From the NCBI RefSeq assembly GCF_022808695.1, contig NZ_JAKZKW010000002.1, forward strand, positions 124,001 through 188,000: a DNA stretch of 64,000 nucleotides, written 5' to 3'. The notes below the pieces were generated by a model. That model saw only the letters and a list, made by a program, of their open reading frames with translations. It was not told the origin of the DNA and did no database searches. Made by a program: the position numbers and the translations under genes. Source of the stretch: Fundidesulfovibrio soli (GTDB taxonomy: Bacteria; Desulfobacterota; Desulfovibrionia; Desulfovibrionales; Desulfovibrionaceae). Every line of letters starts with the position of its first letter. Position 1 is the stretch's first letter. Below, piece by piece: positions 1 through 64,000 of the stretch.

Positions 1-750
1 GTCCTCCAGCACCAGGCGGGCGCGGCCTGCGGCGTTCTCCAGGGCGGCGATGCGCACGCCGGTGTGGATATCCCAGCCCATGCGCTTGAAGGACTGGTGC
101 AGCGCCTTGGAGACCTCTTCGTCCTCGGAGGGGGCGATGCGGGGCGCGGCCTCGACCAGGGTGATGGCCGATCCGGCCCGGGAGAAGAACTGGGCCAACT
201 CCAGCCCGATGAAGCCCGCGCCGACCACCAGCAGGGACTTGGGCACCTCGCGCAGGCTCAGGATGTCGCCGGAGTTGAGGATGGCGTCATGATCGGCCTT
301 GAGACCGGGGTGGGCGGCCGGGCGGCTGCCCGTGGCCAGGATGCAGCGCTTGTATTCGAAGACCTGGGGCTCGTCGCCCACGGTGACCACGGACTTCACC
401 GCGCCGATCATCTTCAGCTCGCCGCGCACCAGTTGCACGCCCGCCTTGTCCAGGGCGGCGGCCATGGCTTTGCGCGTGGCCTCCAGGTGGCGTTTCTTGC
501 GGTCCACCAGGGCGGGCAGGTCAAGCTGGATTTGCCCTGAGGCGGTCTTCATTTTGACCTGGCCTTCCAGTTCGGCCAGGGATGCAACCGCACCCAGCAG
601 GAACTTGGTCGGGATGCAACCCCAGTTCAGGCAGGAACCGCCCAGATGTTCCTTTTCGACCAGCGTGGTCTTGATGCCGCGTTTGGCGGCGGCCATGGCC
701 GCGTCGTAGCCTGCGGGTCCGCCCCCGACGATGAAGAGATCTGATGGCAT
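1..750 (-). CDS. lpdA: Dihydrolipoamide dehydrogenase, N-terminal part (cut by window edge)
   Basis: FAD-dependent disulfide oxidoreductase that reoxidises dihydrolipoyl groups, here most likely of glycine cleavage H protein or a 2-oxoacid dehydrogenase. The protein begins MPSDLFIVGGGPAGYDAA, a Rossmann FAD-binding GxGxxG-type motif. It continues with GGSCLNWGCIPTK, the redox-active Cys-x4-Cys pair typical of the family, and a second dinucleotide fold (VVGAGFIGLE) for NAD. The start ATG lies at 750-748; no strong ribosome binding site precedes it. The reading frame stays open to base 1, so only about 250 residues are visible and the interface domain with the catalytic His is outside. It is the last gene on this strand here, downstream of the flagellar genes but separated from them by a terminator. 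A mercuric reductase-like relative cannot be excluded without the C-terminus. Confidence 0.9.
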   Translation of the reverse strand, partial: MPSDLFIVGGGPAGYDAAMAAAKRGIKTTLVEKEHLGGSCLNWGCIPTKFLLGAVASLAELEGQVKMKTASGQIQLDLPALVDRKKRHLEATRKAMAAALDKAGVQLVRGELKMIGAVKSVVTVGDEPQVFEYKRCILATGSRPAAHPGLKADHDAILNSGDILSLREVPKSLLVVGAGFIGLELAQFFSRAGSAITLVEAAPRIAPSEDEEVSKALHQSFKRMGWDIHTGVRIAALENAAGRARLVLED

Positions 751-828
751 GGTGTTCACAGGGTAAGGGTGTACGAATTTTGGATGTGGCCGTCTGTTCG
801 TGGTAGATTGAAGGCCCCGCACAGGGCA

Positions 829-867
829 AGAAAAATTATGGAGCCGCGCGTAACGACTCCACGGCTC
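829..867 (-). terminator. Rho-independent terminator of the flagellar gene series
   Basis: Read on the minus strand, a GAGCCG/CGGCTC stem (862-867 with 841-846) is followed by an A/T-rich tract ending in five T residues (about 830-839). The stem begins at the stop codon of the 98-residue gene that ends at 866. It should separate the flagellar series from the lpdA gene. Confidence 0.6.
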
Positions 868-1162
868 AAACCAGCACGTCCAGGCCTTTCGCGCCGCCGG
901 TGAGTTCGCGCAGAACGATGTCGGGCTCCAGGCGCACGATCAAGAACGCCCGCTCCAGGCCCAGGGCCGCGTCCTGGCTGATGGTGGCCAACAGGCGATG
1001 CCCGTCGATCTCAACCCAGGCCAGGCCCGGCTCCTGCCAGGCCACAACGGTGCCGCGCACCTTCTGCCCGGCCCGGTGCGCCATGCGGAAACGGCGGGAT
1101 CGCTGGGAGTCCTGGCGATTGCCGCCTGACCCGAAGGATGTTCCCTGGCCCTGGATGCGCAT
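866..1162 (-). CDS. Small hypothetical protein at the end of the flagellar series
   Basis: I do not recognise this 98-residue protein. It has a basic, Gly/Gln/Arg-rich first 40 residues, then a stretch that looks like a small beta-barrel (KVRGTVVAWQEPGLAWVEI, then VRLEPDIVLREL). This resembles short PilZ- or OB-like barrels only in a general way. There is no signal peptide or membrane segment. It lies 27 bases downstream of the DUF2802-like gene on the same strand and ends in a terminator, so it is probably the last cistron of the flagellar operon. The start at 1162 is the only ATG before the conserved-looking part; translation from a later residue is possible. Confidence 0.6.
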   Translation of the reverse strand: MRIQGQGTSFGSGGNRQDSQRSRRFRMAHRAGQKVRGTVVAWQEPGLAWVEIDGHRLLATISQDAALGLERAFLIVRLEPDIVLRELTGGAKGLDVLV

Positions 1163-1189
1163 GGTCGGTTCCGCTCGCGGGGGCTCCCG

Positions 1190-1612
1190 CTATTTGGCCT
1201 GGGAGATGATCAGCGCCACCTCGTCCGGGCTCAGGCCCGTGGCCTTGGCCAGGGCCTTGGGCGTCTGGCCCTTCTTGTGCCCGGAGAGCACCACCTGGCG
1301 CAGGAAGTCCGGGGAGCGGGTCATGTCCTCCGCGACCTTGACCAGGCCGGAGAGTTCGCGGGCGCGGGCGTCGAGCTTGTCCTCCAGGCGGATGAGCTCC
1401 TTCTGGCGCGCCTCGAAGGATTCAAGCAGCTCCTGCTCCAGCCTGGCGCTGCGCTCCAGCTTGCCCATCAGCTCGCCGTGGTTGGCCTGCAGCGCGGAGA
1501 GCGAATCCTCCGAACGGCGGAGCCTGGCGAAGAAGCCCACCACCAGGATGAGCAGCACGAGTTCGCTGCCGGTGAGGGCGAGAAGAATCCATTCCTGCAA
1601 AGACACGTTCAC
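1190..1612 (-). CDS. Membrane-anchored coiled-coil protein, DUF2802-like
   Basis: A 140-residue protein with one N-terminal membrane helix (about residues 8-29) followed by a long charged coiled coil (about 33-100). It ends in a short helix-turn-helix-like tail (TPKALAKATGLSPDEVALI). This plan matches the DUF2802 family found beside chemotaxis and flagellar genes in other proteobacteria; the family assignment is from architecture only. The start is a GTG at 1612-1610 that overlaps the stop of the preceding gene in a GTGA arrangement, so the two are translationally coupled. The tail resembles helix-turn-helix modules that bind protein or DNA, but nothing shows DNA binding. Probable role is a motility accessory protein of the inner membrane; function is unproven. 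Confidence 0.65.
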   Translation of the reverse strand: MNVSLQEWILLALTGSELVLLILVVGFFARLRRSEDSLSALQANHGELMGKLERSARLEQELLESFEARQKELIRLEDKLDARARELSGLVKVAEDMTRSPDFLRQVVLSGHKKGQTPKALAKATGLSPDEVALIISQAK

Positions 1613-1926
1613 ACCTTCTTGTCGAGCAGATGCCCGATCCAGGGCGACGAGGACGGAGGCGCGTCCTCCCCTTCGGCGGGGTGGTGCTGGCGGCGGGGCT
1701 GCTGGTGGTGCTGGGCGGACTGGCGGGAGGCGTCCTCGTCCTTCACCATCACGGCTGCTTCCTGCTTTTCGACCTTCTGGACCTGATGCTGCTGGTCTTT
1801 CTGAATCTGCAGGGCCATCTGCTGGGCGAACACCTGCTGCACCTCGGGGTGGGCCAGCTGGGCGGCGGCCATACCCTGGAGGTTGGGCATCTGCGCGATG
1901 GGAGCCGTGATGTTGATGTCCGCCAT
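1609..1926 (-). CDS. Hypothetical Gln/His-rich protein in the flagellar operon
   Basis: A 105-residue protein with no recognised domain. It is rich in Gln, Ala and His, with a likely helix (about residues 15-60) rich in QQ and KVEKQE, then a low-complexity His/Gln/Pro segment. No signal peptide or membrane helix is seen. Its ATG overlaps the stop of the FliL-like gene by one base (TAATG) and its stop overlaps the GTG of the next gene, so it is tightly coupled on both sides. That makes a role with the FliL-like or DUF2802-like protein likely, but this is an inference from position. Confidence 0.7.
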   Translation of the reverse strand: MADINITAPIAQMPNLQGMAAAQLAHPEVQQVFAQQMALQIQKDQQHQVQKVEKQEAAVMVKDEDASRQSAQHHQQPRRQHHPAEGEDAPPSSSPWIGHLLDKKV

Positions 1927-2669
1927 TATTTCACCAGCAGTTCGTCGAACAGCACCTGGTCGATCTGCCCGGAGTTGAGGTAGTTGTTCACCACCCCGCG
2001 CAGTTCTTCCCGGATTTTTTCCACCTCGTCCTTGTCGGTCAGATTGTTGAAAGTCTTATTCTTCAGGTTGTAGTACAGGCCGTCCCTGATGGGGAAAGCC
2101 TTGAGCTGCAGCTCGGGCACAATGGGGCTGTCCTGCTTGTATACGAGCTTGAGCTTGATGTTGACTACCCTGCTCACGCCCTTGGCGTCCACTTTTTCCA
2201 CCACGAAGGGCGCGAGCTCCACGAAGACGTCCGGCGGCTGAGGCGGCGGAGGAGGCGGCGCGGGCGGCGCGGGTTCCTCCGCAGGAGGGGGCGGCGGAGG
2301 CGGCGGGGGCTCGGGCGGAGTGCGCAGCAAGAACCACCACACCGCGGCCCCGGTGACAAGCAGCAAGGCCGCCCCGCCGATGAGCACGAGCTTCTTCTTC
2401 CAGAAGGGCAGCTTCAGAGGCTCGTCGAGCTCCTGGGGCGGGGGGGCGGTGGGAATCTCGGGGAGGGGGGCGGCCTCCTCCGGTTCGTCCTCGAGGAAGG
2501 GGGCGTCGTCAAGGTCCAGCTCGACCTTCTGCTGGGCGCGGGGCGAACCCGCGGAAAGTTCCGTGTCGTCGAGCCTGGCCTTGACCTGGTCGGGGGCGGC
2601 AGGGTCAAGCACTCCGTCGCGGGAGCCGCCCGGGGGGGCGGTGTCGTCTGGGGGCGGAGGCGCGGCCAT
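1926..2669 (-). CDS. fliL: FliL-like flagellar basal body-associated protein
   Basis: FliL proteins are single-pass inner membrane proteins that surround the stator and support motor torque. This 247-residue version has an acidic, Pro-rich cytoplasmic N-terminus (1-88), one membrane helix (about 93-113, VLIGGAALLLVTGAAVWWFL), a long Pro-rich linker, and a C-terminal periplasmic domain (about 145-247). That domain carries the family's usual ending, with a REELRGVVNNYLNSGQID segment followed by VLFDELLV. The N-terminus is much longer than in enteric FliL (about 155 residues). It sits between cheY and two coupled small genes. The assignment rests on the C-terminal pattern and the operon. Confidence 0.75.
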   Translation of the reverse strand: MAAPPPPDDTAPPGGSRDGVLDPAAPDQVKARLDDTELSAGSPRAQQKVELDLDDAPFLEDEPEEAAPLPEIPTAPPPQELDEPLKLPFWKKKLVLIGGAALLLVTGAAVWWFLLRTPPEPPPPPPPPPAEEPAPPAPPPPPPQPPDVFVELAPFVVEKVDAKGVSRVVNIKLKLVYKQDSPIVPELQLKAFPIRDGLYYNLKNKTFNNLTDKDEVEKIREELRGVVNNYLNSGQIDQVLFDELLVK

Positions 2670-2720
2670 GGGTGATCCGTGCGGTGGGCGGATCGGCGGG
2701 GCGCAGGGCCCCGCCGGTCA

Positions 2721-3104
2721 TTACTTGTCGAAGATCTTTTCGATCTTCTGGCCGAGGGTCTCGGCCGTGAACGGCTTGACGATGTAGTTGGAGACCTTGG
2801 CCTGCACGGCCTCGATGATGTTCTCCTGCTGGGCTTCGGCCGTGACCATCAGGAAGGGCATGGCGGCGAATTCCTCGCTGGCGCGCACCTTGCGGAGCAG
2901 TTCGATGCCGGGCATCTTGGGCATGTTCCAGTCCGAGATGACGAAATCGATGCGGTCCTTGTTGAGTATCTCCCAAGCGGTCGTGCCGTCGTCTGCTTCG
3001 ATGATGTTGGTGAAGCCCAACTGGCGCAGGATGTTCTTGATGATGCGGCGCATGGTGGAGAAATCGTCCACTACGAGTACGCGCATGTCTTTGTTCACGG
3101 CCAT
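2721..3104 (-). CDS. cheY: Chemotaxis response regulator CheY
   Basis: Single-domain receiver (127 residues) that carries the phosphoryl signal from CheA to the flagellar switch. The acidic pair is D13-D14 (VLVVDDF), the phosphoacceptor is D58 in SDWNMPKMPG, T/S switch region is MVTAEA, and the conserved Lys lies in IVKPF near residue 110. There is no output domain. The start at 3104 has AAGGAG eight bases upstream. Gene position between fliA and the fliL-like gene, all on one strand, fits a dedicated flagellar CheY. Confidence 0.92.
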   Translation of the reverse strand: MAVNKDMRVLVVDDFSTMRRIIKNILRQLGFTNIIEADDGTTAWEILNKDRIDFVISDWNMPKMPGIELLRKVRASEEFAAMPFLMVTAEAQQENIIEAVQAKVSNYIVKPFTAETLGQKIEKIFDK

Positions 3105-3182
3105 GATGGTCTCCTTTTGGCGTATCCCGCCGGCGGCGGGGAGGCTACGAAACGTGTCGCCGGGCCTGGCTGCCGCTTTCCG

Positions 3183-3977
3183 CTACGCTTCCACGATGCC
3201 GAACTGCGCGTGGAACTTGCTGCGCAGCTTGGAAAGGGCCTGGGAATGTAGCTGGGAAACGCGGCCCTCAGTGATGCCCATGACCTCGCTGGTCTCGCGC
3301 ATGTTGAGTTCTTCCACGTAGTACAGTGAGAGCACAAGCTGTTCCCGTGGCGTCAGTTCATCAATAAGCAGCGCCAGTTTGTCAACGATTTCTTTGAGCG
3401 CGGCAGATTTGTACGGCTCGTTGTCGATCTGCTGTTGCTTGAACGAGGTCAAATTCTCGGTGATGGCGTCCAGGCTGAGGCAGAGCTGGCTCTGCATGGC
3501 CTCCATGGCCTGGGTCACCTCTTTGACGGAGAGGCCCGTGACGCCGGAAAGCTGTTCCGGGGTGGGCGTGGCGTCGGACACCGCTTCCAACTTACGGATG
3601 GCCTCGTCGATGACGCGGACCCGGTGCCGCTGGCCCCGGCTGAACCAGTCGAGCTTGCGCAGTTCGTCGAGCATGGCGCCCTTGATGCGCGACTCGGCGA
3701 ACGTCTCGAACTTGATGCCCATCTCGGGCTTGAAGCGCCCCAGGGCCTCCATGAGCCCGAGGGCTCCGGCGCTGAGCAGTTCCCCCAGTTCAACGCTGGG
3801 GGGAAGCTTGGCCTTGAGCCGCAACGCCAGAAGCTTGATCTTGGGGGAATAGTGCCTGACGATGTCCTGTCGGTCCGCCTGGGCAAAGTCCTGCCAAGAC
3901 TTGGCTCCGGCTTCGAAGCTAAGCCACGGGCTGCTCTTGGAAGAGGAGCTTTTTCCAGAAGAACTTGATGTTTCCAT
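3183..3977 (-). CDS. fliA: Flagellar sigma factor FliA (sigma-28)
   Basis: Sigma-28 family factor that directs RNA polymerase to late flagellar and chemotaxis promoters. Region 2 is seen as LKAKLPPSVELGELLSAGAL and the following GRFKPEMGIKFETFAESRI. Region 4 is ELTPREQLVLSLYYVEEL with the DNA-binding helix MGITEGRVSQLHSQAL near the end. I chose the ATG at 3977 (264 residues, usual family size about 240-260). An upstream ATG at 4019 would add 14 residues. Either start overlaps the end of the FlhG gene, by 59 or 101 bases, which is long for an operon; a start after the FlhG stop (non-ATG) is also possible. The first 20 residues are a Ser/Lys-rich low-complexity stretch. Confidence 0.9.
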   Translation of the reverse strand: METSSSSGKSSSSKSSPWLSFEAGAKSWQDFAQADRQDIVRHYSPKIKLLALRLKAKLPPSVELGELLSAGALGLMEALGRFKPEMGIKFETFAESRIKGAMLDELRKLDWFSRGQRHRVRVIDEAIRKLEAVSDATPTPEQLSGVTGLSVKEVTQAMEAMQSQLCLSLDAITENLTSFKQQQIDNEPYKSAALKEIVDKLALLIDELTPREQLVLSLYYVEELNMRETSEVMGITEGRVSQLHSQALSKLRSKFHAQFGIVEA

Positions 3978-4749
3978 CGAGTTGCGCGTCGACGTCCCAG
4001 CTTGTAATTTTGCGGGCAATCGCCCCCACCTTCAGGCTAGCAGGCGCTTCCGGAGCCATGTGACAAAATGGCGTTTGGCGGATGACCGCCTGCCTTACCG
4101 TGGTATCATGCGGTATAAAGTCTACAAAATCCAGAGAAATTCCATCGAGGAAGTGGTCGCAGGCCGCGTAGAGCTTGCTGAAAACCTGCTTGGCCGCCTT
4201 CTCGCTCTGCGCCATGTTCACCACCACGCGGAAGCGGTTCACGGCGTGGTTCATGTGCATGACCTTGATCAGGGCGTAGGCGTCCGTGAGGGAGGTCGGC
4301 TCCGTGGTGAGCACCAGCAGGCGCTCCCGGGCGGCGAGGTTGAAATACAGAACATTGTCGTTGATGCCCGCACCCGTGTCCACGATGAGGTAGTCGATCT
4401 TGTCCTCGAGGTAGTCCATGGCCTCCAGCAGTTCCAGCTTCTGCCCGGTGGAGAGCGAGAGCATCTCCGCCACGCCTGACGAGGCGGGCAGGATGTGAAA
4501 GCCGTAGGGCGTCTTGTAGAGCACCTTCTTGAGGCTGACTCCCTGGTGGAACAGGTGGAACAGGTTGAGCTCCGGGGCAAGGCCCAGCACCACGTCCACG
4601 TTGGCCAGGCCCAGGTCCGCGTCGAGAAGGACCACGCGCTTGTCCAGCTTGGCCAGGCAGAGGGCCAGGTTCACGGAAATGTTGGTTTTGCCGACGCCCC
4701 CCTTGCCGGAGGTGACGGAGAAGACAAGGGGCGGATTTTTCGAGTGCAT
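3919..4749 (-). CDS. flhG: FlhG/FleN-type MinD-like ATPase controlling flagellar number
   Basis: MinD/ParA-family ATPase of 276 residues, partner of FlhF and regulator of flagellar number. The deviant Walker A is TSGKGGVGKTN near residues 13-23, the switch Asp is in LLDADLGLANVDVVLG, and Walker B-like YLIVDTGAG follows. The C-terminus ends in LLFQEQPVA. I start at the ATG at 4749, which gives the usual MinD-like beginning. The open frame runs upstream to 5622 but that part is out of frame with flhF and reads as a shadow. The gene lies 14 bases downstream of flhF and overlaps the start of fliA. Confidence 0.92.
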   Translation of the reverse strand: MHSKNPPLVFSVTSGKGGVGKTNISVNLALCLAKLDKRVVLLDADLGLANVDVVLGLAPELNLFHLFHQGVSLKKVLYKTPYGFHILPASSGVAEMLSLSTGQKLELLEAMDYLEDKIDYLIVDTGAGINDNVLYFNLAARERLLVLTTEPTSLTDAYALIKVMHMNHAVNRFRVVVNMAQSEKAAKQVFSKLYAACDHFLDGISLDFVDFIPHDTTVRQAVIRQTPFCHMAPEAPASLKVGAIARKITSWDVDAQLDGNIKFFWKKLLFQEQPVA

Positions 4750-4763
4750 GGGCTGGATTCCGT

Positions 4764-5855
4764 TTACGCGGCCTGTTCCACGGTTTGCGACGCCGGAGCT
4801 TGAACACCGGGCATCTGGTGGGAGAAGACGATCTTCCACATCGCCTGGGAGGCGGCTTCGGCCATGGTTCCCGTAAGGCCCGGTCCGAAGCAGAAGGCCG
4901 AGGCGGGCAGTTCCGTCATGCGGCCCACGTTGATCAGGCTTCCGAAAGTACCGGCTTCGTCCAGTTTCGTCCAGACCACGCTTTGCAATGCTTGGCAACG
5001 ATATTGTTCCCACACCCGGGCGTAGTGCGCGGGGGTGAAGTGGGGCGGCAGGGCCAGGTGGGCAGCCACGTCGTCGCGGCCGGTCAGGCTGCGTGCGCGC
5101 AGCCAGGTTTCCAGGGTCTGGCCCTGGGGCAGGGCGGGCAGGTCGACGAAGATGGCGTCGAAATTGCGGCAGGCGATGAGGATGCGGTCGAAATCCTCGG
5201 GATCGGCGGCGTCGGCGAACTGGATGCCGGAAAGGTCGGCTGAGCGCTTCAGCGGGGATTTTCCGCCCGCCGTGCGCTCGTCGCAGTTGACGATGCCGAT
5301 GCGCCAGCTGGGGTGCGCCTGTTTGGCGGCCAGGGCCATGCGCAGCAGGGCGCTGGTCTTGCCCGCGCCCGAAGGCCCGGTCATGAGCTGGAATTTCTGC
5401 CTGAACTCTCCGTAGGGCTTCACCGTGGCGACCCGGCCCAGTTCCGCCAGCAGGGAGGGGTTCTGCGCGCCCTTGAGCTTGAGGAACAGCCCGGTGAGCA
5501 CCGGCTCCTCCACCTCTTCGCGCTCCAGGTGCTGCATGGCCATCTTGAGCCTGGGGGGCAGGGCGTCCAGGTCCAGGTGGGGCTTGAGCAGGGCGCTCAG
5601 GTGGCCCTTGATCTCGCACCACTCCTTCTCCCAGCCTCCGCGCGGGGAGCGGGCGGCCTGGGGCAGCTGGTCGTCCTCGCTGGCCGGCTTGGGGACCTCC
5701 AGGTCCTGGTCCACGGCGGCCATGATCTCGCAGTAGGACATGCCGTTCTCACGACGGGTCTGGTTGGAGAGGATGACCGCCTCGGGGCCCAGTTCCTTCT
5801 TGATCTGGGCCATTACCAGCGCCGCGCTCGTACCCCTGAATGTTTTAACCCGCAT
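4764..5855 (-). CDS. flhF: Flagellar biosynthesis SRP-type GTPase FlhF
   Basis: SRP-family GTPase that places and initiates polar flagella. The 363-residue protein begins MRVKTFRGTSAALVMAQIK, the usual FlhF N-terminal B domain. A linker follows to about residue 85, then an N domain, then the GTPase core with P-loop LMTGPSGAGKTSALLR (around residues 157-172). Further GTPase landmarks are NCDERT, FVDLPALPQ and VWTKLDEAGTFG. The DLPA segment stands where SRP GTPases have DTAGR, so the G3 motif is divergent. Its start overlaps the end of flhA by 11 bases, and flhG follows 14 bases later, showing one transcription unit. Confidence 0.93.
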   Translation of the reverse strand: MRVKTFRGTSAALVMAQIKKELGPEAVILSNQTRRENGMSYCEIMAAVDQDLEVPKPASEDDQLPQAARSPRGGWEKEWCEIKGHLSALLKPHLDLDALPPRLKMAMQHLEREEVEEPVLTGLFLKLKGAQNPSLLAELGRVATVKPYGEFRQKFQLMTGPSGAGKTSALLRMALAAKQAHPSWRIGIVNCDERTAGGKSPLKRSADLSGIQFADAADPEDFDRILIACRNFDAIFVDLPALPQGQTLETWLRARSLTGRDDVAAHLALPPHFTPAHYARVWEQYRCQALQSVVWTKLDEAGTFGSLINVGRMTELPASAFCFGPGLTGTMAEAASQAMWKIVFSHQMPGVQAPASQTVEQAA

Positions 5856-7944
5856 GGCTCAGTCCTATGATGGCGATGGATTGCAGCTTTATGTCCGCCG
5901 GTATTTCGGCCTGTGAGATCACCGGCAGCGTCGGGATGAACCTATTCAAAAGCTGGGCCAAGTGGGGCCTGGAGGTGGGCGTCACGAGCAGGACGGGCTG
6001 GCCTTCGCTCAGCATGGCCCGCTCCAGGTGCTGGTTGAGGTTGGTGATGAGCGACTGCGCCGAGCCCGGGTCCATGGCCATGTATGTGCCGGTGTCCGTG
6101 CGGCGGATGGAGTCGCGGATGATGGTCTCCACGTTTGGGGCCAGGGTGAAGATGGGCAGCGCCGACTCCGAGGTGAGGAAGGGCTTCACGATGGAGCGGC
6201 CCATGCGGGAGCGGACGTATTCGGTGAGCTGGTCGGGGTCCTTGGTGGCGTGGCCGTAGTCCGCCAAAGTTTCGACGATGGTCAGCATGTCGCGCACGGA
6301 GACGCCCTCGCGCACCAGGTTCTGCAGCACCTTCTGCACCGCGCCCAGGTTGAGCACGCCGGGCACCAGCTCCTCCACGGCCTTGGGGGCGCGCTTGTGC
6401 AGGTTGTCCAGCAGGGACTGCACCTCCTGGCGGCCCAGGAACTCGTGCAGGTTGCGCTTGAAGACCTCGGTGAGGTGCGTGGAGATCACGGTGGCCGGGT
6501 CCACCACGGTGTAGCCCGCCAGCATGGCCTCCTCCTTGGAGGCGTCGGGAATCCACAGCGCGGGCAGGTTGAAGGCGGGCTCGCGGGTGTCCACGCCCTG
6601 GATGCGGTGCTTCACGTCGCCCGGGTCCATGGCCAGGTAGTGGTCGATGAGAATCTCGGCCGAGGCCACCTCGTTGCCCTTGATGAGCACGGCGTACTGG
6701 CCCGGCTTGAGCTGCAGGTTGTCGCGCAGGTGGAGCGACGGGATGATGACGCCCATGTCCAGGGCGAACTGGCGGCGGATGGAGCGGATGCGCGCCAGGA
6801 GGTTGCCGTTCTGGTCCTCGTCCACCAGGGGGATCAGGCCGTAGCCCACTTCCAGCTCCAGGGCGTCGAGGGGAAGCAGCTGCTGGACCTCCTCTGGGGT
6901 CTCAAGCTCCTGGGGCTTGGGCTTTTCGTCCTCCGCCTGGCCTTCGGCAAGGATGTTCTTCTGCTTCTGGCTCACACCGGCGAGCAGGAACATGAGCCCG
7001 GCCAGCGCGGTGAAGGGGATGAAGGGCATCCCCGGCACCAGGCCGAAGAGCAGAAGGATGCCGCTGACCAGGCGCAGAGCCTTGGGGTGGTAGGTCAGCT
7101 GGGCGATGAACTCCTCGCCCATGCGCGCCTCGGCGGCCGCGCGGGAGACGATGAGGCCCGCGGACGTGGAGATGATGATCGAGGGGATGATGGAGACCAG
7201 ACCGTCGCCGATGGTCAGGATGGTGTAGGTGGAGGCCGCGGTCTTCCAGTCCATGCCCTTCTGGAGCATGCCGATGAGGATGCCGCCCACAATGTTGATG
7301 ACCGCGATGAGGATCGTCGCCTTCACGTCACCCGAAACGAACTTGCCCGCGCCGTCCATGGCGCCGTAGAAGTCGGCCTCCTTGCGGATCATCTCGCGGC
7401 GCTTGTTGGCCTGCTGCTCGGTGATGATGCCCGCGTTGAGGTCCGCCTCGATGGCCATCTGCTTGCCGGGCATGGCGTCCAGGGTGAAGCGGGCGGCCAC
7501 CTCCGCGATACGCGTGGTGCCCGCCACGATGACGGTCTTGTTGAGCGAGAACAGGATCAGGAACACCACCACGCCGATGACGTAGTTGCCGCCCACCACG
7601 AACTCGCCGAAGGCCCGGATGACTTGGCCCGCCGCGCCCGTGCCTTCGTCGCCGTGCAGCAGGATCAGGCGCGTGGAGGCCACGTTGAGCGACAAGCGCA
7701 TCAACGTGGTGACCAAGAGCAGCGTGGGGTAGATGGAGAACTCAAGGGGCGAGGTCATGAACATGGAGGTGACCAGCACCACGAGGCTGATGGAGATCGA
7801 CAATGTGAGCATCAGGTCGATGACCAGGGTGGGCACCGGCACGAGCATCACGAAGAGGATCAGCACCACGCCGCCCGCGAGCATGATGTCGCCCTGGGTG
7901 GAGAACCGCGCGTAGTTTATGTCCAGGATGTCGGTCTTGGCCAT
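5845..7944 (-). CDS. flhA: Flagellar export gate protein FlhA
   Basis: Inner membrane component of the flagellar type III export gate that couples proton flow to export and docks substrates. The 699-residue length is standard. The first ~310 residues hold about eight membrane helices, for example LAGGVVLILFVMLVPVPTL at the start. The conserved cytoplasmic loop with GAMDGAGKFVSGD follows. The C-terminal half is the soluble docking domain. Start at 7944 has GGAAGGTG eight bases upstream and follows flhB after 22 bases. Confidence 0.97.
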   Translation of the reverse strand: MAKTDILDINYARFSTQGDIMLAGGVVLILFVMLVPVPTLVIDLMLTLSISISLVVLVTSMFMTSPLEFSIYPTLLLVTTLMRLSLNVASTRLILLHGDEGTGAAGQVIRAFGEFVVGGNYVIGVVVFLILFSLNKTVIVAGTTRIAEVAARFTLDAMPGKQMAIEADLNAGIITEQQANKRREMIRKEADFYGAMDGAGKFVSGDVKATILIAVINIVGGILIGMLQKGMDWKTAASTYTILTIGDGLVSIIPSIIISTSAGLIVSRAAAEARMGEEFIAQLTYHPKALRLVSGILLLFGLVPGMPFIPFTALAGLMFLLAGVSQKQKNILAEGQAEDEKPKPQELETPEEVQQLLPLDALELEVGYGLIPLVDEDQNGNLLARIRSIRRQFALDMGVIIPSLHLRDNLQLKPGQYAVLIKGNEVASAEILIDHYLAMDPGDVKHRIQGVDTREPAFNLPALWIPDASKEEAMLAGYTVVDPATVISTHLTEVFKRNLHEFLGRQEVQSLLDNLHKRAPKAVEELVPGVLNLGAVQKVLQNLVREGVSVRDMLTIVETLADYGHATKDPDQLTEYVRSRMGRSIVKPFLTSESALPIFTLAPNVETIIRDSIRRTDTGTYMAMDPGSAQSLITNLNQHLERAMLSEGQPVLLVTPTSRPHLAQLLNRFIPTLPVISQAEIPADIKLQSIAIIGLSHAG

Positions 7945-7966
7945 GTTTTTGACACCTTCCTAAGAG

Positions 7967-9040
7967 CTAACGGGGGATGCGGTTGCGGTACTTGTTCAGG
8001 GTGGCGAGCACTGCGGCCACTGCCTGGAAGAGTTCCTCGGGGATCACCTCCCCTACGTCCGAATCCTTATACAATGCCCGTGCCAGAGGCTTGTTCTCGC
8101 GCACGGGCACGCCGTTGTCGTAGGCGATGTCCTTGATCTTCTGGGCCAGGTAGTCGGCGCCCTTGGCCACCACGATGGGGGCCGGGGCGATGAGGGGGTT
8201 GTACTGCAGGGCCACCGCGATGTGGGTGGGGTTGGTGATGACCACGTCGGCCTTGGGCACGTTCTTGAGCATGCGCTTGCCCATGACCTCGAACATCTTC
8301 TGCCGCTGCTTGGACTTGACCTGCGGGTCGCCCTCCACGTTGCGGTGCTCGTCCTTCACCTCGCCCTTGGTCATCTTCATGCTCTCGGCGTAGTCCCAGC
8401 GGGTGTACCAGACGTCGAAGGCGGCGATGAGGGCCATGGGCACCAGGGTGTACCAGAGCATGGTCATGGAGCTTTGCAGGATGTAGACGGCCAGGCCGTG
8501 GGCGTTGTTGTAGAACAGCGGGATGAAGCTGGCGAACTCCTTCTTGAGCACGATGTAGGGGGCGATGGCGATGGCCGCGGCCTGGGCCACCTGACGGGCC
8601 AGGCGCACCAGGGCCTTGGGGTCGGCGAACAGGGCTTTGAGGCCGTTCATGGGGTTGAAAAGCTTGCCCCAATTGAAGTTGGCCAGGTGGTTGATCCACA
8701 GGCTGCCCACCTGGATGCGCATCACCGTGTAGGCCGTGGCCGCGATGATGAGCAGCAGGGGCAAAAGCATCTTGGCCAGGCGCATGCAGACGTCGAGCAG
8801 CATGGCGTTGACGCTGCTCATGGTGATCTCGGTGCGCATCCCGTCGCTCAGGAACCAGCGGAAGATGGCGGTCATCTCCGATTCGTAGGTGCCTATGGTC
8901 ATGCGCACGGCCAGCGCGCCCATGAGCAGCACGGCCAGCTTGGGCAGCTCGGCGCTCTTGGCGACGGAGCCCTTCTTGCGGGCGTCGGTTATGCGTTTTT
9001 GTGTCGCCGGTTCTGTTCTGCTGGGGTCTTTCTCCGCCAT
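7967..9040 (-). CDS. flhB: Flagellar export switch protein FlhB
   Basis: Export gate protein that switches substrate class from rod/hook to filament. The 357 residues contain a basic N-terminus (AEKDPSRTEPATQKRI), four membrane helices up to about residue 215, and the autocleavage motif NPTH at residues 270-273 (TNPTHIAVALQY), which self-cleaves between Asn and Pro in the family. The C-terminal domain ends in a short basic tail. It starts four bases after the fliR stop. Confidence 0.96.
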   Translation of the reverse strand: MAEKDPSRTEPATQKRITDARKKGSVAKSAELPKLAVLLMGALAVRMTIGTYESEMTAIFRWFLSDGMRTEITMSSVNAMLLDVCMRLAKMLLPLLLIIAATAYTVMRIQVGSLWINHLANFNWGKLFNPMNGLKALFADPKALVRLARQVAQAAAIAIAPYIVLKKEFASFIPLFYNNAHGLAVYILQSSMTMLWYTLVPMALIAAFDVWYTRWDYAESMKMTKGEVKDEHRNVEGDPQVKSKQRQKMFEVMGKRMLKNVPKADVVITNPTHIAVALQYNPLIAPAPIVVAKGADYLAQKIKDIAYDNGVPVRENKPLARALYKDSDVGEVIPEELFQAVAAVLATLNKYRNRIPR

Positions 9041-9044
9041 GGGG

Positions 9045-9830
9045 CTACCTGCCGGGGATGCGGTGCATCACCGCCGTGTACATGGGGCCAAGCTCCCCGA
9101 TGAAGTCGGCCACGTAGTGCGCCAGAGCGGCCATTGTAAGCGTCATGAACAGGAAACCCACGCTGATCTTCACGGGGAAGCCGATCTGGATCACGTTCAT
9201 CTGCGGCGCCGCGCGGGAGACCAGCGCCAGGGCCAGGTCCACCAGAAAGAGCGCGGCGATCACGGGCGCGCTGATCTTCACGGCCAGCACGAACAGCTCC
9301 GACGAGAACCGGAGCACGGAGTCGGCCAGGGCGGGGGTGATGAACAAGGCCCCGGGCGGCACCAGCTGGAAGCTCTGGGCCAGGCTGGTGAGCAGGAACA
9401 GATGCCCGTTCATGGCCAGGAACATCATGATGGTGCACTGGTTGAGCAACTGGGCGGTGACGGAGTCCGAGGAGCCGGTCATGGGGTCGAGCACGCTCAT
9501 CATGGAGAAGCCCATGGAGAAGCCCACCATATGCCCGCCCGTCATCACCGCCGAGAACAGGAAGTTGACGATGATGTCCAGAACGAGGCCAAGCACCAGC
9601 TCACCCGCGATCATCAAGATCAGGCCCAGGGCGTCCAGGGGCAGCAGTTCGCCCGGGAAGGAGAGCCTGGGCCAGATGGCGAGGCTGAGCACGATGCACA
9701 GCGCGCCCTTGACCGGGTTGGGGATGGCCCCGGCCCCGAAGAAGGGCAGCAGAAACACCACCAGGCTCACCCGGATGATGGTGAGGAACAGGCTGAAGAA
9801 CTGGACGGCCTGGAGGTTGAAGAGTTCCAT
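9045..9830 (-). CDS. fliR: Flagellar export gate protein FliR
   Basis: Membrane subunit of the export gate core (FliPQR). The 261-residue protein has about six hydrophobic helices, starting with VQFFSLFLTIIRVSLVVFLL, and conserved family segments such as SFQLVPPG near residue 150. It is the first gene of the minus-strand flagellar series. The ATG at 9830 has no clear Shine-Dalgarno, and a sigma-54-type site lies so close that the transcript could be nearly leaderless. The partners fliP and fliQ are not in this window. Confidence 0.93.
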   Translation of the reverse strand: MELFNLQAVQFFSLFLTIIRVSLVVFLLPFFGAGAIPNPVKGALCIVLSLAIWPRLSFPGELLPLDALGLILMIAGELVLGLVLDIIVNFLFSAVMTGGHMVGFSMGFSMMSVLDPMTGSSDSVTAQLLNQCTIMMFLAMNGHLFLLTSLAQSFQLVPPGALFITPALADSVLRFSSELFVLAVKISAPVIAALFLVDLALALVSRAAPQMNVIQIGFPVKISVGFLFMTLTMAALAHYVADFIGELGPMYTAVMHRIPGR

Positions 9831-9841
9831 GCGGGGAGCTT

Positions 9842-9857
9842 AGCAAATGGTGGGCCA
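9842..9857 (-). promoter_or_regulatory. Candidate sigma-54 promoter of the fliR operon
   Basis: On the minus strand the bases read TGGCCCACCATTTGCT. The invariant GG and GC are present with the correct 10-base separation, and the -12 part (TTTGCT) is perfect; two bases of the -24 part differ from TGGCACG. The expected transcription start would fall about one base before the fliR ATG at 9830, which is unusually short. Either the operon is leaderless or the match is fortuitous. Confidence 0.45.
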
Positions 9858-9910
9858 CTCAGGGAAGCGGCCCGATGGGGCCAAACTGCCTGTAGCACTA
9901 GCCGCTTCTG

Positions 9911-10037
9911 GCAGCCTGTTCAAAAAGCCTGCTGGCAAGGCGCACGAAAAAGTCAAGGCCGAAGCATATCAGGCATATGTGAGGGTTTGACTTTTTCGGG
10001 GCAACGCAGCCAGCGGGAGTTTTTCAACAGGCTGCTA
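9911..10037. repeat. 127-bp palindromic repeat element, copy 1
   Basis: Outer arms GCAGCCTGTT and AACAGGCTGC are a perfect 10-bp inverted repeat. Inner stems pair AAAAAGTCAA (9947-9956) with TTGACTTTTT (9987-9996) and CATAT (9965-9969) with ATATG (9975-9979). It aligns without gaps to 36975-37101 over all 127 bases (96 identical by my count), and the inner stems show compensatory changes between the copies. The last three bases, TAG on the minus strand, are the stop codon of the M23 peptidase gene. It could act as a terminator on either strand or be a REP-like mobile hairpin. Confidence 0.85.
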
Positions 10038-10946
10038 CGATTTCCCGGGAGCGGGCGCCGCGCCGCCCAGGTAGGCGGCCGGGTTCACGGGCACGCCCGC
10101 GAAGCGCACCTCGTAGTGCAGGTGCGGCCCGGTGGAGCGGCCGTCCTGGCCGACGCCGCCCAGGGAGTCCCCTCGCTCCACGCGCGCCCCGGCCCGGACG
10201 TCCAGGCGCTGCATGTGGGAGAATGCGGTGACGTAGCCACCGCCGTGGTCCAGGACCACGGTCATGTTGCCCTCGGAGTCCTCCCCGGCGAAACTCACCA
10301 GCCCAGGGGCCGGGGCGCGCACCGGGGTGCCGGCCGGGGCCATGATGTCCACGCCCTTGTGGAATTCCTCCTGCCCGGCGAAGGGGGAGAGGCGCACGCC
10401 GAATTCCGAGGAGACAACACCGCGAACCGGCCAGGCGTCCGGCACGGAGCCGGGAAGGGCCGGGCCCACTGAGAGCAGCCTGCCAAGAGCCGCCGCGTCG
10501 ATCTTGCGCGGCTCCACACGCTTGGAAAGGGCGCGCAGGAAGTTGTCTGAGAGCTCCATGCGGTCCAGCAGGGCCTTGGGGTCGGCCGCGGCGCTGTTGC
10601 CCGCGTCCACGCCCGCGGCGGCCTGCCGGGCCTCCTTGTCCAGGCTGATCATCTTGCGCAGGGCCGCGTCGCCCTCGCGCAGGCGGGCAGTGCCTTCGTC
10701 CAGGCCGCCGGATATCTCGATGATGCGCTGGGCCACCTGTTTGCGCTGGGCCGAGGTCTTGGCGATCTCCTCCAGCTCCTCCTCCAGGGCCGGGCGGGAG
10801 AGCATGGCCGCGAGCCACCAGGCGTTGCCCGCCAGCACCAGCAGACAGAGGATCGCGGCCGCGGCCACCAGGGGCCAGCGCACGCTCAGCCGCCTGTAGC
10901 GGTTGGCTGTGTCCTTGAAGAGTTCGAGGCCGGAAGAGTGGGGCAT
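10035..10946 (-). CDS. M23-family (LytM) metallopeptidase, membrane anchored
   Basis: Probable peptidoglycan endopeptidase. I start at the ATG at 10946 (303 residues); an ATG at 10985 would add 13 residues and overlap the ttcA end further. Residues about 20-48 form one N-terminal membrane helix, followed by a coiled-coil region (about 50-150) and a LytM domain at the C-terminus. Zinc ligands are visible: HKGVD (the first His and Asp) and HLHYEV (HxH, the last His as ligand), so it should be active. The stop codon comes from the 127-bp repeat. Its start overlaps no other gene: the ttcA stop is at 10960. Confidence 0.88.
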   Translation of the reverse strand: MPHSSGLELFKDTANRYRRLSVRWPLVAAAAILCLLVLAGNAWWLAAMLSRPALEEELEEIAKTSAQRKQVAQRIIEISGGLDEGTARLREGDAALRKMISLDKEARQAAAGVDAGNSAAADPKALLDRMELSDNFLRALSKRVEPRKIDAAALGRLLSVGPALPGSVPDAWPVRGVVSSEFGVRLSPFAGQEEFHKGVDIMAPAGTPVRAPAPGLVSFAGEDSEGNMTVVLDHGGGYVTAFSHMQRLDVRAGARVERGDSLGGVGQDGRSTGPHLHYEVRFAGVPVNPAAYLGGAAPAPGKS

Positions 10947-10959
10947 GATGCGGTCGCGG

Positions 10960-11721
10960 TTATGGCTTCGGCAGGCCGCTGTCAATCTGCCAGCGGGTCA
11001 GCGCGCCGAAGGCGTTGGCGCGGAAGCGCCTGTCACGGGCGTACATCTCCTTGAGCCAGCCCTCGAAGTCGGAGCGGCGGGTGTTGCCGGCCGACGGGCA
11101 CGGGTTGGACCAGATGGGCAGCCCCCATTGCCGGGCGGCGCGCTTGATGTGGTCCTTCTCCACGGTGAGCAGGGGGCGGATCATCTGGAGCCTGCCGCCG
11201 AAAAAGGGTTCCGAGGCCGAGAGGCCCTGGACCTTGCCGGTCTGGAACACGTTCATGAAGAAGGTGGTCGCCAGGTCGTCGGCGTTGTGGCCGATGGCCA
11301 GGTGGGTCAGCCCGTACTGCTCGCAGAGCTGGAACAGCCGCGTGCGGCGCAGCATGGCGCAGTAGAAGCAGGCCGAGGCCTTGCGGTTCTCGGGGGAGTG
11401 GGCGCGTGGGCCGTGGTCGGTGACTTCCGCGTGCAGGGCCACGCCCTTTTCGGCGCACCACTCGATGAGCGGGGCGTGGGAGGCCACGTCGAACCCGGGG
11501 TTCACGTGCAGGGCCAGCACGTCGAACTTGAAGGGCACGATGCGCTGGCGCAGGCGCAGGACGTTGAGCATCACGAAGCTGTCCACGCCGCCGGAGACGG
11601 CCACGCCCACGCGCGAGCCCGGGGTGAGCATCTCCAGCTGGCGCATGAGCTTGCCCGCCTGGCCCACGCAGACCTTCTGGGCATAGGTGGCCTTCTCGGC
11701 CTTGACGCGTTTGAATGACAT
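10960..11721 (-). CDS. ttcA: tRNA 2-thiocytidine synthetase TtcA
   Basis: ATP-dependent tRNA thiolation enzyme, probably forming 2-thiocytidine at position 32. The 253-residue protein has the PP-loop ATP-binding motif VAVSGGVDSFVML (about residues 40-52). It also has a Cys pair in ACFYCAMLRRTRLF and a third Cys in SNPCPSAGNTRR, the pattern of the iron-sulfur-binding Cys in TtcA. The adjacent GHNADDLATT is also conserved. The upstream 213 bases hold no gene or clear promoter. Confidence 0.88.
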   Translation of the reverse strand: MSFKRVKAEKATYAQKVCVGQAGKLMRQLEMLTPGSRVGVAVSGGVDSFVMLNVLRLRQRIVPFKFDVLALHVNPGFDVASHAPLIEWCAEKGVALHAEVTDHGPRAHSPENRKASACFYCAMLRRTRLFQLCEQYGLTHLAIGHNADDLATTFFMNVFQTGKVQGLSASEPFFGGRLQMIRPLLTVEKDHIKRAARQWGLPIWSNPCPSAGNTRRSDFEGWLKEMYARDRRFRANAFGALTRWQIDSGLPKP

Positions 11722-11934
11722 GGGAAACCTCTGGGGAGCCCCGCTTGGAGAACGCGGGGACGGCTGCGGCCATAGCCGGGAGCGGGGCGCTTGGCAAGCG
11801 CTGGCGGAGCGTGACGGTCGGGATTGGGGCGGGGCCTGGAGCGAGCGCTACCCGCGCGCCTTATCGACAAGGCGTCGCCCAGCGGCGTCCGCAATGGGGC
11901 GGCGGCCAGGATCGCCCCGGCCGGAGCGGGCCGG

Positions 11935-12414
11935 CTAGGCGCAATCCCCGATGCGCCTGCGCCTGCGGTTCTGGGCTTCCTCGCTGCGGCGGCGCTCGTC
12001 GTCGGTCTCCAGGATGAGCAGCGGGGCCGGGGTGGGCTTGCCGTTGGTGTCCAGGGCAACGAAGGTCAGGTAGGCCGAGGCGGTGTGGCGCACGTCGCCC
12101 GAGAACATGTTCTCAGACTCCACCCGCACGCCCACCTCCATGGAGGTGGTGCCCACGTGGTTCACGATGGCCTTGAAGGTCACCAGCTCGCCCACGCGCG
12201 AGGGCGCCAGGAAGCTCACCTGGTCGATGGAGACGGTCACCGCGTTGCAGCGGCAGTGGCGCATGGCGGCCATGGCCGCCGCCGCGTCGATGTGCTTGAG
12301 GATCACTCCGCCGTGGATGGAGCCGTAGGGGTTGGCGTCCTGGGGCAGCATGGCGATGGAAAGTTCGGTCCTGCTGCCCGCTGCGGGCTTGCCTTGTCGT
12401 CTCTGCTCGTCCAT
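11935..12414 (-). CDS. Hotdog-fold acyl-CoA thioesterase (YciA-like)
   Basis: Cytosolic acyl-CoA thioesterase of 159 residues with a single hotdog domain. Conserved family features are DANPYGSIHGGVILKHIDAAAA (the Asn/Asp and the HGG turn) and the VSFLAPSRVGELVTF strand pair. The C-terminus has an Arg-rich tail (ERRRSEEAQNRRRRR) of unknown role, possibly a degenerate extension. The substrate chain length is not predictable. It is divergent from the fusion gene at 12488; the 73 bases between them must hold both promoters. Confidence 0.85.
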   Translation of the reverse strand: MDEQRRQGKPAAGSRTELSIAMLPQDANPYGSIHGGVILKHIDAAAAMAAMRHCRCNAVTVSIDQVSFLAPSRVGELVTFKAIVNHVGTTSMEVGVRVESENMFSGDVRHTASAYLTFVALDTNGKPTPAPLLILETDDERRRSEEAQNRRRRRIGDCA

Positions 12415-12487
12415 ACCAGAACCCTAGCCCAGGGCCGGGCCGGATGCAACCCGCCGGGGGCCCGGGCCGCATGAACAAGGAGCGCGC

Positions 12488-14128
12488 ATGGAGCCTGTGG
12501 AATCCAAGGACCGTCAATTCGTGCTGAGCCTGGACGGCCCCCGCTGGCTGGCCGGGTTCGTGGCGGACGTGCCGGACCGCAGCGGGGCCCTGGCCGAGCT
12601 GGCCCGGCTGGCGGCGGGCCACGGCGTGAACATCCACCGCCTGCTCTACGAGCGCGGCCGACACCCGAGCCGGGTGGAGCTGACCCTGGAGTGCCCGGAG
12701 TCGCGGCGCATCGGGGCCGTGCTGGACGCCCTCAACGCCAAGGGGATGCTGAGCCAAGCTCCCGAGCCGGAGGAGACGCCCCTGGCCATCACGGACGTCT
12801 CCGGGGTGCTCAGCTTCAAGGTGGCCCTGGACGACAGGCCCGGAGCACTGGCCGCGCTGACCGAGCGCTTCAAGGTGATGCACGCCAGCGTCATCCACCT
12901 GCGCTACGACGGCGACGCCGAGCCCGGCATGGCCGAGATCTCGGTGGTCACCAGCGGGGCGGAGGAGGTCTCCAAGCTGCTGCGCGAGTTGACGGGGGCG
13001 GGCTACCACTATCACGTGCTCTGGCAGGGCGGGCCGGACAGCAGCGTGGACGAGGTCATGGGCCTTTCCGAAGTGGAGGCCTTCCTGTTCAAGCTGCGCT
13101 CCTCCCTGCCGCCGGAGCGCATGAGCGCCCTGGAGGACCTTTTCAGCACCTCGCGGGCCATGCGCCAGGCCCTGAACGAGTTCCGTGGCGCGTCGGGCGA
13201 ATCGGGCGAGGCCCTGGCCGCCTCCCAGATCTACGCCAACATCCTGCGCCTGGCTGCCATGGCCGTGGGCACCACCCATGAGCGCTTCACCCTGCGCCTG
13301 ACCGGGCCTGTGCGCCTCACGCCTGTGGTGAGCATGTACATGCTCTCCTGCCCGGAGGGGGCCAACAGCTACCTGCTCAGGCACGGGGACGCCGCCACCT
13401 TCCTGGACACCAACTTCGGCATCTACTTCGACGACGTGATGGACTGGCTCGCCCTCCACGGGCTGGACCCCTCCTGCGTGCGCACCGTGCTGGCCACACA
13501 CCCCGACGCCGACCACGCGGGCTGGGCGGGCAAGCTGCAGCAGCGCTTCGGGGCCGAGGTCTTCATGCACCCCGACAGCGCCGAGGTGTTCCGCTGCGAG
13601 GACCGCACCCTGGGCCACGGGGACCTCTGCGGCATCAACCGGCCCTTCACCCGCCTGGTGAGCAGGCTCACCGACCTGGTGCCCCCGGAGCGCATCTCCG
13701 GCTTCGCCCCGGCGCAGGGGGAGATGGGGGGCTTCCGCGTCATCGGGCGCATCGCCGTGGCCGACCTGGACTTCACCGTGCTCGAGAGCCTGGGCGGGCA
13801 CGCGGCGGCGCAGGTGTTTTTTCTGGAGGAGCAGCGGGGCTACCTGTTCTCGGGGGACTACCTGCTGGACCCGCGCAGCCTCTCCCCCAAGGACCGCGAC
13901 GCCCTCTCGGTGCACAAGTCCCTGCTGACGAGCACCAACACGGATTCCGCCCTGTTCATGCGGGAGATGGGGATGCTCAAGGAGCTCATGCGCGGCGTGG
14001 CGGCGAATGTAGCCAAGAACGGGCGCAGGGCCATGGTCTTCCCGGGGCACGGGGAGTTCTACGCGGTGGAGAAGGCGGAGTGGGGCGGCGCCCGCCCCGG
14101 CAAGCAGGCGGAAGCGCCTAAGCAATAG
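12488..14128 (+). CDS. Tandem ACT-domain protein fused to a metallo-beta-lactamase fold
   Basis: A 546-residue protein not matching a named family that I know. Two ACT domains are seen, about residues 16-80 (FVADVPDRSGALAELARLA) and 107-180 (VALDDRPGALAALTERF); ACT domains bind small effectors such as amino acids. The C-terminal half (about 275-545) is a metallo-beta-lactamase fold with H338-P-D340-A-D342-H343, D457 in LFSGDYL, and H521 in FPGHGEF. The second ligand is Asp rather than His, like the HxExDH version of flavodiiron proteins. The middle (about 185-275) is helical. A helical spacer and no flavodoxin or signal peptide are present. Plausible role: effector-controlled hydrolase or oxidoreductase. 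The start ATG at 12488 follows AAGGAG. Confidence 0.8.
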   Translation: MEPVESKDRQFVLSLDGPRWLAGFVADVPDRSGALAELARLAAGHGVNIHRLLYERGRHPSRVELTLECPESRRIGAVLDALNAKGMLSQAPEPEETPLAITDVSGVLSFKVALDDRPGALAALTERFKVMHASVIHLRYDGDAEPGMAEISVVTSGAEEVSKLLRELTGAGYHYHVLWQGGPDSSVDEVMGLSEVEAFLFKLRSSLPPERMSALEDLFSTSRAMRQALNEFRGASGESGEALAASQIYANILRLAAMAVGTTHERFTLRLTGPVRLTPVVSMYMLSCPEGANSYLLRHGDAATFLDTNFGIYFDDVMDWLALHGLDPSCVRTVLATHPDADHAGWAGKLQQRFGAEVFMHPDSAEVFRCEDRTLGHGDLCGINRPFTRLVSRLTDLVPPERISGFAPAQGEMGGFRVIGRIAVADLDFTVLESLGGHAAAQVFFLEEQRGYLFSGDYLLDPRSLSPKDRDALSVHKSLLTSTNTDSALFMREMGMLKELMRGVAANVAKNGRRAMVFPGHGEFYAVEKAEWGGARPGKQAEAPKQ

Positions 14129-14148
14129 CTGAGGGCGTCCGAGCCGGG

Positions 14149-15258
14149 CTACCCGGCGACGCGCGAGATGGCCTCGCAGCGCAACTGGTGCAGCAGCGCC
14201 CCGGAGGCCTCGCCCTGATCCTGCTTGTCCTCCGGCAGGCGCACGGCCCGCACGGCGCGCAGCTCCCGGCGGACCTGGGGCAGCATGTCCTCCCCGCCGT
14301 CGCAGGCGACCAGCTTGAACAAGCGCGAGGTGAGCCTGCGCGCCTCCAGGCGCATGAGCAGGTCCACCTTGGTGCCGGGGCGCAGCTCCCGGTAGCGGTG
14401 CGCGCGCATGTGCTCCCCGGCGGCGGCCATGCCCGCCTCGATGAAGGCCATGGGCATGCGCAGCCTGCGCCCCAGGGTGTCGGCGGCGGCCACCCCGGCC
14501 TCGTCGTGGCCGTGGTGCCTGGGCAGGCGCTCAGGCTGTGTCAGGGCCTTGCCCAGGTCGTGCGCCAGGGCCATCCAGACCAGCAGAGGGTCCCCGGCGG
14601 CGCAGTCCATGACGCTGCAAATGTGGTCCAATACGTCTGAATCATGGTATTGGGCTGGCCCGGCCGGAACGTTCCGGCAGGCTTCCAGCTCGGCCAGCCA
14701 GGGGCGCAGGCAGTCCGTGGCGGCCAGCAGGCGCACGAAGCGCGAGGGCTTGGGCGCGGCCATGGCCTTGGCGACCTCGCGGCCCACCCGCTCGGCGGCG
14801 TGGCCCTCCAGCAGGCCAAGGCGGGCGGTTTCGCGCATCTGGCCTAGCAACTCGGGGCTGGGGGAGAAGTCGGGGAACTGGGCGGCGAAGCGGGCCGCGC
14901 GGAACACGCGCACCGGGTCGTCGCGCATGGAGGCGGGGGAGCAGGGCCGCAGCACGCGGGCCTGGAGGTCCATCAGGGCCAGTGGATGGGCGTGGATGGC
15001 GCCGTCCTCGGCCAGGGCCACGGCGTTGATGGTCAGGTCGCGCAGGAGCAGGTCGCCCTCCAGCGAGCCGCCCCGGGGCCAGGCGTATTCGCTTCCATCC
15101 AGGATAAAGACGGGAAAGGACTTGCCGACCAGGCGAGCGGTGGGATACCGCCCCTGGAATGTTTCGTGGTCGGCGTGGATGACGAGGTAGTCGCGGTCGG
15201 TGACGGGCCTGCCCAGAAGCATGTCCCGAACCGCACCGCCAACCAGATGTATCTGCAT
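14149..15258 (-). CDS. cca: CCA tRNA nucleotidyltransferase with HD domain
   Basis: Adds or repairs the 3' CCA end of tRNAs. The 369-residue protein begins MQIHLVGGAVRDMLLGR with the class II GGxVRD nucleotide-binding motif. The next segment, PVTDRDYLV, has the metal-binding DxD. Later it has the neck/body helices and an HD-type phosphohydrolase domain (ALAHDLGKALTQ, HHGHDEAG) around residues 225-290. I start at the ATG at 15258; the open frame runs further upstream but only as a shadow of the biotin ligase gene. The start lies 15 bases from the opposite-strand biotin ligase start. Confidence 0.88.
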   Translation of the reverse strand: MQIHLVGGAVRDMLLGRPVTDRDYLVIHADHETFQGRYPTARLVGKSFPVFILDGSEYAWPRGGSLEGDLLLRDLTINAVALAEDGAIHAHPLALMDLQARVLRPCSPASMRDDPVRVFRAARFAAQFPDFSPSPELLGQMRETARLGLLEGHAAERVGREVAKAMAAPKPSRFVRLLAATDCLRPWLAELEACRNVPAGPAQYHDSDVLDHICSVMDCAAGDPLLVWMALAHDLGKALTQPERLPRHHGHDEAGVAAADTLGRRLRMPMAFIEAGMAAAGEHMRAHRYRELRPGTKVDLLMRLEARRLTSRLFKLVACDGGEDMLPQVRRELRAVRAVRLPEDKQDQGEASGALLHQLRCEAISRVAG

Positions 15259-15273
15259 GGAGGTTTCCGATCC

Positions 15274-16245
15274 GTGGCGGAGATTGATGGTCCTACGCTG
15301 CCGGGGCCCGGGGCGCTCCTCTGGGCTTTGGGGCGGGAGGAGCTGGCTGACCCGCTGTGTCCTGACTCGCTGGCCGGGAGCCACCCGGCCTGGGAGGAGG
15401 ATGCGCGCCGCTTCGCTCCTTGGCAAGAGGTTTCGGTGACGTGGTGTTCCGCCTGCGCGCAGGAGAGATGGTGGGTCTCCCCGGTGCGGCGGCAGGGAAG
15501 GATTCTGGTGTGCGGCAAGTGTTCCTCGGCCCTTGATGTGGCCAGGCCCCTGGCCGAAAACACCATGTTCGAAGCTTGGGATTCGGTGCTGGCGGTGTCC
15601 CAGTGGGCGGGGCGCGGCCAGCTGAGGCGGCAATGGCTTTCGCCGCCGGGCAACGTATACTCGGCGCTGGTGCTTCCTTCAGTGCCCAAGGAGTACGATT
15701 CGCTGCTGCCGCTCATCCTGGGCTACTGCATCGCGGGATTCCTGCGTTACAAAAAACTGGACGCGCACATCAAATGGCCCAACGACCTGCTGGTGGCCGA
15801 GCAGAAGGTGGGCGGCATCCTGGTGGAGGAGCGCAGGGGCGTGACCGTGGCCGGCATCGGCCTCAACCTTGTCAGCGCGCCCCATCCGGACATGCTGCGG
15901 GAGGCCCACGCGGTTCCCGCAGGATACCTGCGGGCGCACGGCCTGAAATCCGGTCCGCTCACGCTGTGGGCGGAACTTGTGGATTTTGTGAAAATTTGCT
16001 ACGAAACCACTCTTCAACAAGGTTCACCCGGTAACGTCGCCGCCATGATCGAGCCTCTTCTGTGCTGGCTAGGCGAAACGGTCGCGATCCGGGACGGGGA
16101 TGAGACTCCGTGGACGGCCCGGTTGGCGGGGCTCGCCCATGACGGAGCGCTCCGAGTCATGCCCGCAGGCGGAGCGGGCGAAAGACTTCTCACTTCTGGC
16201 GGCATTTGGCGGGTCCGCGAACACCCCCTCAAGCATCCAGGTTAG
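15274..16245 (+). CDS. birA: Biotin ligase BirA-type, with an N-terminal zinc ribbon
   Basis: Biotin-protein ligase that would attach biotin to the pyruvate carboxylase encoded next. The catalytic part carries GRGQLRRQWLSPPGNVY (family GRGRxGRxW), KWPNDLL, KVGGILVE and GIGLNL, then a C-terminal SH3-like domain. I start at the GTG at 15274, preceded by GGAGG at 15259-15263. The ATG at 15247 would overlap the cca start. The 323-residue protein lacks the usual DNA-binding N-terminus. In its place are two CxxC pairs, C58/C61 (WCSACAQ) and C80/C83 (VCGKCSS), a zinc-ribbon pattern. It ends 12 bases before the carboxylase start, so one transcript is likely. Confidence 0.85.
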   Translation: MAEIDGPTLPGPGALLWALGREELADPLCPDSLAGSHPAWEEDARRFAPWQEVSVTWCSACAQERWWVSPVRRQGRILVCGKCSSALDVARPLAENTMFEAWDSVLAVSQWAGRGQLRRQWLSPPGNVYSALVLPSVPKEYDSLLPLILGYCIAGFLRYKKLDAHIKWPNDLLVAEQKVGGILVEERRGVTVAGIGLNLVSAPHPDMLREAHAVPAGYLRAHGLKSGPLTLWAELVDFVKICYETTLQQGSPGNVAAMIEPLLCWLGETVAIRDGDETPWTARLAGLAHDGALRVMPAGGAGERLLTSGGIWRVREHPLKHPG

Positions 16246-16257
16246 GGACATCTCACA

Positions 16258-19200
16258 ATGGGCGTGAAGACCTTTCAGGACGTTCTCCAGGAAATCCAGG
16301 GCAAAAAGATTCTCGTAGCCAACAGGGGCATCACCGCGCGGCGCGTGCTGCGCTCCATTCGCGAGCGCTTCCAGGCCGTGCCGGTGCTGACCGCCACCAA
16401 GGTGGACATGACCTCCCCCGCGGTGGCCGGCGCGCACGAGCTCATCCTGCTCGGCGAAGACCCCCGTGCCTACCTCGACCTCGACCTCATCATCCGCGAG
16501 GCCAAGGCCAAACGCATCGCGGCCATCCATCCCGGCTGGGGCTTCGCCTCCGAAGACCACACCTTCCCCGAGAAGTGCGCCCAGGCGGGCATCGTGTTCA
16601 TCGGCCCCACGGCCACGGCCATGAACCTGCTGGGCAACAAGGTGGAGGTGCGCAACCTGGCCCAGAAGCTGGGCATCCCGGTTGTGCCCGGCTCCACGGC
16701 GGCGGTGAGCGTGCCCGAGGCCCGCGAGATCGCCAGCCAGATCACCTTCCCCATTATGCTCAAGGCCGAAGGCGGCGGCGGCGGGCGCGGCATCTACGTG
16801 GTGCACGAGCCCAAGCAGCTGGAGGAGGCCTTCTCCAAGGCCTCGGCCCTGGCCCAGGCCAGCTTCGGCAACCCCCGGCTCTACGTCGAAAAGTACCTGC
16901 GCAGCGTGCGCCACATCGAGATCCAGGTCATCGCGGACAAGCACGGCAACGTCCTGGCCCTCGACGAGCGCGACTGCACCGTGCAGCGCAACCACCAAAA
17001 GCTCGTGGAGATCACCCCCTCCCCCTGGAAGGGCATGACCGCCGAGCTGCGCGAGAAGCTCAAGAATTGGTCCGAGATGCTCATCAAGAGCGTGGGCTAC
17101 TACTCGCTGGCCACGGTGGAGTTCCTGGTGGAGCCCGACGGCACCCCCTACCTCATCGAGGTCAACACCCGCCTCCAGGTGGAGCACGGCATCACCGAGT
17201 GCCGCTACGGCATCGACCTCGTGGAGGAGCAGATCGCCGTGGCCTTCGGGGCCAAGCTGCGCTACACGCGCAACAACACCAAGGCCTTCAACACCGCCCT
17301 GCAGGTCCGCATCAACTGCGAGGACCCGCGCCAGGGCTTCACGCCCAACGCCGGGCTCATCAACCGCTACATCTCCCCCGGCGGCCCGGGCGTCCGCCTG
17401 GACTCCTGCATCTCCGCCGGATACGAGTTCCCCTCGCAGTACGACTCGGCGGGCGCGCTGCTGGTGTCCTACGGCCGCAGCTGGGAGAAGGTGCTCGGCA
17501 TCATGGACCGGGCGCTTCGCGAGTACATCGTGGGCGGGCTCAAGACCACCATCCCCTTCCACCTGCAGGTCATCCGCAACGCCAAGTTCCGCTCCGGCGA
17601 CTACGACACCAACTTCGTGGCCACCTCGCCCGACCTGCTGGAATACCGCGACGTGGAGCCCGAGGCCTTCCGCCTGTCGCGCCTGGTGGCCGACATCTCG
17701 GCCAAGGGCTACAACTCCTACGTGCAGTTGGGCGAATACCGGGGCAGGGCGGACAAGCGCGTGGGCCGCTTCACCCCCGTCATGCCCGTGCTGGACCAGA
17801 AGGCCTGGCAGAGCCCCTATCCGCGCGGCGACCGGCAGGCCCTGCTGGACCACATCCGCGATTCGGGCGTCGTCCACTTCGTGGACACCACCACCCGCGA
17901 CATCACGCAGTCCAACTCCGGCAACCGCTTCCGCCTCGCCGAGGACAAGCTGGTCGGCCCCTACCTGGACAACTGCGGCTTCCTCTCCCTGGAGAACGGC
18001 GGCGGCGCGCACTTCCATGTGGCCATGATGGCCAACATGACCTACCCCTTCACCGAGGCGGAGCAGTGGAACTGCTTCGCGCCCAAGACGTGCAAGCAGC
18101 TGCTCATCCGCTCCACCAACGTGCTGGGGTACAAGCCGCAGCCGCGCAACCTCATGCGCCTCACCGGCGAGATGATCTGCGAGCACTACGACATCATCCG
18201 CTGCTTCGACTTCCTGAACCATGTGGAGAACATGCTGCCCTTCGCCGAGGTGGCGCTCAACTCCAAGGCCAACATCTTCCAGCCCTGCCTCTCGGTCTCC
18301 TGGGCCAAGGGCTTCGACGTGCCGCACTACATGGGCGTGCTTGAGGACATCCTCGACATGTGCGCCAAGGTGGCCGGCGTCTCCAAGAAGAAGGCCACCA
18401 AGCTCATCATCCTCTGCCTCAAGGACATGGCCGGCGTGTGCCCGCCGCGTTTCATCTCCGCGCTGATCACCGCCATCCGCCAGAAGTACCCCGACCTGGT
18501 CATCGACTACCACCGCCACTACACCGACGGCCTGTTCGTCCCGGCCGTGGGCGCGGCGGCCAAGGCAGGAGCCCACATCGTGGACACCGCCATCGGCGCG
18601 GCCGTGCGCTGGTACGGCCAGGGCGAGGTGCTCTCCCAGGCGGCCTACATCGAGGACGAGCTTGGCCTCAAAACCCAGCTCAACAAGGAGATGATCCGCT
18701 CCTGCGGCTTCGTGCTCAAGCAGATCATGCCCTACTACGACCGCTACACCGCGCCCTTCTTCCAGGGCATCGACTACGACGTGGTGGAGCACGGCATGCC
18801 CGGCGGCGCAACCTCCTCCTCGCAGGAGGGCGCGCTCAAGCAGGGCTACATCCACCTGCTGCCCTACATGCTCAAGTTCCTGGCGGGCACCCGCAAGATC
18901 GTGCGCTACCACGACGTGACGCCCGGCTCCCAGATCACCTGGAACACGGCGTTCCTGGCGGTCACCGGCGCCTACAAGCGCGGCGGCGAGCGCGCGGTGC
19001 GCGACATGCTGGAAGTGCTGGAGGCCACCTCGACCCACCCGGACGAGTGCCTGACCCAGGCCTGCTTGGCCGACCGGCTCATGCTCTACTCCGACTCCAA
19101 CGACGCCTTCCGCCAGCTGCTGCTGGGCAAGTACGGCAAGCTGCCCCTGGGCTGGCCCGCCGACTGGGTCTACGAGTCCGCCTTCGGGGCCGAGTGGGCC

Positions 19201-19959
19201 GACGCCATCAAGCAGCGCACCACGGAATCCCCCCTGGCCTCCCTCAAGGACGCGGACCTCTCCGGCGAGTTCGAGTCCCTGGCCAAGCGCCTGCAGCGCG
19301 ACCCCTCGGGCGAAGAGTTCGTGATGTACCTGAACCACCCCGGCGACGCCCTGAAGACCATCGAGTTCAAGGGCAAGTACGGCGACCCCAACCTCCTGCC
19401 CCTGGATGTCTGGTTCGAGGGCCTGGAGCCCGGGCAGGAGATGTTCTTCGAGGACTCGCGCGGCAAGCCCCACACCCTGACCCTGCTCGATATCGGCCAG
19501 CCCGATCCCCAGGGCTTCAGCGTGGTGCGCTATGTGCTGGACTCCGAGATTCTCTCCCACCAGGTCAAGGTGGCCGAGGCCATCGGCGGCGCATCCACCG
19601 CTACGGTGGAGATGGCCGACCCGGCCAACCCCTACCATGTGGCCGCGCCCTGCAACGGCGACCTCTGGGTCATGCACGTGAGCCCGGGCGACTTCCTCAA
19701 GCCCGGCCAGGAAGTGTTCAACATCTCCGTGATGAAGCAGGAGAAGTCGGTGCTCTCCCAGGTGGAGGGCGTGGTCAAGCGCGTGCTGCGCAACGCCGAC
19801 TACTTCGAGGACAAGAAGATGGTCCCCGTGAAGGAGGGCGAGCTGCTGGTGGAGATCATGCCCGTCAGCAAGGCCTGCCCCGGCTGCAAGGCCCCCCTGG
19901 CAGCGGAGGACTACCACTATTGTCCCTGGTGCGGTCACGGCATGGAGATCGCCGATTAG
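16258..19959 (+). CDS. pyc: Pyruvate carboxylase, with a C-terminal zinc ribbon
   Basis: Biotin-dependent enzyme making oxaloacetate from pyruvate. The 1233 residues hold a biotin carboxylase domain (about 1-480; ATP-grasp segment KAEGGGGGRG), the carboxyltransferase barrel (about 530-1050), and a biotinyl domain near the end. The biotinylated Lys is expected at K1160, in SVMKQEK; most family members have AMKM. After the biotinyl domain a short tail has C1207, C1210, C1222 and C1225 (CPGC...CPWC), an unusual zinc ribbon. It is preceded by the biotin ligase gene (12-base gap) and followed by the PEP-synthase-like gene, so anaplerosis and PEP formation are linked. Confidence 0.95.
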   Translation: MGVKTFQDVLQEIQGKKILVANRGITARRVLRSIRERFQAVPVLTATKVDMTSPAVAGAHELILLGEDPRAYLDLDLIIREAKAKRIAAIHPGWGFASEDHTFPEKCAQAGIVFIGPTATAMNLLGNKVEVRNLAQKLGIPVVPGSTAAVSVPEAREIASQITFPIMLKAEGGGGGRGIYVVHEPKQLEEAFSKASALAQASFGNPRLYVEKYLRSVRHIEIQVIADKHGNVLALDERDCTVQRNHQKLVEITPSPWKGMTAELREKLKNWSEMLIKSVGYYSLATVEFLVEPDGTPYLIEVNTRLQVEHGITECRYGIDLVEEQIAVAFGAKLRYTRNNTKAFNTALQVRINCEDPRQGFTPNAGLINRYISPGGPGVRLDSCISAGYEFPSQYDSAGALLVSYGRSWEKVLGIMDRALREYIVGGLKTTIPFHLQVIRNAKFRSGDYDTNFVATSPDLLEYRDVEPEAFRLSRLVADISAKGYNSYVQLGEYRGRADKRVGRFTPVMPVLDQKAWQSPYPRGDRQALLDHIRDSGVVHFVDTTTRDITQSNSGNRFRLAEDKLVGPYLDNCGFLSLENGGGAHFHVAMMANMTYPFTEAEQWNCFAPKTCKQLLIRSTNVLGYKPQPRNLMRLTGEMICEHYDIIRCFDFLNHVENMLPFAEVALNSKANIFQPCLSVSWAKGFDVPHYMGVLEDILDMCAKVAGVSKKKATKLIILCLKDMAGVCPPRFISALITAIRQKYPDLVIDYHRHYTDGLFVPAVGAAAKAGAHIVDTAIGAAVRWYGQGEVLSQAAYIEDELGLKTQLNKEMIRSCGFVLKQIMPYYDRYTAPFFQGIDYDVVEHGMPGGATSSSQEGALKQGYIHLLPYMLKFLAGTRKIVRYHDVTPGSQITWNTAFLAVTGAYKRGGERAVRDMLEVLEATSTHPDECLTQACLADRLMLYSDSNDAFRQLLLGKYGKLPLGWPADWVYESAFGAEWADAIKQRTTESPLASLKDADLSGEFESLAKRLQRDPSGEEFVMYLNHPGDALKTIEFKGKYGDPNLLPLDVWFEGLEPGQEMFFEDSRGKPHTLTLLDIGQPDPQGFSVVRYVLDSEILSHQVKVAEAIGGASTATVEMADPANPYHVAAPCNGDLWVMHVSPGDFLKPGQEVFNISVMKQEKSVLSQVEGVVKRVLRNADYFEDKKMVPVKEGELLVEIMPVSKACPGCKAPLAAEDYHYCPWCGHGMEIAD

Positions 19960-20073
19960 GCGGGTTTGACTTGCCCGCCCGGCACCGAATCTGATAGCGC
20001 TCCGCCCCATGAGGGCGGAGCCCTAAGACATAAATCTCAAGATGCCTTGTGGATATTCCTAAGGAGGAATCGA

Positions 20074-23000
20074 ATGGCTAAAGCCGCTTGCAAAGCGCCC
20101 GCCAAAGACAAAAAAGAACTGGCGAAGAAGCTCATCCTCACCGGTGCCGACATCGAGGCCATCGGAGAGGAGGCCGAACTCCTGGTGGGGGGCAAGAACT
20201 ACAACACCGCCATCATCAGCCAGGTATCCGGCATCCGTGCTCCTCAATTCCGCGCGGTATCCTCCATCGCTTTCCATAAGCTGCTCGACGAGACGAAAGT
20301 CAACGCGGCCCTGATCCGGGCCACCGTGGACCATGAATATAACCGCATCGACTGGACGAGCGAGGAGGTCAACAAGGACCCCGAGTTCCTCAAGCACTTC
20401 ACCCGCACCGTCGCCCAGGAGGTGCGCGCCCAGGCCGCCGAGAAGGCCACGCTGATCAAGCTGCGCACCTTCGTGAACAACGTGGTCGAAGGCTTCGCCA
20501 CCTCCCCCGAGGGCATCGACCAGCTGCGCAAGCGCTCCGTGCTGGTGCAGGTGGCCATCCTCTCCGTGGACATGCCCCTGGACGTGGCCGAGGCCGTGCG
20601 CAGCGGCTACCAGGAGATCTGCCGCGAGGCCGGCCTGGAAGACGTGCCCGTGGCCGTGCGCTCCTCCGCCGCCGGCGAGGACTCCCGCAAGAAGGCCTTC
20701 GCGGGCCTGCAGGACACCTACCTGAACATCGTCGGCGACGACCAGGTGGTGGAAGCCTACCAGTGGGACTGCGCCTCCGCCTACAACCTGCGCTCCATGA
20801 CCTACCGCCGCGAAGCCATCCTGGACGCCGTCCAGCTGGCCGAGCGCACCGGCGACGACACCATCGCCGAGAAGGCCAAGCAGGAGTGGGCCATCGAGAA
20901 CACCTCGCTGTCCGTGTGCGTCATGCGCATGATCAACCCGGTGATCTCCGGCACCGCCTTCTCCGCCGACACAGCCACCGGCTGCCGCGGCACCGACCGC
21001 AAGGACCTGGTCTCCATTGACTGCTCCTACGGCCTGGGCGAGGCGGTGGTGGGCGGCATGGTCACCCCGGACAAGCTCTACGTGTTCCAGCGCGAGGACA
21101 ACCGCGAGGTCGTCGTGCGCTTCATGGGCTTCAAGGACAAGAAGATCATCTACGACGAGCGCGGCGGCACCAAGCTGGTCCCCGTGGACGAGCTGGAGGC
21201 CTACCGCTGGGCCCTCTCCCTGGCCCAGGCCGAGGAAGTGGCCAAGGGCGTGCGCGCCATCTCGCAGGCTTACGACGCCATGATCATGGACACCGAGTTC
21301 TGCATCGACCAGTCCGAGCGGCTCTGGTTCGTGCAGGCCCGCCCCGAGACCCGCTGGAACGAGGAGTTCGAGCAGCACCCCGACACCATCTTCATGCGCC
21401 GCATGGAAGTGGACAAGAAGGCGCTGGCCCGGGCCGAGGTCATCCTCGAGGGCAACGGCGCCTCGCGCGGCGCGGGGCAGGGCACGGTCAAGTTCCTGCG
21501 CTCGGCCCTGGAGCTCAACAAGATCAACAAGGGCGACGTGCTGGCCGCCGAGCGCACCGACCCCGACATGGTGCCCGGCATGCGCGTGGCCTCGGCCATC
21601 ATGGCCGACGCGGGCGGCGACACCTCCCACGCGGCCATCACCTCCCGCGAGCTGGGCATCCCGGCGGTCATCGGCATCCAGCGCGCCGAGCTGCTGCGCT
21701 CCCTGGACGGCCAGGAAGTCACCGTGGACGGCTCGCGCGGCGTGGTCTACCGGGGCCTCCTGCCTCTGGTGGCCGTGGGCGGCGAGATGGACCTCTCCAA
21801 GCTGCCCCCCACCAAGACCAAGGTCGGCCTGATCCTGGCCGACGTGGGCCAGGCCCTGTTCCTCTCGCGCCTGCGCATGGTGAGCGACTTCGAGGTGGGC
21901 CTCCTGCGCGCGGAGTTCATGCTGGGCAACATCGGCGTGCACCCCATGGCCCTCGAAGCCTACGACCAGGGCACCCTGGGCCAGCTGGTCGAGAGGCAGC
22001 TCCAGGAGTACGAGCAGCGCCTGACCAAGGTCATCAAGGAGCAGATGGCCGCGGGCTACATCCCCATGGACCTGAAGCTGCGCCAGTACGTGGGCCTGAT
22101 CACCGGCCTCACCAAGGAGCTTGAGAGCCTCACCGAGCGCGAGGGCGCCAAGGGCACCGACGAGGTGCTGGCCATCCACCGCCGCCTGCGCGAGCTGGAC
22201 AAGAAGCTCGACGAGTACCTGGGCAACGCCACCCGCCGCCTGGACGTGCTCAAGACCTCCATCAGCCTGGAAGACCACGTGGCCGTGATCATGGGCTACT
22301 GGACCGAGCTGCAGGACACCTCCAACCATGCCGACGCCGTGAAGCGCCGCATGGAGGTGAAGGCCCACGTGGCCGAACGCGCCCAGGCCGTTGCCCACGA
22401 GCCCCTCATCAAGGAGACCCTGGCCAAGATCAAGGAAATGCGCGCCGAGATCGCCCGCCAGGTGGGCATCCAGCGCGACATGGAGGAAGTGCGCACCCTG
22501 CCGGACCGCATCGCCAAGCAGCTGCGCTCGCGCGGCTACCGCACCGGCAAGGAGCTCTACGTCCAGACCCTGGCCCAGAACCTGGCCCTGTTCGCCATGG
22601 CCTTCTACGGCAAGCCCATCATCTACCGCACCACCGACTTCAAGTCGAACGAGTACCGCAACCTCGTGGGCGGCATGCTCTTCGAGCACTTCGAAGACAA
22701 CCCCATGCTGGGCTACCGCGGCGTCTCCCGCAACATCCACGACTGGGAGATCGAGTCCTTCAAGCTGGCGCGCGGCATCTTCGGCGGCAAGAACCTCCAG
22801 ATGATGCTGCCCTTCGTGCGCACCCTGGAGGAGGCCCGCTCCATGAAGCGCTACCTGGCCAAGGTGCACAAGATGCGCTCCGGCGACGACGGCCTGAAGA
22901 TCCACATGATGAGCGAGATTCCCTCCAACGCCATCCTGGCCAAGGAGTTCATCGCGGAGTTCGACGGCTTCTCCATCGGCTCCAACGACATGACCCAGAT

Positions 23001-23622
23001 GGTGCTCGCCACGGACCGCGACAACCCGAGCCTCCAGCACATCTACGACGAGGAAGACCCCGCCGTGGTCTGGGCCATCCTGGTGACCATCTTCACCGGC
23101 CAGAAAATGGGCAAGAAGGTGGGCTTCTGCGGGCAGGGCGTGTCCAACAGCCTGATCCTGCGCGGCCTGGTCTCCATCGCGGGCATCGTCTCCGCCTCGG
23201 TGGTGCCCGACACCTACTACCAGACCAAGTTCGACGTGGCCGCCGTGGAAGAGGAGAACATCCCCGTCTCCGGCCTGGGCGCCTGGCTCTGCGAGCAGCA
23301 CCTTGAGCGCCTGCACGAGATGCTCGTGGACAACAAGTACGAGCACATCCTGAGGAAGAACCAGTCCGCCAAGGACCTGAACGAGTGGTACGAGGGCGAG
23401 CTGACCCGCCTGGCCACCCAGCTGCGCGACCACCTGGACACCCCCAAGGAGGCCTTCTACCGCGGCGAGCTGGAGAAGTTCCGCAACACCTTCCACAAGC
23501 AGGTGATCTACGCCGCCTGGGACTGGGAGAAGACCGTGGGCGACGCCCTGTATCACGCTGGATTCAGCGACTGGGAAGAGCAGGCCGTGGCCATGGAAGA
23601 GCAGCGGAAGAAGACCTGGTAA
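20074..23622 (+). CDS. PEP synthase/pyruvate phosphate dikinase-like protein, long form
   Basis: Likely makes PEP from pyruvate. The ATP-grasp N-terminus has VGGKNYNT and VAVRSSAAGEDSRKKAF. The phosphohistidine is H519 in GGDTSHAAITS, and the PEP-binding barrel has RTTDFKSNEYRNLVGG, SIGSNDMTQM and the catalytic Cys C1019 in GFCGQGVSN. At 1182 residues it is far longer than E. coli PpsA (about 790): a helical insertion of roughly 150-170 residues splits the barrel (about 625-845), and about 130 extra residues follow the Cys motif. The start is fixed by AAGGAGG at 20061-20067. Its gene follows pyruvate carboxylase by 114 bases and ends in a strong terminator. Confidence 0.88.
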   Translation: MAKAACKAPAKDKKELAKKLILTGADIEAIGEEAELLVGGKNYNTAIISQVSGIRAPQFRAVSSIAFHKLLDETKVNAALIRATVDHEYNRIDWTSEEVNKDPEFLKHFTRTVAQEVRAQAAEKATLIKLRTFVNNVVEGFATSPEGIDQLRKRSVLVQVAILSVDMPLDVAEAVRSGYQEICREAGLEDVPVAVRSSAAGEDSRKKAFAGLQDTYLNIVGDDQVVEAYQWDCASAYNLRSMTYRREAILDAVQLAERTGDDTIAEKAKQEWAIENTSLSVCVMRMINPVISGTAFSADTATGCRGTDRKDLVSIDCSYGLGEAVVGGMVTPDKLYVFQREDNREVVVRFMGFKDKKIIYDERGGTKLVPVDELEAYRWALSLAQAEEVAKGVRAISQAYDAMIMDTEFCIDQSERLWFVQARPETRWNEEFEQHPDTIFMRRMEVDKKALARAEVILEGNGASRGAGQGTVKFLRSALELNKINKGDVLAAERTDPDMVPGMRVASAIMADAGGDTSHAAITSRELGIPAVIGIQRAELLRSLDGQEVTVDGSRGVVYRGLLPLVAVGGEMDLSKLPPTKTKVGLILADVGQALFLSRLRMVSDFEVGLLRAEFMLGNIGVHPMALEAYDQGTLGQLVERQLQEYEQRLTKVIKEQMAAGYIPMDLKLRQYVGLITGLTKELESLTEREGAKGTDEVLAIHRRLRELDKKLDEYLGNATRRLDVLKTSISLEDHVAVIMGYWTELQDTSNHADAVKRRMEVKAHVAERAQAVAHEPLIKETLAKIKEMRAEIARQVGIQRDMEEVRTLPDRIAKQLRSRGYRTGKELYVQTLAQNLALFAMAFYGKPIIYRTTDFKSNEYRNLVGGMLFEHFEDNPMLGYRGVSRNIHDWEIESFKLARGIFGGKNLQMMLPFVRTLEEARSMKRYLAKVHKMRSGDDGLKIHMMSEIPSNAILAKEFIAEFDGFSIGSNDMTQMVLATDRDNPSLQHIYDEEDPAVVWAILVTIFTGQKMGKKVGFCGQGVSNSLILRGLVSIAGIVSASVVPDTYYQTKFDVAAVEEENIPVSGLGAWLCEQHLERLHEMLVDNKYEHILRKNQSAKDLNEWYEGELTRLATQLRDHLDTPKEAFYRGELEKFRNTFHKQVIYAAWDWEKTVGDALYHAGFSDWEEQAVAMEEQRKKTW

Positions 23623-23650
23623 GAAGAGAAAGGCGGGAGGCGGGAAGATG

Positions 23651-23690
23651 CCTCCGGCGGCCAAAGGGAGTTCCTCCCTTTGGAATCCCA
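23651..23690. repeat. CCAAAGGG hairpin repeat, copy A
   Basis: A 40-base element beginning CCTCCGGCGGCC and ending TGGAATCCCA. It forms a hairpin of ten bases per arm (CCAAAGGGAG with CTCCCTTTGG, three-base loop). It recurs at 51979-52016 with a one-base-pair shorter hairpin. Here it lies just after the PEP-synthase-like gene. Confidence 0.8.
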
Positions 23691-23694
23691 AATA

Positions 23695-23726
23695 GCAAAA
23701 AGGCGGCCCTAGGGCCGCCTTTTTGC
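23695..23726. terminator. Perfect 32-bp palindromic bidirectional terminator
   Basis: The bases GCAAAAAGGCGGCCCT are followed directly by their perfect reverse complement, giving a GC-rich stem with A and T tracts on either side. It serves the convergent PEP-synthase-like gene (plus) and the 5'-nucleotidase gene (minus, stop at 23745). Confidence 0.9.
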
Positions 23727-23744
23727 TTTACCCTGATTATGTGT

Positions 23745-24671
23745 TCATATGTTTTTAATGCCGAATGGTATGTGTACGGATGGGAGTATCTTTGATGCTG
23801 GTTCAAGATGGGTTCTCTGGTCGTCAAAGAAAATATGTGGCTTAAGAACTTCAAGTACTCGGCTTTTTTCAATTCCTCCAAGAAAAAATGCTTCATTCAC
23901 CGTGATACCCCAGCTTCGCATTGTGCTGATCACTCGTTCGTGTGATGGCGCGTTTCGAGCAGTTACAATAGAAATTCGAAGTTTAGGTTTATATGTGTCG
24001 TCTGCTGCGGCTTTTTCTTCTTCATCGGACTGAATTTTAGACAGTTTCTCCAGGAACTTTTTTAATGGTCCAGGATTGTGTGGAATGCCAACTTTGTTGG
24101 ATTCATGTTCATGGAATTTTGTTATGTCGTTAGTGTTTTGGTATATACTTTCTGCTTCATCATCTGCGAGTACTCCATCGAAGTCAAATGCAACTCTTAG
24201 CTCGTTGTCATCTGTTTCGTCGGTGTGCTTAGAGTCTAACACCTGTCCTGCTGGATGCCCTGCGGTAATGGCGTTTTTTACGTCAGTTTCGTTTGCAGAA
24301 AGAAAGAGGCTAATTGATAGTGCCGGAATGTATTGATATGGAAACTTGCCTTGAAGGAACGCAGCGCGTGTAATTTGTAGGTTGTGGTGCTGAATTGAGT
24401 TCATAACTCTAAGCCCAGTGTCTGGGTCGTTTCTTGATAGTAATACTACTTCAACGGGAGGGTTGTCTGGAGAAATTTCATTGATAGAAAGTAGGCGTTT
24501 GATAAATGGAAAAGCTGTCCCCGGTTTAAGGGGCTCGTTTTCATTTGCCCGTTGGTGTTCACGGTAGGCATGTGTCCCTTGTTCCGTGAATATTTTGTCG
24601 GATTCAGTGAGGTCGAATAGTGCACTTGAGGCTAAACCAACTACTAGGCGATTCTCAAGGTCGTAGGGCAT
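23745..24671 (-). CDS. 5'-nucleotidase of the cytosolic cN-I type (AT-rich, probably acquired)
   Basis: A 308-residue HAD-superfamily protein resembling the cN-I family (PF06189) of 5'-nucleotidases, which dephosphorylate nucleoside monophosphates. HAD landmarks are FDFDGVLADDE (about residues 165-175), SIVTARNAPSHERV and FFDDQRTHLE. The N-terminal half (MPYDLENRLVVGLASSALFDL) has the family's usual opening with ASSALFDL. The start at 24671 is preceded by GAGGG. Base composition is strikingly AT-rich in the gene and both flanks, and codon use differs strongly from its neighbours, suggesting recent transfer. A perfect TATAAT lies at 24783-24788 on its strand. Confidence 0.85.
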   Translation of the reverse strand: MPYDLENRLVVGLASSALFDLTESDKIFTEQGTHAYREHQRANENEPLKPGTAFPFIKRLLSINEISPDNPPVEVVLLSRNDPDTGLRVMNSIQHHNLQITRAAFLQGKFPYQYIPALSISLFLSANETDVKNAITAGHPAGQVLDSKHTDETDDNELRVAFDFDGVLADDEAESIYQNTNDITKFHEHESNKVGIPHNPGPLKKFLEKLSKIQSDEEEKAAADDTYKPKLRISIVTARNAPSHERVISTMRSWGITVNEAFFLGGIEKSRVLEVLKPHIFFDDQRTHLEPASKILPSVHIPFGIKNI

Positions 24672-24782
24672 TTCGGTTTTCCCTCGGTGTTCAAAAAAAT
24701 TTGTTAATCAATAAAACAATGCAGCCTGTATGGCAAGCGTCTTTGATAATACACGGAGAGTGATGTGTGCTGATAAAGCTTT

Positions 24783-24788
24783 ATTATA
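24783..24788 (-). promoter_or_regulatory. Likely -10 box for the AT-rich nucleotidase gene
   Basis: TATAAT on the minus strand, about 112 bases upstream of the nucleotidase ATG. I see no good -35 at 16-18 bases; a TTGATT at 24800-24805 is only 11 bases away. So this is weak evidence for a promoter, supported mainly by the AT-rich flank. Confidence 0.35.
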
Positions 24789-24848
24789 CAAAATAAGCTA
24801 ATCAAAAGGCCACTGGACGAACCCCGCCCCAATGGCCATACTCCCCAA

Positions 24849-26837
24849 ATGCCCCGCACTCCCCTGGAGCAACCCTCCTTCCTCCCCATGACCCGGGCCG
24901 AGATGGACCTTCTCGGCTGGGCCGAGCTTGACATCCTGCTCGTCACCGGCGACGCCTACGTGGACCACCCCTCTTTCGGCGCGCCGCTGCTCGGCCGCTG
25001 GCTCGTGGCCAACGGCTACCGCACCGGCATCGTAGCCCAACCGCGCTGGGAGCTGGCCGCGAGCGAGCACGGCGACGTGGAGGCCATGGGCCGCCCGCGC
25101 CTGTTCGCGGGCGTCACGGCCGGCGCCCTCGATTCCATGCTGGCCCACTACACCGCCTTCCGCAAGAAGCGCTCCGACGACGCCTACACACCCGGCGGGC
25201 GCGCGGGCAGCCGCCCCAACCGCGCATCCATCGTCTATACAAACCTGGTGCGCCGGGCCTTCCCCGGCCTGCCCGTTGTCCTGGGCGGCGTCGAGGCATC
25301 CCTGCGCCGGGCGAGCCACTACGATTTCTGGTCCCAGGGCCTGCGCCGCTCCATCCTCTTCGATTCCAAGGCCAGCGCCGTACTCTACGGCATGGCCGAG
25401 CACTCCCTGCTGGCCGTGGCCGAGGAGCTGGACCGCCTGGACGAGGAGGGCGGGGATGTCGCGTCCGTCTGGGAGCGCATCCCAGGGGCTGTGTATGCAC
25501 GCAAGATAGGGGACTTGCCCGAGGGGGTGAACGCCGCTGACGTGCTGGAGCTGCCATCCCACGAGGCCATCGCGGCGGACCCCAAGCTGCTGCTCAATGC
25601 CACGCGGCTGCTCGAACGGCATGTGCATCAGGATAGGCAAATCGCCATCCAGCCCAGCGGCGACCGCATGGCCGTGCTGAACCCGCCCGGCCCCGGCCTG
25701 GAGGGCGAGGCCCTGGACGCGCTCTACGCACTGCCCTTCAGCCGGGCGGCGCATCCCTCCTACAAGGAGCCCATCCCCGCCGAGGAGATGATCCGGGGCA
25801 GCCTGAACATCCACAGAGGCTGCGCGGGGGGATGCTCCTTTTGCACCCTGGCCCTGCACCAGGGCCGCAGGATACGCTCCCGCAGCGCGAAATCCGCCCT
25901 GGAGGAGGCCAAGGGCCTGGCGGGCGTGAAGGGCTTCACCGGCAGCGTCAGCGACGTGGGCGGCCCCAGCGCCAACATGTGGGGCGCGCGCTGCGAGGGC
26001 GACATGGCCTCCTGCCAGCGCGCCAGCTGCCTGACGCCGAAGATTTGCAAGCATTTCAAGGTGGACCAGGGCGCGTTCGTGGACCTCTTGCGCCAGGTCG
26101 CCCGCGTGCCCGGGGTGCGCCACGTGCGCGTGGCCAGCGGCTGGCGCATGGACCTGGGCCTGGCCGACAAGCCCGCCCTGTCGCGCATGGTGCGCGAGTT
26201 CACCGGCGGGCAGGCCAAGGTGGCCCCCGAGCACATGAACCCCAAGGTGCTGCGGCTCATGCGCAAGCCCGCGTTTTCCGTGTTCGAGGAGTTCGTGGAT
26301 TTCTTCGGGCGCGAATCCGGCAAGGCGGGCAAGGAGCAATACGTGGTGCCCTACCTGATGAGCGCCTTCCCCGGCTGCACCGAGCAGGACATGCACGACA
26401 TGGCCGACTGGTTCGCGGACCGGGGCTGGCGGCCCAGCCAGGTGCAGTGCTTCATCCCGCTGCCCGGCACGGCCGCGGCCGCCATGTACTTCGCCGGGAC
26501 GGACCTGGACGGCAACCCCCTGCACGTTGCCGACAGCGACGCCGAGCGTCTGCGCCAGCACGCTATCCTGGGCCGGGAGGGCGAGTCGCGGCCAGTCGAC
26601 AGGAGAGCGGGCGGCAGGGGCGCGGGGCGGCCCGGCGGACGCTCCGGTGAACGCTCCGGTGAGCGCTCCGTGCGTGTCGCGAATGCTGGCGCACGATCCT
26701 CCGAGCCTGGCAGAGGCGGCGACAGACAGCCGGAGGGCAAGGGGAAAGGCTCCTCCGCGGCTCCCCGCAAGGCGGGGGCAGGCCAGCCAGGCGGCAGGCG
26801 CGGTGGCCGGCATGGCGGTGGACGGGGCAAGCCCTAA
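24849..26837 (+). CDS. YgiQ-family radical SAM protein
   Basis: Radical SAM protein of the YgiQ family, whose reaction is unknown. The 662-residue protein has the cluster-binding CxxxCxxC at C325, C329 and C332 (HRGCAGGCSFC). The preceding region contains the family's DUF3362-like architecture, with VTGDAYVDHPSF near the start and GGVEASLRR further on. The C-terminus (about 580-662) is a low-complexity Gly/Arg/Pro tail. A Gly-Arg tail of this length looks like a genus feature and could bind RNA; that is an inference. The first ATG at 24849 is used because it matches the family start. Confidence 0.88.
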   Translation: MPRTPLEQPSFLPMTRAEMDLLGWAELDILLVTGDAYVDHPSFGAPLLGRWLVANGYRTGIVAQPRWELAASEHGDVEAMGRPRLFAGVTAGALDSMLAHYTAFRKKRSDDAYTPGGRAGSRPNRASIVYTNLVRRAFPGLPVVLGGVEASLRRASHYDFWSQGLRRSILFDSKASAVLYGMAEHSLLAVAEELDRLDEEGGDVASVWERIPGAVYARKIGDLPEGVNAADVLELPSHEAIAADPKLLLNATRLLERHVHQDRQIAIQPSGDRMAVLNPPGPGLEGEALDALYALPFSRAAHPSYKEPIPAEEMIRGSLNIHRGCAGGCSFCTLALHQGRRIRSRSAKSALEEAKGLAGVKGFTGSVSDVGGPSANMWGARCEGDMASCQRASCLTPKICKHFKVDQGAFVDLLRQVARVPGVRHVRVASGWRMDLGLADKPALSRMVREFTGGQAKVAPEHMNPKVLRLMRKPAFSVFEEFVDFFGRESGKAGKEQYVVPYLMSAFPGCTEQDMHDMADWFADRGWRPSQVQCFIPLPGTAAAAMYFAGTDLDGNPLHVADSDAERLRQHAILGREGESRPVDRRAGGRGAGRPGGRSGERSGERSVRVANAGARSSEPGRGGDRQPEGKGKGSSAAPRKAGAGQPGGRRGGRHGGGRGKP

Positions 26838-26872
26838 GCCGCGACCGGCCCGATCAGCATGGCTTTTTCCAC

Positions 26873-26894
26873 GCGTAGGGCATCCGACCTACGC
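26873..26894. repeat. Inverted repeat GCGTAGG/CCTACGC upstream of msrAB
   Basis: A 7-bp perfect inverted repeat with an eight-base loop between ygiQ and msrAB. No T tract follows it, so a terminator is unlikely. It may be a protein site or simply chance. Confidence 0.4.
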
Positions 26895-27041
26895 ATCGGC
26901 GAAACCGCTTTCCTCTATTGGAATTCATGCTATACGTATGGGAATCCTGGCGTCGTCTGGAAGGCCGCCTTGAGGCGCGGCCTCCCTGGGGCGAGAGCCC
27001 CGGCACTCTGGGAGAAATCCGCTGACGCAAGCGAGGCGACA

Positions 27042-28217
27042 ATGAAGCACACTTCCCGCACTTTCGGATGGTTTTTCGCATTGATGGCCGTGGGCTGCAT
27101 CTGGCCCTTGGATCACACCGCCGGGGCAGTGACACCCGAGGAGCTGGCGCTCAAGCCCGGCGAGGCGGTGGCCACCTTCGCGGGCGGCTGTTTCTGGTGC
27201 ACGGAGTCCGATTTCGAGATGGTTCCTGGCGTGATCCGGGTCATCTCGGGCTACTCCGGCGGCAAGGAGCCCGACCCCACGTACAAGCAGGTCTCGGCCG
27301 GGCTCACCGGGCACCTGGAGGCCATCCAGGTCTATTACGACCCGCGCGCGGTGAACTACGCCGCCCTGGTGGACTACCTCTTCCACCACATCGACCCCAC
27401 CGATGCGGGCGGCCAGTTCGTGGACAGGGGCAAGCAGTACCGCTCGGCCATTTACTACCGCACCGACGAGGAGCGCCAGATCGCCGAGGCCGCCCGCGAC
27501 AAGCTGGCCGCATCCGGCGTGTTCGAGGGCAAGCCCATCGTCACGCTCATCGAGCCGTTCACCGCCTTCTACCCGGCGGAGGACTACCATCAGGATTACC
27601 ACACCAACAACCCGCTGCGGTACAACTACTACCGCTACGGCTCCGGGCGCGACCAGTTCCTGAAGAAGGTCTGGGGCGACAAGCAGGCCGGGCCTTCGAC
27701 CCAGTCGGTGGTGCAGCCCGCCGCGCCCGTGAAGGAACAGGCCAAGGCCCCCGCAGGCCCAAAGGCCGTGGACGGCACCTATGTGAAGCCGAGCGAGGCC
27801 GAGCTGCGCAAGATGCTCACGCCCCTGCAGTTCAAGGTCACGCAGCAGGAGGGCACGGAGCCGCCCTTCAACAACATCTACGCCGACAACCACAAGCCGG
27901 GCATCTACGTGGATATCGTCTCGGGCGAGCCGCTGTTCTCCTCGCTGGACAAGTACGATTCCGGGACGGGCTGGCCCAGCTTCACCAAGCCGCTGGAGCC
28001 CGGGAACATCGTGACCAGGGAGGACCGGAGGCTCTTCACCACCCGGGTGGAAGTGCGCTCCAAGCACGCGGATTCCCACCTGGGGCATGTGTTCGACGAC
28101 GGCCCCAAGCCCACAGGGTTGAGATACTGCATGAACTCGGCGGCGCTGAAGTTCATCCCCGTGGAGGACTTGGAGAAGGAAGGCTACGGGCAGTATTTGA
28201 AGCTGTTCAAGAAGTAG
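27042..28217 (+). CDS. msrAB: Exported methionine sulfoxide reductase MsrA-MsrB fusion
   Basis: Repairs oxidised methionine; one domain handles the S and the other the R isomer. The N-terminus ([19 protein letters not shown]) is a signal sequence, so the enzyme acts outside the cytoplasm. The AVGC could even be a lipobox. The MsrA domain has GGCFWC with catalytic C50, and the MsrB domain (about 245-385) has WPSF, SHLGHVF and RYCMNSAAL with catalytic C363. The MsrB zinc Cys pairs are absent. A Pro/Ala/Lys linker joins them. I start at the ATG at 27042; an upstream in-frame ATG at 26859 would put the signal sequence inside the protein, so I reject it. Confidence 0.9.
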
Positions 28218-29011
28218 TCTGAGCGAGCCATAGAAACAAAACCGCCGCGCCCGGATATTATCCTGGCGCGGCGATCAATTTTCAACACCTTGATGACAAC
28301 CGTGGCCCATCCTGCAGGAAACGGTCTTGTCTGAGCATGTACGCCTATACATCGCCATTGAATACGGTCTGATTATTTCACCGAAGCATGGGCACAGCTT
28401 CTTTGGATGAACAGCACAGCTTCTGTGTCTTGCATCCACAACCCGGGTGTGCCGCGATCCAAGGTCTTGTGGAGAACCTGACCCAATACCGCTTCCGACC
28501 CTCCGATTCGCCGCCCATCCGACGCCTGCAGGGCATCCGCTCCATGAACCCACCCCTGAGCTCCTGGATATCCTTGGGCAATTTTGTGTTGCGATACTAT
28601 CAGGAACCATACGCAGCAGCCTTGACATAAAAATCACAAACGGAGAAGGTTCAGTGTGTGTGAAGCGCCAACACGCCTTGGGCGGGCGGCAGGGGTGCTT
28701 CTGGTCACATCGCAGGGGGATGGCCTCTGCGCTATATGGCAGCCGCATGTCATTTGGCGCATGATGTGACGTTGTGGCTTGCTGTGCTGTGTCGACAAGG
28801 CATTCCAGGGGCGATTGTTACAAGATCTTACTGAAATGAACTCGTCTTGATGACGTGCTGCATCCCCTCTGGATTCTCATCATTATGGTATGTTATGATG
28901 AAGTTCCGGTTTGCGGCACCGTTCAGTTTGGCAGGCAACGTGACCACTGTAGAGGAATTTGATGCCATCCCGTCGGCTAAAATGGTTTTGATACGCAGTT
29001 GAGGTAAAGCT
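28218..29011. other. Intergenic segment of about 790 bases, no supported gene
   Basis: Contains a hairpin after msrAB (28243-28273) and then a stretch of lower GC than the rest. Several short open frames exist on both strands, but none shows a ribosome binding site with a convincing protein. The first 20 bases before the chemoreceptor ATG at 29012 hold GAGG. It may be decayed coding DNA; I cannot name the ancestor. Confidence 0.6.
28239..28273 (+). repeat. GC-rich hairpin, left copy (probable terminator of msrAB)
   Basis: CGCCGCGCC (28243-28251) pairs with GGCGCGGCG (28265-28273) across a 13-base loop; ATTTTC follows. It is repeated as direct copy 30645-30679 with four changed bases in the loop, so the chemoreceptor lies between two copies. 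Confidence 0.75.
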
Positions 29012-30631
29012 ATGTTCTCAGGTTTGTCTATCCGCGCCAGATCGGTGCTTCTTGGTGGCCTGCTGCCTGTTTTGTCCTTGTGCGCCTTAAGCCTTGCCGA
29101 GCACGTGTTCGGAATGACCGGGACAATGACCTTCCTGGTTGTTCTGGTTTTGAGCATTGCCGTTGGTACTGCTGCCGGTTTCTTAGCCTTCAAAAACGTG
29201 TCCGGCATCCTGGGCGAGTTAAGCGCTTCAATTCAGAAAGTTGTCGGCGGTAATTTCCGGGGTGAGTTGCCGAAGTGCCCGGTGAAAGAGGTTGAACCCC
29301 TCGAAGACGCCCTGAAAGCGCTCATTACCCAGCTTAAATTGACGCTTGGCAATTGGAATGGGTTTACCGAGGCGGTGCTCATTCCTTACGCCTTCGTTGA
29401 CACCAGAGGGCACCTCACCATCTGCAACCAGATGGCGCTTCAAATGTTGGAACGCGACGGTAAGCCAGCGGATTATGCGGGCATGTACTTTTCGGAATTC
29501 TTTTATTCAGACCGCAACAGAAAGGCTGCAATTGTTGAGGTGATGGAAAAGGACAAGGGCGAGGTGCGTGACGTCGCGTTCAAGAACTTCAAGGGGAATG
29601 ATCGCCACGTCAAGATTGCACTTTCCCCCCTGCATGATTTGGACGGCAACTTGAGCGGTGGACTGTGCATGTACCTCGACTACACGGACCTTCACTTCAA
29701 GGAGGAACAGGTCGCTCGCCAGGGGGAGAGTATCCTGAACGCGATGCGCGTTGTGGAGGATATCTCAGTCGAATTGTCAGGAACGAGCCAGGAATTGTTC
29801 TCCAAGGTAGGGGGAGCCAGCCGAGGCGCCGAGATCCAGAGCCGTCGCGCTGAAGAAACCGCAACCGCCATGGAAGAGATGAACGCGACAGTCCTGGAGG
29901 TTGCCAAGAATGCATCCCAGGCGGCGGATACGGCATCCCAGGCCAAGCGGAACGCCGAAGATGGCGCGGCGATCGTTCAGCAACTCGTCATGTTCATCAA
30001 TCAAGTACTGGGCAATGCAAAGCAATCCCTCGACGACATGGGCATTCTGGGAAAGCAGGCTGACGGCATCGGCAGCATACTCAATGTGATTTCCGACATT
30101 GCCGACCAGACAAACCTTTTGGCGCTGAACGCGGCGATCGAGGCGGCCCGTGCGGGCGATGCCGGTCGAGGCTTTGCGGTAGTGGCGGACGAGGTGCGTA
30201 AACTTGCCGAAAAGACAATGACCGCAACCAAGGAAGTCGGCGAGGCAATACGCGGTATCCAACAGGGGACGAAACAAAATTACACCCACGTCGAGCAGGC
30301 TGTGGGGGCCATTACCGAGGCTACCCAGTTGGCTGGCAGGTCGGGTGAATCGCTCCGGTCCATTGTTCACTTCGTGGAAAGCACTTCCGATCAGGTTCGC
30401 GCAATCGCCACCGCTTCTGAACAGCAATCCGCCGCCAGCGAGGAGATCAACAGGAGCATCGAGGATGTCAGCAGGATCTCTGTCGAGACCTCCGAGGCGA
30501 TGAGGCAGTCAGCCCGGGCCGTGGATGAACTTACTCGCCAGGCGCAGGTGCTCAATACATTGATAGACAAGATGAAAAATGAAAATGGGATGTCAAGCTC
30601 CCCCGCTGGCTTGCCCTCGGGTGTGCGGTGA
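29012..30631 (+). CDS. Methyl-accepting chemotaxis protein with a cytoplasmic PAS-like sensor
   Basis: A 539-residue chemoreceptor. Two membrane helices sit at residues about 10-60 with almost no periplasmic loop. A HAMP-like helix pair follows ([18 protein letters not shown]), then a PAS-like domain (about 120-230; [18 protein letters not shown]). The MCP signalling domain ends the protein, with the hairpin tip motif near [20 protein letters not shown]. The sensing unit is therefore cytoplasmic. Codon use is less GC-biased than in the neighbours. The start has a GAGG seven bases upstream. It is bounded by duplicated hairpins at both ends. Signal unknown; redox or small-molecule sensing would suit a PAS domain. 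Confidence 0.9.
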
Positions 30632-30644
30632 AGTTTATCAACTG

Positions 30645-30685
30645 AAACCGCCGCGCCCGGAACTCATCCTGGCGCGGCGGCTTTT
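30645..30685 (+). terminator. GC-rich hairpin, right copy, terminator of the chemoreceptor gene
   Basis: CCGCCGCGCC (30648-30657) pairs with GGCGCGGCGG (30671-30680), followed by CTTTTC. It is a direct repeat of 28239-28273. Confidence 0.75.
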
Positions 30686-30710
30686 CGAGGGGCTGGCAGG
30701 CCCAATATTG

Positions 30711-30746
30711 AAAACCGGCGGGCGATGAGGCCCGCCGGTTTTTGTT
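30711..30746. terminator. Bidirectional terminator between the chemoreceptor and gcvPB
   Basis: AAAACCGGCGGGC (30711-30723) pairs with GCCCGCCGGTTTT (30730-30742) around a six-base loop, followed by TTTGTTT. The convergent neighbours both need it: the chemoreceptor gene (plus) and gcvPB (minus, stop at 30762). Confidence 0.9.
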
Positions 30747-30761
30747 TGATGTCGCCCGAAC

Positions 30762-32207
30762 TTACATGTCGTCCGTAATCTCCATGTTCCTCGCGGCCCG
30801 CGTCTCGTCCAACCTCCCAACCGGGGTGGTCACGGGCGCGGCCTGCACCGCCGCCGGGTCGCTCTCGGCCAGGGCCAGGATCTCCCGCAGGTCGGTCACG
30901 AACTGGTCCAAGGTCTCCTTGGATTCGGTCTCCGTGGGCTCGAACATCAGGCATTCCTTGACGATCAGCGGGAAGTAGATCGTGGGGGCGTGGTAGCCCT
31001 TGTCCAGGAGCGCCTTGGCGATGTCCAAGGCGCGCACGCCCTTCTGGGACTGCTTGTCCGCCGAGGCCACGAACTCGTGCATGCAGACCCTGTCGTAGGG
31101 CACCTCCAGCACGTCGTCGAGCAGCTTGCGCAGGTAGTTGGCGGCCAGCACGGCGTTCTCGCTGACCTTGATCAGGCCCTCGCGGCCCAGGCGCAGCATG
31201 TAGGCGTAGGCTTTGAGCACCACGCCGAAGTTGCCGTAGAAGGGCGCCACGTAGCCGATGGACTTGGGGTAGTCGTAGCGCAGGTGGAAGCGCCCGGACG
31301 GATCCTTCACCACGCGGGAGATGGGCAGGTAGGGCACGAGCTTCTCGCACACGCCCACCGGGCCGGAGCCGGGGCCGCCGCCGCCGTGGGGGGTGCCGAA
31401 GGTCTTGTGCAGGTTCACGTGCACCACGTCGAAGCCCGCGTCGCCCACGCGCATCTTGCCCATGATGGCGTTCAGGTTGGCCCCGTCATAGTAGAGCAGC
31501 GCGTCCACGGAGCGCAGCATCTCAACGATCCTGGGCAGGTTCTTCTCGAACAGGCCCAGGGTGTTGGGGCAGGTCATCATCATGGCCGCCACTTCATCGT
31601 CGAGCACCTCGGCCAGGGCGTCGGGGTCCACGATGCCGTCCTTGGAGGCGATGGAGACCACCTCGTACCCGGCGATGGCCGCCGAGGCGGGGTTGGTGCC
31701 GTGGGCGGAGTCGGGGCAGATGATCTTGGTCTTCTTGTTGCCCTTGTCCGCGTGGTAGGCGGCGATGGTCAGCACGCCCGTGAGCTCGCCGTGCGCGCCC
31801 GCCATGGGGTGCAGCGTGTACTCCGCCATGCCGGTGATCTCGCAGAGCCAGCGCTCCGTCTCGTACATCACCTCCAGCGCGCCCTGGGTCAGCTCGTCGC
31901 CGCGCGGCAGTTGGGGCAGCAGGGGGTGCAGGCGGGCGAACCCCGGCAGTCCGGCGATGTCCTCGCAGAACTTGGGGTTGTACTTCATGGTGCAGGAGCC
32001 CAGGGGGTAGAAGTTGGAGTCCACCCCGAAGTTCTTGCGGGAGAGCAGGCTGAAGTGGCGCACCACGTCCAGCTCGGAGAGCGAGGGCATGCCGGCCGGC
32101 TTTTCGCGCAGCAGGCCTTCGGGCAGCAGCTCGCCTAGTTCCTGGGACGGAGCCTCGGGCCAGACGCCCTCGCGGCCGGGGGAGGATTTCTTGAACAGCG
32201 TGCTCAT
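30762..32207 (-). CDS. gcvPB: Glycine dehydrogenase subunit 2 (P protein, C-terminal half)
   Basis: PLP-binding half of a split glycine decarboxylase. The 481-residue protein has the lysine-containing HVNLHKTFGTPHGGGGPG that binds PLP, and GSCTMKYNPK near the start. It begins with an ATG at 32207 that overlaps the gcvPA stop as ATGA, so the two subunits are made from one transcript. The tail (about 445-481) runs beyond the usual end with a Pro/Ala-rich piece. The split P protein is known in many Gram-positive and deltaproteobacterial species. Confidence 0.95.
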   Translation of the reverse strand: MSTLFKKSSPGREGVWPEAPSQELGELLPEGLLREKPAGMPSLSELDVVRHFSLLSRKNFGVDSNFYPLGSCTMKYNPKFCEDIAGLPGFARLHPLLPQLPRGDELTQGALEVMYETERWLCEITGMAEYTLHPMAGAHGELTGVLTIAAYHADKGNKKTKIICPDSAHGTNPASAAIAGYEVVSIASKDGIVDPDALAEVLDDEVAAMMMTCPNTLGLFEKNLPRIVEMLRSVDALLYYDGANLNAIMGKMRVGDAGFDVVHVNLHKTFGTPHGGGGPGSGPVGVCEKLVPYLPISRVVKDPSGRFHLRYDYPKSIGYVAPFYGNFGVVLKAYAYMLRLGREGLIKVSENAVLAANYLRKLLDDVLEVPYDRVCMHEFVASADKQSQKGVRALDIAKALLDKGYHAPTIYFPLIVKECLMFEPTETESKETLDQFVTDLREILALAESDPAAVQAAPVTTPVGRLDETRAARNMEITDDM

Positions 32208-33535
32208 ATGGCGTCCTCCATCCAGGCTGCCAGGATGTCGATGTCGCGGCGGGAGTTCTTCTCGGTGCAGCAGACCAGCAGGGCGTTGTCCATGCCCTGG
32301 TAGTAGCGGCCCAGGGGGAAGCCCGGCACGAAGCCCTTTTCGATGAGCGTCAGGCACACGTCCTGCGCGGAGCGGGGCAGGGTGATGGCGAACTCGTTGC
32401 CGAAGGGCTTGTCCGAGAGCAGCTCCACGCCCTTGATGGCCGTGAGCTTCTTTGCGGCGTAGCGGGCGTTCTCCATGCTCACGCGGGCGGTGCGGGCAAG
32501 GCCCTCCTCGCCCAGCAGGGAGAGGTGGATCAGCGAGCGCAGCGCGCACAGCGCCTGGTTGGAGCAGATGTTGGAGGTGGCCTTCTGGCGGCGGATGTGC
32601 TGCTCGCGGGCCTGCAGGGTGAGCACGTAGCCGGTGCGGCCCTGGCCGTCCTGGGTGCGGCCCACGATGCGCCCGGGCATCTGGCGCACCAGCGGCTTGG
32701 TGCTGGTCATCACGCCCAGGTACGGCCCGCCGAAGAAGAGGGGCAGGCCCAGGCTCTGGCCCTCGGCCACGGCGATGTCCGCGCCCATGGCCGCGGGGGT
32801 CTTGAGCACGCTCTGCAGCACCGGGTAAGCGCTGACGATGGCCAGCGCGCCCTTGGCCTTGGCCGCCGCGAACAGGGCCGAGGCGTCCTCCACGCAGCCG
32901 AAGAAGTTGGGGTTCTGCACCACCACGCAGGCGGTGGCGTCGTCCAGCGCGGCCTGCATGGCGGCGAAGTCCGTGCCGCCCTTGGCGTGGGGCACCGTGA
33001 CCAGCGTGAGCTTCAGGTTGCGGGTGTAGGTGTCCAACAGGATGCGGTAGATGGGGCTCACCGTCTCGGAGACGATCACCTTGACCCGCTTGGTCTGGCG
33101 CACGGCCATCATCATGGCCTCATAGAGCGCGGTGCCGCCGTCGTAGACGCTGGCGTTGGCGCACTCCATGCCCATGAGCCGGGCCACGGCGGTCTGGTAT
33201 TCGAAGATGGCCTGCAGCGTGCCCTGGCTGGCCTCGGGCTGGTAGGGCGTGTAGGCCGTGTAGAACTCGCCCCGGCTGATGAGCGCGTCCACGGCCGAGG
33301 GCACGTAGTGGTCGTAGAAGCCGGCTCCGAGGAAGCTGACCATGCCGTTGGAGTTGCGAGCGGCCAGGTCTTCGATGCGCTGGCGGGTGGCCATCTCGGA
33401 GAGGCCGCCTGGCAGGTCGAAGCTCTTGGGACGCAGGGCCAGGGGGATCTCGGCGAACAGCTCCTCCACGGAGCCCGCGCCGATTGCCCCCAGCATGGCC
33501 CGGGTGTCCTCCGGGGTGTGGGGAACGTAGGGCAT
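32204..33535 (-). CDS. gcvPA: Glycine dehydrogenase subunit 1 (P protein, N-terminal half)
   Basis: First subunit of the split glycine decarboxylase, 443 residues. It begins MPYVPHTPEDTRAMLGAIG, the usual opening of GcvPA, and contains the NGMVSFLGAGFYDHYVPSAV segment typical of this half. It releases CO2 from glycine on PLP held by GcvPB. It follows gcvH by 13 bases and overlaps gcvPB by four, so the order is gcvH-gcvPA-gcvPB. The T protein gene is not in the window. Confidence 0.95.
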   Translation of the reverse strand: MPYVPHTPEDTRAMLGAIGAGSVEELFAEIPLALRPKSFDLPGGLSEMATRQRIEDLAARNSNGMVSFLGAGFYDHYVPSAVDALISRGEFYTAYTPYQPEASQGTLQAIFEYQTAVARLMGMECANASVYDGGTALYEAMMMAVRQTKRVKVIVSETVSPIYRILLDTYTRNLKLTLVTVPHAKGGTDFAAMQAALDDATACVVVQNPNFFGCVEDASALFAAAKAKGALAIVSAYPVLQSVLKTPAAMGADIAVAEGQSLGLPLFFGGPYLGVMTSTKPLVRQMPGRIVGRTQDGQGRTGYVLTLQAREQHIRRQKATSNICSNQALCALRSLIHLSLLGEEGLARTARVSMENARYAAKKLTAIKGVELLSDKPFGNEFAITLPRSAQDVCLTLIEKGFVPGFPLGRYYQGMDNALLVCCTEKNSRRDIDILAAWMEDAI

Positions 33536-33548
33536 GTGGGCTCCTCGC

Positions 33549-33926
33549 CTAGTGGCAGGACTTGGCGGTTTCTTCGTAAGCGGCGGCGTCCAGCAGGCCC
33601 TCGGGCTTGGCGGAGAGCTTCACCTTGATCATCCAGCCGCCCGCGAAGGGCTCCTGGTTGACGAGCTCGGGAGCGCCGTCCAGGTCGGCGTTGACCTCCA
33701 CCACCTCGCCGCTGACCGGGGAGTACAGCTCGCTGGCGGCCTTCACTGATTCGATGGAGCCGAACTCCTTGCCCTGGGTGACGGTGGCGCCGACGGCGGG
33801 CAGGTCCACGAAGGTGATGTCTCCGAGCTGCTCCTGGGCGAAGGAGGTGATGCCGACGGTGGCGGTGTCGCCCTCGATCTTGGCCCATTCATGGGAGGGG
33901 GTGTACAGAAGGTCGGTTGGGAACAT
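33549..33926 (-). CDS. gcvH: Glycine cleavage system H protein
   Basis: Small lipoyl carrier that shuttles the aminomethyl group between the P, T and L proteins. The 125 residues begin [20 protein letters not shown]. The lipoylated Lys is in [15 protein letters not shown]. The ATG at 33926 is preceded by AAGGAG eight bases upstream; the open frame extends further but is only a shadow. No glycine riboswitch is recognisable upstream. A lipoamide dehydrogenase (L protein) gene lies at the far end of the window. Confidence 0.95.
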
Positions 33927-34115
33927 GCGTGGCTCCTTGTGGGGATCGGCCGCCGGGGCGCGGGTGGCGCCTGTGCGGTCCGTGCGTTTTCGTCCTCGGC
34001 GCGAGGCGGGGGGATAGTATCCGCCAGCGTCCCACGGGGCAAGGGTTTCCTTGCTCCGGCGCACTTGCGCGCGGCCCTGTATGCGGGTATCTGCTGCCCT
34101 TCGGAGGAGACGTTC

Positions 34116-34820
34116 ATGCATACCGAAACAACCTCGGAACAGGCCTCGAAATCCCTGCCGGACTACACCGTGGGGCCGCGCCAGCGCCTCGTGGTGGAGG
34201 AGCTGGGCCGCGCCTGGCAGCTCAACCGCACCGGCGACCTGGAGGCCATCTGGGAGAACATGAGCCGCGAGGAGTTCGGCGAGGACGAGCGCATGCCCTA
34301 CTGGGCGGAGCTCTGGCCCGCCAGCACGCTGCTGTGCCGCTGGCTCTCGCGCAACAAGCGGGCCATCTCCGGGCGCATGTGCCTGGACGTGGGCTGCGGC
34401 CTGGGGCTCACGGGCATCGTGGGCACCTGGCTCGGGGCCAATGTCGTGGGCATGGACCACCAGTGGCCCGCGGTGTATTTCAGCCGCGAGAACGCGGCGC
34501 TCAACGCTGTGGAGCAGCCCATGTGGGTCCAGATGGACTGGTGCGCCCCGGCCTTCAAGCCCCGCTGCTTCGACTTCATGTGGGGCGGGGACATCGTCTA
34601 CGAGACCCGCTTCTACCACCCCCTGACCAGGCTGTTCAGGGAATACCTGGCCCCCGGGGGCCGCATCTGGCTGGCCGAACCCAAACGCAGCGTCTCCGCC
34701 CCCGTGTGGGACCGGCTGGCCGGGGACGGCTTCAACGTGCGCAAGCTCTTCACGGAGCCTGTGCCCGTGGAAGGCTATCACGTCACGGTCAACCTCTGGG
34801 AAATGACCCTGCCGGACTAG
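34116..34820 (+). CDS. Class I SAM-dependent methyltransferase (Methyltransf_16-like)
   Basis: A 234-residue SAM methyltransferase. The binding motif is [11 protein letters not shown] (about residues 90-100), preceded by [10 protein letters not shown], a combination typical of the protein-lysine/nicotinamide methyltransferase-like group. A Trp-rich WGGDIVYE segment near residue 160 fits this group. The substrate is unknown, and a protein such as a flavoprotein subunit is possible. The ATG at 34116 has GGAGGAG upstream. The nikR gene follows ten bases after its stop. Confidence 0.82.
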
Positions 34821-34830
34821 AGGAGGCATC

Positions 34831-35250
34831 ATGGGCAAGACCATCCGCTTCGGCGTGTCGCTCAACTCCGACCTGCTGGAGCAGTTCGACTCCCTCTGCG
34901 AGGAACGCAGCTACCCCAACCGCTCCGAGGCCATCCGCGACCTGATCCGCAGCGTCCTGGTGGAGAAGGAGCAGCAGGAAGGGGACCGCGATATCGCGGG
35001 GGTGCTGAGCCTCGTCTACGACCATCACTTCTCCGATCTGGCCCAGCGCCTGGTGGAGATCCAGCACGACGAGCACGACGTGATCCTGACCACCATGCAC
35101 GTGCACCTGGACCACCACAACTGCCTGGAGGTGCTCATCCTCAAGGGCGGGGGCGAGGCCATCCGCAGGCTCTCCGACAAGCTCATCTCCACCAAGGGAG
35201 TCAAGCACGGCAAACTCACCCTGACCACCACCGGGCAGGGGCTGGCGTAG
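34831..35250 (+). CDS. nikR: Nickel-responsive regulator NikR
   Basis: Ribbon-helix-helix repressor that senses nickel. The 139-residue protein begins [20 protein letters not shown]. The ACT-like metal domain has H79, H90, H92 and C98 ([18 protein letters not shown]), which match the nickel ligands of the E. coli protein. It should control nickel uptake or nickel enzymes such as hydrogenases; no such gene is in the window. No obvious NikR operator is seen nearby. Confidence 0.95.
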
Positions 35251-35364
35251 CCGGGGCACGGCCTGTCATGTACGTAGTCATGGATACTCGAACCGCATTC
35301 CGGCCCGTATGGCAGGCAGCGCCCGCCTGCGGCTCCGGCCCGGCCACGGCGTAAGGTGTCAGCG

Positions 35365-36129
35365 ATGAAGCACCTGCGCCTCGGCATGTCCCCCCGCCAG
35401 CGGCTGCGCCGCGCCCTTGTGTTCGCGTCGTTCCTGCTTTTCCCGGTGACGCTCAACTATTTCTCCCCGGTGCTCATCGTCCAGGGAGCAATCTCTGGCG
35501 TGGTGACGGCCAGCGCCCTCACCTTCGGGGCGCTGTTTCTTTCGGGGCTCTTTTTCGGGCGCGGATTCTGCGCCTGGGCCTGCCCGGGGGCCGGGCTCCA
35601 GGAGCCGCTCATGGGCGTGAACCCGAACCCCCTGCAAAGCGACACCCCCGACAAGATCAAGTGGTTCATCTGGGTGCCCTGGGTTGCGGTCATCCTCACC
35701 TGCTACGGCCTGACGGGGCTCGCGCTGCGCTTCGCGCCGCTGTACAGAATGCCCGCCGGGATATCCGTCTGGCAGCCCATGATGTTCATCCCGTATTTCA
35801 CGGTGCTGGCGCTCATCATCTGGCTGGCCCTGGCGCTGGGCAGGCGGGGCTTCTGCCACGCGGCCTGCTGGATGGCGCCCTTCCTCATCCTCGGCGCCAA
35901 GGCCGGCGACGCCCTGGGCCTGAGGAGGCTGCGCCTGGTGTCCAGGCCCGAGCGCTGCGACGGGTGCGGGACCTGCTCTTCGCGGTGCTTGATGAGTCTG
36001 GCCGTCCGGGATATGGCCGCCAGTGGCCGCACGGACCACGCCGAGTGTGTGCTCTGCGGCGAATGCGCCGATGCCTGCCCGAACGGAGCCCTGAAGCTGG
36101 GCTTCATCCGGCCCGGCACCGAAAAATAG
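35365..36129 (+). CDS. NapH-like membrane ferredoxin-type protein with two 4Fe-4S clusters
   Basis: A membrane electron-carrier protein of 254 residues. Four or five helices span residues 15-190, with CAWACPGAG and CHAACWMA between them. A soluble C-terminal part follows with [11 protein letters not shown] and [14 protein letters not shown], two sets of CxxCxxC...C motifs binding 4Fe-4S clusters. It resembles NapH/CcoG-type quinol-to-cluster proteins. I start at the ATG at 35365; GTG at 35356 would add three residues, and AAGG at 35353-35356 favours the ATG. Partner dehydrogenase not present. Confidence 0.85.
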
Positions 36130-36175
36130 GACGTCCCGGCACGGCCCGGAGCGACGTCCGGCAAGAAAAGAGATC

Positions 36176-36949
36176 ATGAAAGACATCCAATCATCCCCCG
36201 CAGACGTCTCCATCGCCATCGACCGCGTGGGCATCAAGTCCCTGCGCCTGCCCCTCACCGTGAAGGACCGCTCCCGGGGCAGCCAGCACACCGTGGGCGA
36301 GGTGGACATGGCCGTGGACCTGCCCGCCAGCTTCAAGGGCACGCACATGTCCCGCTTCGTGGAGGCCCTTGAGAGCTGGAAGGCCGAACTGGACTACCAC
36401 GGCTTCAAGGAGCTGGTGGCCGACGTGCGCACCCGCCTGGAAGCCCAGAACGCCCACGTGGCCGTTCGCTTCCCCTATTTCGTGCGCCAGACCTCGCCCA
36501 AGAGCGGGGCCCAGGCCAACATGGATTACGCCTGCACCGTGCAGGGCGATCTGGTGGGCCAGCGCTTCAGCATGACCCTCTGCGTCGAGGTGCCGGTGAT
36601 GACCGTGTGCCCGTGCTCCCTGGCAATCAGCGACCAGGGCGCGCACAGCCAGCGCACCGTGGTGCGCGCCCGCTGCCGCTTCAAGGGTTTCATGTGGCTG
36701 GAGGAGCTCATCGCCATGGCCGAGGGGGCCGGGTCATCCCCAGTGTACTCGCTGCTCAAGCGCGAGGACGAGAAGCACGTCACCGAGTCGGCCTTCGCCA
36801 ACCCCTGCTTCGTGGAGGACGTGGTGCGAGGTGTGGCCAAGGCCCTGGAGGAGCACCCCCAGGTGACCTGGTACAGCGTGGACGTGGAGAGCTTCGAGTC
36901 CATCCACAACCACTGCGCCGTGGCCGGGATCGAACGGACCAAGGGCTAG
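36176..36949 (+). CDS. folE2: GTP cyclohydrolase I type 2 (FolE2)
   Basis: Zinc-independent GTP cyclohydrolase, first step in folate and queuosine pathways. The 257-residue protein has [15 protein letters not shown] near the start and [16 protein letters not shown] with the family Cys-Pro-Cys motif. The C-terminus [11 protein letters not shown] is also typical. The ATG at 36176 follows AAGAAAAGAG. Its TAG is followed by the second copy of the 127-bp palindromic repeat. Confidence 0.95.
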
Positions 36950-36974
36950 CAGGCTGGCGATACAGGCGATTCTT

Positions 36975-37101
36975 GCAGCCTGTTCAAGAAAGTCGCGGGC
37001 AAGGCAGAAGAGAAAGCCAAGCCCGATGCGTAGTTCCCCTACGTGAGGGTTTGGCTTTTTTGAAGCAACGCAGCCAGCGAGGATTGTTGGACAGGCTGCT
37101 A
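36975..37101. repeat. 127-bp palindromic repeat element, copy 2
   Basis: Gapless partner of 9911-10037. Outer arm GCAGCCTGTT at the left pairs with ACAGGCTGC at the right. Stems pair CGTAG (37029-37033) with CTACG (37039-37043) and AGCCAA (37015-37020) with TTGGCT (37051-37056). The last three bases are the TAG stop (minus strand) of the lipoprotein gene. Confidence 0.85.
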
Positions 37102-37695
37102 CCGCAGCCAGACGCTGGCCATCATGAAGAAGAGCGCGTCGCGGTTGGCCTCGAAGAGTTCGCGGGCGGCCTTTTCGTCGTCGCCCAGGGTGTAGGCCAG
37201 CACCTGCACCAGCCTGCCCGGCAAGGGCGCGAAGAGCTGGTTCACGAACTGCACGCGCACCTTGCCCCCGCCGTCGGCCACCAGCCTGTAGTAGAGCGTG
37301 TCATAGGCGCGGTTGTTGCCCACCTTGCCCGGGCCGCACGTGGGGCCTAGGCCCTTCAAGGCCTCCTGGATGTACTGCTTCACGTTCTCGCAGGCCACGA
37401 AGGCGTTCTGAGTCAGGAGCATCTCCTGGCGGGGCGGGCTCACGCAGATCTGGAAGCGCACGTTCTGTCCCGAGCTGGCCTCCACGGCGAAGCGGCAGCC
37501 CTCGATCTCCTTTTCGGAGACGCTCCAGCCGGGCGCGGGCTGGAAGCGCAGCCCCTCGGCCTTGCTCTCATAGCCCTTGAAAGCCGGGGGCGGCTCCGGC
37601 GAGCAGGCACCCAAGACCAGAAGGGGCGCCAGGAGCGCGGCCAGGAACCCGGCCAAGTGTCCGGCCTGTACTCCGGAAAGTAGGGTGCGTCGCAT
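37099..37695 (-). CDS. Lipoprotein of unknown function
   Basis: A 198-residue exported lipoprotein. The N-terminus is a signal peptide with the lipobox LGACS, so Cys at about residue 31 would be lipidated. The mature part begins with a Pro-rich stretch and has no recognised domain; it contains a pattern that looks like the DUF-type FQPAPGWSVSEKEIEGCRFAVE. Four Cys of the mature part suggest disulfides. The ATG at 37695 is the natural start. Its stop codon comes from the palindromic repeat, and it is divergent from the deaminase gene at 37747. Role unknown; a conserved genus-level protein is likely. Confidence 0.8.
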   Translation of the reverse strand: MRRTLLSGVQAGHLAGFLAALLAPLLVLGACSPEPPPAFKGYESKAEGLRFQPAPGWSVSEKEIEGCRFAVEASSGQNVRFQICVSPPRQEMLLTQNAFVACENVKQYIQEALKGLGPTCGPGKVGNNRAYDTLYYRLVADGGGKVRVQFVNQLFAPLPGRLVQVLAYTLGDDEKAARELFEANRDALFFMMASVWLR

Positions 37696-37746
37696 GGGAT
37701 TTTCTAGCCCGCCGCGTTCCGGCAGGCAACAAGCAGGAGAGATTCG

Positions 37747-38298
37747 ATGAACATTTGCGTGACCCTCCCGGACTGGGTGGACGCCGTGGCCCGCCCCGGA
37801 ACCGTTTGCGCCACCGATGAGGAAAAAATGGCCATCGCCGTGGCCCTCGCCCGCGAGAACATGAGCCGGGGCGGCGGACCCTTCGGGGCGGTGGTGTTCC
37901 ACCGGCCCAGCGGCAGGCTGGTCTCCGGCGGGGTGAACCTGGTGCTCCAGTCGGGACTGAGCTCCTTCCATGCCGAAATCACGACCCTGAGCGCCGCCCA
38001 GACCCGCCTGGGCCGCTACGACCTGAGCGCGGACGGCGGGCACGAGCTGGTCACCTCCAGCGAACCCTGCGCCATGTGTCTGGGGGCGGTGCTCTGGTCT
38101 GGCGTGAAGCGGGTGGTCTGCGGGGCCTGCTGCGACGCGGCCCGGGCCATCGGCTTCGACGAAGGGCCGGTGTTCCCCGAATCCTGGGCCTATCTGCGCC
38201 GGGCGGGCATCGAGGTGGTTGAGGGCGTGCTCTGCGAGGAGGCCGAGGCCGTGCTCAAGCGCTACAAGGAGCAGGGCGGGGTGGTCTACAACGCCTGA
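37747..38298 (+). CDS. CMP/dCMP-family nucleoside deaminase (guanine deaminase-like)
   Basis: Cytosolic zinc-dependent deaminase of 183 residues. The zinc and catalytic motif is FHAEITTL (His and Glu) with SSEPCAMCLGAVLWSG (the two Cys). The C-terminus has a VYNA-type ending. Its organisation, with an N-terminal helix followed by RGGGPFGAVVF, resembles guanine deaminases rather than TadA. The exact substrate is not fixed by sequence. ATG at 37747 follows CAGGAGA. Confidence 0.85.
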   Translation: MNICVTLPDWVDAVARPGTVCATDEEKMAIAVALARENMSRGGGPFGAVVFHRPSGRLVSGGVNLVLQSGLSSFHAEITTLSAAQTRLGRYDLSADGGHELVTSSEPCAMCLGAVLWSGVKRVVCGACCDAARAIGFDEGPVFPESWAYLRRAGIEVVEGVLCEEAEAVLKRYKEQGGVVYNA

Positions 38299-38318
38299 TC
38301 CCCGCCTCCCCTGGCCCG

Positions 38319-39965
38319 CTAGTTGTTCAGCAGCAGCTGCAACAGCCCCAGGTTCGGGACGTTCTTTCTGTATGTTCCGGCAAGCGTCTGCGGCTGGCCT
38401 GCCTGGAAGGTGAAGGCCTGCGCCGCGGGCGCCTTCCAGCCGGGCACGGCCGAGAATTCCAGCGTGTGCTGCCCCGCGCCCAGCCCTGAGACGTGCGCGC
38501 CGGGCAGCTGCCAGCTCCCCCCGTCCACCCTCCACTGCGCTCCGGCCGTCACCGCTGCCTGTGGCGCAATGTTCACCGTCAATTGTGCGGCGTAGTCGCC
38601 CGTCAACTGGAGCGCCAGGCCCGAGGAGGCCGTGAAGGTCTGGCTTTGGGGCGTGGTCCAGCCGCCCACCTGGTTGAACTCGATGGTGTGCTGCCCGTCG
38701 GCCACGCTGGCGAACTGCGTCCCGCCCGTTTGCCAGGCTCCGCCGTCCATGCGCCAGCGCGCCCCGGCAGTGGCGGCCGCTGCAGGGGTGATGGCCACGG
38801 TGAGCGTGGCCGGGACATAGCCGGACTGGGTGAGCGTATAGGTCTCCCCGGCTATGTTGAACGTGGCGGTGCGCGGATTTGCCGAGGCGTTGGCGTCCAC
38901 GTGGACCAGCACCTGGCCGGAGCCGGTTCCCGTCGCGCCTGCGTCCACCCTGGCCCAGGGGCTGTCGCTGAAGGCGGACCAGTTGCAGGTGCCGGTCCCG
39001 CCGCTGATGACGAAGACGCTGTAATCCCCGCTCGCCGCGTCGGCGTCCTGGCTGGTCTTCGAGATCGCATAGTCGCATGACGGCCCGCCCTGCACCAGGG
39101 CCAGGTAGGCGTACACGCTGTCGGTATAGATGCTGGTGTTGGAGTTCTGGTACAGCAGGTGCCCCTTGGTGGGAACGTAGGACCAGGGCTGGCCGTTGCG
39201 TAAGGCTCCCGCCCAATATCCGCCGCCCAGGTAGCTGGAGAGGTGCAGCGCGCGCAGCGTCAACAGTTCATGCGGCGTGGGCATGCGCCACTGGCTCGCA
39301 TAGTAGTTGATCCATGCGTTGACGGCGCTGTTATAGGAATACGCCACACCCACAAAGTTCCAGGTGAGCCCCGTGGCGGAGTCGGCGTAGCCCGAGAACT
39401 GGGGGGTGAGCGCCGGGCCTCGGACGCAGCGGATGTAGAAGGGGGCGTCGTTGTAGACCGCGTCGTCGATGGCGTTGGTGGAGGTATTGAGGTAATAGGA
39501 GAAGTTCTCGCGCCCGGACACGTAGGATGCGGCGTTGGTCCAATAGCCGCCGATCCTGGATGTGGGGAAGTAATGCATGGGGATGAGCGAGCCGCTATAG
39601 CTGCGGATGGTGGCCATCTCCAGCGGTGAGGGCGCGCGCCAGTCCGCGTGGCCGTTCAGCCGCAGCTGCGTGCAGTAGGTGCAGGCAGCCGCCCAGCCGC
39701 GCGTATTGCCGTCGTCGGTTTGCTGCCAGGTGAGGCCGGTGTTGAGGTCGGTGACGGTGCCGTCGCCGTTGTCGCGGAAGGCGAAGACCACGCCGTTGGC
39801 TTCGGGGAGGATGAAAGCCCGCGCCTGGCCCGACAGCACGCCCAGCAGAAGCAGGAGGGTCAGGGCGGCCCGGAGCGTCTGGCGCGCGGCCGATGCGAAG
39901 CGGGAGGGGGGTATGCGGGGGTATACGTCCACTGTGACGCCATGTAGGCGGTAACCGATACGCAT
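38319..39965 (-). CDS. Exported surface protein with two DUF1566 domains, BACON-like domain and internal repeats
   Basis: A 548-residue exported protein; I start at the ATG at 39965. A signal peptide (about residues 27-51) ends in AxA (SGQARA). Two DUF1566/Lcl-type lobes (about 52-160 and 160-290) contain DLNTGLTWQQ and SATGLTWNFV with the family's W-x-[ML]P endings. Next is a BACON-like domain (about 305-385; TGTCNWSAFSDSPWARV). Two repeats of about 75 residues follow (GARWRMDGGAWQ and GAQWRVDGGSWQ), and then RNVPNLGLLQLLLNN. Such proteins bind carbohydrate or host surfaces elsewhere. The minus promoter candidate TTGACA lies at 40019-40024. Confidence 0.78.
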   Translation of the reverse strand: MRIGYRLHGVTVDVYPRIPPSRFASAARQTLRAALTLLLLLGVLSGQARAFILPEANGVVFAFRDNGDGTVTDLNTGLTWQQTDDGNTRGWAAACTYCTQLRLNGHADWRAPSPLEMATIRSYSGSLIPMHYFPTSRIGGYWTNAASYVSGRENFSYYLNTSTNAIDDAVYNDAPFYIRCVRGPALTPQFSGYADSATGLTWNFVGVAYSYNSAVNAWINYYASQWRMPTPHELLTLRALHLSSYLGGGYWAGALRNGQPWSYVPTKGHLLYQNSNTSIYTDSVYAYLALVQGGPSCDYAISKTSQDADAASGDYSVFVISGGTGTCNWSAFSDSPWARVDAGATGTGSGQVLVHVDANASANPRTATFNIAGETYTLTQSGYVPATLTVAITPAAAATAGARWRMDGGAWQTGGTQFASVADGQHTIEFNQVGGWTTPQSQTFTASSGLALQLTGDYAAQLTVNIAPQAAVTAGAQWRVDGGSWQLPGAHVSGLGAGQHTLEFSAVPGWKAPAAQAFTFQAGQPQTLAGTYRKNVPNLGLLQLLLNN

Positions 39966-39996
39966 CGGCCCTCCGAGCTGATTTCCGTGTTTGGCG

Positions 39997-40024
39997 ACCC
40001 TAACATCGAGTTGTAAATTGTCAA
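39997..40024 (-). promoter_or_regulatory. Candidate sigma-70-type promoter for the DUF1566 gene
   Basis: Minus-strand TTGACA (40019-40024), 16-base spacer, then TAGGGT (39997-40002), about 30 bases before the ATG. The -35 is perfect, the -10 is weak. Confidence 0.4.
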
Positions 40025-40111
40025 TTTTTTTGAGCAATTCGCTTTGCGGCTCGCGGCTGAGCTTGACATGGCGGCCATGAAGGCCCACCTGTATCGAAGG
40101 AGCGCACGGCC

Positions 40112-40495
40112 ATGATCGGCAGGGTGGACGTGAACATGCAGGCCCTCGGGGCCCTGACCTACGCGGTGGACACCTCCGCGCGAAACGTAGCGCCCTCATC
40201 GGCCGCCAACCACATCCCCTTGAGCCTCGACCCTCCCGGCACGGGAGCCTTCGTCGAATCGGCCCGGCCCGACACCACCGCCTACGGCGAAACCACCGGC
40301 ATCATCCCCGCCGAGGCCGCCTACGACCACAAGCTCATCGACCAGGCCTGGCGCACGGCCGCCCACGCCGGTGACGTCTCCGTGGAGCGCGGCATGGCCG
40401 CCACGGCGCGGATGGAGCTTGCGCTGCGCGCGCGGGTGGAGGCCTGGCGATCCATCGAGCAGACCACCGGGGCCATCCTGCGGCTCATTGCCTGA
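40112..40495 (+). CDS. Hypothetical protein with flagellar rod-like N-terminus
   Basis: A 127-residue protein of unknown role. The first 25 residues (VNMQALGALTYAVDTSARNVA) resemble the N-terminal helix shared by flagellar rod proteins, in which such a helix is followed by ANN(L/V)AN; only the ARNVA core is kept here. The rest is Ala- and helix-rich, with no signal peptide. It might be a distant axial protein or just a conserved small protein. A CCGCG/CGCGG hairpin with TTTT follows at about 40500-40520. Confidence 0.55.
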   Translation: MIGRVDVNMQALGALTYAVDTSARNVAPSSAANHIPLSLDPPGTGAFVESARPDTTAYGETTGIIPAEAAYDHKLIDQAWRTAAHAGDVSVERGMAATARMELALRARVEAWRSIEQTTGAILRLIA

Positions 40496-40556
40496 AATAC
40501 CGCGCAATCCGCGGCTTTTCCTCCATATCCGGGCTTGACTTTGCGTCATTTGATTG

Positions 40557-40571
40557 ACAGCTTCGAGCTGT
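40557..40571. promoter_or_regulatory. Inverted repeat upstream of the sigma-54 activator gene
   Basis: Perfect ACAGCT-TCG-AGCTGT palindrome, 28 bases upstream of the ATG at 40599. It lies in the likely promoter region and may bind a regulator, possibly the gene's own product. Confidence 0.35.
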
Positions 40572-40598
40572 GACATCGGGTTCGACGCGGAGGGAGTC

Positions 40599-41615
40599 AT
40601 GGATTTGGATACCTGCGGCATCATAGGCAAAAGCCAGGTACTTGGGGGCGTGTTCGCCATGCTCGCCAAGGTCGCGCCCACGGACTCCACCGTGCTCGTC
40701 ACCGGCGAGTCCGGCACCGGCAAGGAACTGCTGGTGCGCGCCCTGCACGCCAACAGCCGCCGCACGGGCAAACCCTTCGTCCCCGTCAACTGCGGGGCCA
40801 TCCCCAAGGAACTGCTGGAATCCGAACTCTTCGGGCACGAGAAGGGGGCCTTCACCCACGCCATCCGCAATCGGGCCGGGCGCTTCGAGCTGGCCGACGG
40901 CGGGACCATCTTCCTCGACGAGATAGGCGAGATGGACCTCTCCCTGCAGGTCAAGATTCTGCGCGTGCTCCAGGAGAAGGAGTTCGAGCGCGTGGGCGCC
41001 ACCAAGACCATGAAGGTGGACGTGCGCATCGTGGCCGCCACCAACCGCGACCTCGAGGCCGAGGTGGCTGCGGGGCGCTTCCGGGAGGATTTGTTCTACC
41101 GGCTCAACGTCATCCCCATGCACCTGCCGCCCCTGCGCGAGCGCGGGGACGACATCCTGCTGTTGGCTGAAGCCTTCCTGAAGCGCTTTTGTGAGCACAA
41201 GGGCCGCAAGACCCTGGGCATCCCCTCTGAAACAAAGGACATGTTCCTGCGCTACCCCTGGCCCGGCAACGTGCGCGAACTGGAGAACTTCATGGAGCGG
41301 CTCTCCATCCTCTGCGAGCACGACCAGATCCTCCCGGAGGATCTGCCCCGCAAGATATGGGACGCCGTGGGCAAGGCCGTTCCCGCCAAGGAGGCGGTCC
41401 CGGCCCCCGGCCCGCAAGGCTTCGTCTGGCCGGTGCTCAAGGATCTGGCGGACAAGAACCTGGGGCTCAAGGAGTTCCTGGACGAGATCGAGGACAGGCT
41501 GCTCGCGGAGGCCCTGGCCCAGGCCGGGAACGTGAAGAACCAGGCTGCCGAGATTTTGGGTATCAAGCGCACGACGCTCATCGAAAAGCTCAAGAAAAAG
41601 AACATGCTGAACTGA
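40599..41615 (+). CDS. Sigma-54 activator without receiver domain, GAFTHA variant
   Basis: Enhancer-binding AAA+ activator of 338 residues. It has Walker A GESGTGKE, the DEIGEMDLS Walker B, an [10 protein letters not shown] segment, and a C-terminal Fis-type helix-turn-helix ([18 protein letters not shown]). There is no N-terminal receiver or sensor domain; the AAA+ core begins at about residue 10. The sigma-54 contact loop reads GAFTHA (residues 83-88) where the consensus is GAFTGA. Family members such as FlrC/FlgR control flagellar promoters; two candidate sigma-54 sites in this window suit that role. GGAGGGA precedes the ATG. Confidence 0.9.
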
Positions 41616-41628
41616 CAAGGCCCGCACT

Positions 41629-44600
41629 GTGAAACATAGCACGTTTCTTGCTATGTTGAGCGCCGTGACGGCGCAATCCCTCGCCAGGGCATCCTGGCTC
41701 CTCTGCGTGTGCATCCTCGCCATGCTTCCGGCCCAGGCCAGGGGGCAAAGCTATTCCCTCGCCGTTGGCCCCTCCGCTGATGTGCTCACCGTCAATTTTC
41801 CGAAGAAGGCCCCTCAGCCCATGGTGCTGCGCACGGGCCCCAAGCGCGTGGAGTTGCTCTTCCCGGCGGGGACGTCGTTCAAGGGCGCCGGCGCGGGGAG
41901 CGTCGGGGGCAGGCAGGTGGCCTCTATAGAGGCGGCGGACAACGTGCTGGTGGTGCTCACCAACACCGAGGCCTTCGGGTTCGTGAGTTCGCCCAAGGGC
42001 GACAAGGCGATCCAGCTGCAGGTCTTCCCGGACCCGGCCGGAGCCCGTTGGAAACCCGCCGAGGGCTCGCAGGAAGCCGCGCAGCCCAAGCCGGCCGCCC
42101 AGGCGTCAGAAAGTCCCAAACCGCAGCCGCAGAACCTTGAGCCGGCCAAACCGGCGGAGCCTGCGGCCCAGCCAGCGCCCCCGAAGCAGCCCTCCAACCA
42201 AGTGCGTGGGGTCATACTGCCCGAAGGGGGCTCCTCTCAAGCCGCGCCCGCCAGTCAGGAGATCCAGCGGATCCAGGATGCGGTCAAGCCGCAGCCCGTC
42301 CAGAGCCAGCCAGTCCTGAACCAGACTGAGCAGGCTCCGCAGACCGCGCCCAAGCCGGCAACCGGCGGGGTGGTGCGCCAGAGCCTGATCCAGCCCGTAG
42401 CGCCGTCGCAGCCCGAGGCGGCTCCCGCCGCCCCGGTCCCGCCCCAGAGTCAAAATGCGATCAAGGCCCCGATCCAGGCGCAGGCCCCGGCCGAGCCCGA
42501 CCAGCCCGCGCCGCAGCAGCCGCAGGTCCCGGCCGCGTTCAAGGCTCCGATCCAGGTCCAGGCTCCTGCCGAGCAGGCCCAGCCCGCGCCGTCAGAGGCC
42601 AAGCCCGCATCTGTGGCGCCTAAGGAAGTGCGCGTCTCCCTGAACATGGAGAAGGCCGTCCCCATGGACGCCCCCGCGCCGTCCGCCCAGCCAGCGCAGC
42701 CGGACGCGCCCGCTCAAGCTCCCGCCCCGGCTGCAGGCCCCGACGCCCCGGCCACCCAGGCGCAGGCGGCGCAGGGCGCGGCGTCTGAGCCCGCCGCAGC
42801 CGAACAGGCCCCCCCGAAGCCGGGAGAGCCCAAACTCAAGGACAGCATAGAGGACAAGGCCGCCATCGTGGGCGCGGCACAGGCCATGGCCCACGGCAAC
42901 TATGAGAAGGGCCTGGGCCTGGCCAGGGCGTTGCTGGAGAAGCCGGACATCACCAAGGACCTCCGCGAGGAGGCGTTGTACATGCAGGCCGAGGCCGTCT
43001 TCGCCCTGAACAAGGACAAGCTGGCCGAAACCTACCTGGAGACCAACGACACCATCCAGCAGGCCCTCAACTACAACACCACCTCCTGGCGCCTGCCCAG
43101 GGCATTGATAAAACTGGGTTACATCAACCTCAAGCGCGGCAACCTCCCCGAGGCCCGGGCCTACTTCAACCTGCTGCGCACCAAGTACCCCCTGGACGAA
43201 GAGGTGCCCCTCATCGACGTGTACTGGGGCGAGCATTACCTGGAGATGGCCAAGCTGGGCGACACCCGGGCCAACTTCACCCGGGCGGGGCAGTCCTTCC
43301 GCGAGGTGCTCCAGAAGTACCCGGAAAGCCGTTTCGCCCGCGACGCCGCGCTGGGGCTTTCCAAGACGCAGCTGGAGTTGCAGCAGTTCACTGAAGCCAG
43401 CAAGGTCATCGACTACATCGACAAACGCTGGCCCCGCTACTACGTGGAGAACCCCTCCATGCGCCGCGTGGCCGCGGACGTGGCCTACAAACTGGGCGAG
43501 TTCGAAAAAGCCAAGGAAGACTATCTCTGGTTCTACAACCTCGTGCCCGGTGACGCCGCCAACGACCTGGTGCTGGCACGCCTGGGCGACGTGAACATGC
43601 GCCTGGGCAAGCGGGAGGCCGCCCGCGAATTCTACGACATGGTCATCCGCATCTACCCGGGGAGCTACGGCGCGCTGATGTCCATGATGCGCATGGCCGA
43701 GCAGGGCGTGCATGACGCCCCCACCATGCAGGAGATGTTCAAGGCTTTCGCGGACCCGAGCGACATCAAGCCCGACAAGATCTACGAGATCATAACCGAG
43801 CAGTACCCCAAGAGCCCCCTTGCCCCCCTGGCCCTGCTCAAGCTGGCCATGTGGCGGCTCTACAAGAACGAGATCCCCGAAGCGCTCCAGCTCGTTGAGA
43901 AGTTCCGCAAAACCTACCCCGGCGACGAACTGGAGAAGCAGGCGCTCGACGTGGGAACCCAGGCCTTCATCAAGATGCTCGCGGGCCATGTGGACGCCAT
44001 GAACTACAAGAGCATCATCGACCTCTGGAACCGCTACCCGTTCCTGACGAGCCAGGCGGACCAGATGCCCGACCGCGAGCGCCTGGGCGTGGCCCTGGCC
44101 ATGTACTACCAGGGAATGCCCAAGGAGGCCCTGGCCCTGGTGGCGCCCTACCTGGACAAGGGTCCCAGCCCCGAGGCCCAGAAGGCCCTCTCCCTGACGC
44201 TGACCATCTACCGCGAGAACCAGGACTGGCAGTCCGTGCTGGACACGCTGCGCAAGGTCTCGGCCTGGAAGATGACGGACAACCCCCGCCGGGCCCTGGA
44301 GTTCGCCCAGGCCATGGCCCTGGAGCACACGGGGGAGTTCGCCAAGTCGCGCCTGCTCTGGGCTAGGCTGGCCGCCGACGACCAGCTGGACCCGGCCAAG
44401 CGGGCCTACGCCGTGTACTACCAGGCCCGCACCGCCTACGAGCGCAAGGACTACGACCGGGCCCTGGTCTGGGCCATGGACTCGCGCACCCTGTTCAAGG
44501 AGTCCGCCAAGGACGACGGCAAGGCCCGCGACGCCCTGCAGTTGATGATCGAGTCCACGCAGGCGGCAGGACGCTACCCCGAAGCCCTGGCGCTCTGCGC

Positions 44601-44823
44601 GGAGTTCGCCAAGGAGGCCCCCGAGGGCGGCACCGAGTGGGGGGCCAACCAGCTGCGCATCGCCACGCTCCACCGCCTCTCCGGCAACCTGGAGAACTGG
44701 CGCAAGACCCTCGAGGCCCTGCGCGACGGCCAGCGTGATTCCCTGGCGGGTAGGATGGCCGCATCCGAACTGGCCGGGCGCGGGTTGCAGGAACGCGCCG
44801 GAAAGCTGACCGGGACGCCCTGA
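41629..44823 (+). CDS. Exported long TPR-repeat protein with Pro/Ala-rich linker
   Basis: A 1064-residue protein. The N-terminus carries a signal peptide (about residues 18-39, ending QARG). A short beta domain follows (about 40-130, SLAVGPSADVLTVNFPKKAPQ, AMIN-like). Residues about 150-400 are a Pro/Ala/Gln linker. The rest (about 400-1064) is TPR-like helical repeats (YFNLLRTKYPLDEEVPLIDV, YKLGEFEKAKEDYLWFYN). The start is a GTG at 41629 with AAGG upstream. It follows the sigma-54 activator by 13 bases. It likely acts in the periplasm as a scaffold; a role in motility or surface structure is an inference from the neighbour. Confidence 0.75.
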   Translation: MKHSTFLAMLSAVTAQSLARASWLLCVCILAMLPAQARGQSYSLAVGPSADVLTVNFPKKAPQPMVLRTGPKRVELLFPAGTSFKGAGAGSVGGRQVASIEAADNVLVVLTNTEAFGFVSSPKGDKAIQLQVFPDPAGARWKPAEGSQEAAQPKPAAQASESPKPQPQNLEPAKPAEPAAQPAPPKQPSNQVRGVILPEGGSSQAAPASQEIQRIQDAVKPQPVQSQPVLNQTEQAPQTAPKPATGGVVRQSLIQPVAPSQPEAAPAAPVPPQSQNAIKAPIQAQAPAEPDQPAPQQPQVPAAFKAPIQVQAPAEQAQPAPSEAKPASVAPKEVRVSLNMEKAVPMDAPAPSAQPAQPDAPAQAPAPAAGPDAPATQAQAAQGAASEPAAAEQAPPKPGEPKLKDSIEDKAAIVGAAQAMAHGNYEKGLGLARALLEKPDITKDLREEALYMQAEAVFALNKDKLAETYLETNDTIQQALNYNTTSWRLPRALIKLGYINLKRGNLPEARAYFNLLRTKYPLDEEVPLIDVYWGEHYLEMAKLGDTRANFTRAGQSFREVLQKYPESRFARDAALGLSKTQLELQQFTEASKVIDYIDKRWPRYYVENPSMRRVAADVAYKLGEFEKAKEDYLWFYNLVPGDAANDLVLARLGDVNMRLGKREAAREFYDMVIRIYPGSYGALMSMMRMAEQGVHDAPTMQEMFKAFADPSDIKPDKIYEIITEQYPKSPLAPLALLKLAMWRLYKNEIPEALQLVEKFRKTYPGDELEKQALDVGTQAFIKMLAGHVDAMNYKSIIDLWNRYPFLTSQADQMPDRERLGVALAMYYQGMPKEALALVAPYLDKGPSPEAQKALSLTLTIYRENQDWQSVLDTLRKVSAWKMTDNPRRALEFAQAMALEHTGEFAKSRLLWARLAADDQLDPAKRAYAVYYQARTAYERKDYDRALVWAMDSRTLFKESAKDDGKARDALQLMIESTQAAGRYPEALALCAEFAKEAPEGGTEWGANQLRIATLHRLSGNLENWRKTLEALRDGQRDSLAGRMAASELAGRGLQERAGKLTGTP

Positions 44824-44910
44824 TCCCTGATTTCCCGGCCCACCCGCTTGCATCCGGGACCTCCTGGGCCTATTTGTGTGCCATCAGCCCAACCTCCGGG
44901 AGGTGCCGCC

Positions 44911-45729
44911 ATGATCCGCCGCCCCATCGTCGCAGGACAGTTTTATCCGGGCTCTCCGGCCGAGCTGGAGCACGAGGTCCGCACGTACCTCGCCCAGGCC
45001 CCCAAACGCACGGAACCCGCCACCGGCTCCACGCTGCTGGCCATGGTGCCTCACGCCGGGTACGTCTATTCGGGCCGCGTGGCGGGCATCACCCTGGGAC
45101 AGGCCGACCTGGCGGACACCATCCTCATGCTCGGCCCCAACCACACGGGCATGGGCACGCCCTTCTCCGTCTGGCACGAGGGGGCCTGGCAGACCCCCAT
45201 CGGGACCATGCGCATCGACTCCGCCCTGGCCCTGGCCCTGCTGCGCAGCGACACCAGGCTGCTGGCGGACCACCTGGGCCATGTCCGGGAGCACTCCCTG
45301 GAGGTGGTCATTCCCTTTCTGAACGTGCTCAAGGGCGATTTCTCCGGCGTGCCCGTGGCCGTGGCCGAGCACGGGCTGGCCGTCCTCTCCGGGGTGGCCG
45401 CCTCGATGGCTTCGGTGCTCAAGGAGCAGGCGGGCAAGGTCTCCATCGTGGTCAGCTCGGACATGAGCCACTACGTCACGGCGGAGCAGGCCCGCGAGCG
45501 CGACAACATGGCCATCGAGGCCATCCTGCGGCTTGACCCCGTGGGCCTGTATTCCATCGTGCGGGAGGTGGGCATCAGCATGTGCGGCGTGCTGCCCATG
45601 ACGCTTGGGCTGATGATCGCCCTGGAGCTGGGAGCCACCTCGGCCCGGCTGGCGGCTTACGCCACCTCCGGCGACACCACGGGGGACGACTCGAGCGTGG
45701 TGGGTTACGCCGGCGTCCTGGTGGAATAG
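44911..45729 (+). CDS. amrB: AmmeMemoRadiSam system protein B (MEMO1 family)
   Basis: A 272-residue MEMO-family protein, related to extradiol dioxygenases and usually encoded with AMMECR1 (AmrA) and a radical SAM protein (AmrS). The family start MIRRPIVAGQFYPGSPAEL is present. The metal-site His are in VPHAGYVYSG and HSLEVVIPFL, and SSDMSHYV is the third landmark. No AMMECR1 or AmrS gene lies in the window. The ATG at 44911 has GGGAGG upstream. Enzymatic function is unknown in the family. Confidence 0.92.
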   Translation: MIRRPIVAGQFYPGSPAELEHEVRTYLAQAPKRTEPATGSTLLAMVPHAGYVYSGRVAGITLGQADLADTILMLGPNHTGMGTPFSVWHEGAWQTPIGTMRIDSALALALLRSDTRLLADHLGHVREHSLEVVIPFLNVLKGDFSGVPVAVAEHGLAVLSGVAASMASVLKEQAGKVSIVVSSDMSHYVTAEQARERDNMAIEAILRLDPVGLYSIVREVGISMCGVLPMTLGLMIALELGATSARLAAYATSGDTTGDDSSVVGYAGVLVE

Positions 45730-45836
45730 GGCGTGAGGCGGGGGGATCGTAACGGCTCCGTCACCGCCGCCGGGTTAGCCAACGAGCCGCGGACCGGCGA
45801 GACGCTGCGCCGACTTTATCCGCAAAGCGGCGGAGC

Positions 45837-46511
45837 ATGAAGAAAGTTGCATTGATCCTGGCGGGCGTCGCGCTGCTGGCGCTGATCGTCCTCTGGTACG
45901 CACACGCGTCGGAGGTTCTGGATTTGGCCCGCCAGTGGGCCATGGCCTCCCACGGCTTCGTGCGGGAGCACTTCTACGCCTCCTGGCTGGGGATGCTTCT
46001 GTTCTGCACGCTCATCATCAACCTGCCCATCCCGGTGGCCGCGCTGCTCAAGCTCATGTCCGGGTTCATCTTCGGCGTGCAGGCCGGGTTTGCGCTCAAC
46101 GTGGCGGCCTCGGTCTCCGGGGGGCTGTTCGGCTTCGTGCTGGCCCGCCACTTCTTCCACCGCGCCTTTCATCGCCGCTTCGGACACCAACTGGCCCGGA
46201 TCGACCTGGAAGTGGCCCGCAACGGCTTCTGGTACGTGCTCTGCTCCCGCCTGGTGATCGCCACGCCCTTCTTCATGGTCAACGTGCTGGCCGGGCTTTC
46301 CTGCCTGCGCAAGCGCAAGTTCCTGCTGGGCACCTTCCTCGGCGTGCTGCCGAGCTCCATGATCTACGCCGTGTCCGGCAGCAAGCTGCTCGAGCTGGCA
46401 TCCGCCGAGCAGGCGGTGGACCCGCGTATCGTGGCGGTGCTGGCCGGAGCAGGGTTGCTTGTCGTGATTCCCGCCCTGATCAACCGCCACAGAAAAAAGC
46501 ATAGGGCCTAG
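45837..46511 (+). CDS. TVP38/TMEM64 (VTT-domain) membrane protein
   Basis: A 224-residue inner membrane protein of the DedA/VTT superfamily. It has about six helices with the conserved reentrant region VAALLKLMSGFIFG and SRLVIATPFFMVNVLAGL. These proteins are linked to membrane lipid movement; the substrate here is unknown. The first 20 residues are one helix. It lies alone in the region. Confidence 0.82.
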   Translation: MKKVALILAGVALLALIVLWYAHASEVLDLARQWAMASHGFVREHFYASWLGMLLFCTLIINLPIPVAALLKLMSGFIFGVQAGFALNVAASVSGGLFGFVLARHFFHRAFHRRFGHQLARIDLEVARNGFWYVLCSRLVIATPFFMVNVLAGLSCLRKRKFLLGTFLGVLPSSMIYAVSGSKLLELASAEQAVDPRIVAVLAGAGLLVVIPALINRHRKKHRA

Positions 46512-46534
46512 CCAGAACTTCTTCGGCATGATAC

Positions 46535-46553
46535 GGAACAGGCAAGCTGTTCC
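46535..46553 (+). promoter_or_regulatory. Inverted repeat GGAACAG-GCAAG-CTGTTCC before the small ORF
   Basis: Perfect 7-bp inverted repeat, four bases before the GGGAGG ribosome binding site (46557-46562) of the small gene starting at 46568. It may be an operator or an RNA hairpin affecting translation. Confidence 0.4.
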
Positions 46554-46567
46554 ACCGGGAGGTCTCC

Positions 46568-46741
46568 ATGCGCTTGTTCTGCAGAGGTCTTATCGCCTTC
46601 CTGGCCCTGATCGTGCTGTCCCATGCAGCGGAGGCGCGGTTTGTTCTGGTCCAGGGCGTGGAGGCCGTCACGGGCGCACAGCTCCAGTCCGGCTGGCTGG
46701 AGGCCGCCAAGGCCAGGCTGGCCTGCCTTCTGGAACAATAA
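46568..46741 (+). CDS. Tiny exported protein (57 residues)
   Basis: An unrecognised small gene. The protein begins MRLFCRGLIAFLALIVLSHA, a clear signal peptide with AEA before the mature part, leaving about 33 residues. The start has GGGAGG with five bases spacing, and the codon usage matches the genome. A palindrome precedes the ribosome binding site and a strong bidirectional terminator follows the stop (taa at 46739-46741). Function unknown. Confidence 0.6.
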   Translation: MRLFCRGLIAFLALIVLSHAAEARFVLVQGVEAVTGAQLQSGWLEAAKARLACLLEQ

Positions 46742-46779
46742 AATTTCGATTTCCGGCTGCGCGCGACCGCAAATGAAAG

Positions 46780-46817
46780 AAGCCCCTTCCGGCCTGGCCG
46801 GAAGGGGCTTCGATTTT
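46780..46817. terminator. Bidirectional terminator between the small ORF and pnp
   Basis: AAGCCCCTTCCGG (46780-46792) pairs perfectly with CCGGAAGGGGCTT (46798-46810), followed by CGATTTT. It serves both the small plus-strand gene and the minus-strand pnp gene ending at 46834. Confidence 0.9.
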
Positions 46818-46833
46818 GCGGGTTGCGCTCGGG

Positions 46834-49068
46834 CTACCTGCGTCCGCCGCGATCGCCGCCGCGTCCGCCGCCGCCACCGCGCCGGTCGCGGTCGCCGCCG
46901 GGGCGGTCGCCGCGCGGGCGGGAGGGGGCCGCGAAGTCGGCCAGGTCGATGGTTTCCCCCTGCTCCTCGAGCAGCACGGCCTTGCGGGAGAGGCGCACGC
47001 GGCCGTTAGGCTCCACGGCGATGACCTTCACTTCCAGGTCCTGGCCCATGGCCACGGCGTCGGAGACGTTCTCCACGCGGGCGATGTCCAGCTGGGAGAC
47101 GTGCACCAGGCCTTCGAGCCCGGGCAGGATCTCCACCACGGCGCCGCAGTCGATGAGCTTCTTGACCTTGCCGTGGTAGTTGCGGCCCACGTCGGCCTTC
47201 TGGTCGTAGAAGAGGACCATCTCCTTGGCGCGCTCCATGGACTCCTGCGTGGGGGCGAAGATGGAGATCTTGCCGGAGTCGTCGATGTCGATGGAGGCTC
47301 CGGTGGCGGCGGTGATGGACTTGATGACCTTGCCTCCGGGTCCGATCACCTCGCGGATCTTCTCCGGGTTGATTTCCACCACGGTCAGCTGCGGCGCGTA
47401 GGGCGACAGTTCAGTGCGCGGGGCGTCCAGCACGGCGTTCATCTTGGCCAGGATGCCCAGGCGGGCGTCGCGGGCCTGGTGCAGGGCGCGGCGCATGACC
47501 TCCTGAGGGATGCCGGTGATCTTGATGTCCATCTGGATGCCGGTGATGCCCTCGGCGGTGCCGGCGACCTTGAAGTCCATGTCGCCCATGGCGTCCTCGT
47601 CACCCAGGATGTCGGTGAGCACCAGGTACTCGTCGTTCTCCTTGATGAGGCCCATGGCGATGCCCGCCACCGGGGCCTTGATGGGAGCGCCAGCGTCCAT
47701 CAGGGAGAGGGACGCGCCGCACACCGAGGCCATGGAGGAGGAGCCGTTGGACTCCATCACCTCGGAGACCACGCGCAGGGTGAAGGGGAATTCGCCGGGC
47801 TCGGGCAGCACGGGCAGGATGGAGCGCTCGGCGAGCGCGCCGTGGCCGATGTCGCGGCGGGAGGGGCCGCGCACGGGTTTGACTTCGCCCACGCAGTAGG
47901 GGGGGAAGTTGTAGTGCAGCATGAAACGCTTGGAGTTCTCGCCGGCCAGGGTCTCGATGCGCTGCTCGTCGCCGGTGGAGCCCAGGGTGGCCACGCAGAG
48001 GGCCTTGGTCTCGCCGCGGGCGAACAGGCAGGAGCCGTGGGTGCGCGGCAGCACGCCCACCTCGATCTCGATGGGGCGCACGGTCTTGGTGTCGCGGGTG
48101 TCGATGCGGGTCCCGGTCTCCTTGATGTAGGCGCGCATGGCCTTCTTTTCCAGGCTCTCGAAGATCTCGGCGGCCTTGGCGCCGATGCCGTCCTCCTCGG
48201 GGAAGGCGGCCTTGGCGGCCTCGACGGCCTTGAGCTTCAAGGCCTTGCGGGCGTCGCGGCGGGGCATCTTTTCCACGATGGTCAGCGCGCCGACGATCTC
48301 GGCGGCCACGGCCTTCTCCACCACGGCCTTCAGCTCGGCGTTCTCCACCGGCGGCGTGAACACGGACTTGGGCTTGCCGGCCTTCTCGCGCATTTCCTCC
48401 TGGAGGTCGATGAGCGGCAGAACCTGCTTGTGGCCCCAATCCAGGGCGTCGGCCAGCAGGTCTTCGGAGATGAAGTTGCCGCCGCCCTCGACCATCACCA
48501 CGGCGTCGCGCGTGGCGGCGAACACCAGGTTCAGGGATGACTCGCCCTTGAGGGCGGTCAGGGGCGGGTTCAGCACGAATTTGCCGTCGATGTAGCCCAC
48601 GCGGCCGCCCGCGATGGGGCCCATGAAGGGGATGCTGGAGATGTGCAGCGCGGCGGAGGCGCCGGTGACGGCCAGGATGTCCGCGTCGTTGACGCCGTCG
48701 AAGGAGAGCACCGTGGCGATGATCTGCACCTCGTCGCGGTAGCCCTTGGGGAACAGCGGACGGTGCGGGCGGTCGATCAGGCGGCAGGTGAGCACTTCGC
48801 GCTCGGAGGGGCGGCCGATCTCGCGGCGGAAGTAGGAGCCGGGGATGCGGCCCGCCGCGTAGGACATCTCACGGTATTCGACGGTGAGGGGGAAGAAGCC
48901 CTTGTCGAACTCGAGAGCCTGGGAGCAGACGGTGACCAGAACCACGGTGCCGCCGCTCTGGACCCAGATGGCGCCGTCGGCCTGGTTGGCCAAACGGCCG
49001 GTTTCAATGATGATGGGGTTGTCGCCCACCATGCGTTCAAGGCGTACAGCCTTATCGAGAAGACCCAT
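46834..49068 (-). CDS. pnp: Polyribonucleotide nucleotidyltransferase (PNPase)
   Basis: 3'-to-5' phosphorolytic exoribonuclease of the RNA decay machinery. The 744 residues comprise two RNase PH-like domains, a helical linker, a KH domain (VIGPGGKVIKSI) and an S1 domain near residues 620-695. The catalytic-domain segments CLIDRPHRPLFPKG and the FGxRD-like GHGALAERSI are visible. The C-terminus ends in a 30-residue Gly/Arg tail (GDRPGGDRDRRGGGGG). It lies downstream of rpsO with a long structured leader of 262 bases. Confidence 0.97.
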   Translation of the reverse strand: MGLLDKAVRLERMVGDNPIIIETGRLANQADGAIWVQSGGTVVLVTVCSQALEFDKGFFPLTVEYREMSYAAGRIPGSYFRREIGRPSEREVLTCRLIDRPHRPLFPKGYRDEVQIIATVLSFDGVNDADILAVTGASAALHISSIPFMGPIAGGRVGYIDGKFVLNPPLTALKGESSLNLVFAATRDAVVMVEGGGNFISEDLLADALDWGHKQVLPLIDLQEEMREKAGKPKSVFTPPVENAELKAVVEKAVAAEIVGALTIVEKMPRRDARKALKLKAVEAAKAAFPEEDGIGAKAAEIFESLEKKAMRAYIKETGTRIDTRDTKTVRPIEIEVGVLPRTHGSCLFARGETKALCVATLGSTGDEQRIETLAGENSKRFMLHYNFPPYCVGEVKPVRGPSRRDIGHGALAERSILPVLPEPGEFPFTLRVVSEVMESNGSSSMASVCGASLSLMDAGAPIKAPVAGIAMGLIKENDEYLVLTDILGDEDAMGDMDFKVAGTAEGITGIQMDIKITGIPQEVMRRALHQARDARLGILAKMNAVLDAPRTELSPYAPQLTVVEINPEKIREVIGPGGKVIKSITAATGASIDIDDSGKISIFAPTQESMERAKEMVLFYDQKADVGRNYHGKVKKLIDCGAVVEILPGLEGLVHVSQLDIARVENVSDAVAMGQDLEVKVIAVEPNGRVRLSRKAVLLEEQGETIDLADFAAPSRPRGDRPGGDRDRRGGGGGRGGDRGGRR

Positions 49069-49330
49069 AGTGTGTACCTCGTGTTGAGGGTTGGGTGGAA
49101 GCCTTCCCGGAACGTGTTATTCGCGCCGAAGGCCGGGACATCGGTGTTCCCGGGCTCGGGCGCGGATAACGTTCGGGGACGGCTTGCATCTGCCGTCGCG
49201 CGCTTGGCGCGCGATGCTTCCCGGAGCGCATCGCTCCGGGCTTGGGCAAAAGGCCCGCCCGCGCGGGCGGGCCTTCGGAAAAGAAACCGGCCGGCCCCGC
49301 GAGGAAGCCGGGTCGGCCGGAGGGCACTCG
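49069..49330 (-). promoter_or_regulatory. rpsO-pnp intergenic leader with three strong hairpins
   Basis: On the minus strand the transcript would pass through a bulged GC-rich hairpin followed by TTTCTTTT (49286-49320), a hairpin of 12-13 pairs (AAGGCCCGCCCGC with its complement, 49249-49275) ending in TTTT, and a perfect nine-pair hairpin CCCGGAGCG/CGCTCCGGG (49220-49240). The first two look like tandem terminators of rpsO, and the last could be part of a pnp leader cleaved by RNase III, as known for E. coli pnp; here this is inference. Confidence 0.65.
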
Positions 49331-49600
49331 TTACTTGCGGATGCCGAGCCGCGCGATCAGGGTGCGGTAGCGGTTGATGTCCTTGCTCTTGAGGTAGTTG
49401 AGCAGCTTGCGGCGCTGGCCGACCAGCTTCAGAAGGCCCGTGCGGGAGTGGTAGTCCTTGGCGTGGGTCTTGAAGTGTTCGGTCAGGTAGACGATGCGGC
49501 TGGTCAGCAGCGCAATCTGCACCTCGGGGGAGCCGGTGTCTCCCTCCTTGGTCTTGTACTCCTCGATCACCTTGAGCTTGCTTTCAGGGGTCATGACCAC
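49331..49600 (-). CDS. rpsO: Ribosomal protein S15
   Basis: Small-subunit ribosomal protein, 89 residues, the normal size. It contains the characteristic [13 protein letters not shown] and [16 protein letters not shown] segments. The gene lies between truB and pnp, the standard order, and the start at 49600 follows GAGGATACC. Confidence 0.98.
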
Positions 49601-49625
49601 AGCGGTATCCTCCGTTTCATCGGGT

Positions 49626-50567
49626 TCAGGCAGGATTGCCCGGTGCGTCCTGGCGGAGGTTGATGCCTCGCAGGATCGCCCATCGCCTGGCGCCGTCCTT
49701 GTCCTGGGGTTCGGCCAGGGCCACGGGCAGGCCGTCCGGCTCCACGAGCATGGCCCGCGTGTCCGGTCCGGGGAGTTCCTCCAGGGTGAGCCATTTGCCG
49801 TCCCGCACCTTCTTCGCCTGTTCCTGAGTCAGCGTCAGGGCAGGCCAGTGCGGCAGGGCGCGCTCCAGAGGGACAACCCGTTCGGCCAACCGCTCGGGGT
49901 GGTCAACCAGTTCGTCGAGATCGACGGCCTGGTCCAACCCGAAAGGATGGCTGCGCTCCCGGATGAGTTCAGTCAAGTGTGCTCCGCACCCAAGTCGCGT
50001 CCCCAGGCTGTGGACCAGGGAGCGTACATAGGCGCCGGAACTCACTCTCACCCGGAAATGTATCTGCGGCAGCTCCATGTGGAGCACTTCCGCATCGAAA
50101 ACTTTTATCGGCTTCACCACCACGGGGACGTCCTCCCCACGGCGGGCCTTCTTGTAGAGAGGCTGCCCGTCCACCTTCACGGCGGAGTAGGGCGGTATCT
50201 CCTGTGTGGCCATGGCCGTCCAGGCCGCCACGGCCTCGCGGGCCTGCTCCTGGGTGATGTGCTCCCAGGGGGCCTCGGCGGTCACCGCGCCTTCGGCGTC
50301 GAAGGTGTCGGTGGTCTGGCCCAGGCGCAACCGCCCGGAATAGACCTTCTCGCCCTCGGTGAGAAACCCGGCCAGCTTGGTTCCCTCGCCCAGCAGCACC
50401 ACGAGCACGCCGGTGGCCATGGGGTCCAGCGTGCCGGCGTGGCCGATCTTGCGCTGGTCCAGCTGGCGCTTGATGATCTCCAGGCAGCGGGCCGAGGTGG
50501 GGCCGCCGGGCTTGTTCAGCGCCAGCACGCCGTGCTGCTGCGGATACCTTGGGGGCTGCTTCGCCAC
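49626..50567 (-). CDS. truB: tRNA pseudouridine-55 synthase TruB
   Basis: Makes pseudouridine 55 in tRNA T loops. The 313-residue protein carries the catalytic Asp D48 in [14 protein letters not shown], plus [16 protein letters not shown] and the RV(R/K)[15 protein letters not shown] region. Its PUA-like C-terminal domain is present. The start is a GTG at 50567 that overlaps the nrnA stop by one base (TAGTG). The open frame runs further upstream only as a shadow. Confidence 0.95.
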
Positions 50568-51523
50568 TAGGCCCCCAGAACCTGGCCAAGGGCCTCTATC
50601 AGGCGCGGCTCCACTTCGTCCAGTGCGCCCTTGATGCTGGCCCCGGCGGCGCAACGATGCCCGCCGCCGCCGAAGGCGGCCGCAACGGGCTGGATGTTCA
50701 GCTCGGAAACGGAACGCAGGCTGAGCTTGAGCCCCCCGGCCTCGTCCTCGCGCAGGGACTGCACCACGCGGCAGCCCTTCACGCGCAGCAGGAAGTTGGC
50801 CAGGCCGTCGCAGTCCTCCGCGTCGGCTCCCAGCCTCTCCAGCTGCTCCCTCGTTATGCGGATAACGCCCAACTGTCCATCGAAATAGAGCCTGGCCACG
50901 CCCAGCACCTCGCCCCAGAGCCTGAACCGGGGCAGGGACCACTGGTTCTGGATCAGCTCGTTGATGAGCGCGGGCTTGAGGCCCTGGCGCATGATCTGCG
51001 CCACCATCTCCATGCAGTGGGGGGAGGTGTTGTCGAAGCTGAAGTGGCCGGTGTCCGTGACGATGCCCAGGTAGACCGCCTCGCCCAGCGCCCCCGTGAG
51101 CGTCAGGCCCAGGGCCAGGGCCAGCTCGGCCACCATCTCGCAGGTGGAGGAGCGGGTGACCTCCACCCAGTTGTGCGCGCCCCACTGGGGGTTGTTCACG
51201 TGGTGGTCGATGACGATAGTGGGCCGCTGGGTCATGGCCTGCTGCAGGGCGGGGCCGCCGCGGCGCGAATCGCCGCAGTCCAGGGCCACGATGAAGTCGA
51301 AATCTTCAAGGGGGGGCAGTTCCGTGGCGATCTCCCCGGGCAGCTTCACCCAGGTGAACGCGCGCGGCAGGCCCGAAACGTCGTAGAGGGCCACCTGCTT
51401 GCCCAGGGCCAGGAGCAGGTGCCCCATGGCCGCCATGGAGCCAATGGCGTCGCCGTCCGGGGCGGCGTGGGAAGCGACCAGGAAACGGGTGCCCGACTGC
51501 AGGGCGCGCAGGACGTCATGCAT
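50567..51523 (-). CDS. nrnA: Bifunctional oligoribonuclease/PAP phosphatase NrnA (DHH family)
   Basis: DHH-DHHA1 phosphoesterase that degrades short oligonucleotides and pAp. The 318 residues have SHAAPDGDAIGS, the DHH motif IDHHVNNP and TDTGHFSFDNT, and the C-terminal GGGGHRCAAGASI of DHHA1. The ATG at 51523 overlaps the end of rbfA by eight bases. Confidence 0.93.
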   Translation of the reverse strand: MHDVLRALQSGTRFLVASHAAPDGDAIGSMAAMGHLLLALGKQVALYDVSGLPRAFTWVKLPGEIATELPPLEDFDFIVALDCGDSRRGGPALQQAMTQRPTIVIDHHVNNPQWGAHNWVEVTRSSTCEMVAELALALGLTLTGALGEAVYLGIVTDTGHFSFDNTSPHCMEMVAQIMRQGLKPALINELIQNQWSLPRFRLWGEVLGVARLYFDGQLGVIRITREQLERLGADAEDCDGLANFLLRVKGCRVVQSLREDEAGGLKLSLRSVSELNIQPVAAAFGGGGHRCAAGASIKGALDEVEPRLIEALGQVLGA

Positions 51524-51857
51524 GGGGATGGCCGTAGACCATGGTTTCCAGGAACTGGTCCAACTCGAAGCGCAGGTCGGGGACGAACTTGCTCTTGATG
51601 CGCCTGCCGATGTTGGAGCGCAGGAAACCCTTGGCCTGGTAGAACGCGTCCTTGGCCGCCTTGATGCGGGCGTCGTCGCCGTGCATGGTGAAGAGCACGG
51701 TGGCCACGCTCATGTCGGAGTTCATGCGCACGCCGCTGATGGTCACGAGCTCCAGGCGGGGGTCCTGCATCTCTTCGGTGAGCAAGGTGGCGATCTCGCG
51801 CATGATCTGGTCGGCCATGCGGATGGAGCGCCGGGAAGGGCCTTCTTTGGTCGTCAT
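51516..51857 (-). CDS. rbfA: Ribosome-binding factor A
   Basis: Assembly factor that binds the 30S subunit. The 113-residue protein (typical 110-130) begins MTTKEGPSRRSIRMADQIMRE. It contains the family features DPRLELVTISGVRMNSDMSVATV and LRSNIGRRIKSKFVPDLRFELD. I start at the ATG at 51857; the longer open frame reads upstream into a non-coding repeat. Confidence 0.93.
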   Translation of the reverse strand: MTTKEGPSRRSIRMADQIMREIATLLTEEMQDPRLELVTISGVRMNSDMSVATVLFTMHGDDARIKAAKDAFYQAKGFLRSNIGRRIKSKFVPDLRFELDQFLETMVYGHPHA

Positions 51858-51978
51858 GAAATATCCTGTTCGGGCGGGCGGGATCTTCGAAGGGAAGCGA
51901 GTCCGGCGCGACGGCCCGTCAATCATTCTGCGGTCGGCCGTCGGTGGGCGGGCGGACCGAAATTTTGCCGGGGGAGGG

Positions 51979-52016
51979 CCTCCGGCGGCCAAAGGGCTTC
52001 GCCCTTTGGAATCCCA
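51979..52016. repeat. CCAAAGGG hairpin repeat, copy B
   Basis: Second copy of the element at 23651-23690: CCTCCGGCGGCC, a nine-pair hairpin (CCAAAGGGC/GCCCTTTGG, three-base loop), TGGAATCCCA. It sits between the DUF503 and rbfA genes. Compared with copy A the hairpin differs by one base pair, changed on both arms. Confidence 0.8.
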
Positions 52017-52067
52017 GACAATTGGAGCTGCGCGGTGCGGATGCGAGGCCCGCTTCCGGCCGTGTGC

Positions 52068-52355
52068 CTACTGGCCGATCAGCTCGATGTCGTCGTATAT
52101 AAGTTCCGCTTCGTCGGCGGCAACCACCATGTTCAGGGCTTTCTGCAAGAGGCCCCGGGCGTGCTTGGCGTCCGGGCTCACGGTCACCGCCGCCAGCACG
52201 AGGGACTCGTGGCTGTCGTGGTGGGCCACTTCGCTCACTGCCACATTGAACTTGTTGCGCAATTTGGCCTTGAGCTTCTGGGCCACGGAGCGTTTGCCTT
52301 TCAGGGAGTCGTTGCCGTGCAGGCGGAACTCCAGGCTCAGGACGCCGATGATCAT
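52068..52355 (-). CDS. DUF503 (YlxP-like) protein
   Basis: A 95-residue ferredoxin-fold protein of the DUF503 family, found between infB and rbfA in many bacteria and linked to ribosome assembly. It has the family segment DSLKGKRSVAQKLKAKLRNKF and HDSHESLVLAAVTVS. Its start at 52355 lies 16 bases after the strong hairpin following infB. Confidence 0.9.
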   Translation of the reverse strand: MIIGVLSLEFRLHGNDSLKGKRSVAQKLKAKLRNKFNVAVSEVAHHDSHESLVLAAVTVSPDAKHARGLLQKALNMVVAADEAELIYDDIELIGQ

Positions 52356-52371
52356 GGTTGGCCCGCTGAAA

Positions 52372-52405
52372 AGCCGCCCCGTCCGCAGGCGCGGACGGGG
52401 CGGCT
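52372..52405 (-). terminator. Perfect 15-pair hairpin after infB
   Basis: AGCCGCCCCGTCCGC (52372-52386) pairs with GCGGACGGGGCGGCT (52391-52405) with a four-base loop, and CTTTTC follows on the minus strand. It could terminate or attenuate transcription from infB into the DUF503 gene. Confidence 0.75.
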
Positions 52406-52412
52406 GTACGGA

Positions 52413-55394
52413 TTAATCCAGGGTGTCGGCTTCTTCCACGGTCTCGAAGGCTTCGATCACGTCGCCGACCTTGATGTCGTTGAAGTTCTCCAGGCCCATG
52501 CCGCACTCGTAGCCCTTGGTCACTTCCTTCACGTCGTCCTTGAAGCGCTTCAGGCTGGCGAGCTTGCCGGTGTAGACCACCACGCTGTCGCGCAGCAGGC
52601 GGATCTGGGCGTTGCGGGTGATCTTGCCGTCCAGGACGCCGCAGCCCGCGACGATGCCAACCCTGGGCACGCTGAAGGTCTCGCGGACCTCAGCCTGTCC
52701 CAGGTACTGCTCCTTGAGCACGGGGGCCAGCATGCCGGACATGGCCGCCTTGATCTCGTCCACCAGCTTGTAGATGATGTCGTAGAAGCGCAGGTCCACG
52801 CTCTCGCGTTCGGCCAGTTCCTTGACCTTCACCGAGGGGCGCAGGTTGAAGCCGATGATGATGGCTTCGGAGGCGGCCGCCAGGAGCACGTCGGACTCGG
52901 TGATGGCGCCGGTGCCCGCGTGGATGATGCGGATCTTGACCTTGTCGCCCGAGAGCTTGGTGAGCGCCTCGGAGATGGCCTCCTGCGAGCCCTGCACGTC
53001 GGCCTTGAGCACCAGCTTGAGCTCCTGGGCCTCGGCTTCGTTGCGCGAGGCCAGGAAGGTCTCCAGGGTGATCTTGGTGGCCTTGCCCAGCTCGCGTTCA
53101 CGCTGCTTGGCCAGGCGGTCCTCCGCGATGCGACGGGCGACCTTCTCGTCCTCGAGGCAGGTGAACATCTCGCCCGCCTCGGGCACGCCCTCGAAGCCCT
53201 GGACCTCGACCGGCATGGCCGGCCCGGCTTCCTTGATCTTGCGGCCCTGGTCGTCGAACATGGCGCGCACGCGGCCGGAGAACAGGCCGCAGACGAAGGC
53301 GTCGCCCTGACGCAGGGTGCCCTCTTCGATGAGCACGGTGGCCACGGGGCCGCGGCCCTTGTCCAGCTTGGCCTCGATGATGTGGCCCTTGGCGCGCTTG
53401 TCCGGGTTGGCCTTGAGCTCCAGCACTTCGGCCTGCAGCAGGATCATCTCCAGCAGTTCGTCCAGGCCGAGGCGCTGCTTGGCCGAGACGTAGGCGAAGA
53501 TGGTGTCGCCGCCCCATTCCTCGGGCACCAGGTTGAACTCGGCCAGCTCGCGCTTCACGCGGTCGGGCTCGGCGCCGGGCTTGTCGATCTTGTTCACGGC
53601 CACCACGATGGGCACGCCGGCGGCCTTGGAGTGGTTGATGGCCTCGCGGGTCTGGTCCATGACGCCGTCGTCGGCGGCCACGACCAGGACCACGATGTCC
53701 GTCACCTTGGCGCCGCGGGCGCGCATGGCGGTGAAGGCCTCGTGACCGGGGGTGTCCAGGAAGACCACGTCGCCCTTGGGGGTGCTCACGTGGTAGGCGC
53801 CGATGTGCTGCGTGATGCCGCCGGCCTCGCCCATGACCACGTTGGTGGAGCGGATGGCGTCCAGCAGCGAGGTCTTGCCGTGGTCGACGTGACCCATGAT
53901 GGTCACGACGGGGGGCCTGGGCTGCAGCGTCTCGGGGGCGTCGGCGCCCTCGGTCACCAGGAACTGCTCCTCGTCGAAGCCGACCTTTTCAACCTCGTAG
54001 GCGAACTCGGCGGCCACCAGCACGGCGGTGTCGTAGTCCAGCGACTGGTTGATGGTGGCCATCATGCCCATGGAGAGCAGCACCTTCATGAGGTCCTGCG
54101 CCTTGAGGTTCATCTGGCGGGCCATTTCGGAGACGCGGATGGCCTCCTCCATGCGGATCTTGCGCTTGATGGCCTTCTGCGGCTGGGCCTGGGCCTGGGC
54201 GGCCATGATCTGTGCGATCTGGTCCACACCCTTCTTCTTCTTGGGGTTCTTGCCCCCGCGACCGGTGCGGTCCTGAATGTCGCCCATGCGCTTCTTGCCG
54301 CCGCGACCGCCGCGTCCGTCCTCCGCCGTACCGGCGCCGAACTCGACCACGCGCTTATCCTTGCGGCGCTTGGAGTCGCGGCTTTCGGCCTCGGTCGGGG
54401 GGGCGGGCTTGGCGTCGGTTCCGGGTGCGCCGGGGCGCGCGCCGAAGGGCGGGCGGGGACCGCCGGGTCCGCCGGGGCCGCCAGGACCGCCGGGACGGCC
54501 AGGTCCGCCGGGACGCTGCGGATAGCCACCGGGCCCAGCAGGACGGCCGGGGCCGCCGGGTCCTCCGGGACCGCCGGGGCGGGGCTGATAACCGCCGGGT
54601 CCGCCGGGGCGGGGGCCCGAGGGGCGCTGCGGTTCCGGCGCGCGGGGTTCGGGCATGGAAATGATGCGCACCTGCGGGCCGATGGGCACTTCCCGCTTGG
54701 GCTTCTTGACCTTTTTCTCCTGCTCGGCGGCAGGGGCCTGGCCTTCCTCGGCCTTGGGGGCCTCGGCTTCGGGAGCGGCGGCAGCCGGCTCTCCTGCGGT
54801 GGGCTCCTGAACCTGGGCAGGCTCCTCGGCCTGCGGGGCCGGCGCCTCGGGCGCTGCCTCGACCACGGTTTCGGCCACGACCGGGGCGACGGGCTTCTGG
54901 GCCTCGGTCTCCACGGGCTTGGCGAATTCGTGCTCGTGCACCACGGGCATCTCTTCCGGCTCGGGCTCGGCCTCGGGCTGGGAAATGATCCTGGCCGGCG
55001 GGGTTTCGCTCAGGCGGCGGCGGGGCCGGGGCTCGCGGGGCTGCCTGGGGGCGGCTTCCTCCACGGTCTCGGCTGCCGGCGCCTCGGAGGCGGGAGCCTG
55101 CTCGACGGGCGCTGCGGCTTGCTGGGCGGCGGGGGCTTCGGCGTGGGCTTCCTCGCTTCCGGGCGCGCTGGCGCGGCGGCGGCGCACAACCACTCCCGGC
55201 TGGGACTGGCTCTGGACCACCTCCGATTTGGCGAGGCCATGCTTGATCTTGGAGCGCACCAGGGCGACCTGGTCGTCTTCCAGGGTGGCCATATCGCTGG
55301 CCGCCCGGATGTCGAGCTCCCTCAGGGCTTGATAGATGTCCTTGTTGCTGACCCTCAGCTCCTTGGCGAGGTCGCGGACCCTAAGCTTCGTCAC
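52413..55394 (-). CDS. infB: Translation initiation factor IF-2
   Basis: GTPase that brings initiator tRNA to the ribosome. Its 993 residues begin [28 protein letters not shown] long low-complexity region (about 60-400) follows, including a Gly-Pro-Arg collagen-like section near residues 258-325. Next is the GTPase domain with [17 protein letters not shown] and [10 protein letters not shown], then the C-terminal domains. The collagen-like section is remarkable in length. Confidence 0.97.
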
Positions 55395-55626
55395 GTTTGC
55401 CTTCCCCCTTGCCTTTCCTCACGGCGGCGGCGCGCTTGGGGAATTTCGCCTTGCAGGCGTCCCCGGCGCAACAGTAGTAGCCCCTTCCGGGCTGGATATA
55501 CGCCTCATCGGGCGTCCATTCACCTCGCCACACGTGGCGGGTGAGCTCTTTTTTCGGGAACCGCCCTCGGCACACGATGCACGTGCGCACGGGCCCCCGT
55601 ATCGCATCAGTCGTTCTGTTCGTCAT
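55381..55626 (-). CDS. ylxR: YlxR (DUF448/RnpM) RNA-binding protein
   Basis: Small basic protein encoded between nusA and infB in most bacteria; the Gram-positive homologue RnpM binds RNase P. The conserved segment is [19 protein letters not shown] with a second Cys pair in [12 protein letters not shown] start at the ATG at 55626 (81 residues); an upstream ATG at 55635 adds three residues. Its start overlaps the end of nusA and its stop overlaps the start of infB. Confidence 0.88.
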
Positions 55627-56935
55627 TCCCGGCATTTTCCGCCGTTTCCCGGGGCATCTCTTCGCCCTCGGGGCCGTCTTCCTCCGCCTCTTCGGGCTTG
55701 GGCTGCGCGGGCAGCAGGAGCCTGATGGCGGCGCGCAGGTGGTCGCGCTTGGTGGGGGTCATCCCCTCGATACGGTCCAACTCCTCGTCGGCGGCTTCGG
55801 CCAGCATGGCCACGGTGTCGAAGCCCGCGGAGAGGAAATTCTCCATGCTCATCTCGGCCACGCTGGCAAGCTGTTCCATGCCCTTGCGCGCCACGTTGAG
55901 CTCCGCGTAGCGGGAGTCGGTAAAGATGTCGATCTTCCAGCCCAGCAGCTTGGCCGCCAGCTTGACGTTCTGGCCCTTGCGGCCGATGGCCAGGGTCAGC
56001 TGGTCGTCGGGCACCACCACTTCGAGGGTCTTCTCGTCCTCGTCCACCATGATGCGGGTGATGCGCGCCGGAGAGAGGGCGTTGGCCGCGTAGGTGGCGA
56101 TTTCGGGGTGCCAGACCACGATGTCGATGCGCTCGCCGTGCAGCTCCTGCACGATGTTCTGGATGCGCGAGCCGCGCACGCCGACGCAGGCGCCCACCGG
56201 ATCCACGTCGCGGTCCTTGGAGGAGACGGCCACCTTGGCCCGGGAGCCGGGGTCGCGCGCCACGCCCAGGATGCGCACCGTGCCGTCGGAGACTTCGGGC
56301 ACTTCGCGCTTGAACAGGGCGGCCATGTAGTCCGGGTGGGTGCGGGAGATGATGATCTGGGGTCCGCGTCCGCTGGGCAGCACTTCGATGATGAAGGCCT
56401 GGACCCTGTCGCCGCGCTTGTAGCGCTCGCGCGGGATCTGCTCCTCTTTGGGGAGCATGGCCTCGGTGCGGCCCAGGTTGATGATCCAGCCGCCGCGGTC
56501 GCGCCGCTGCACGATGCCGGAGACGATCTCGCCCTTGCGGTCCTTGTATTCCTCGTAGATGATCTCCTGCTCGGCGTCGCGCATGCGCTGGATGATCACC
56601 TGCTTGGCGGACTGGGCCGCGATGCGTCCCAGGTCCTCGACCTTGAGCTTGAAGCCCAGCTCGTCGTCCATCTGAACATTGGGGTCGACCTCGCGGGCGG
56701 CCTCCAGGTCGATCTCGGAGAGGGGGTCTTCCACCTCGTCGACGACGATCTTGAACTGGAACACCTCGATCTCGCCGGCCTCGTCGTTGTAGCTGACCTC
56801 GATATCCATGTGGTCGCCGAACTTGCGGGCGACCGAGGAACGTACGGCTTCCTCGAGAGTGTCGATGAGCAGATCGCGGTCGATGCCGCGGTCCTTGCTG
56901 ATCTGGTCGATGGCCTTGCGAAGCTCCATGCCCAT
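55607..56935 (-). CDS. nusA: Transcription elongation/termination factor NusA
   Basis: Binds RNA polymerase and RNA and governs pausing and termination. The 442-residue protein has the N-terminal RNAP-binding domain (1-125), an S1 domain (about 135-200), two KH domains (to about 345; VGVRGSRIQNIVQEL and IGRKGQNVKLAAKLLG), and a C-terminal helix-hairpin-helix segment (FDTVAMLAEAADEELDRIEGM). It overlaps ylxR. It follows rimP. Confidence 0.96.
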   Translation of the reverse strand: MGMELRKAIDQISKDRGIDRDLLIDTLEEAVRSSVARKFGDHMDIEVSYNDEAGEIEVFQFKIVVDEVEDPLSEIDLEAAREVDPNVQMDDELGFKLKVEDLGRIAAQSAKQVIIQRMRDAEQEIIYEEYKDRKGEIVSGIVQRRDRGGWIINLGRTEAMLPKEEQIPRERYKRGDRVQAFIIEVLPSGRGPQIIISRTHPDYMAALFKREVPEVSDGTVRILGVARDPGSRAKVAVSSKDRDVDPVGACVGVRGSRIQNIVQELHGERIDIVVWHPEIATYAANALSPARITRIMVDEDEKTLEVVVPDDQLTLAIGRKGQNVKLAAKLLGWKIDIFTDSRYAELNVARKGMEQLASVAEMSMENFLSAGFDTVAMLAEAADEELDRIEGMTPTKRDHLRAAIRLLLPAQPKPEEAEEDGPEGEEMPRETAENAGNDEQND

Positions 56936-56960
56936 GTACGGTCCTCCGGTGCCCCGGCGC

Positions 56961-57497
56961 CTAGTGGCGCTCGGCGGCTTTGTCTGCCTTGGAAGTCTTT
57001 TTCGCCCTGGCCTTGCTCTCTTCGGGTGTCTCGAAAGTGAAGACCAGTTTGGCTTTGGCCACCGCGCTCCAAGGGAAGGAGACGGACGCGCCCTCGCACG
57101 TCATGTTGAGGACGTCGCCGTCGAGGGAGTCGAAAGTCCCCTTGTAGCGCTTGCGGCCCCCGTGAGGGACGGCCAGGGTGATGTCCAACTCCTGCCCGAT
57201 GTAGGGCGGCAGCTGGGAAAGTTCAAAGAAGCGCCTGCTCAGCCCGGGGGAGGAGACCTCAAGGTGGTAGGCCCCGGGAATGAGGTCCTCCACTTCGAGG
57301 GCCGCGCCCAGCTGGCGGCTCACCGATGCGCAGTGCTCCACGTCGACGCCGTCCGGGCCGTCGATGAACAGGCGCAGGGTGGGGCGGCCTTCGCCACCGG
57401 CGAACTCCATGCCCCAGAGGGACAGGCCGAGGCTTTCCACGAATGGATCGGCCAATTCCTTAATTCTGGAGAGCACTTTGGTGTTGTCTGTGTTCAT
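56961..57497 (-). CDS. rimP: Ribosome maturation factor RimP
   Basis: 30S assembly factor, 178 residues. The start MNTDNTKVLSRIKELADPFVES at 57497 fits the family. The N-terminal domain with LRLFIDGPDGVDVEHCASVS and the SPGLSRRFFELSQL segment are present. The C-terminus has a Lys/Ala-rich tail (SKARAKKTSKADKAAERH). It is the first protein gene of the operon, downstream of tRNA-Gly. Confidence 0.93.
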   Translation of the reverse strand: MNTDNTKVLSRIKELADPFVESLGLSLWGMEFAGGEGRPTLRLFIDGPDGVDVEHCASVSRQLGAALEVEDLIPGAYHLEVSSPGLSRRFFELSQLPPYIGQELDITLAVPHGGRKRYKGTFDSLDGDVLNMTCEGASVSFPWSAVAKAKLVFTFETPEESKARAKKTSKADKAAERH

Positions 57498-57580
57498 AGC
57501 AAAAAAAAAGTGGACCGAACCGAATGGCCCACCCCTGTAATCGCGAAGGCCTTCCGGCCCAGGCGTCATGAGGATTTATT

Positions 57581-57656
57581 TGGAGCGGGCGACGAGATTC
57601 GAACTCGCGACACCAAGCTTGGGAAGCTTGTACTCTACCAACTGAGCTACACCCGC
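57581..57656 (-). tRNA. tRNA-Gly (CCC anticodon), CCA encoded
   Basis: On the minus strand it reads GCGGGTGTAGCTCAGTTGG... and ends in CGCCCGCTCCA. The acceptor stem has seven pairs (one G-T). The anticodon stem CAAGC/GCTTG encloses TTCCCAA, so positions 34-36 are CCC, decoding GGG. The T arm contains GTTCGAATC. The CCA end is encoded in the DNA. Confidence 0.93.
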
Positions 57657-57734
57657 TCGCAAAGACGACATATTATGCGTTAGGGGCGGTCTGTCAAGCA
57701 AAATCGGGCAGGTTGGGGACTTTTGGACGGCGGA

Positions 57735-58376
57735 TCACTCGCTCACGTCCCTCTTTTCCTGGAACAGGCGATTGATCAGGTAGGCCACCACAAGGGCGAA
57801 GTAGAACTGCCCGAAGATGGCCTGGGTTATGGCGAGGCGCTGAGCCAGAAGGGTGCGCGGGGCCATATCGCCGTACCCCACGGTGGTCATGGTGGCGAAG
57901 CTGAAATAGATCATCCCGTCCATGATGCGGTCCAGCTGGATGGGGAGGGTGAACGATCCCGGGTGGACGCCCTCCACCAGGGTATAGAGCAGCGCCCAGA
58001 AGAATCCCATTGTCAGGTAGCAGTTCACCAGCGCGAAGATCTCCGCCTTGCTGACCTCCTTGGAGGTCAGCACGAAGCGCACCGTGGAGCTGATGCCGTA
58101 GATCAGGCACAGCAACCCGGAGATGCAGAACATCAGGTTGAAGTCCACGTCGTGGAAGCCCTTGAACCAAGCCAGCGCATAGGACAGGGAGCTGGCCACG
58201 AGCATCACGTTCAGGAAGGCGTTGCGTGCGAAGCTGAACAGCGCCACCCCGAAGATGATCAGGTAGAACAGGAGGCTGTCCACCAGAGGGTGCAGATGGC
58301 CGCCGCCCACCAGCGCGCCCACGAGCATGCAGGTGTTGATGATCTGCTTGTTCTTGGAGAGGTAAGCCGGGAGCAA
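57735..58376 (-). CDS. Two-pore-helix potassium-channel-like ion channel
   Basis: A 213-residue membrane protein with about six helices. The last two flank the pore loop TMTTVGYGDM (near residue 170), the potassium selectivity signature. The first four helices lack a charged voltage-sensor S4. It may pass potassium; no regulatory domain is seen. It ends in a short charged tail. It lies divergent from the flagellar rod operon at 58558 with a sigma-54 site between. Confidence 0.8.
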   Translation of the reverse strand: MLPAYLSKNKQIINTCMLVGALVGGGHLHPLVDSLLFYLIIFGVALFSFARNAFLNVMLVASSLSYALAWFKGFHDVDFNLMFCISGLLCLIYGISSTVRFVLTSKEVSKAEIFALVNCYLTMGFFWALLYTLVEGVHPGSFTLPIQLDRIMDGMIYFSFATMTTVGYGDMAPRTLLAQRLAITQAIFGQFYFALVVAYLINRLFQEKRDVSE

Positions 58377-58513
58377 GGTTCGACCGCCTGGATGGAGTGG
58401 AGTTCCTGAGGGCGGAGACCGCCTTCAGTTGCCTTACCCCGCAAACGTTCCGGCTTCAACGGGCAATCCGCGGACGCGGCTGTGTCCTCCCCGTCGGCGT
58501 TCTTCCTCGCGTA

Positions 58514-58529
58514 TGGCACGCTTCATGCT
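58514..58529 (+). promoter_or_regulatory. Sigma-54 promoter of the flgF operon
   Basis: TGGCACG, four bases, then ATGCT (58514-58529). The GG and GC pairs have the right 10-base separation; one base differs in the -12 part (A for T). Transcription would start near 58541, 17 bases before the flgF ATG, with GAGGAGG between. Confidence 0.75.
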
Positions 58530-58557
58530 GTGTCTTGGCGCGAGGAGGACCGCCGCC

Positions 58558-59343
58558 ATGCAACAAAGCACAATCAGCGCGCTGTTCGGGGCCTTGAGCA
58601 ACGAAACGCGCCTCAACCTGATCGCCAACAATTTGGCGAACGCGAACACCGCCGGGTACAAGGCCGACAAGGTCTCCTTCCAGGACGTGTTCCAGCGCAT
58701 GGCCTCCGACTTCAGCCCGGACGCCCGCAACGACCTGCAGGAGAAGAACCTGCTGCCCAGGCCCATCCTGGTGGCCAAGCCCCGGCTGGCCGAGCAGACT
58801 CTGGACATGACCCAGGGCGGGCTGGAGGCCACCGGCAACCCCCTCGACCTGGCCATCACCGGCCCCGGCTTCTTCCGGGTGCAGACCCCCGAAGGCCAGT
58901 TCCTCACCCGCAACGGCCAGTTCTACCGCAACAACCAGGGCATGCTGGTGACCAACCAGGGCTACCCCGTGCTGGGCCAGTCCGGCCCGGTGACCCTGGG
59001 CGAGGGCAAGACCGTCACCATCACCCGCGACGGCCAGGTCTCCGTGGACGGCGACATCGTGGGGGCCATCGACATCGTGGACGTGGCCGACCCCAAGCAG
59101 CTCAAGAAGTACGGCCAGAGCATGTTCGCGGGCCCCGACAACGCCCAGCCCGTGACCCGGGCCATCGAGGCGGGCAAGACGGGCATCAACCAGGGCTACA
59201 TCGAAAAGCCCAACGTCAACGTGGTCGGGGAAATGGTGGCCATGATCGAGGCCCAGCGCTCCTTCGAGGCCTACGCCAAGATCATCAGCAGCACGCAGGA
59301 AATGGACCAGAACGCCACCGCCAAGGTCGGCGAAACCAGGTAA
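58558..59343 (+). CDS. flgF: Flagellar proximal rod protein FlgF
   Basis: Rod protein exported by the type III apparatus. The 261 residues begin MQQSTISALFGALSNETRLN and carry the axial signature LIANNLANANTAGYKA. The C-terminus EMVAMIEAQRSFEAYAKII also matches the family. It is the first gene after the sigma-54 promoter. I chose the ATG at 58558 because GAGGAGG lies ten bases upstream. Confidence 0.94.
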   Translation: MQQSTISALFGALSNETRLNLIANNLANANTAGYKADKVSFQDVFQRMASDFSPDARNDLQEKNLLPRPILVAKPRLAEQTLDMTQGGLEATGNPLDLAITGPGFFRVQTPEGQFLTRNGQFYRNNQGMLVTNQGYPVLGQSGPVTLGEGKTVTITRDGQVSVDGDIVGAIDIVDVADPKQLKKYGQSMFAGPDNAQPVTRAIEAGKTGINQGYIEKPNVNVVGEMVAMIEAQRSFEAYAKIISSTQEMDQNATAKVGETR

Positions 59344-59357
59344 GGGGGATCAGGCGT

Positions 59358-60143
59358 ATGATGCGCTCTCTCTATACGGCCACCACCGGCATGGTGGCCA
59401 TGCAGACCCAGATAGACACCATGGCCAACAACCTGGCCAACGTGAACACCATCGGCTTCAAGAAGAGCCGGGCCGAGTTCGAGGACCTGATGTACCAGAC
59501 CCTCAACGTGGCCGGCACCCAGAACGAGGGCGGCTCCCGCATCCCTACGGGCATGCAGGTGGGCATGGGCGTGCGCCCCACCACGGTGCACAAGTTCTTC
59601 CAGCAGGGCGACTTCCAGAACACCGGCAACCCGCTGGACGTGGCCATCTCGGGCCAGGGCTTCTTCCGCCTGCAGGACCCCTCCGGCAACGACGTGTACA
59701 CCCGGGCGGGCTCCTTCAAGCTCAACCAGGACGGCACCATCGTCAACGCCAACGGCTACACCCTGCAGCCCACCGTCACCATCCCGCAGCAGACGACGAA
59801 CATCGTCATCACCGAGCGCGGCGTGCTGAGCGCCACGGACTCCGCGGGCAACGTGCTGGCCACCAGCACCATCCCCCTCTACACGTTCATCAACCCGGCG
59901 GGCCTCACCGCCCAGGGCTCCAACGTCTACAAGACCTCCGAAGCCTCCGGCGCCGCCCAGGAGCTCACCCCCGGCGACCAGAACGCCGGAACCCTCGTGC
60001 AGGGCTTCATCGAAGGCTCCAACGTGCAGATGGTGGACGAAATGGTGGGGCTCATCGTGGGGCAGAGGGCCTACGAGGCCAACTCCAAGACCATCACCAC
60101 GGCGGACTCCATGCTCCAGACGGCCGTGAACATCAAACGCTAG
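59358..60143 (+). CDS. flgG: Flagellar distal rod protein FlgG
   Basis: Rod protein of 261 residues, the usual size. It has SLYTATTGMVAMQTQIDTMANN with LANVNTIGFKKSRAEF, the axial motif, and ends EMVGLIVGQRAYEANSKTITTADSML. It follows flgF after 14 bases. Two adjacent ATG codons are present; I use the first (59358). Confidence 0.96.
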   Translation: MMRSLYTATTGMVAMQTQIDTMANNLANVNTIGFKKSRAEFEDLMYQTLNVAGTQNEGGSRIPTGMQVGMGVRPTTVHKFFQQGDFQNTGNPLDVAISGQGFFRLQDPSGNDVYTRAGSFKLNQDGTIVNANGYTLQPTVTIPQQTTNIVITERGVLSATDSAGNVLATSTIPLYTFINPAGLTAQGSNVYKTSEASGAAQELTPGDQNAGTLVQGFIEGSNVQMVDEMVGLIVGQRAYEANSKTITTADSMLQTAVNIKR

Positions 60144-60158
60144 CCCGGGAGAGTGGCC

Positions 60159-61166
60159 ATGAACACCGCACGCACCGCTCGGCAAAGGCTCCATGCCCGC
60201 ACGCTGGCCGCCCTGGCCGCCGTCCTGGCGCTGCTCGCCGCCGCCACAGTCTTCGGGGCGGACCCCATGGCCTGGAAGGTCCGCATCGCGCCCGCCGCGG
60301 CCATCGGCGGGGAGCGGGTGATGCTGGGCGACATCGCCGAGCCCGTGGGCCAGATCGACCCCGACACCTGGCGCATCCTGGCCTCCACGCCCCTGTGGCC
60401 ATTCCCGGGCCGCGAGGGCCAGCTGACGCTCACGCGCAAGCGCGTCCTGGAGGACCTGGACGTGCTCTTCCCGCGCTCCGCGGGCAACTTCATCGTTCCC
60501 GAGCAGGTGGTGCTCAAGAAGGGCGGCGGGGTGCCGGTGGCCGGGAACGAGGTCACCAAGATGATCGTCGATTTTCTGACGGAGAACATGACCGGCGTGG
60601 ACGGCGAGCTGGAGGTCAAGGAGATCTCGCTGCCGGGCCAGCTGTTCATCGACCCCGACACCGAGAAGCTCTCCGTTGAGTCCGTGGGCCAGATGACCCC
60701 CGGTCGGGTCAGCCTGCGGCTCACCGTATCGGACGTGCAGGGCAAGCCCATCCGGCAGATCGCGGCCAGCGCCTTCGTGAACCTGTGGAAGGTGATCCCG
60801 GTGGCCTCCAGGCCGCTGAACATGCGCGACGGCGTGGTGGCGGGCGAGATGGTCACCTACGAGCGGCGCAACCTGGCCCTCATCAAGGGCCTGCCCTGGG
60901 ACGCCAAGAACCCAACGCCCATGCGCGCCAAGACCTCGCTCAACCAGGGTGTGCCCCTGACCATGGAGAACCTTGAGCCCATGCCCGCCATCCTCAAGGG
61001 CGAACAGGTGACCTGCCTGTGGAACGGCAAGAGCATCCACCTGGCCATGCCCGTGACCGCCGTCACCGAGGGAGCCAAGGGCAGCCAGATAACGGTACGG
61101 AACGTGCAAAGCGGAAGGGAGCTGGCGGCCTGGGTCCAGGACTCCAAAACCGTGGTGGCCAGATAG
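60159..61166 (+). CDS. flgA: Flagellar P-ring chaperone FlgA
   Basis: Periplasmic chaperone for the P-ring, 335 residues, longer than the enteric protein (about 220). The N-terminus has a signal peptide (LAALAAVLALLAAATVFG). The C-terminal half with LSLAPLTA-type SAF domain is seen in RPLNMRDGVVAGEMVTYERR and GLPWDAKNPTPMRAKTSL. I start at the ATG at 60159 (GGGAG at 60147-60151); a GTG at 60153 is possible. Confidence 0.87.
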   Translation: MNTARTARQRLHARTLAALAAVLALLAAATVFGADPMAWKVRIAPAAAIGGERVMLGDIAEPVGQIDPDTWRILASTPLWPFPGREGQLTLTRKRVLEDLDVLFPRSAGNFIVPEQVVLKKGGGVPVAGNEVTKMIVDFLTENMTGVDGELEVKEISLPGQLFIDPDTEKLSVESVGQMTPGRVSLRLTVSDVQGKPIRQIAASAFVNLWKVIPVASRPLNMRDGVVAGEMVTYERRNLALIKGLPWDAKNPTPMRAKTSLNQGVPLTMENLEPMPAILKGEQVTCLWNGKSIHLAMPVTAVTEGAKGSQITVRNVQSGRELAAWVQDSKTVVAR

Positions 61167-61196
61167 GCCCGTAGGGCCAAGCAGGGAGGAGAGGCT

Positions 61197-61961
61197 ATGC
61201 GTACCAACAAGAAATTCGTGAGCGCGGCGGTGTGCGCCCTGGCGGCCCTGAGCGCGGCCTGCGCCCCCCCGGCGCAGAAGCAGCCGAGCCCCATGAGCTC
61301 GCTGACCCCGCCGGTGATGCAGGCGCCTTCCCCGGTGAACAACCCCGGCTCGCTCTATTCGCAGGCCGCCCAGCCCAGCTACCTCTACGAGGACAACCGG
61401 GCCAGGCGCATCGGCGACGTGGTGATGGTCAACGTCACCGAGAAATCCAACGCCAAGAACAAGTCCAAGACGAAGTCCAACGGCAAGAACACCATGGACA
61501 TCGGCGTGAACAACTACTTCCAGAGCGCCACCATGGACCCCTTCCCGGGCTCCAAGGCCCTGCGCTCCACCACCGGGATGGACCTGGGCGCGCTGGCCGG
61601 CATGAAGGGCGTCAACGGTTCGACCCCCATGGTCAGCACCAGCCGCAACGACCAGTTCGACTCCGACGGCGAGACCAGCCGCGAATCCACCGTGACCTAC
61701 ACCATCGGCTGCCGCATCGTGAACATCCTGCCCGGCGGCGTGATGCAGGTGGAGGGCGCGCGGCAGGTGCGCGTCAACGACGACACCCAGATCATGGTGG
61801 TGCGCGGGCTGCTCAGGCCCATGGACGTCGGCCCGGACAACGCCGTGCCCTCCACGGCCCTGGCCGAGGCGCAGATCGACATGTTCGGCACCGGCGTGCT
61901 GGCGGACCGCCAGAAGCCCGGCTGGCTGTCGAGGATTTTGGACAACATCTGGCCGTTCTAG
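61197..61961 (+). CDS. flgH: Flagellar L-ring lipoprotein FlgH
   Basis: Outer membrane L-ring subunit of 254 residues. The signal peptide ends with lipobox LSAAC (Cys near residue 22). The family landmarks LYEDNRARRIGDVVMVNVTEKS and ITGTIGCRIVNILPGGVMQVEG-like VTYTIGCRIVNILPGG are visible. Start at 61197 has GGGAGGAGAG upstream. Confidence 0.95.
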   Translation: MRTNKKFVSAAVCALAALSAACAPPAQKQPSPMSSLTPPVMQAPSPVNNPGSLYSQAAQPSYLYEDNRARRIGDVVMVNVTEKSNAKNKSKTKSNGKNTMDIGVNNYFQSATMDPFPGSKALRSTTGMDLGALAGMKGVNGSTPMVSTSRNDQFDSDGETSRESTVTYTIGCRIVNILPGGVMQVEGARQVRVNDDTQIMVVRGLLRPMDVGPDNAVPSTALAEAQIDMFGTGVLADRQKPGWLSRILDNIWPF

Positions 61962-62020
61962 CCACCTCGGGGGAGGGGGCGAACGTCAGCGGGCCGCGCA
62001 GCGGTCACAGAGGTATCGAC

Positions 62021-63133
62021 ATGTTCAGGCATCGCATGACCACACTGCTCTTGACGGGCCTTATCCTGGCCGCGCTGTTCTCTGGGGAGGGGCGCGCGGC
62101 CAGGATCAAGGACGTCGCGTCCTTCTCGGGCGTCCGCACCAACCAACTCGTGGGCTACGGCCTGGTGGTGGGCCTTTCCGGCACCGGCGACAAGCGCGGG
62201 TCGGACTTCACCATCCAGTCCATCTGGAACATGCTCGACAAGATGGGCGTGCGCGTGGACAAGCGCACCCTGCGCCCGGCCAACGTGGCCGCGGTCATGG
62301 TCACCTGCCAGATGCCCGCCACGGCCAGGCCCGGCACCAAGCTGGACGTCACCGTTTCGTCGCTGGGCGACTGCTCCAGCCTGCTGGGCGGCGTGCTGCT
62401 CATGACGCCCATGAAGGGCGTGGACGGCGAGCTCTACGGCCTGGCCCAGGGCCCGCTGGCCGTGGGCGGCTTCCAGGCCTCGGGCGCGGCGGCCACGGCC
62501 ACCAAGAACGTGACCACCGTGGCCTCCATCCCCGGCGGGCTCAACGTGGAGCGCGCCATCCCCTTCGACTTCAACCAGCAGCACGACCTGACCATCAACC
62601 TGGGCTACTCGGACTTCTCCACGTCCATGGCCATCGCCAAGAAGATCAACCAGAGCATCGGCGGCAGCTACGCCCGCGCCACCGACGCCTCCACCATCAA
62701 GCTCGACATCCCCGAGCAGTTCAAGGGCAATCTCGTGCCCCTGATGGCCACCATAGAGAACCTGGAAGTCACCCCGGACAACAAGGCCCGCGTGGTGGTG
62801 GACGAGAAGACCGGCACCGTGGTGGTGGGCCTCAACGTCAAGCTGACCCGATCCGCCGTGACGCACGGCAACCTGCAGATCCTCATCCAGGAGTCCGCCG
62901 AGGTGTCGCAGCCGCTGCCCTTCGCGCCCATCGGCGCGCAGACGGTGGCCACGCCCGAGACCAGCATCAGCACCAAGGAAGAGAACCGCAAGCTGCGCAT
63001 GCTCGAAGGCGCGACGCTCCAGGAACTGGTGGAGGGCCTCAACGTGCTGCGCGCAACCCCGCGCGACCTGATCAGCATCCTCAAGACGCTCAAGTCAGCG
63101 GGCGCGCTGCATGCCGACCTCGAGGTGATCTAG
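62021..63133 (+). CDS. flgI: Flagellar P-ring protein FlgI
   Basis: Periplasmic P-ring subunit of 370 residues. A signal peptide (MTTLLLTGLILAALFSGEGRA) precedes RIKDVASFSGVRTNQLVGYGLVVGL, the family hallmark. GLNVKLTRSAVTHGNLQI closes it. Start at 62021 follows GAGG. The gene is between flgH and flgJ as usual. Confidence 0.97.
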   Translation: MFRHRMTTLLLTGLILAALFSGEGRAARIKDVASFSGVRTNQLVGYGLVVGLSGTGDKRGSDFTIQSIWNMLDKMGVRVDKRTLRPANVAAVMVTCQMPATARPGTKLDVTVSSLGDCSSLLGGVLLMTPMKGVDGELYGLAQGPLAVGGFQASGAAATATKNVTTVASIPGGLNVERAIPFDFNQQHDLTINLGYSDFSTSMAIAKKINQSIGGSYARATDASTIKLDIPEQFKGNLVPLMATIENLEVTPDNKARVVVDEKTGTVVVGLNVKLTRSAVTHGNLQILIQESAEVSQPLPFAPIGAQTVATPETSISTKEENRKLRMLEGATLQELVEGLNVLRATPRDLISILKTLKSAGALHADLEVI

Positions 63134-63134
63134 C

Positions 63135-64000
63135 ATGGCCGTGGCCACGGAAACGTCGCTCAAGCCCGAGCAGGTCCTGGACGTCCAGAAGAAGACGGCC
63201 ATGGACGCCCTGCGCAGGCGAGTGACCCCGGGGCCCGGCAAGGACGCCAAGCTCAATGAGGCCTGCGAGGGCTTCGAGGCGGTGTTCATCGGCCAGATGC
63301 TCAAGGAGATGCGCAAGTCCGTGCCCAAGGACGGCCTGCTCCACGGCAAGCACGAGGACCAGTACCTCTCCATGTTCGACGAGGAGCTCTCCAAGACCCT
63401 GGCCAAGCAGGGCGGCATGGGCCTGGCCGACTTCATGCGCCAGCAGCTCGCCGCCAAGGGTCAGACCGCCGACCCCAAGGACGGCGCGCAGAACCGACCG
63501 GGCCTGCACGTGGCGGGTACGGACAGGCTGGCGGCCCCTTCGGCGGAGAAGAAGGCCGCCAGGCAGATGGGCCAGCGCGCCGCCACGCCCCTCTCCAACA
63601 GGATCGGCATGGACCCCGCCGGACAGGGCAGGGGAGGCGAGGGGCAGCCCCAGGCCACAACGACGCCCGCGCCCAGGGCCGACACATCTTCAGCCAGGGA
63701 AACCGTGGACCCCATGCAGGCGGCAGCCCGGGCCACCGCCGAGGCCGAGGCGCGCGCCAGGGCCCAGGCCGCCCCGAACCCGGGCACCCTGGACGGCACA
63801 CCGTCCCAGCATTTGGGCCTTCCCGGCGCGCAGTACCTCCAGGGAGCGGACAAGGCCCTGGCTCTGGCTCCTGGCTTCACCCCCCCCGTGCAGGGCGAGC
63901 TGACCTCCGGCTTCGGCTGGCGGCGCGATCCCTTCACGGGCCAGCGCGCCTGGCACAGCGGCGTGGACATCGCCGCTCCGGAGGGCTCGCCGGTGCGCGC
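63135..64000 (+). CDS. flgJ: FlgJ-like rod-binding protein fused to an M23 peptidase (cut by window edge)
   Basis: Combines a rod-binding domain with a peptidoglycan hydrolase. Residues about 35-115 (LNEACEGFEAVFIGQMLKEM, and DEELSKTLAKQGGMGLADFM) are the rod-capping N-domain of FlgJ. A Pro/Ala-rich linker follows. From about residue 256 a LytM/M23 domain starts (GELTSGFGWRRDPFTGQRAWHSGVD); HSGVD holds the first zinc ligands. The frame is open at the window end. Enteric FlgJ has a GH73 muramidase instead, so the hydrolase type differs. Start ATG at 63135 just after the flgI stop. Confidence 0.92.
   Translation, partial: MAVATETSLKPEQVLDVQKKTAMDALRRRVTPGPGKDAKLNEACEGFEAVFIGQMLKEMRKSVPKDGLLHGKHEDQYLSMFDEELSKTLAKQGGMGLADFMRQQLAAKGQTADPKDGAQNRPGLHVAGTDRLAAPSAEKKAARQMGQRAATPLSNRIGMDPAGQGRGGEGQPQATTTPAPRADTSSARETVDPMQAAARATAEAEARARAQAAPNPGTLDGTPSQHLGLPGAQYLQGADKALALAPGFTPPVQGELTSGFGWRRDPFTGQRAWHSGVDIAAPEGSPVR

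Follow-up and report, generated by a model that had tools for sequence, protein, structure and literature searches.

An apparently undescribed hairpin family in sulfate-reducing bacteria and their relatives, best explained as a MITE-like transposable element

The stretch of Fundidesulfovibrio soli DNA analysed here (64,000 nucleotides, hereafter the window) carries two copies of a long palindromic repeat, which are best explained, and in our judgement probably, as a MITE-like, non-autonomous hairpin transposon about 150 bp long that is presumably moved in trans. They belong to an apparently undescribed family that occurs in numerous sulfate-reducing bacteria and related lineages. The initial annotation of the window had seen a folded repeat only, overlooking that the unit is transposable and duplicates 4 bp of its target.

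The palindromic cores of copy 1 (9911-10037) and copy 2 (36975-37101), both on the plus strand and both delimited by alignment, fold and covariance model, align without gaps and are identical at 96 of 127 positions, exactly as first described. Searching the window with the covariance model returned these two copies only (145.5 bits, E = 1.9e-34, and 125.8 bits, E = 1.8e-29). The coordinates first given hold for the 127-bp core but miss a left terminal repeat, with which the whole units run from about 9886 to 10034 and from about 36950 to 37098 on the plus strand; for copy 1 we placed these boundaries by comparison with G043, a genome of the same order in one contig, whose copies have precise limits. 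The left terminal repeat of copy 1 (9886-9910, plus strand, CTGCCTGTAGCAC...) is a degenerate direct copy of the terminal motif, recognised in an alignment of 22 copies from the same genome with their flanks. The core of copy 1 includes the CTA of the right target flank CTAC (10035-10038), and positions 10035-10037, read on the minus strand, are the TAG stop codon of the ORF 10035-10985. Copy 2 is flanked on the left by CTAG (36946-36949), whose last three bases are the TAG stop of the plus-strand gene folE2 (36176-36949; protein 92% identical to its F. agrisoli homologue), and on the right by CTAC (37099-37102), in which 37099-37101 form the TAG stop codon of the minus-strand ORF 37099-39216.

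Alignment of copies with their flanks resolved the whole unit into the core and, to its left, a degenerate stretch of 25-27 bp in which the terminal motif recurs as a direct repeat. The unit has similar inverted ends, CTG/CAG...TGTTGAAAAA, and the left motif occurs a second time further inside. In G043 the units are sharply bounded: they begin with CTGAGTGTTGAAAAAGTCCTTATCCG, continue into the core and terminate in CAACGGACTG, the right end reading CAGTCCGTTGAAAAACTCC when reversed. Terminal inverted repeats, as found in MITEs, are thus present (left CTGAGTGTTGAAAAAGTC, right, reversed, CAGTCCGTTGAAAAACTC). Copies throughout the class keep a C-C mismatch within the outer stem (GTT[C]AAAAA / TTTTT[C]AAC), together with the internal loop GGCAAGGCGCAA / GCAACGCAGCC and GCGTAT/ATACG as the inner stem. 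Several loci show variants of this plan. At L042 (G027:C487, 148-274) the inner core is conserved and the outer arms are wholly different, still complementary to each other (TCGTGCGCTCTGGGATCGG / CCGATCCCAGAGCGCACGA). At L050 (G026:C43, 1498-1934) three copies follow one another in tandem every 154 bases, a period that matches the length of the whole element including the left terminal repeat. In G043, 60-bp derivatives in which the outer stems are kept and the inner hairpin is missing lie near 3620599-3620658 (L209) and near 1592029-1592088 (L201), the latter joining the ends of two subtypes.

Further copies, which the initial annotation had proposed to look for, proved abundant. The covariance model scored at least 23 copies in the F. 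soli genome, a lower bound; blastn with copy 1 found about 21 further copies in this 4.0-Mb genome, at 72-92% identity, together with a few additional partial or reverse-strand matches. With about 60 copies in G043, the element is short (<300 bp), dispersed and multicopy, as MITEs are. The covariance model detected it in 70 of 149 genomes (20 genera) of a class sample and in 55 of 198 genomes (42 genera) of a phylum sample. That no name was known for the family agrees with our searches, which gave no Rfam or literature match for the element. At the gathering score, Rfam matched neither the window elements nor 12 phylum loci, and copy 1 had no match at E ≤ 1; within the window, Rfam recognised only a tRNA gene, at 57584-57656 on the minus strand. 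Exact motif strings of the element were absent from the literature searched, the plasmid collection PLSDB gave no match, and one exact 26-base pattern of the element was unmatched in viral contigs. An earlier, unnamed description is possible among the 'multicopy nucleotide sequences' of Geobacter and Pelobacter, which are similar by description, being intergenic, partly palindromic and from the former Deltaproteobacteria (PMC2700814, PMC2996986, PMC3543383).

Evidence for mobility comes from G043. Both ends can be recognised in 24 of its copies, and in 19 of these the 4-bp sequences on the two sides are identical, against an expectation of 1.8 under shuffling and a maximum of 8 in 20,000 shuffles. 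The duplicated flanks read NTAN, mostly YTAR, the target duplication that IS5 generates (PMC10359306). About 17 copies in this genome are near-identical, each at a different site, and the element has thus multiplied recently in this relative. At the site of copy 1, the sister genome G001 is empty: the joined flanks align contiguously at 93% identity, with CTAG at the site, and G005 also aligns through, at 79%. The element was therefore inserted or lost there since the split from the sister species. The copy 2 site is filled in F. agrisoli (L054) and empty in a more distant relative (L055). Against the target-duplication model, the flanks of copy 1 are now unlike each other (left CAAA, right CTAC).

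We then considered the fold, using one copy per genome from 25 genomes, a 44-pair structure, and 500 shuffles and slid structures as controls. Because the structure was taken from the alignment that it scores, the proportion of paired cells (95.5% versus 84.7% in shuffles) is somewhat favoured, by too little to explain the margins. Both sides had changed in 27 of 44 pairs, compared with 12.8 in shuffles and 7-17 in slid structures, and no shuffle (0/500) reached any of the five observed covariation measures. The excess of paired changes that the initial annotation had looked for in a larger alignment is therefore far above both controls, and its three example pairs (9966/9978, 9969/9975 and 9953/9990) form in both minimum-energy folds with both sides changed. 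The fold is strongly supported across the class. The plus strand folds more stably in 24 of 25 cases, but shared pairs include 25 G-T and 14 A-C, so that the choice of strand is not decided.

The right end of the element usually abuts a neighbouring gene's stop codon, a result that answers the earlier question of where copies lie relative to gene ends. By gene prediction, the right end coincides exactly with a minus-strand gene's stop codon in 20 of 22 copies in the F. soli genome, or 21 of 22 when copy 2 is included, whose ORF 37099-39216 the prediction missed in a short locus. The same exact coincidence holds for 66 of 82 copies in the genus Fundidesulfovibrio, 13 of 21 other loci of the order and 9 of 28 phylum loci. 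Much of this docking can be traced to the preference for YTAR targets combined with the purging of insertions within genes. The GC-rich, 64-kb window contains only 62 YTAR sites, and 17 minus-strand and 17 plus-strand ORF stops (ORFs of at least 80 aa) match them. Orientation is a separate matter: among the 82 genus copies, 55 are exact on the right only and 7 on the left only (p = 2e-10), a bias for which the palindromic target gives no explanation.

A host function could also place elements after genes. A useful 3'-end element, serving as a bidirectional terminator or as a stabiliser of mRNA 3' ends, might have spread in ancient times and been kept after stop codons by selection; we regard this as unlikely. 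The frequent right-end docking in the genus and elsewhere in the order would fit, as would T-runs that follow the stems on both strands, and in G043 docking on stops is less frequent for the freshest type A copies than for older ones (right-exact in 4 of 18 young versus 13 of 32 older copies, p = 0.23; 2 of the 4 young right-exact copies belong to a second subtype). Site turnover is nonetheless high, few element sites being common to F. soli and the sister species G001 despite flanks of about 95% identity. At three orthologous convergent gene pairs, moreover, the G000 and G001 elements are oppositely oriented, with their right ends on the stop codons of different genes, which fits independent insertions. 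A pattern scan for intrinsic terminators (GC-rich stem followed by a T-run) flagged neither window element. Above all, copies that have settled drift neutrally. In a small sample of 8 orthologous pairs of settled copies, pairing survived 14 of 42 single stem changes, where 36% would be expected in the absence of selection (p = 0.87), and stems and loops changed at about equal rates (6.3% and 8.1%). None of the 43 changed pairs was a compensatory double, while 5 compensated pairs were present between non-orthologous copies of similar divergence. Since pair loss in settled copies runs at the neutral rate, a host function at each site is disfavoured. These observations suggest that selection acts on folding during movement and not once elements have settled, and the covariation appears to arise in moving lineages. 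The earlier reading of the repeats as sequences under selection for a folded structure rather than for protein coding therefore stands in that they are non-coding and folded, but at settled sites no selection on the fold is detectable.

Long near-perfect palindromes are corrected by template switching, and the paired changes might accordingly reflect switching between the arms during replication instead of selection on folding. This process is established for such palindromes, and the near symmetry of the fold on both strands, seen in the counts of G-T and A-C pairs, would agree with it. It sits poorly with the C-C mismatch and the unlike internal loops, which are kept uncorrected class-wide, and with the lack of compensatory doubles at settled sites, and we hold it to be improbable.

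Under the preferred reading of a MITE-like element moved in trans, a transposase would cut at the element ends with a 4-bp target stagger, as in IS5-type DDE enzymes, and the fold would be kept since only folding copies would move efficiently. Stop codons would collect copies because YTAR sites in this GC-rich genome are mostly stop codons; the target duplication would restore the stop codon, and insertions within genes would be purged. Against this model, an end-pattern search of G043, the genome with the freshest copies, returned no unit in which such ends enclose a transposase. Several candidates in that genome were rejected: neither of the two DDE families searched, PF01609 (DDE_Tnp_1) and the IS5-type PF13586, has a match there, a 1.7-kb candidate autonomous copy (L138) contains a lipase-like gene, and other unpaired ends are deletion or insertion derivatives. 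Relatives do carry IS5-type insertion sequences with CTAG adjoining a GGCCTGTTAAC end, and the resemblance of these ends to those of the hairpin is only an analogy. A multicopy IS5-type insertion sequence, in G014 (L218, L222, L227, L232, L236), has 18-bp ends GGCCTGTTAACACTA and CTAG flanks.

It is also conceivable, although we think it quite unlikely, that the moving form is the folded plus strand itself, either as single-stranded DNA or as RNA copied back into DNA. The mismatch and internal loops that are conserved would then serve for its recognition, and insertion would be oriented, with a 4-bp target duplication; it would be a bacterial SINE-like or hairpin transposon served by new machinery.

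The initial annotation had pointed to a REP-associated tyrosine transposase (RAYT) as a partner. We know of no target duplication produced by Y1 enzymes. Movement of a REP-type element as a single-stranded hairpin by a RAYT is very improbable: the long folded palindrome, its terminal TAG, as in GTAG REPs (PMC3733652), and a RAYT gene 158 bp from one G043 copy speak for it, whereas RAYTs occur in none of the 7 genus genomes, show no association with the element over 59 genomes (RAYT against element presence, 11/26 versus 10/33, p = 0.42), and their Y1 chemistry is at odds with the 4-bp duplications. In G043, locus L163 (G043:C1:2811000-2830000, 1618-5065) has three RAYT-type genes or fragments beside a copy and, further on, an IS110-family transposase gene.

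The family is of a known kind, that of MITE-like palindromic elements such as ERIC, YPAL and RUP, and to our knowledge the ERIC sequence is unrelated to it. The ERIC/IRU elements of enterobacteria are likewise 127-bp imperfect palindromes, intergenic, present in about 30 to hundreds of copies and MITE-like with target duplication (PMC10969869, PMC2229807); the hairpin element differs in its 4-bp NTAN duplication, its tandem left terminal repeat and a host range in another phylum. YPAL/RU-2 of Yersinia, a 168-bp palindrome, also has target duplications and sites that are filled in one species and empty in a close one (PMC2229807), but its duplications measure 3 to 26 bp, compared with 4 bp here, and its ends lack TA. 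SPRITE and RUP of Streptococcus pneumoniae are MITE-like, structured and enriched near gene 3' ends; an IS630 partner has been proposed for RUP, SPRITE has no demonstrable duplication, and the exact stop-codon docking of the hairpin element is not described for either in PMC3049150. In GTAG REPs, which are associated with RAYTs, the terminal TAG of the palindrome is often the neighbour's stop codon (PMC3733652), but these measure 20-40 bp, whereas the hairpin element is about 150 bp long and duplicates 4 bp of its target, and the genus lacks RAYTs.

What sets the hairpin family apart is its phylum-wide range, a covariation unusually strong for a MITE, the way in which its copies dock on stop codons exactly and with an orientation, and the absence of a recognised mover from a genome with fresh copies. 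The comparison of moving with settled copies offers a way to test whether the folding of bacterial palindromes serves the host or their own mobility. For annotation, the element accounts for many odd gene 3' ends in these bacteria.
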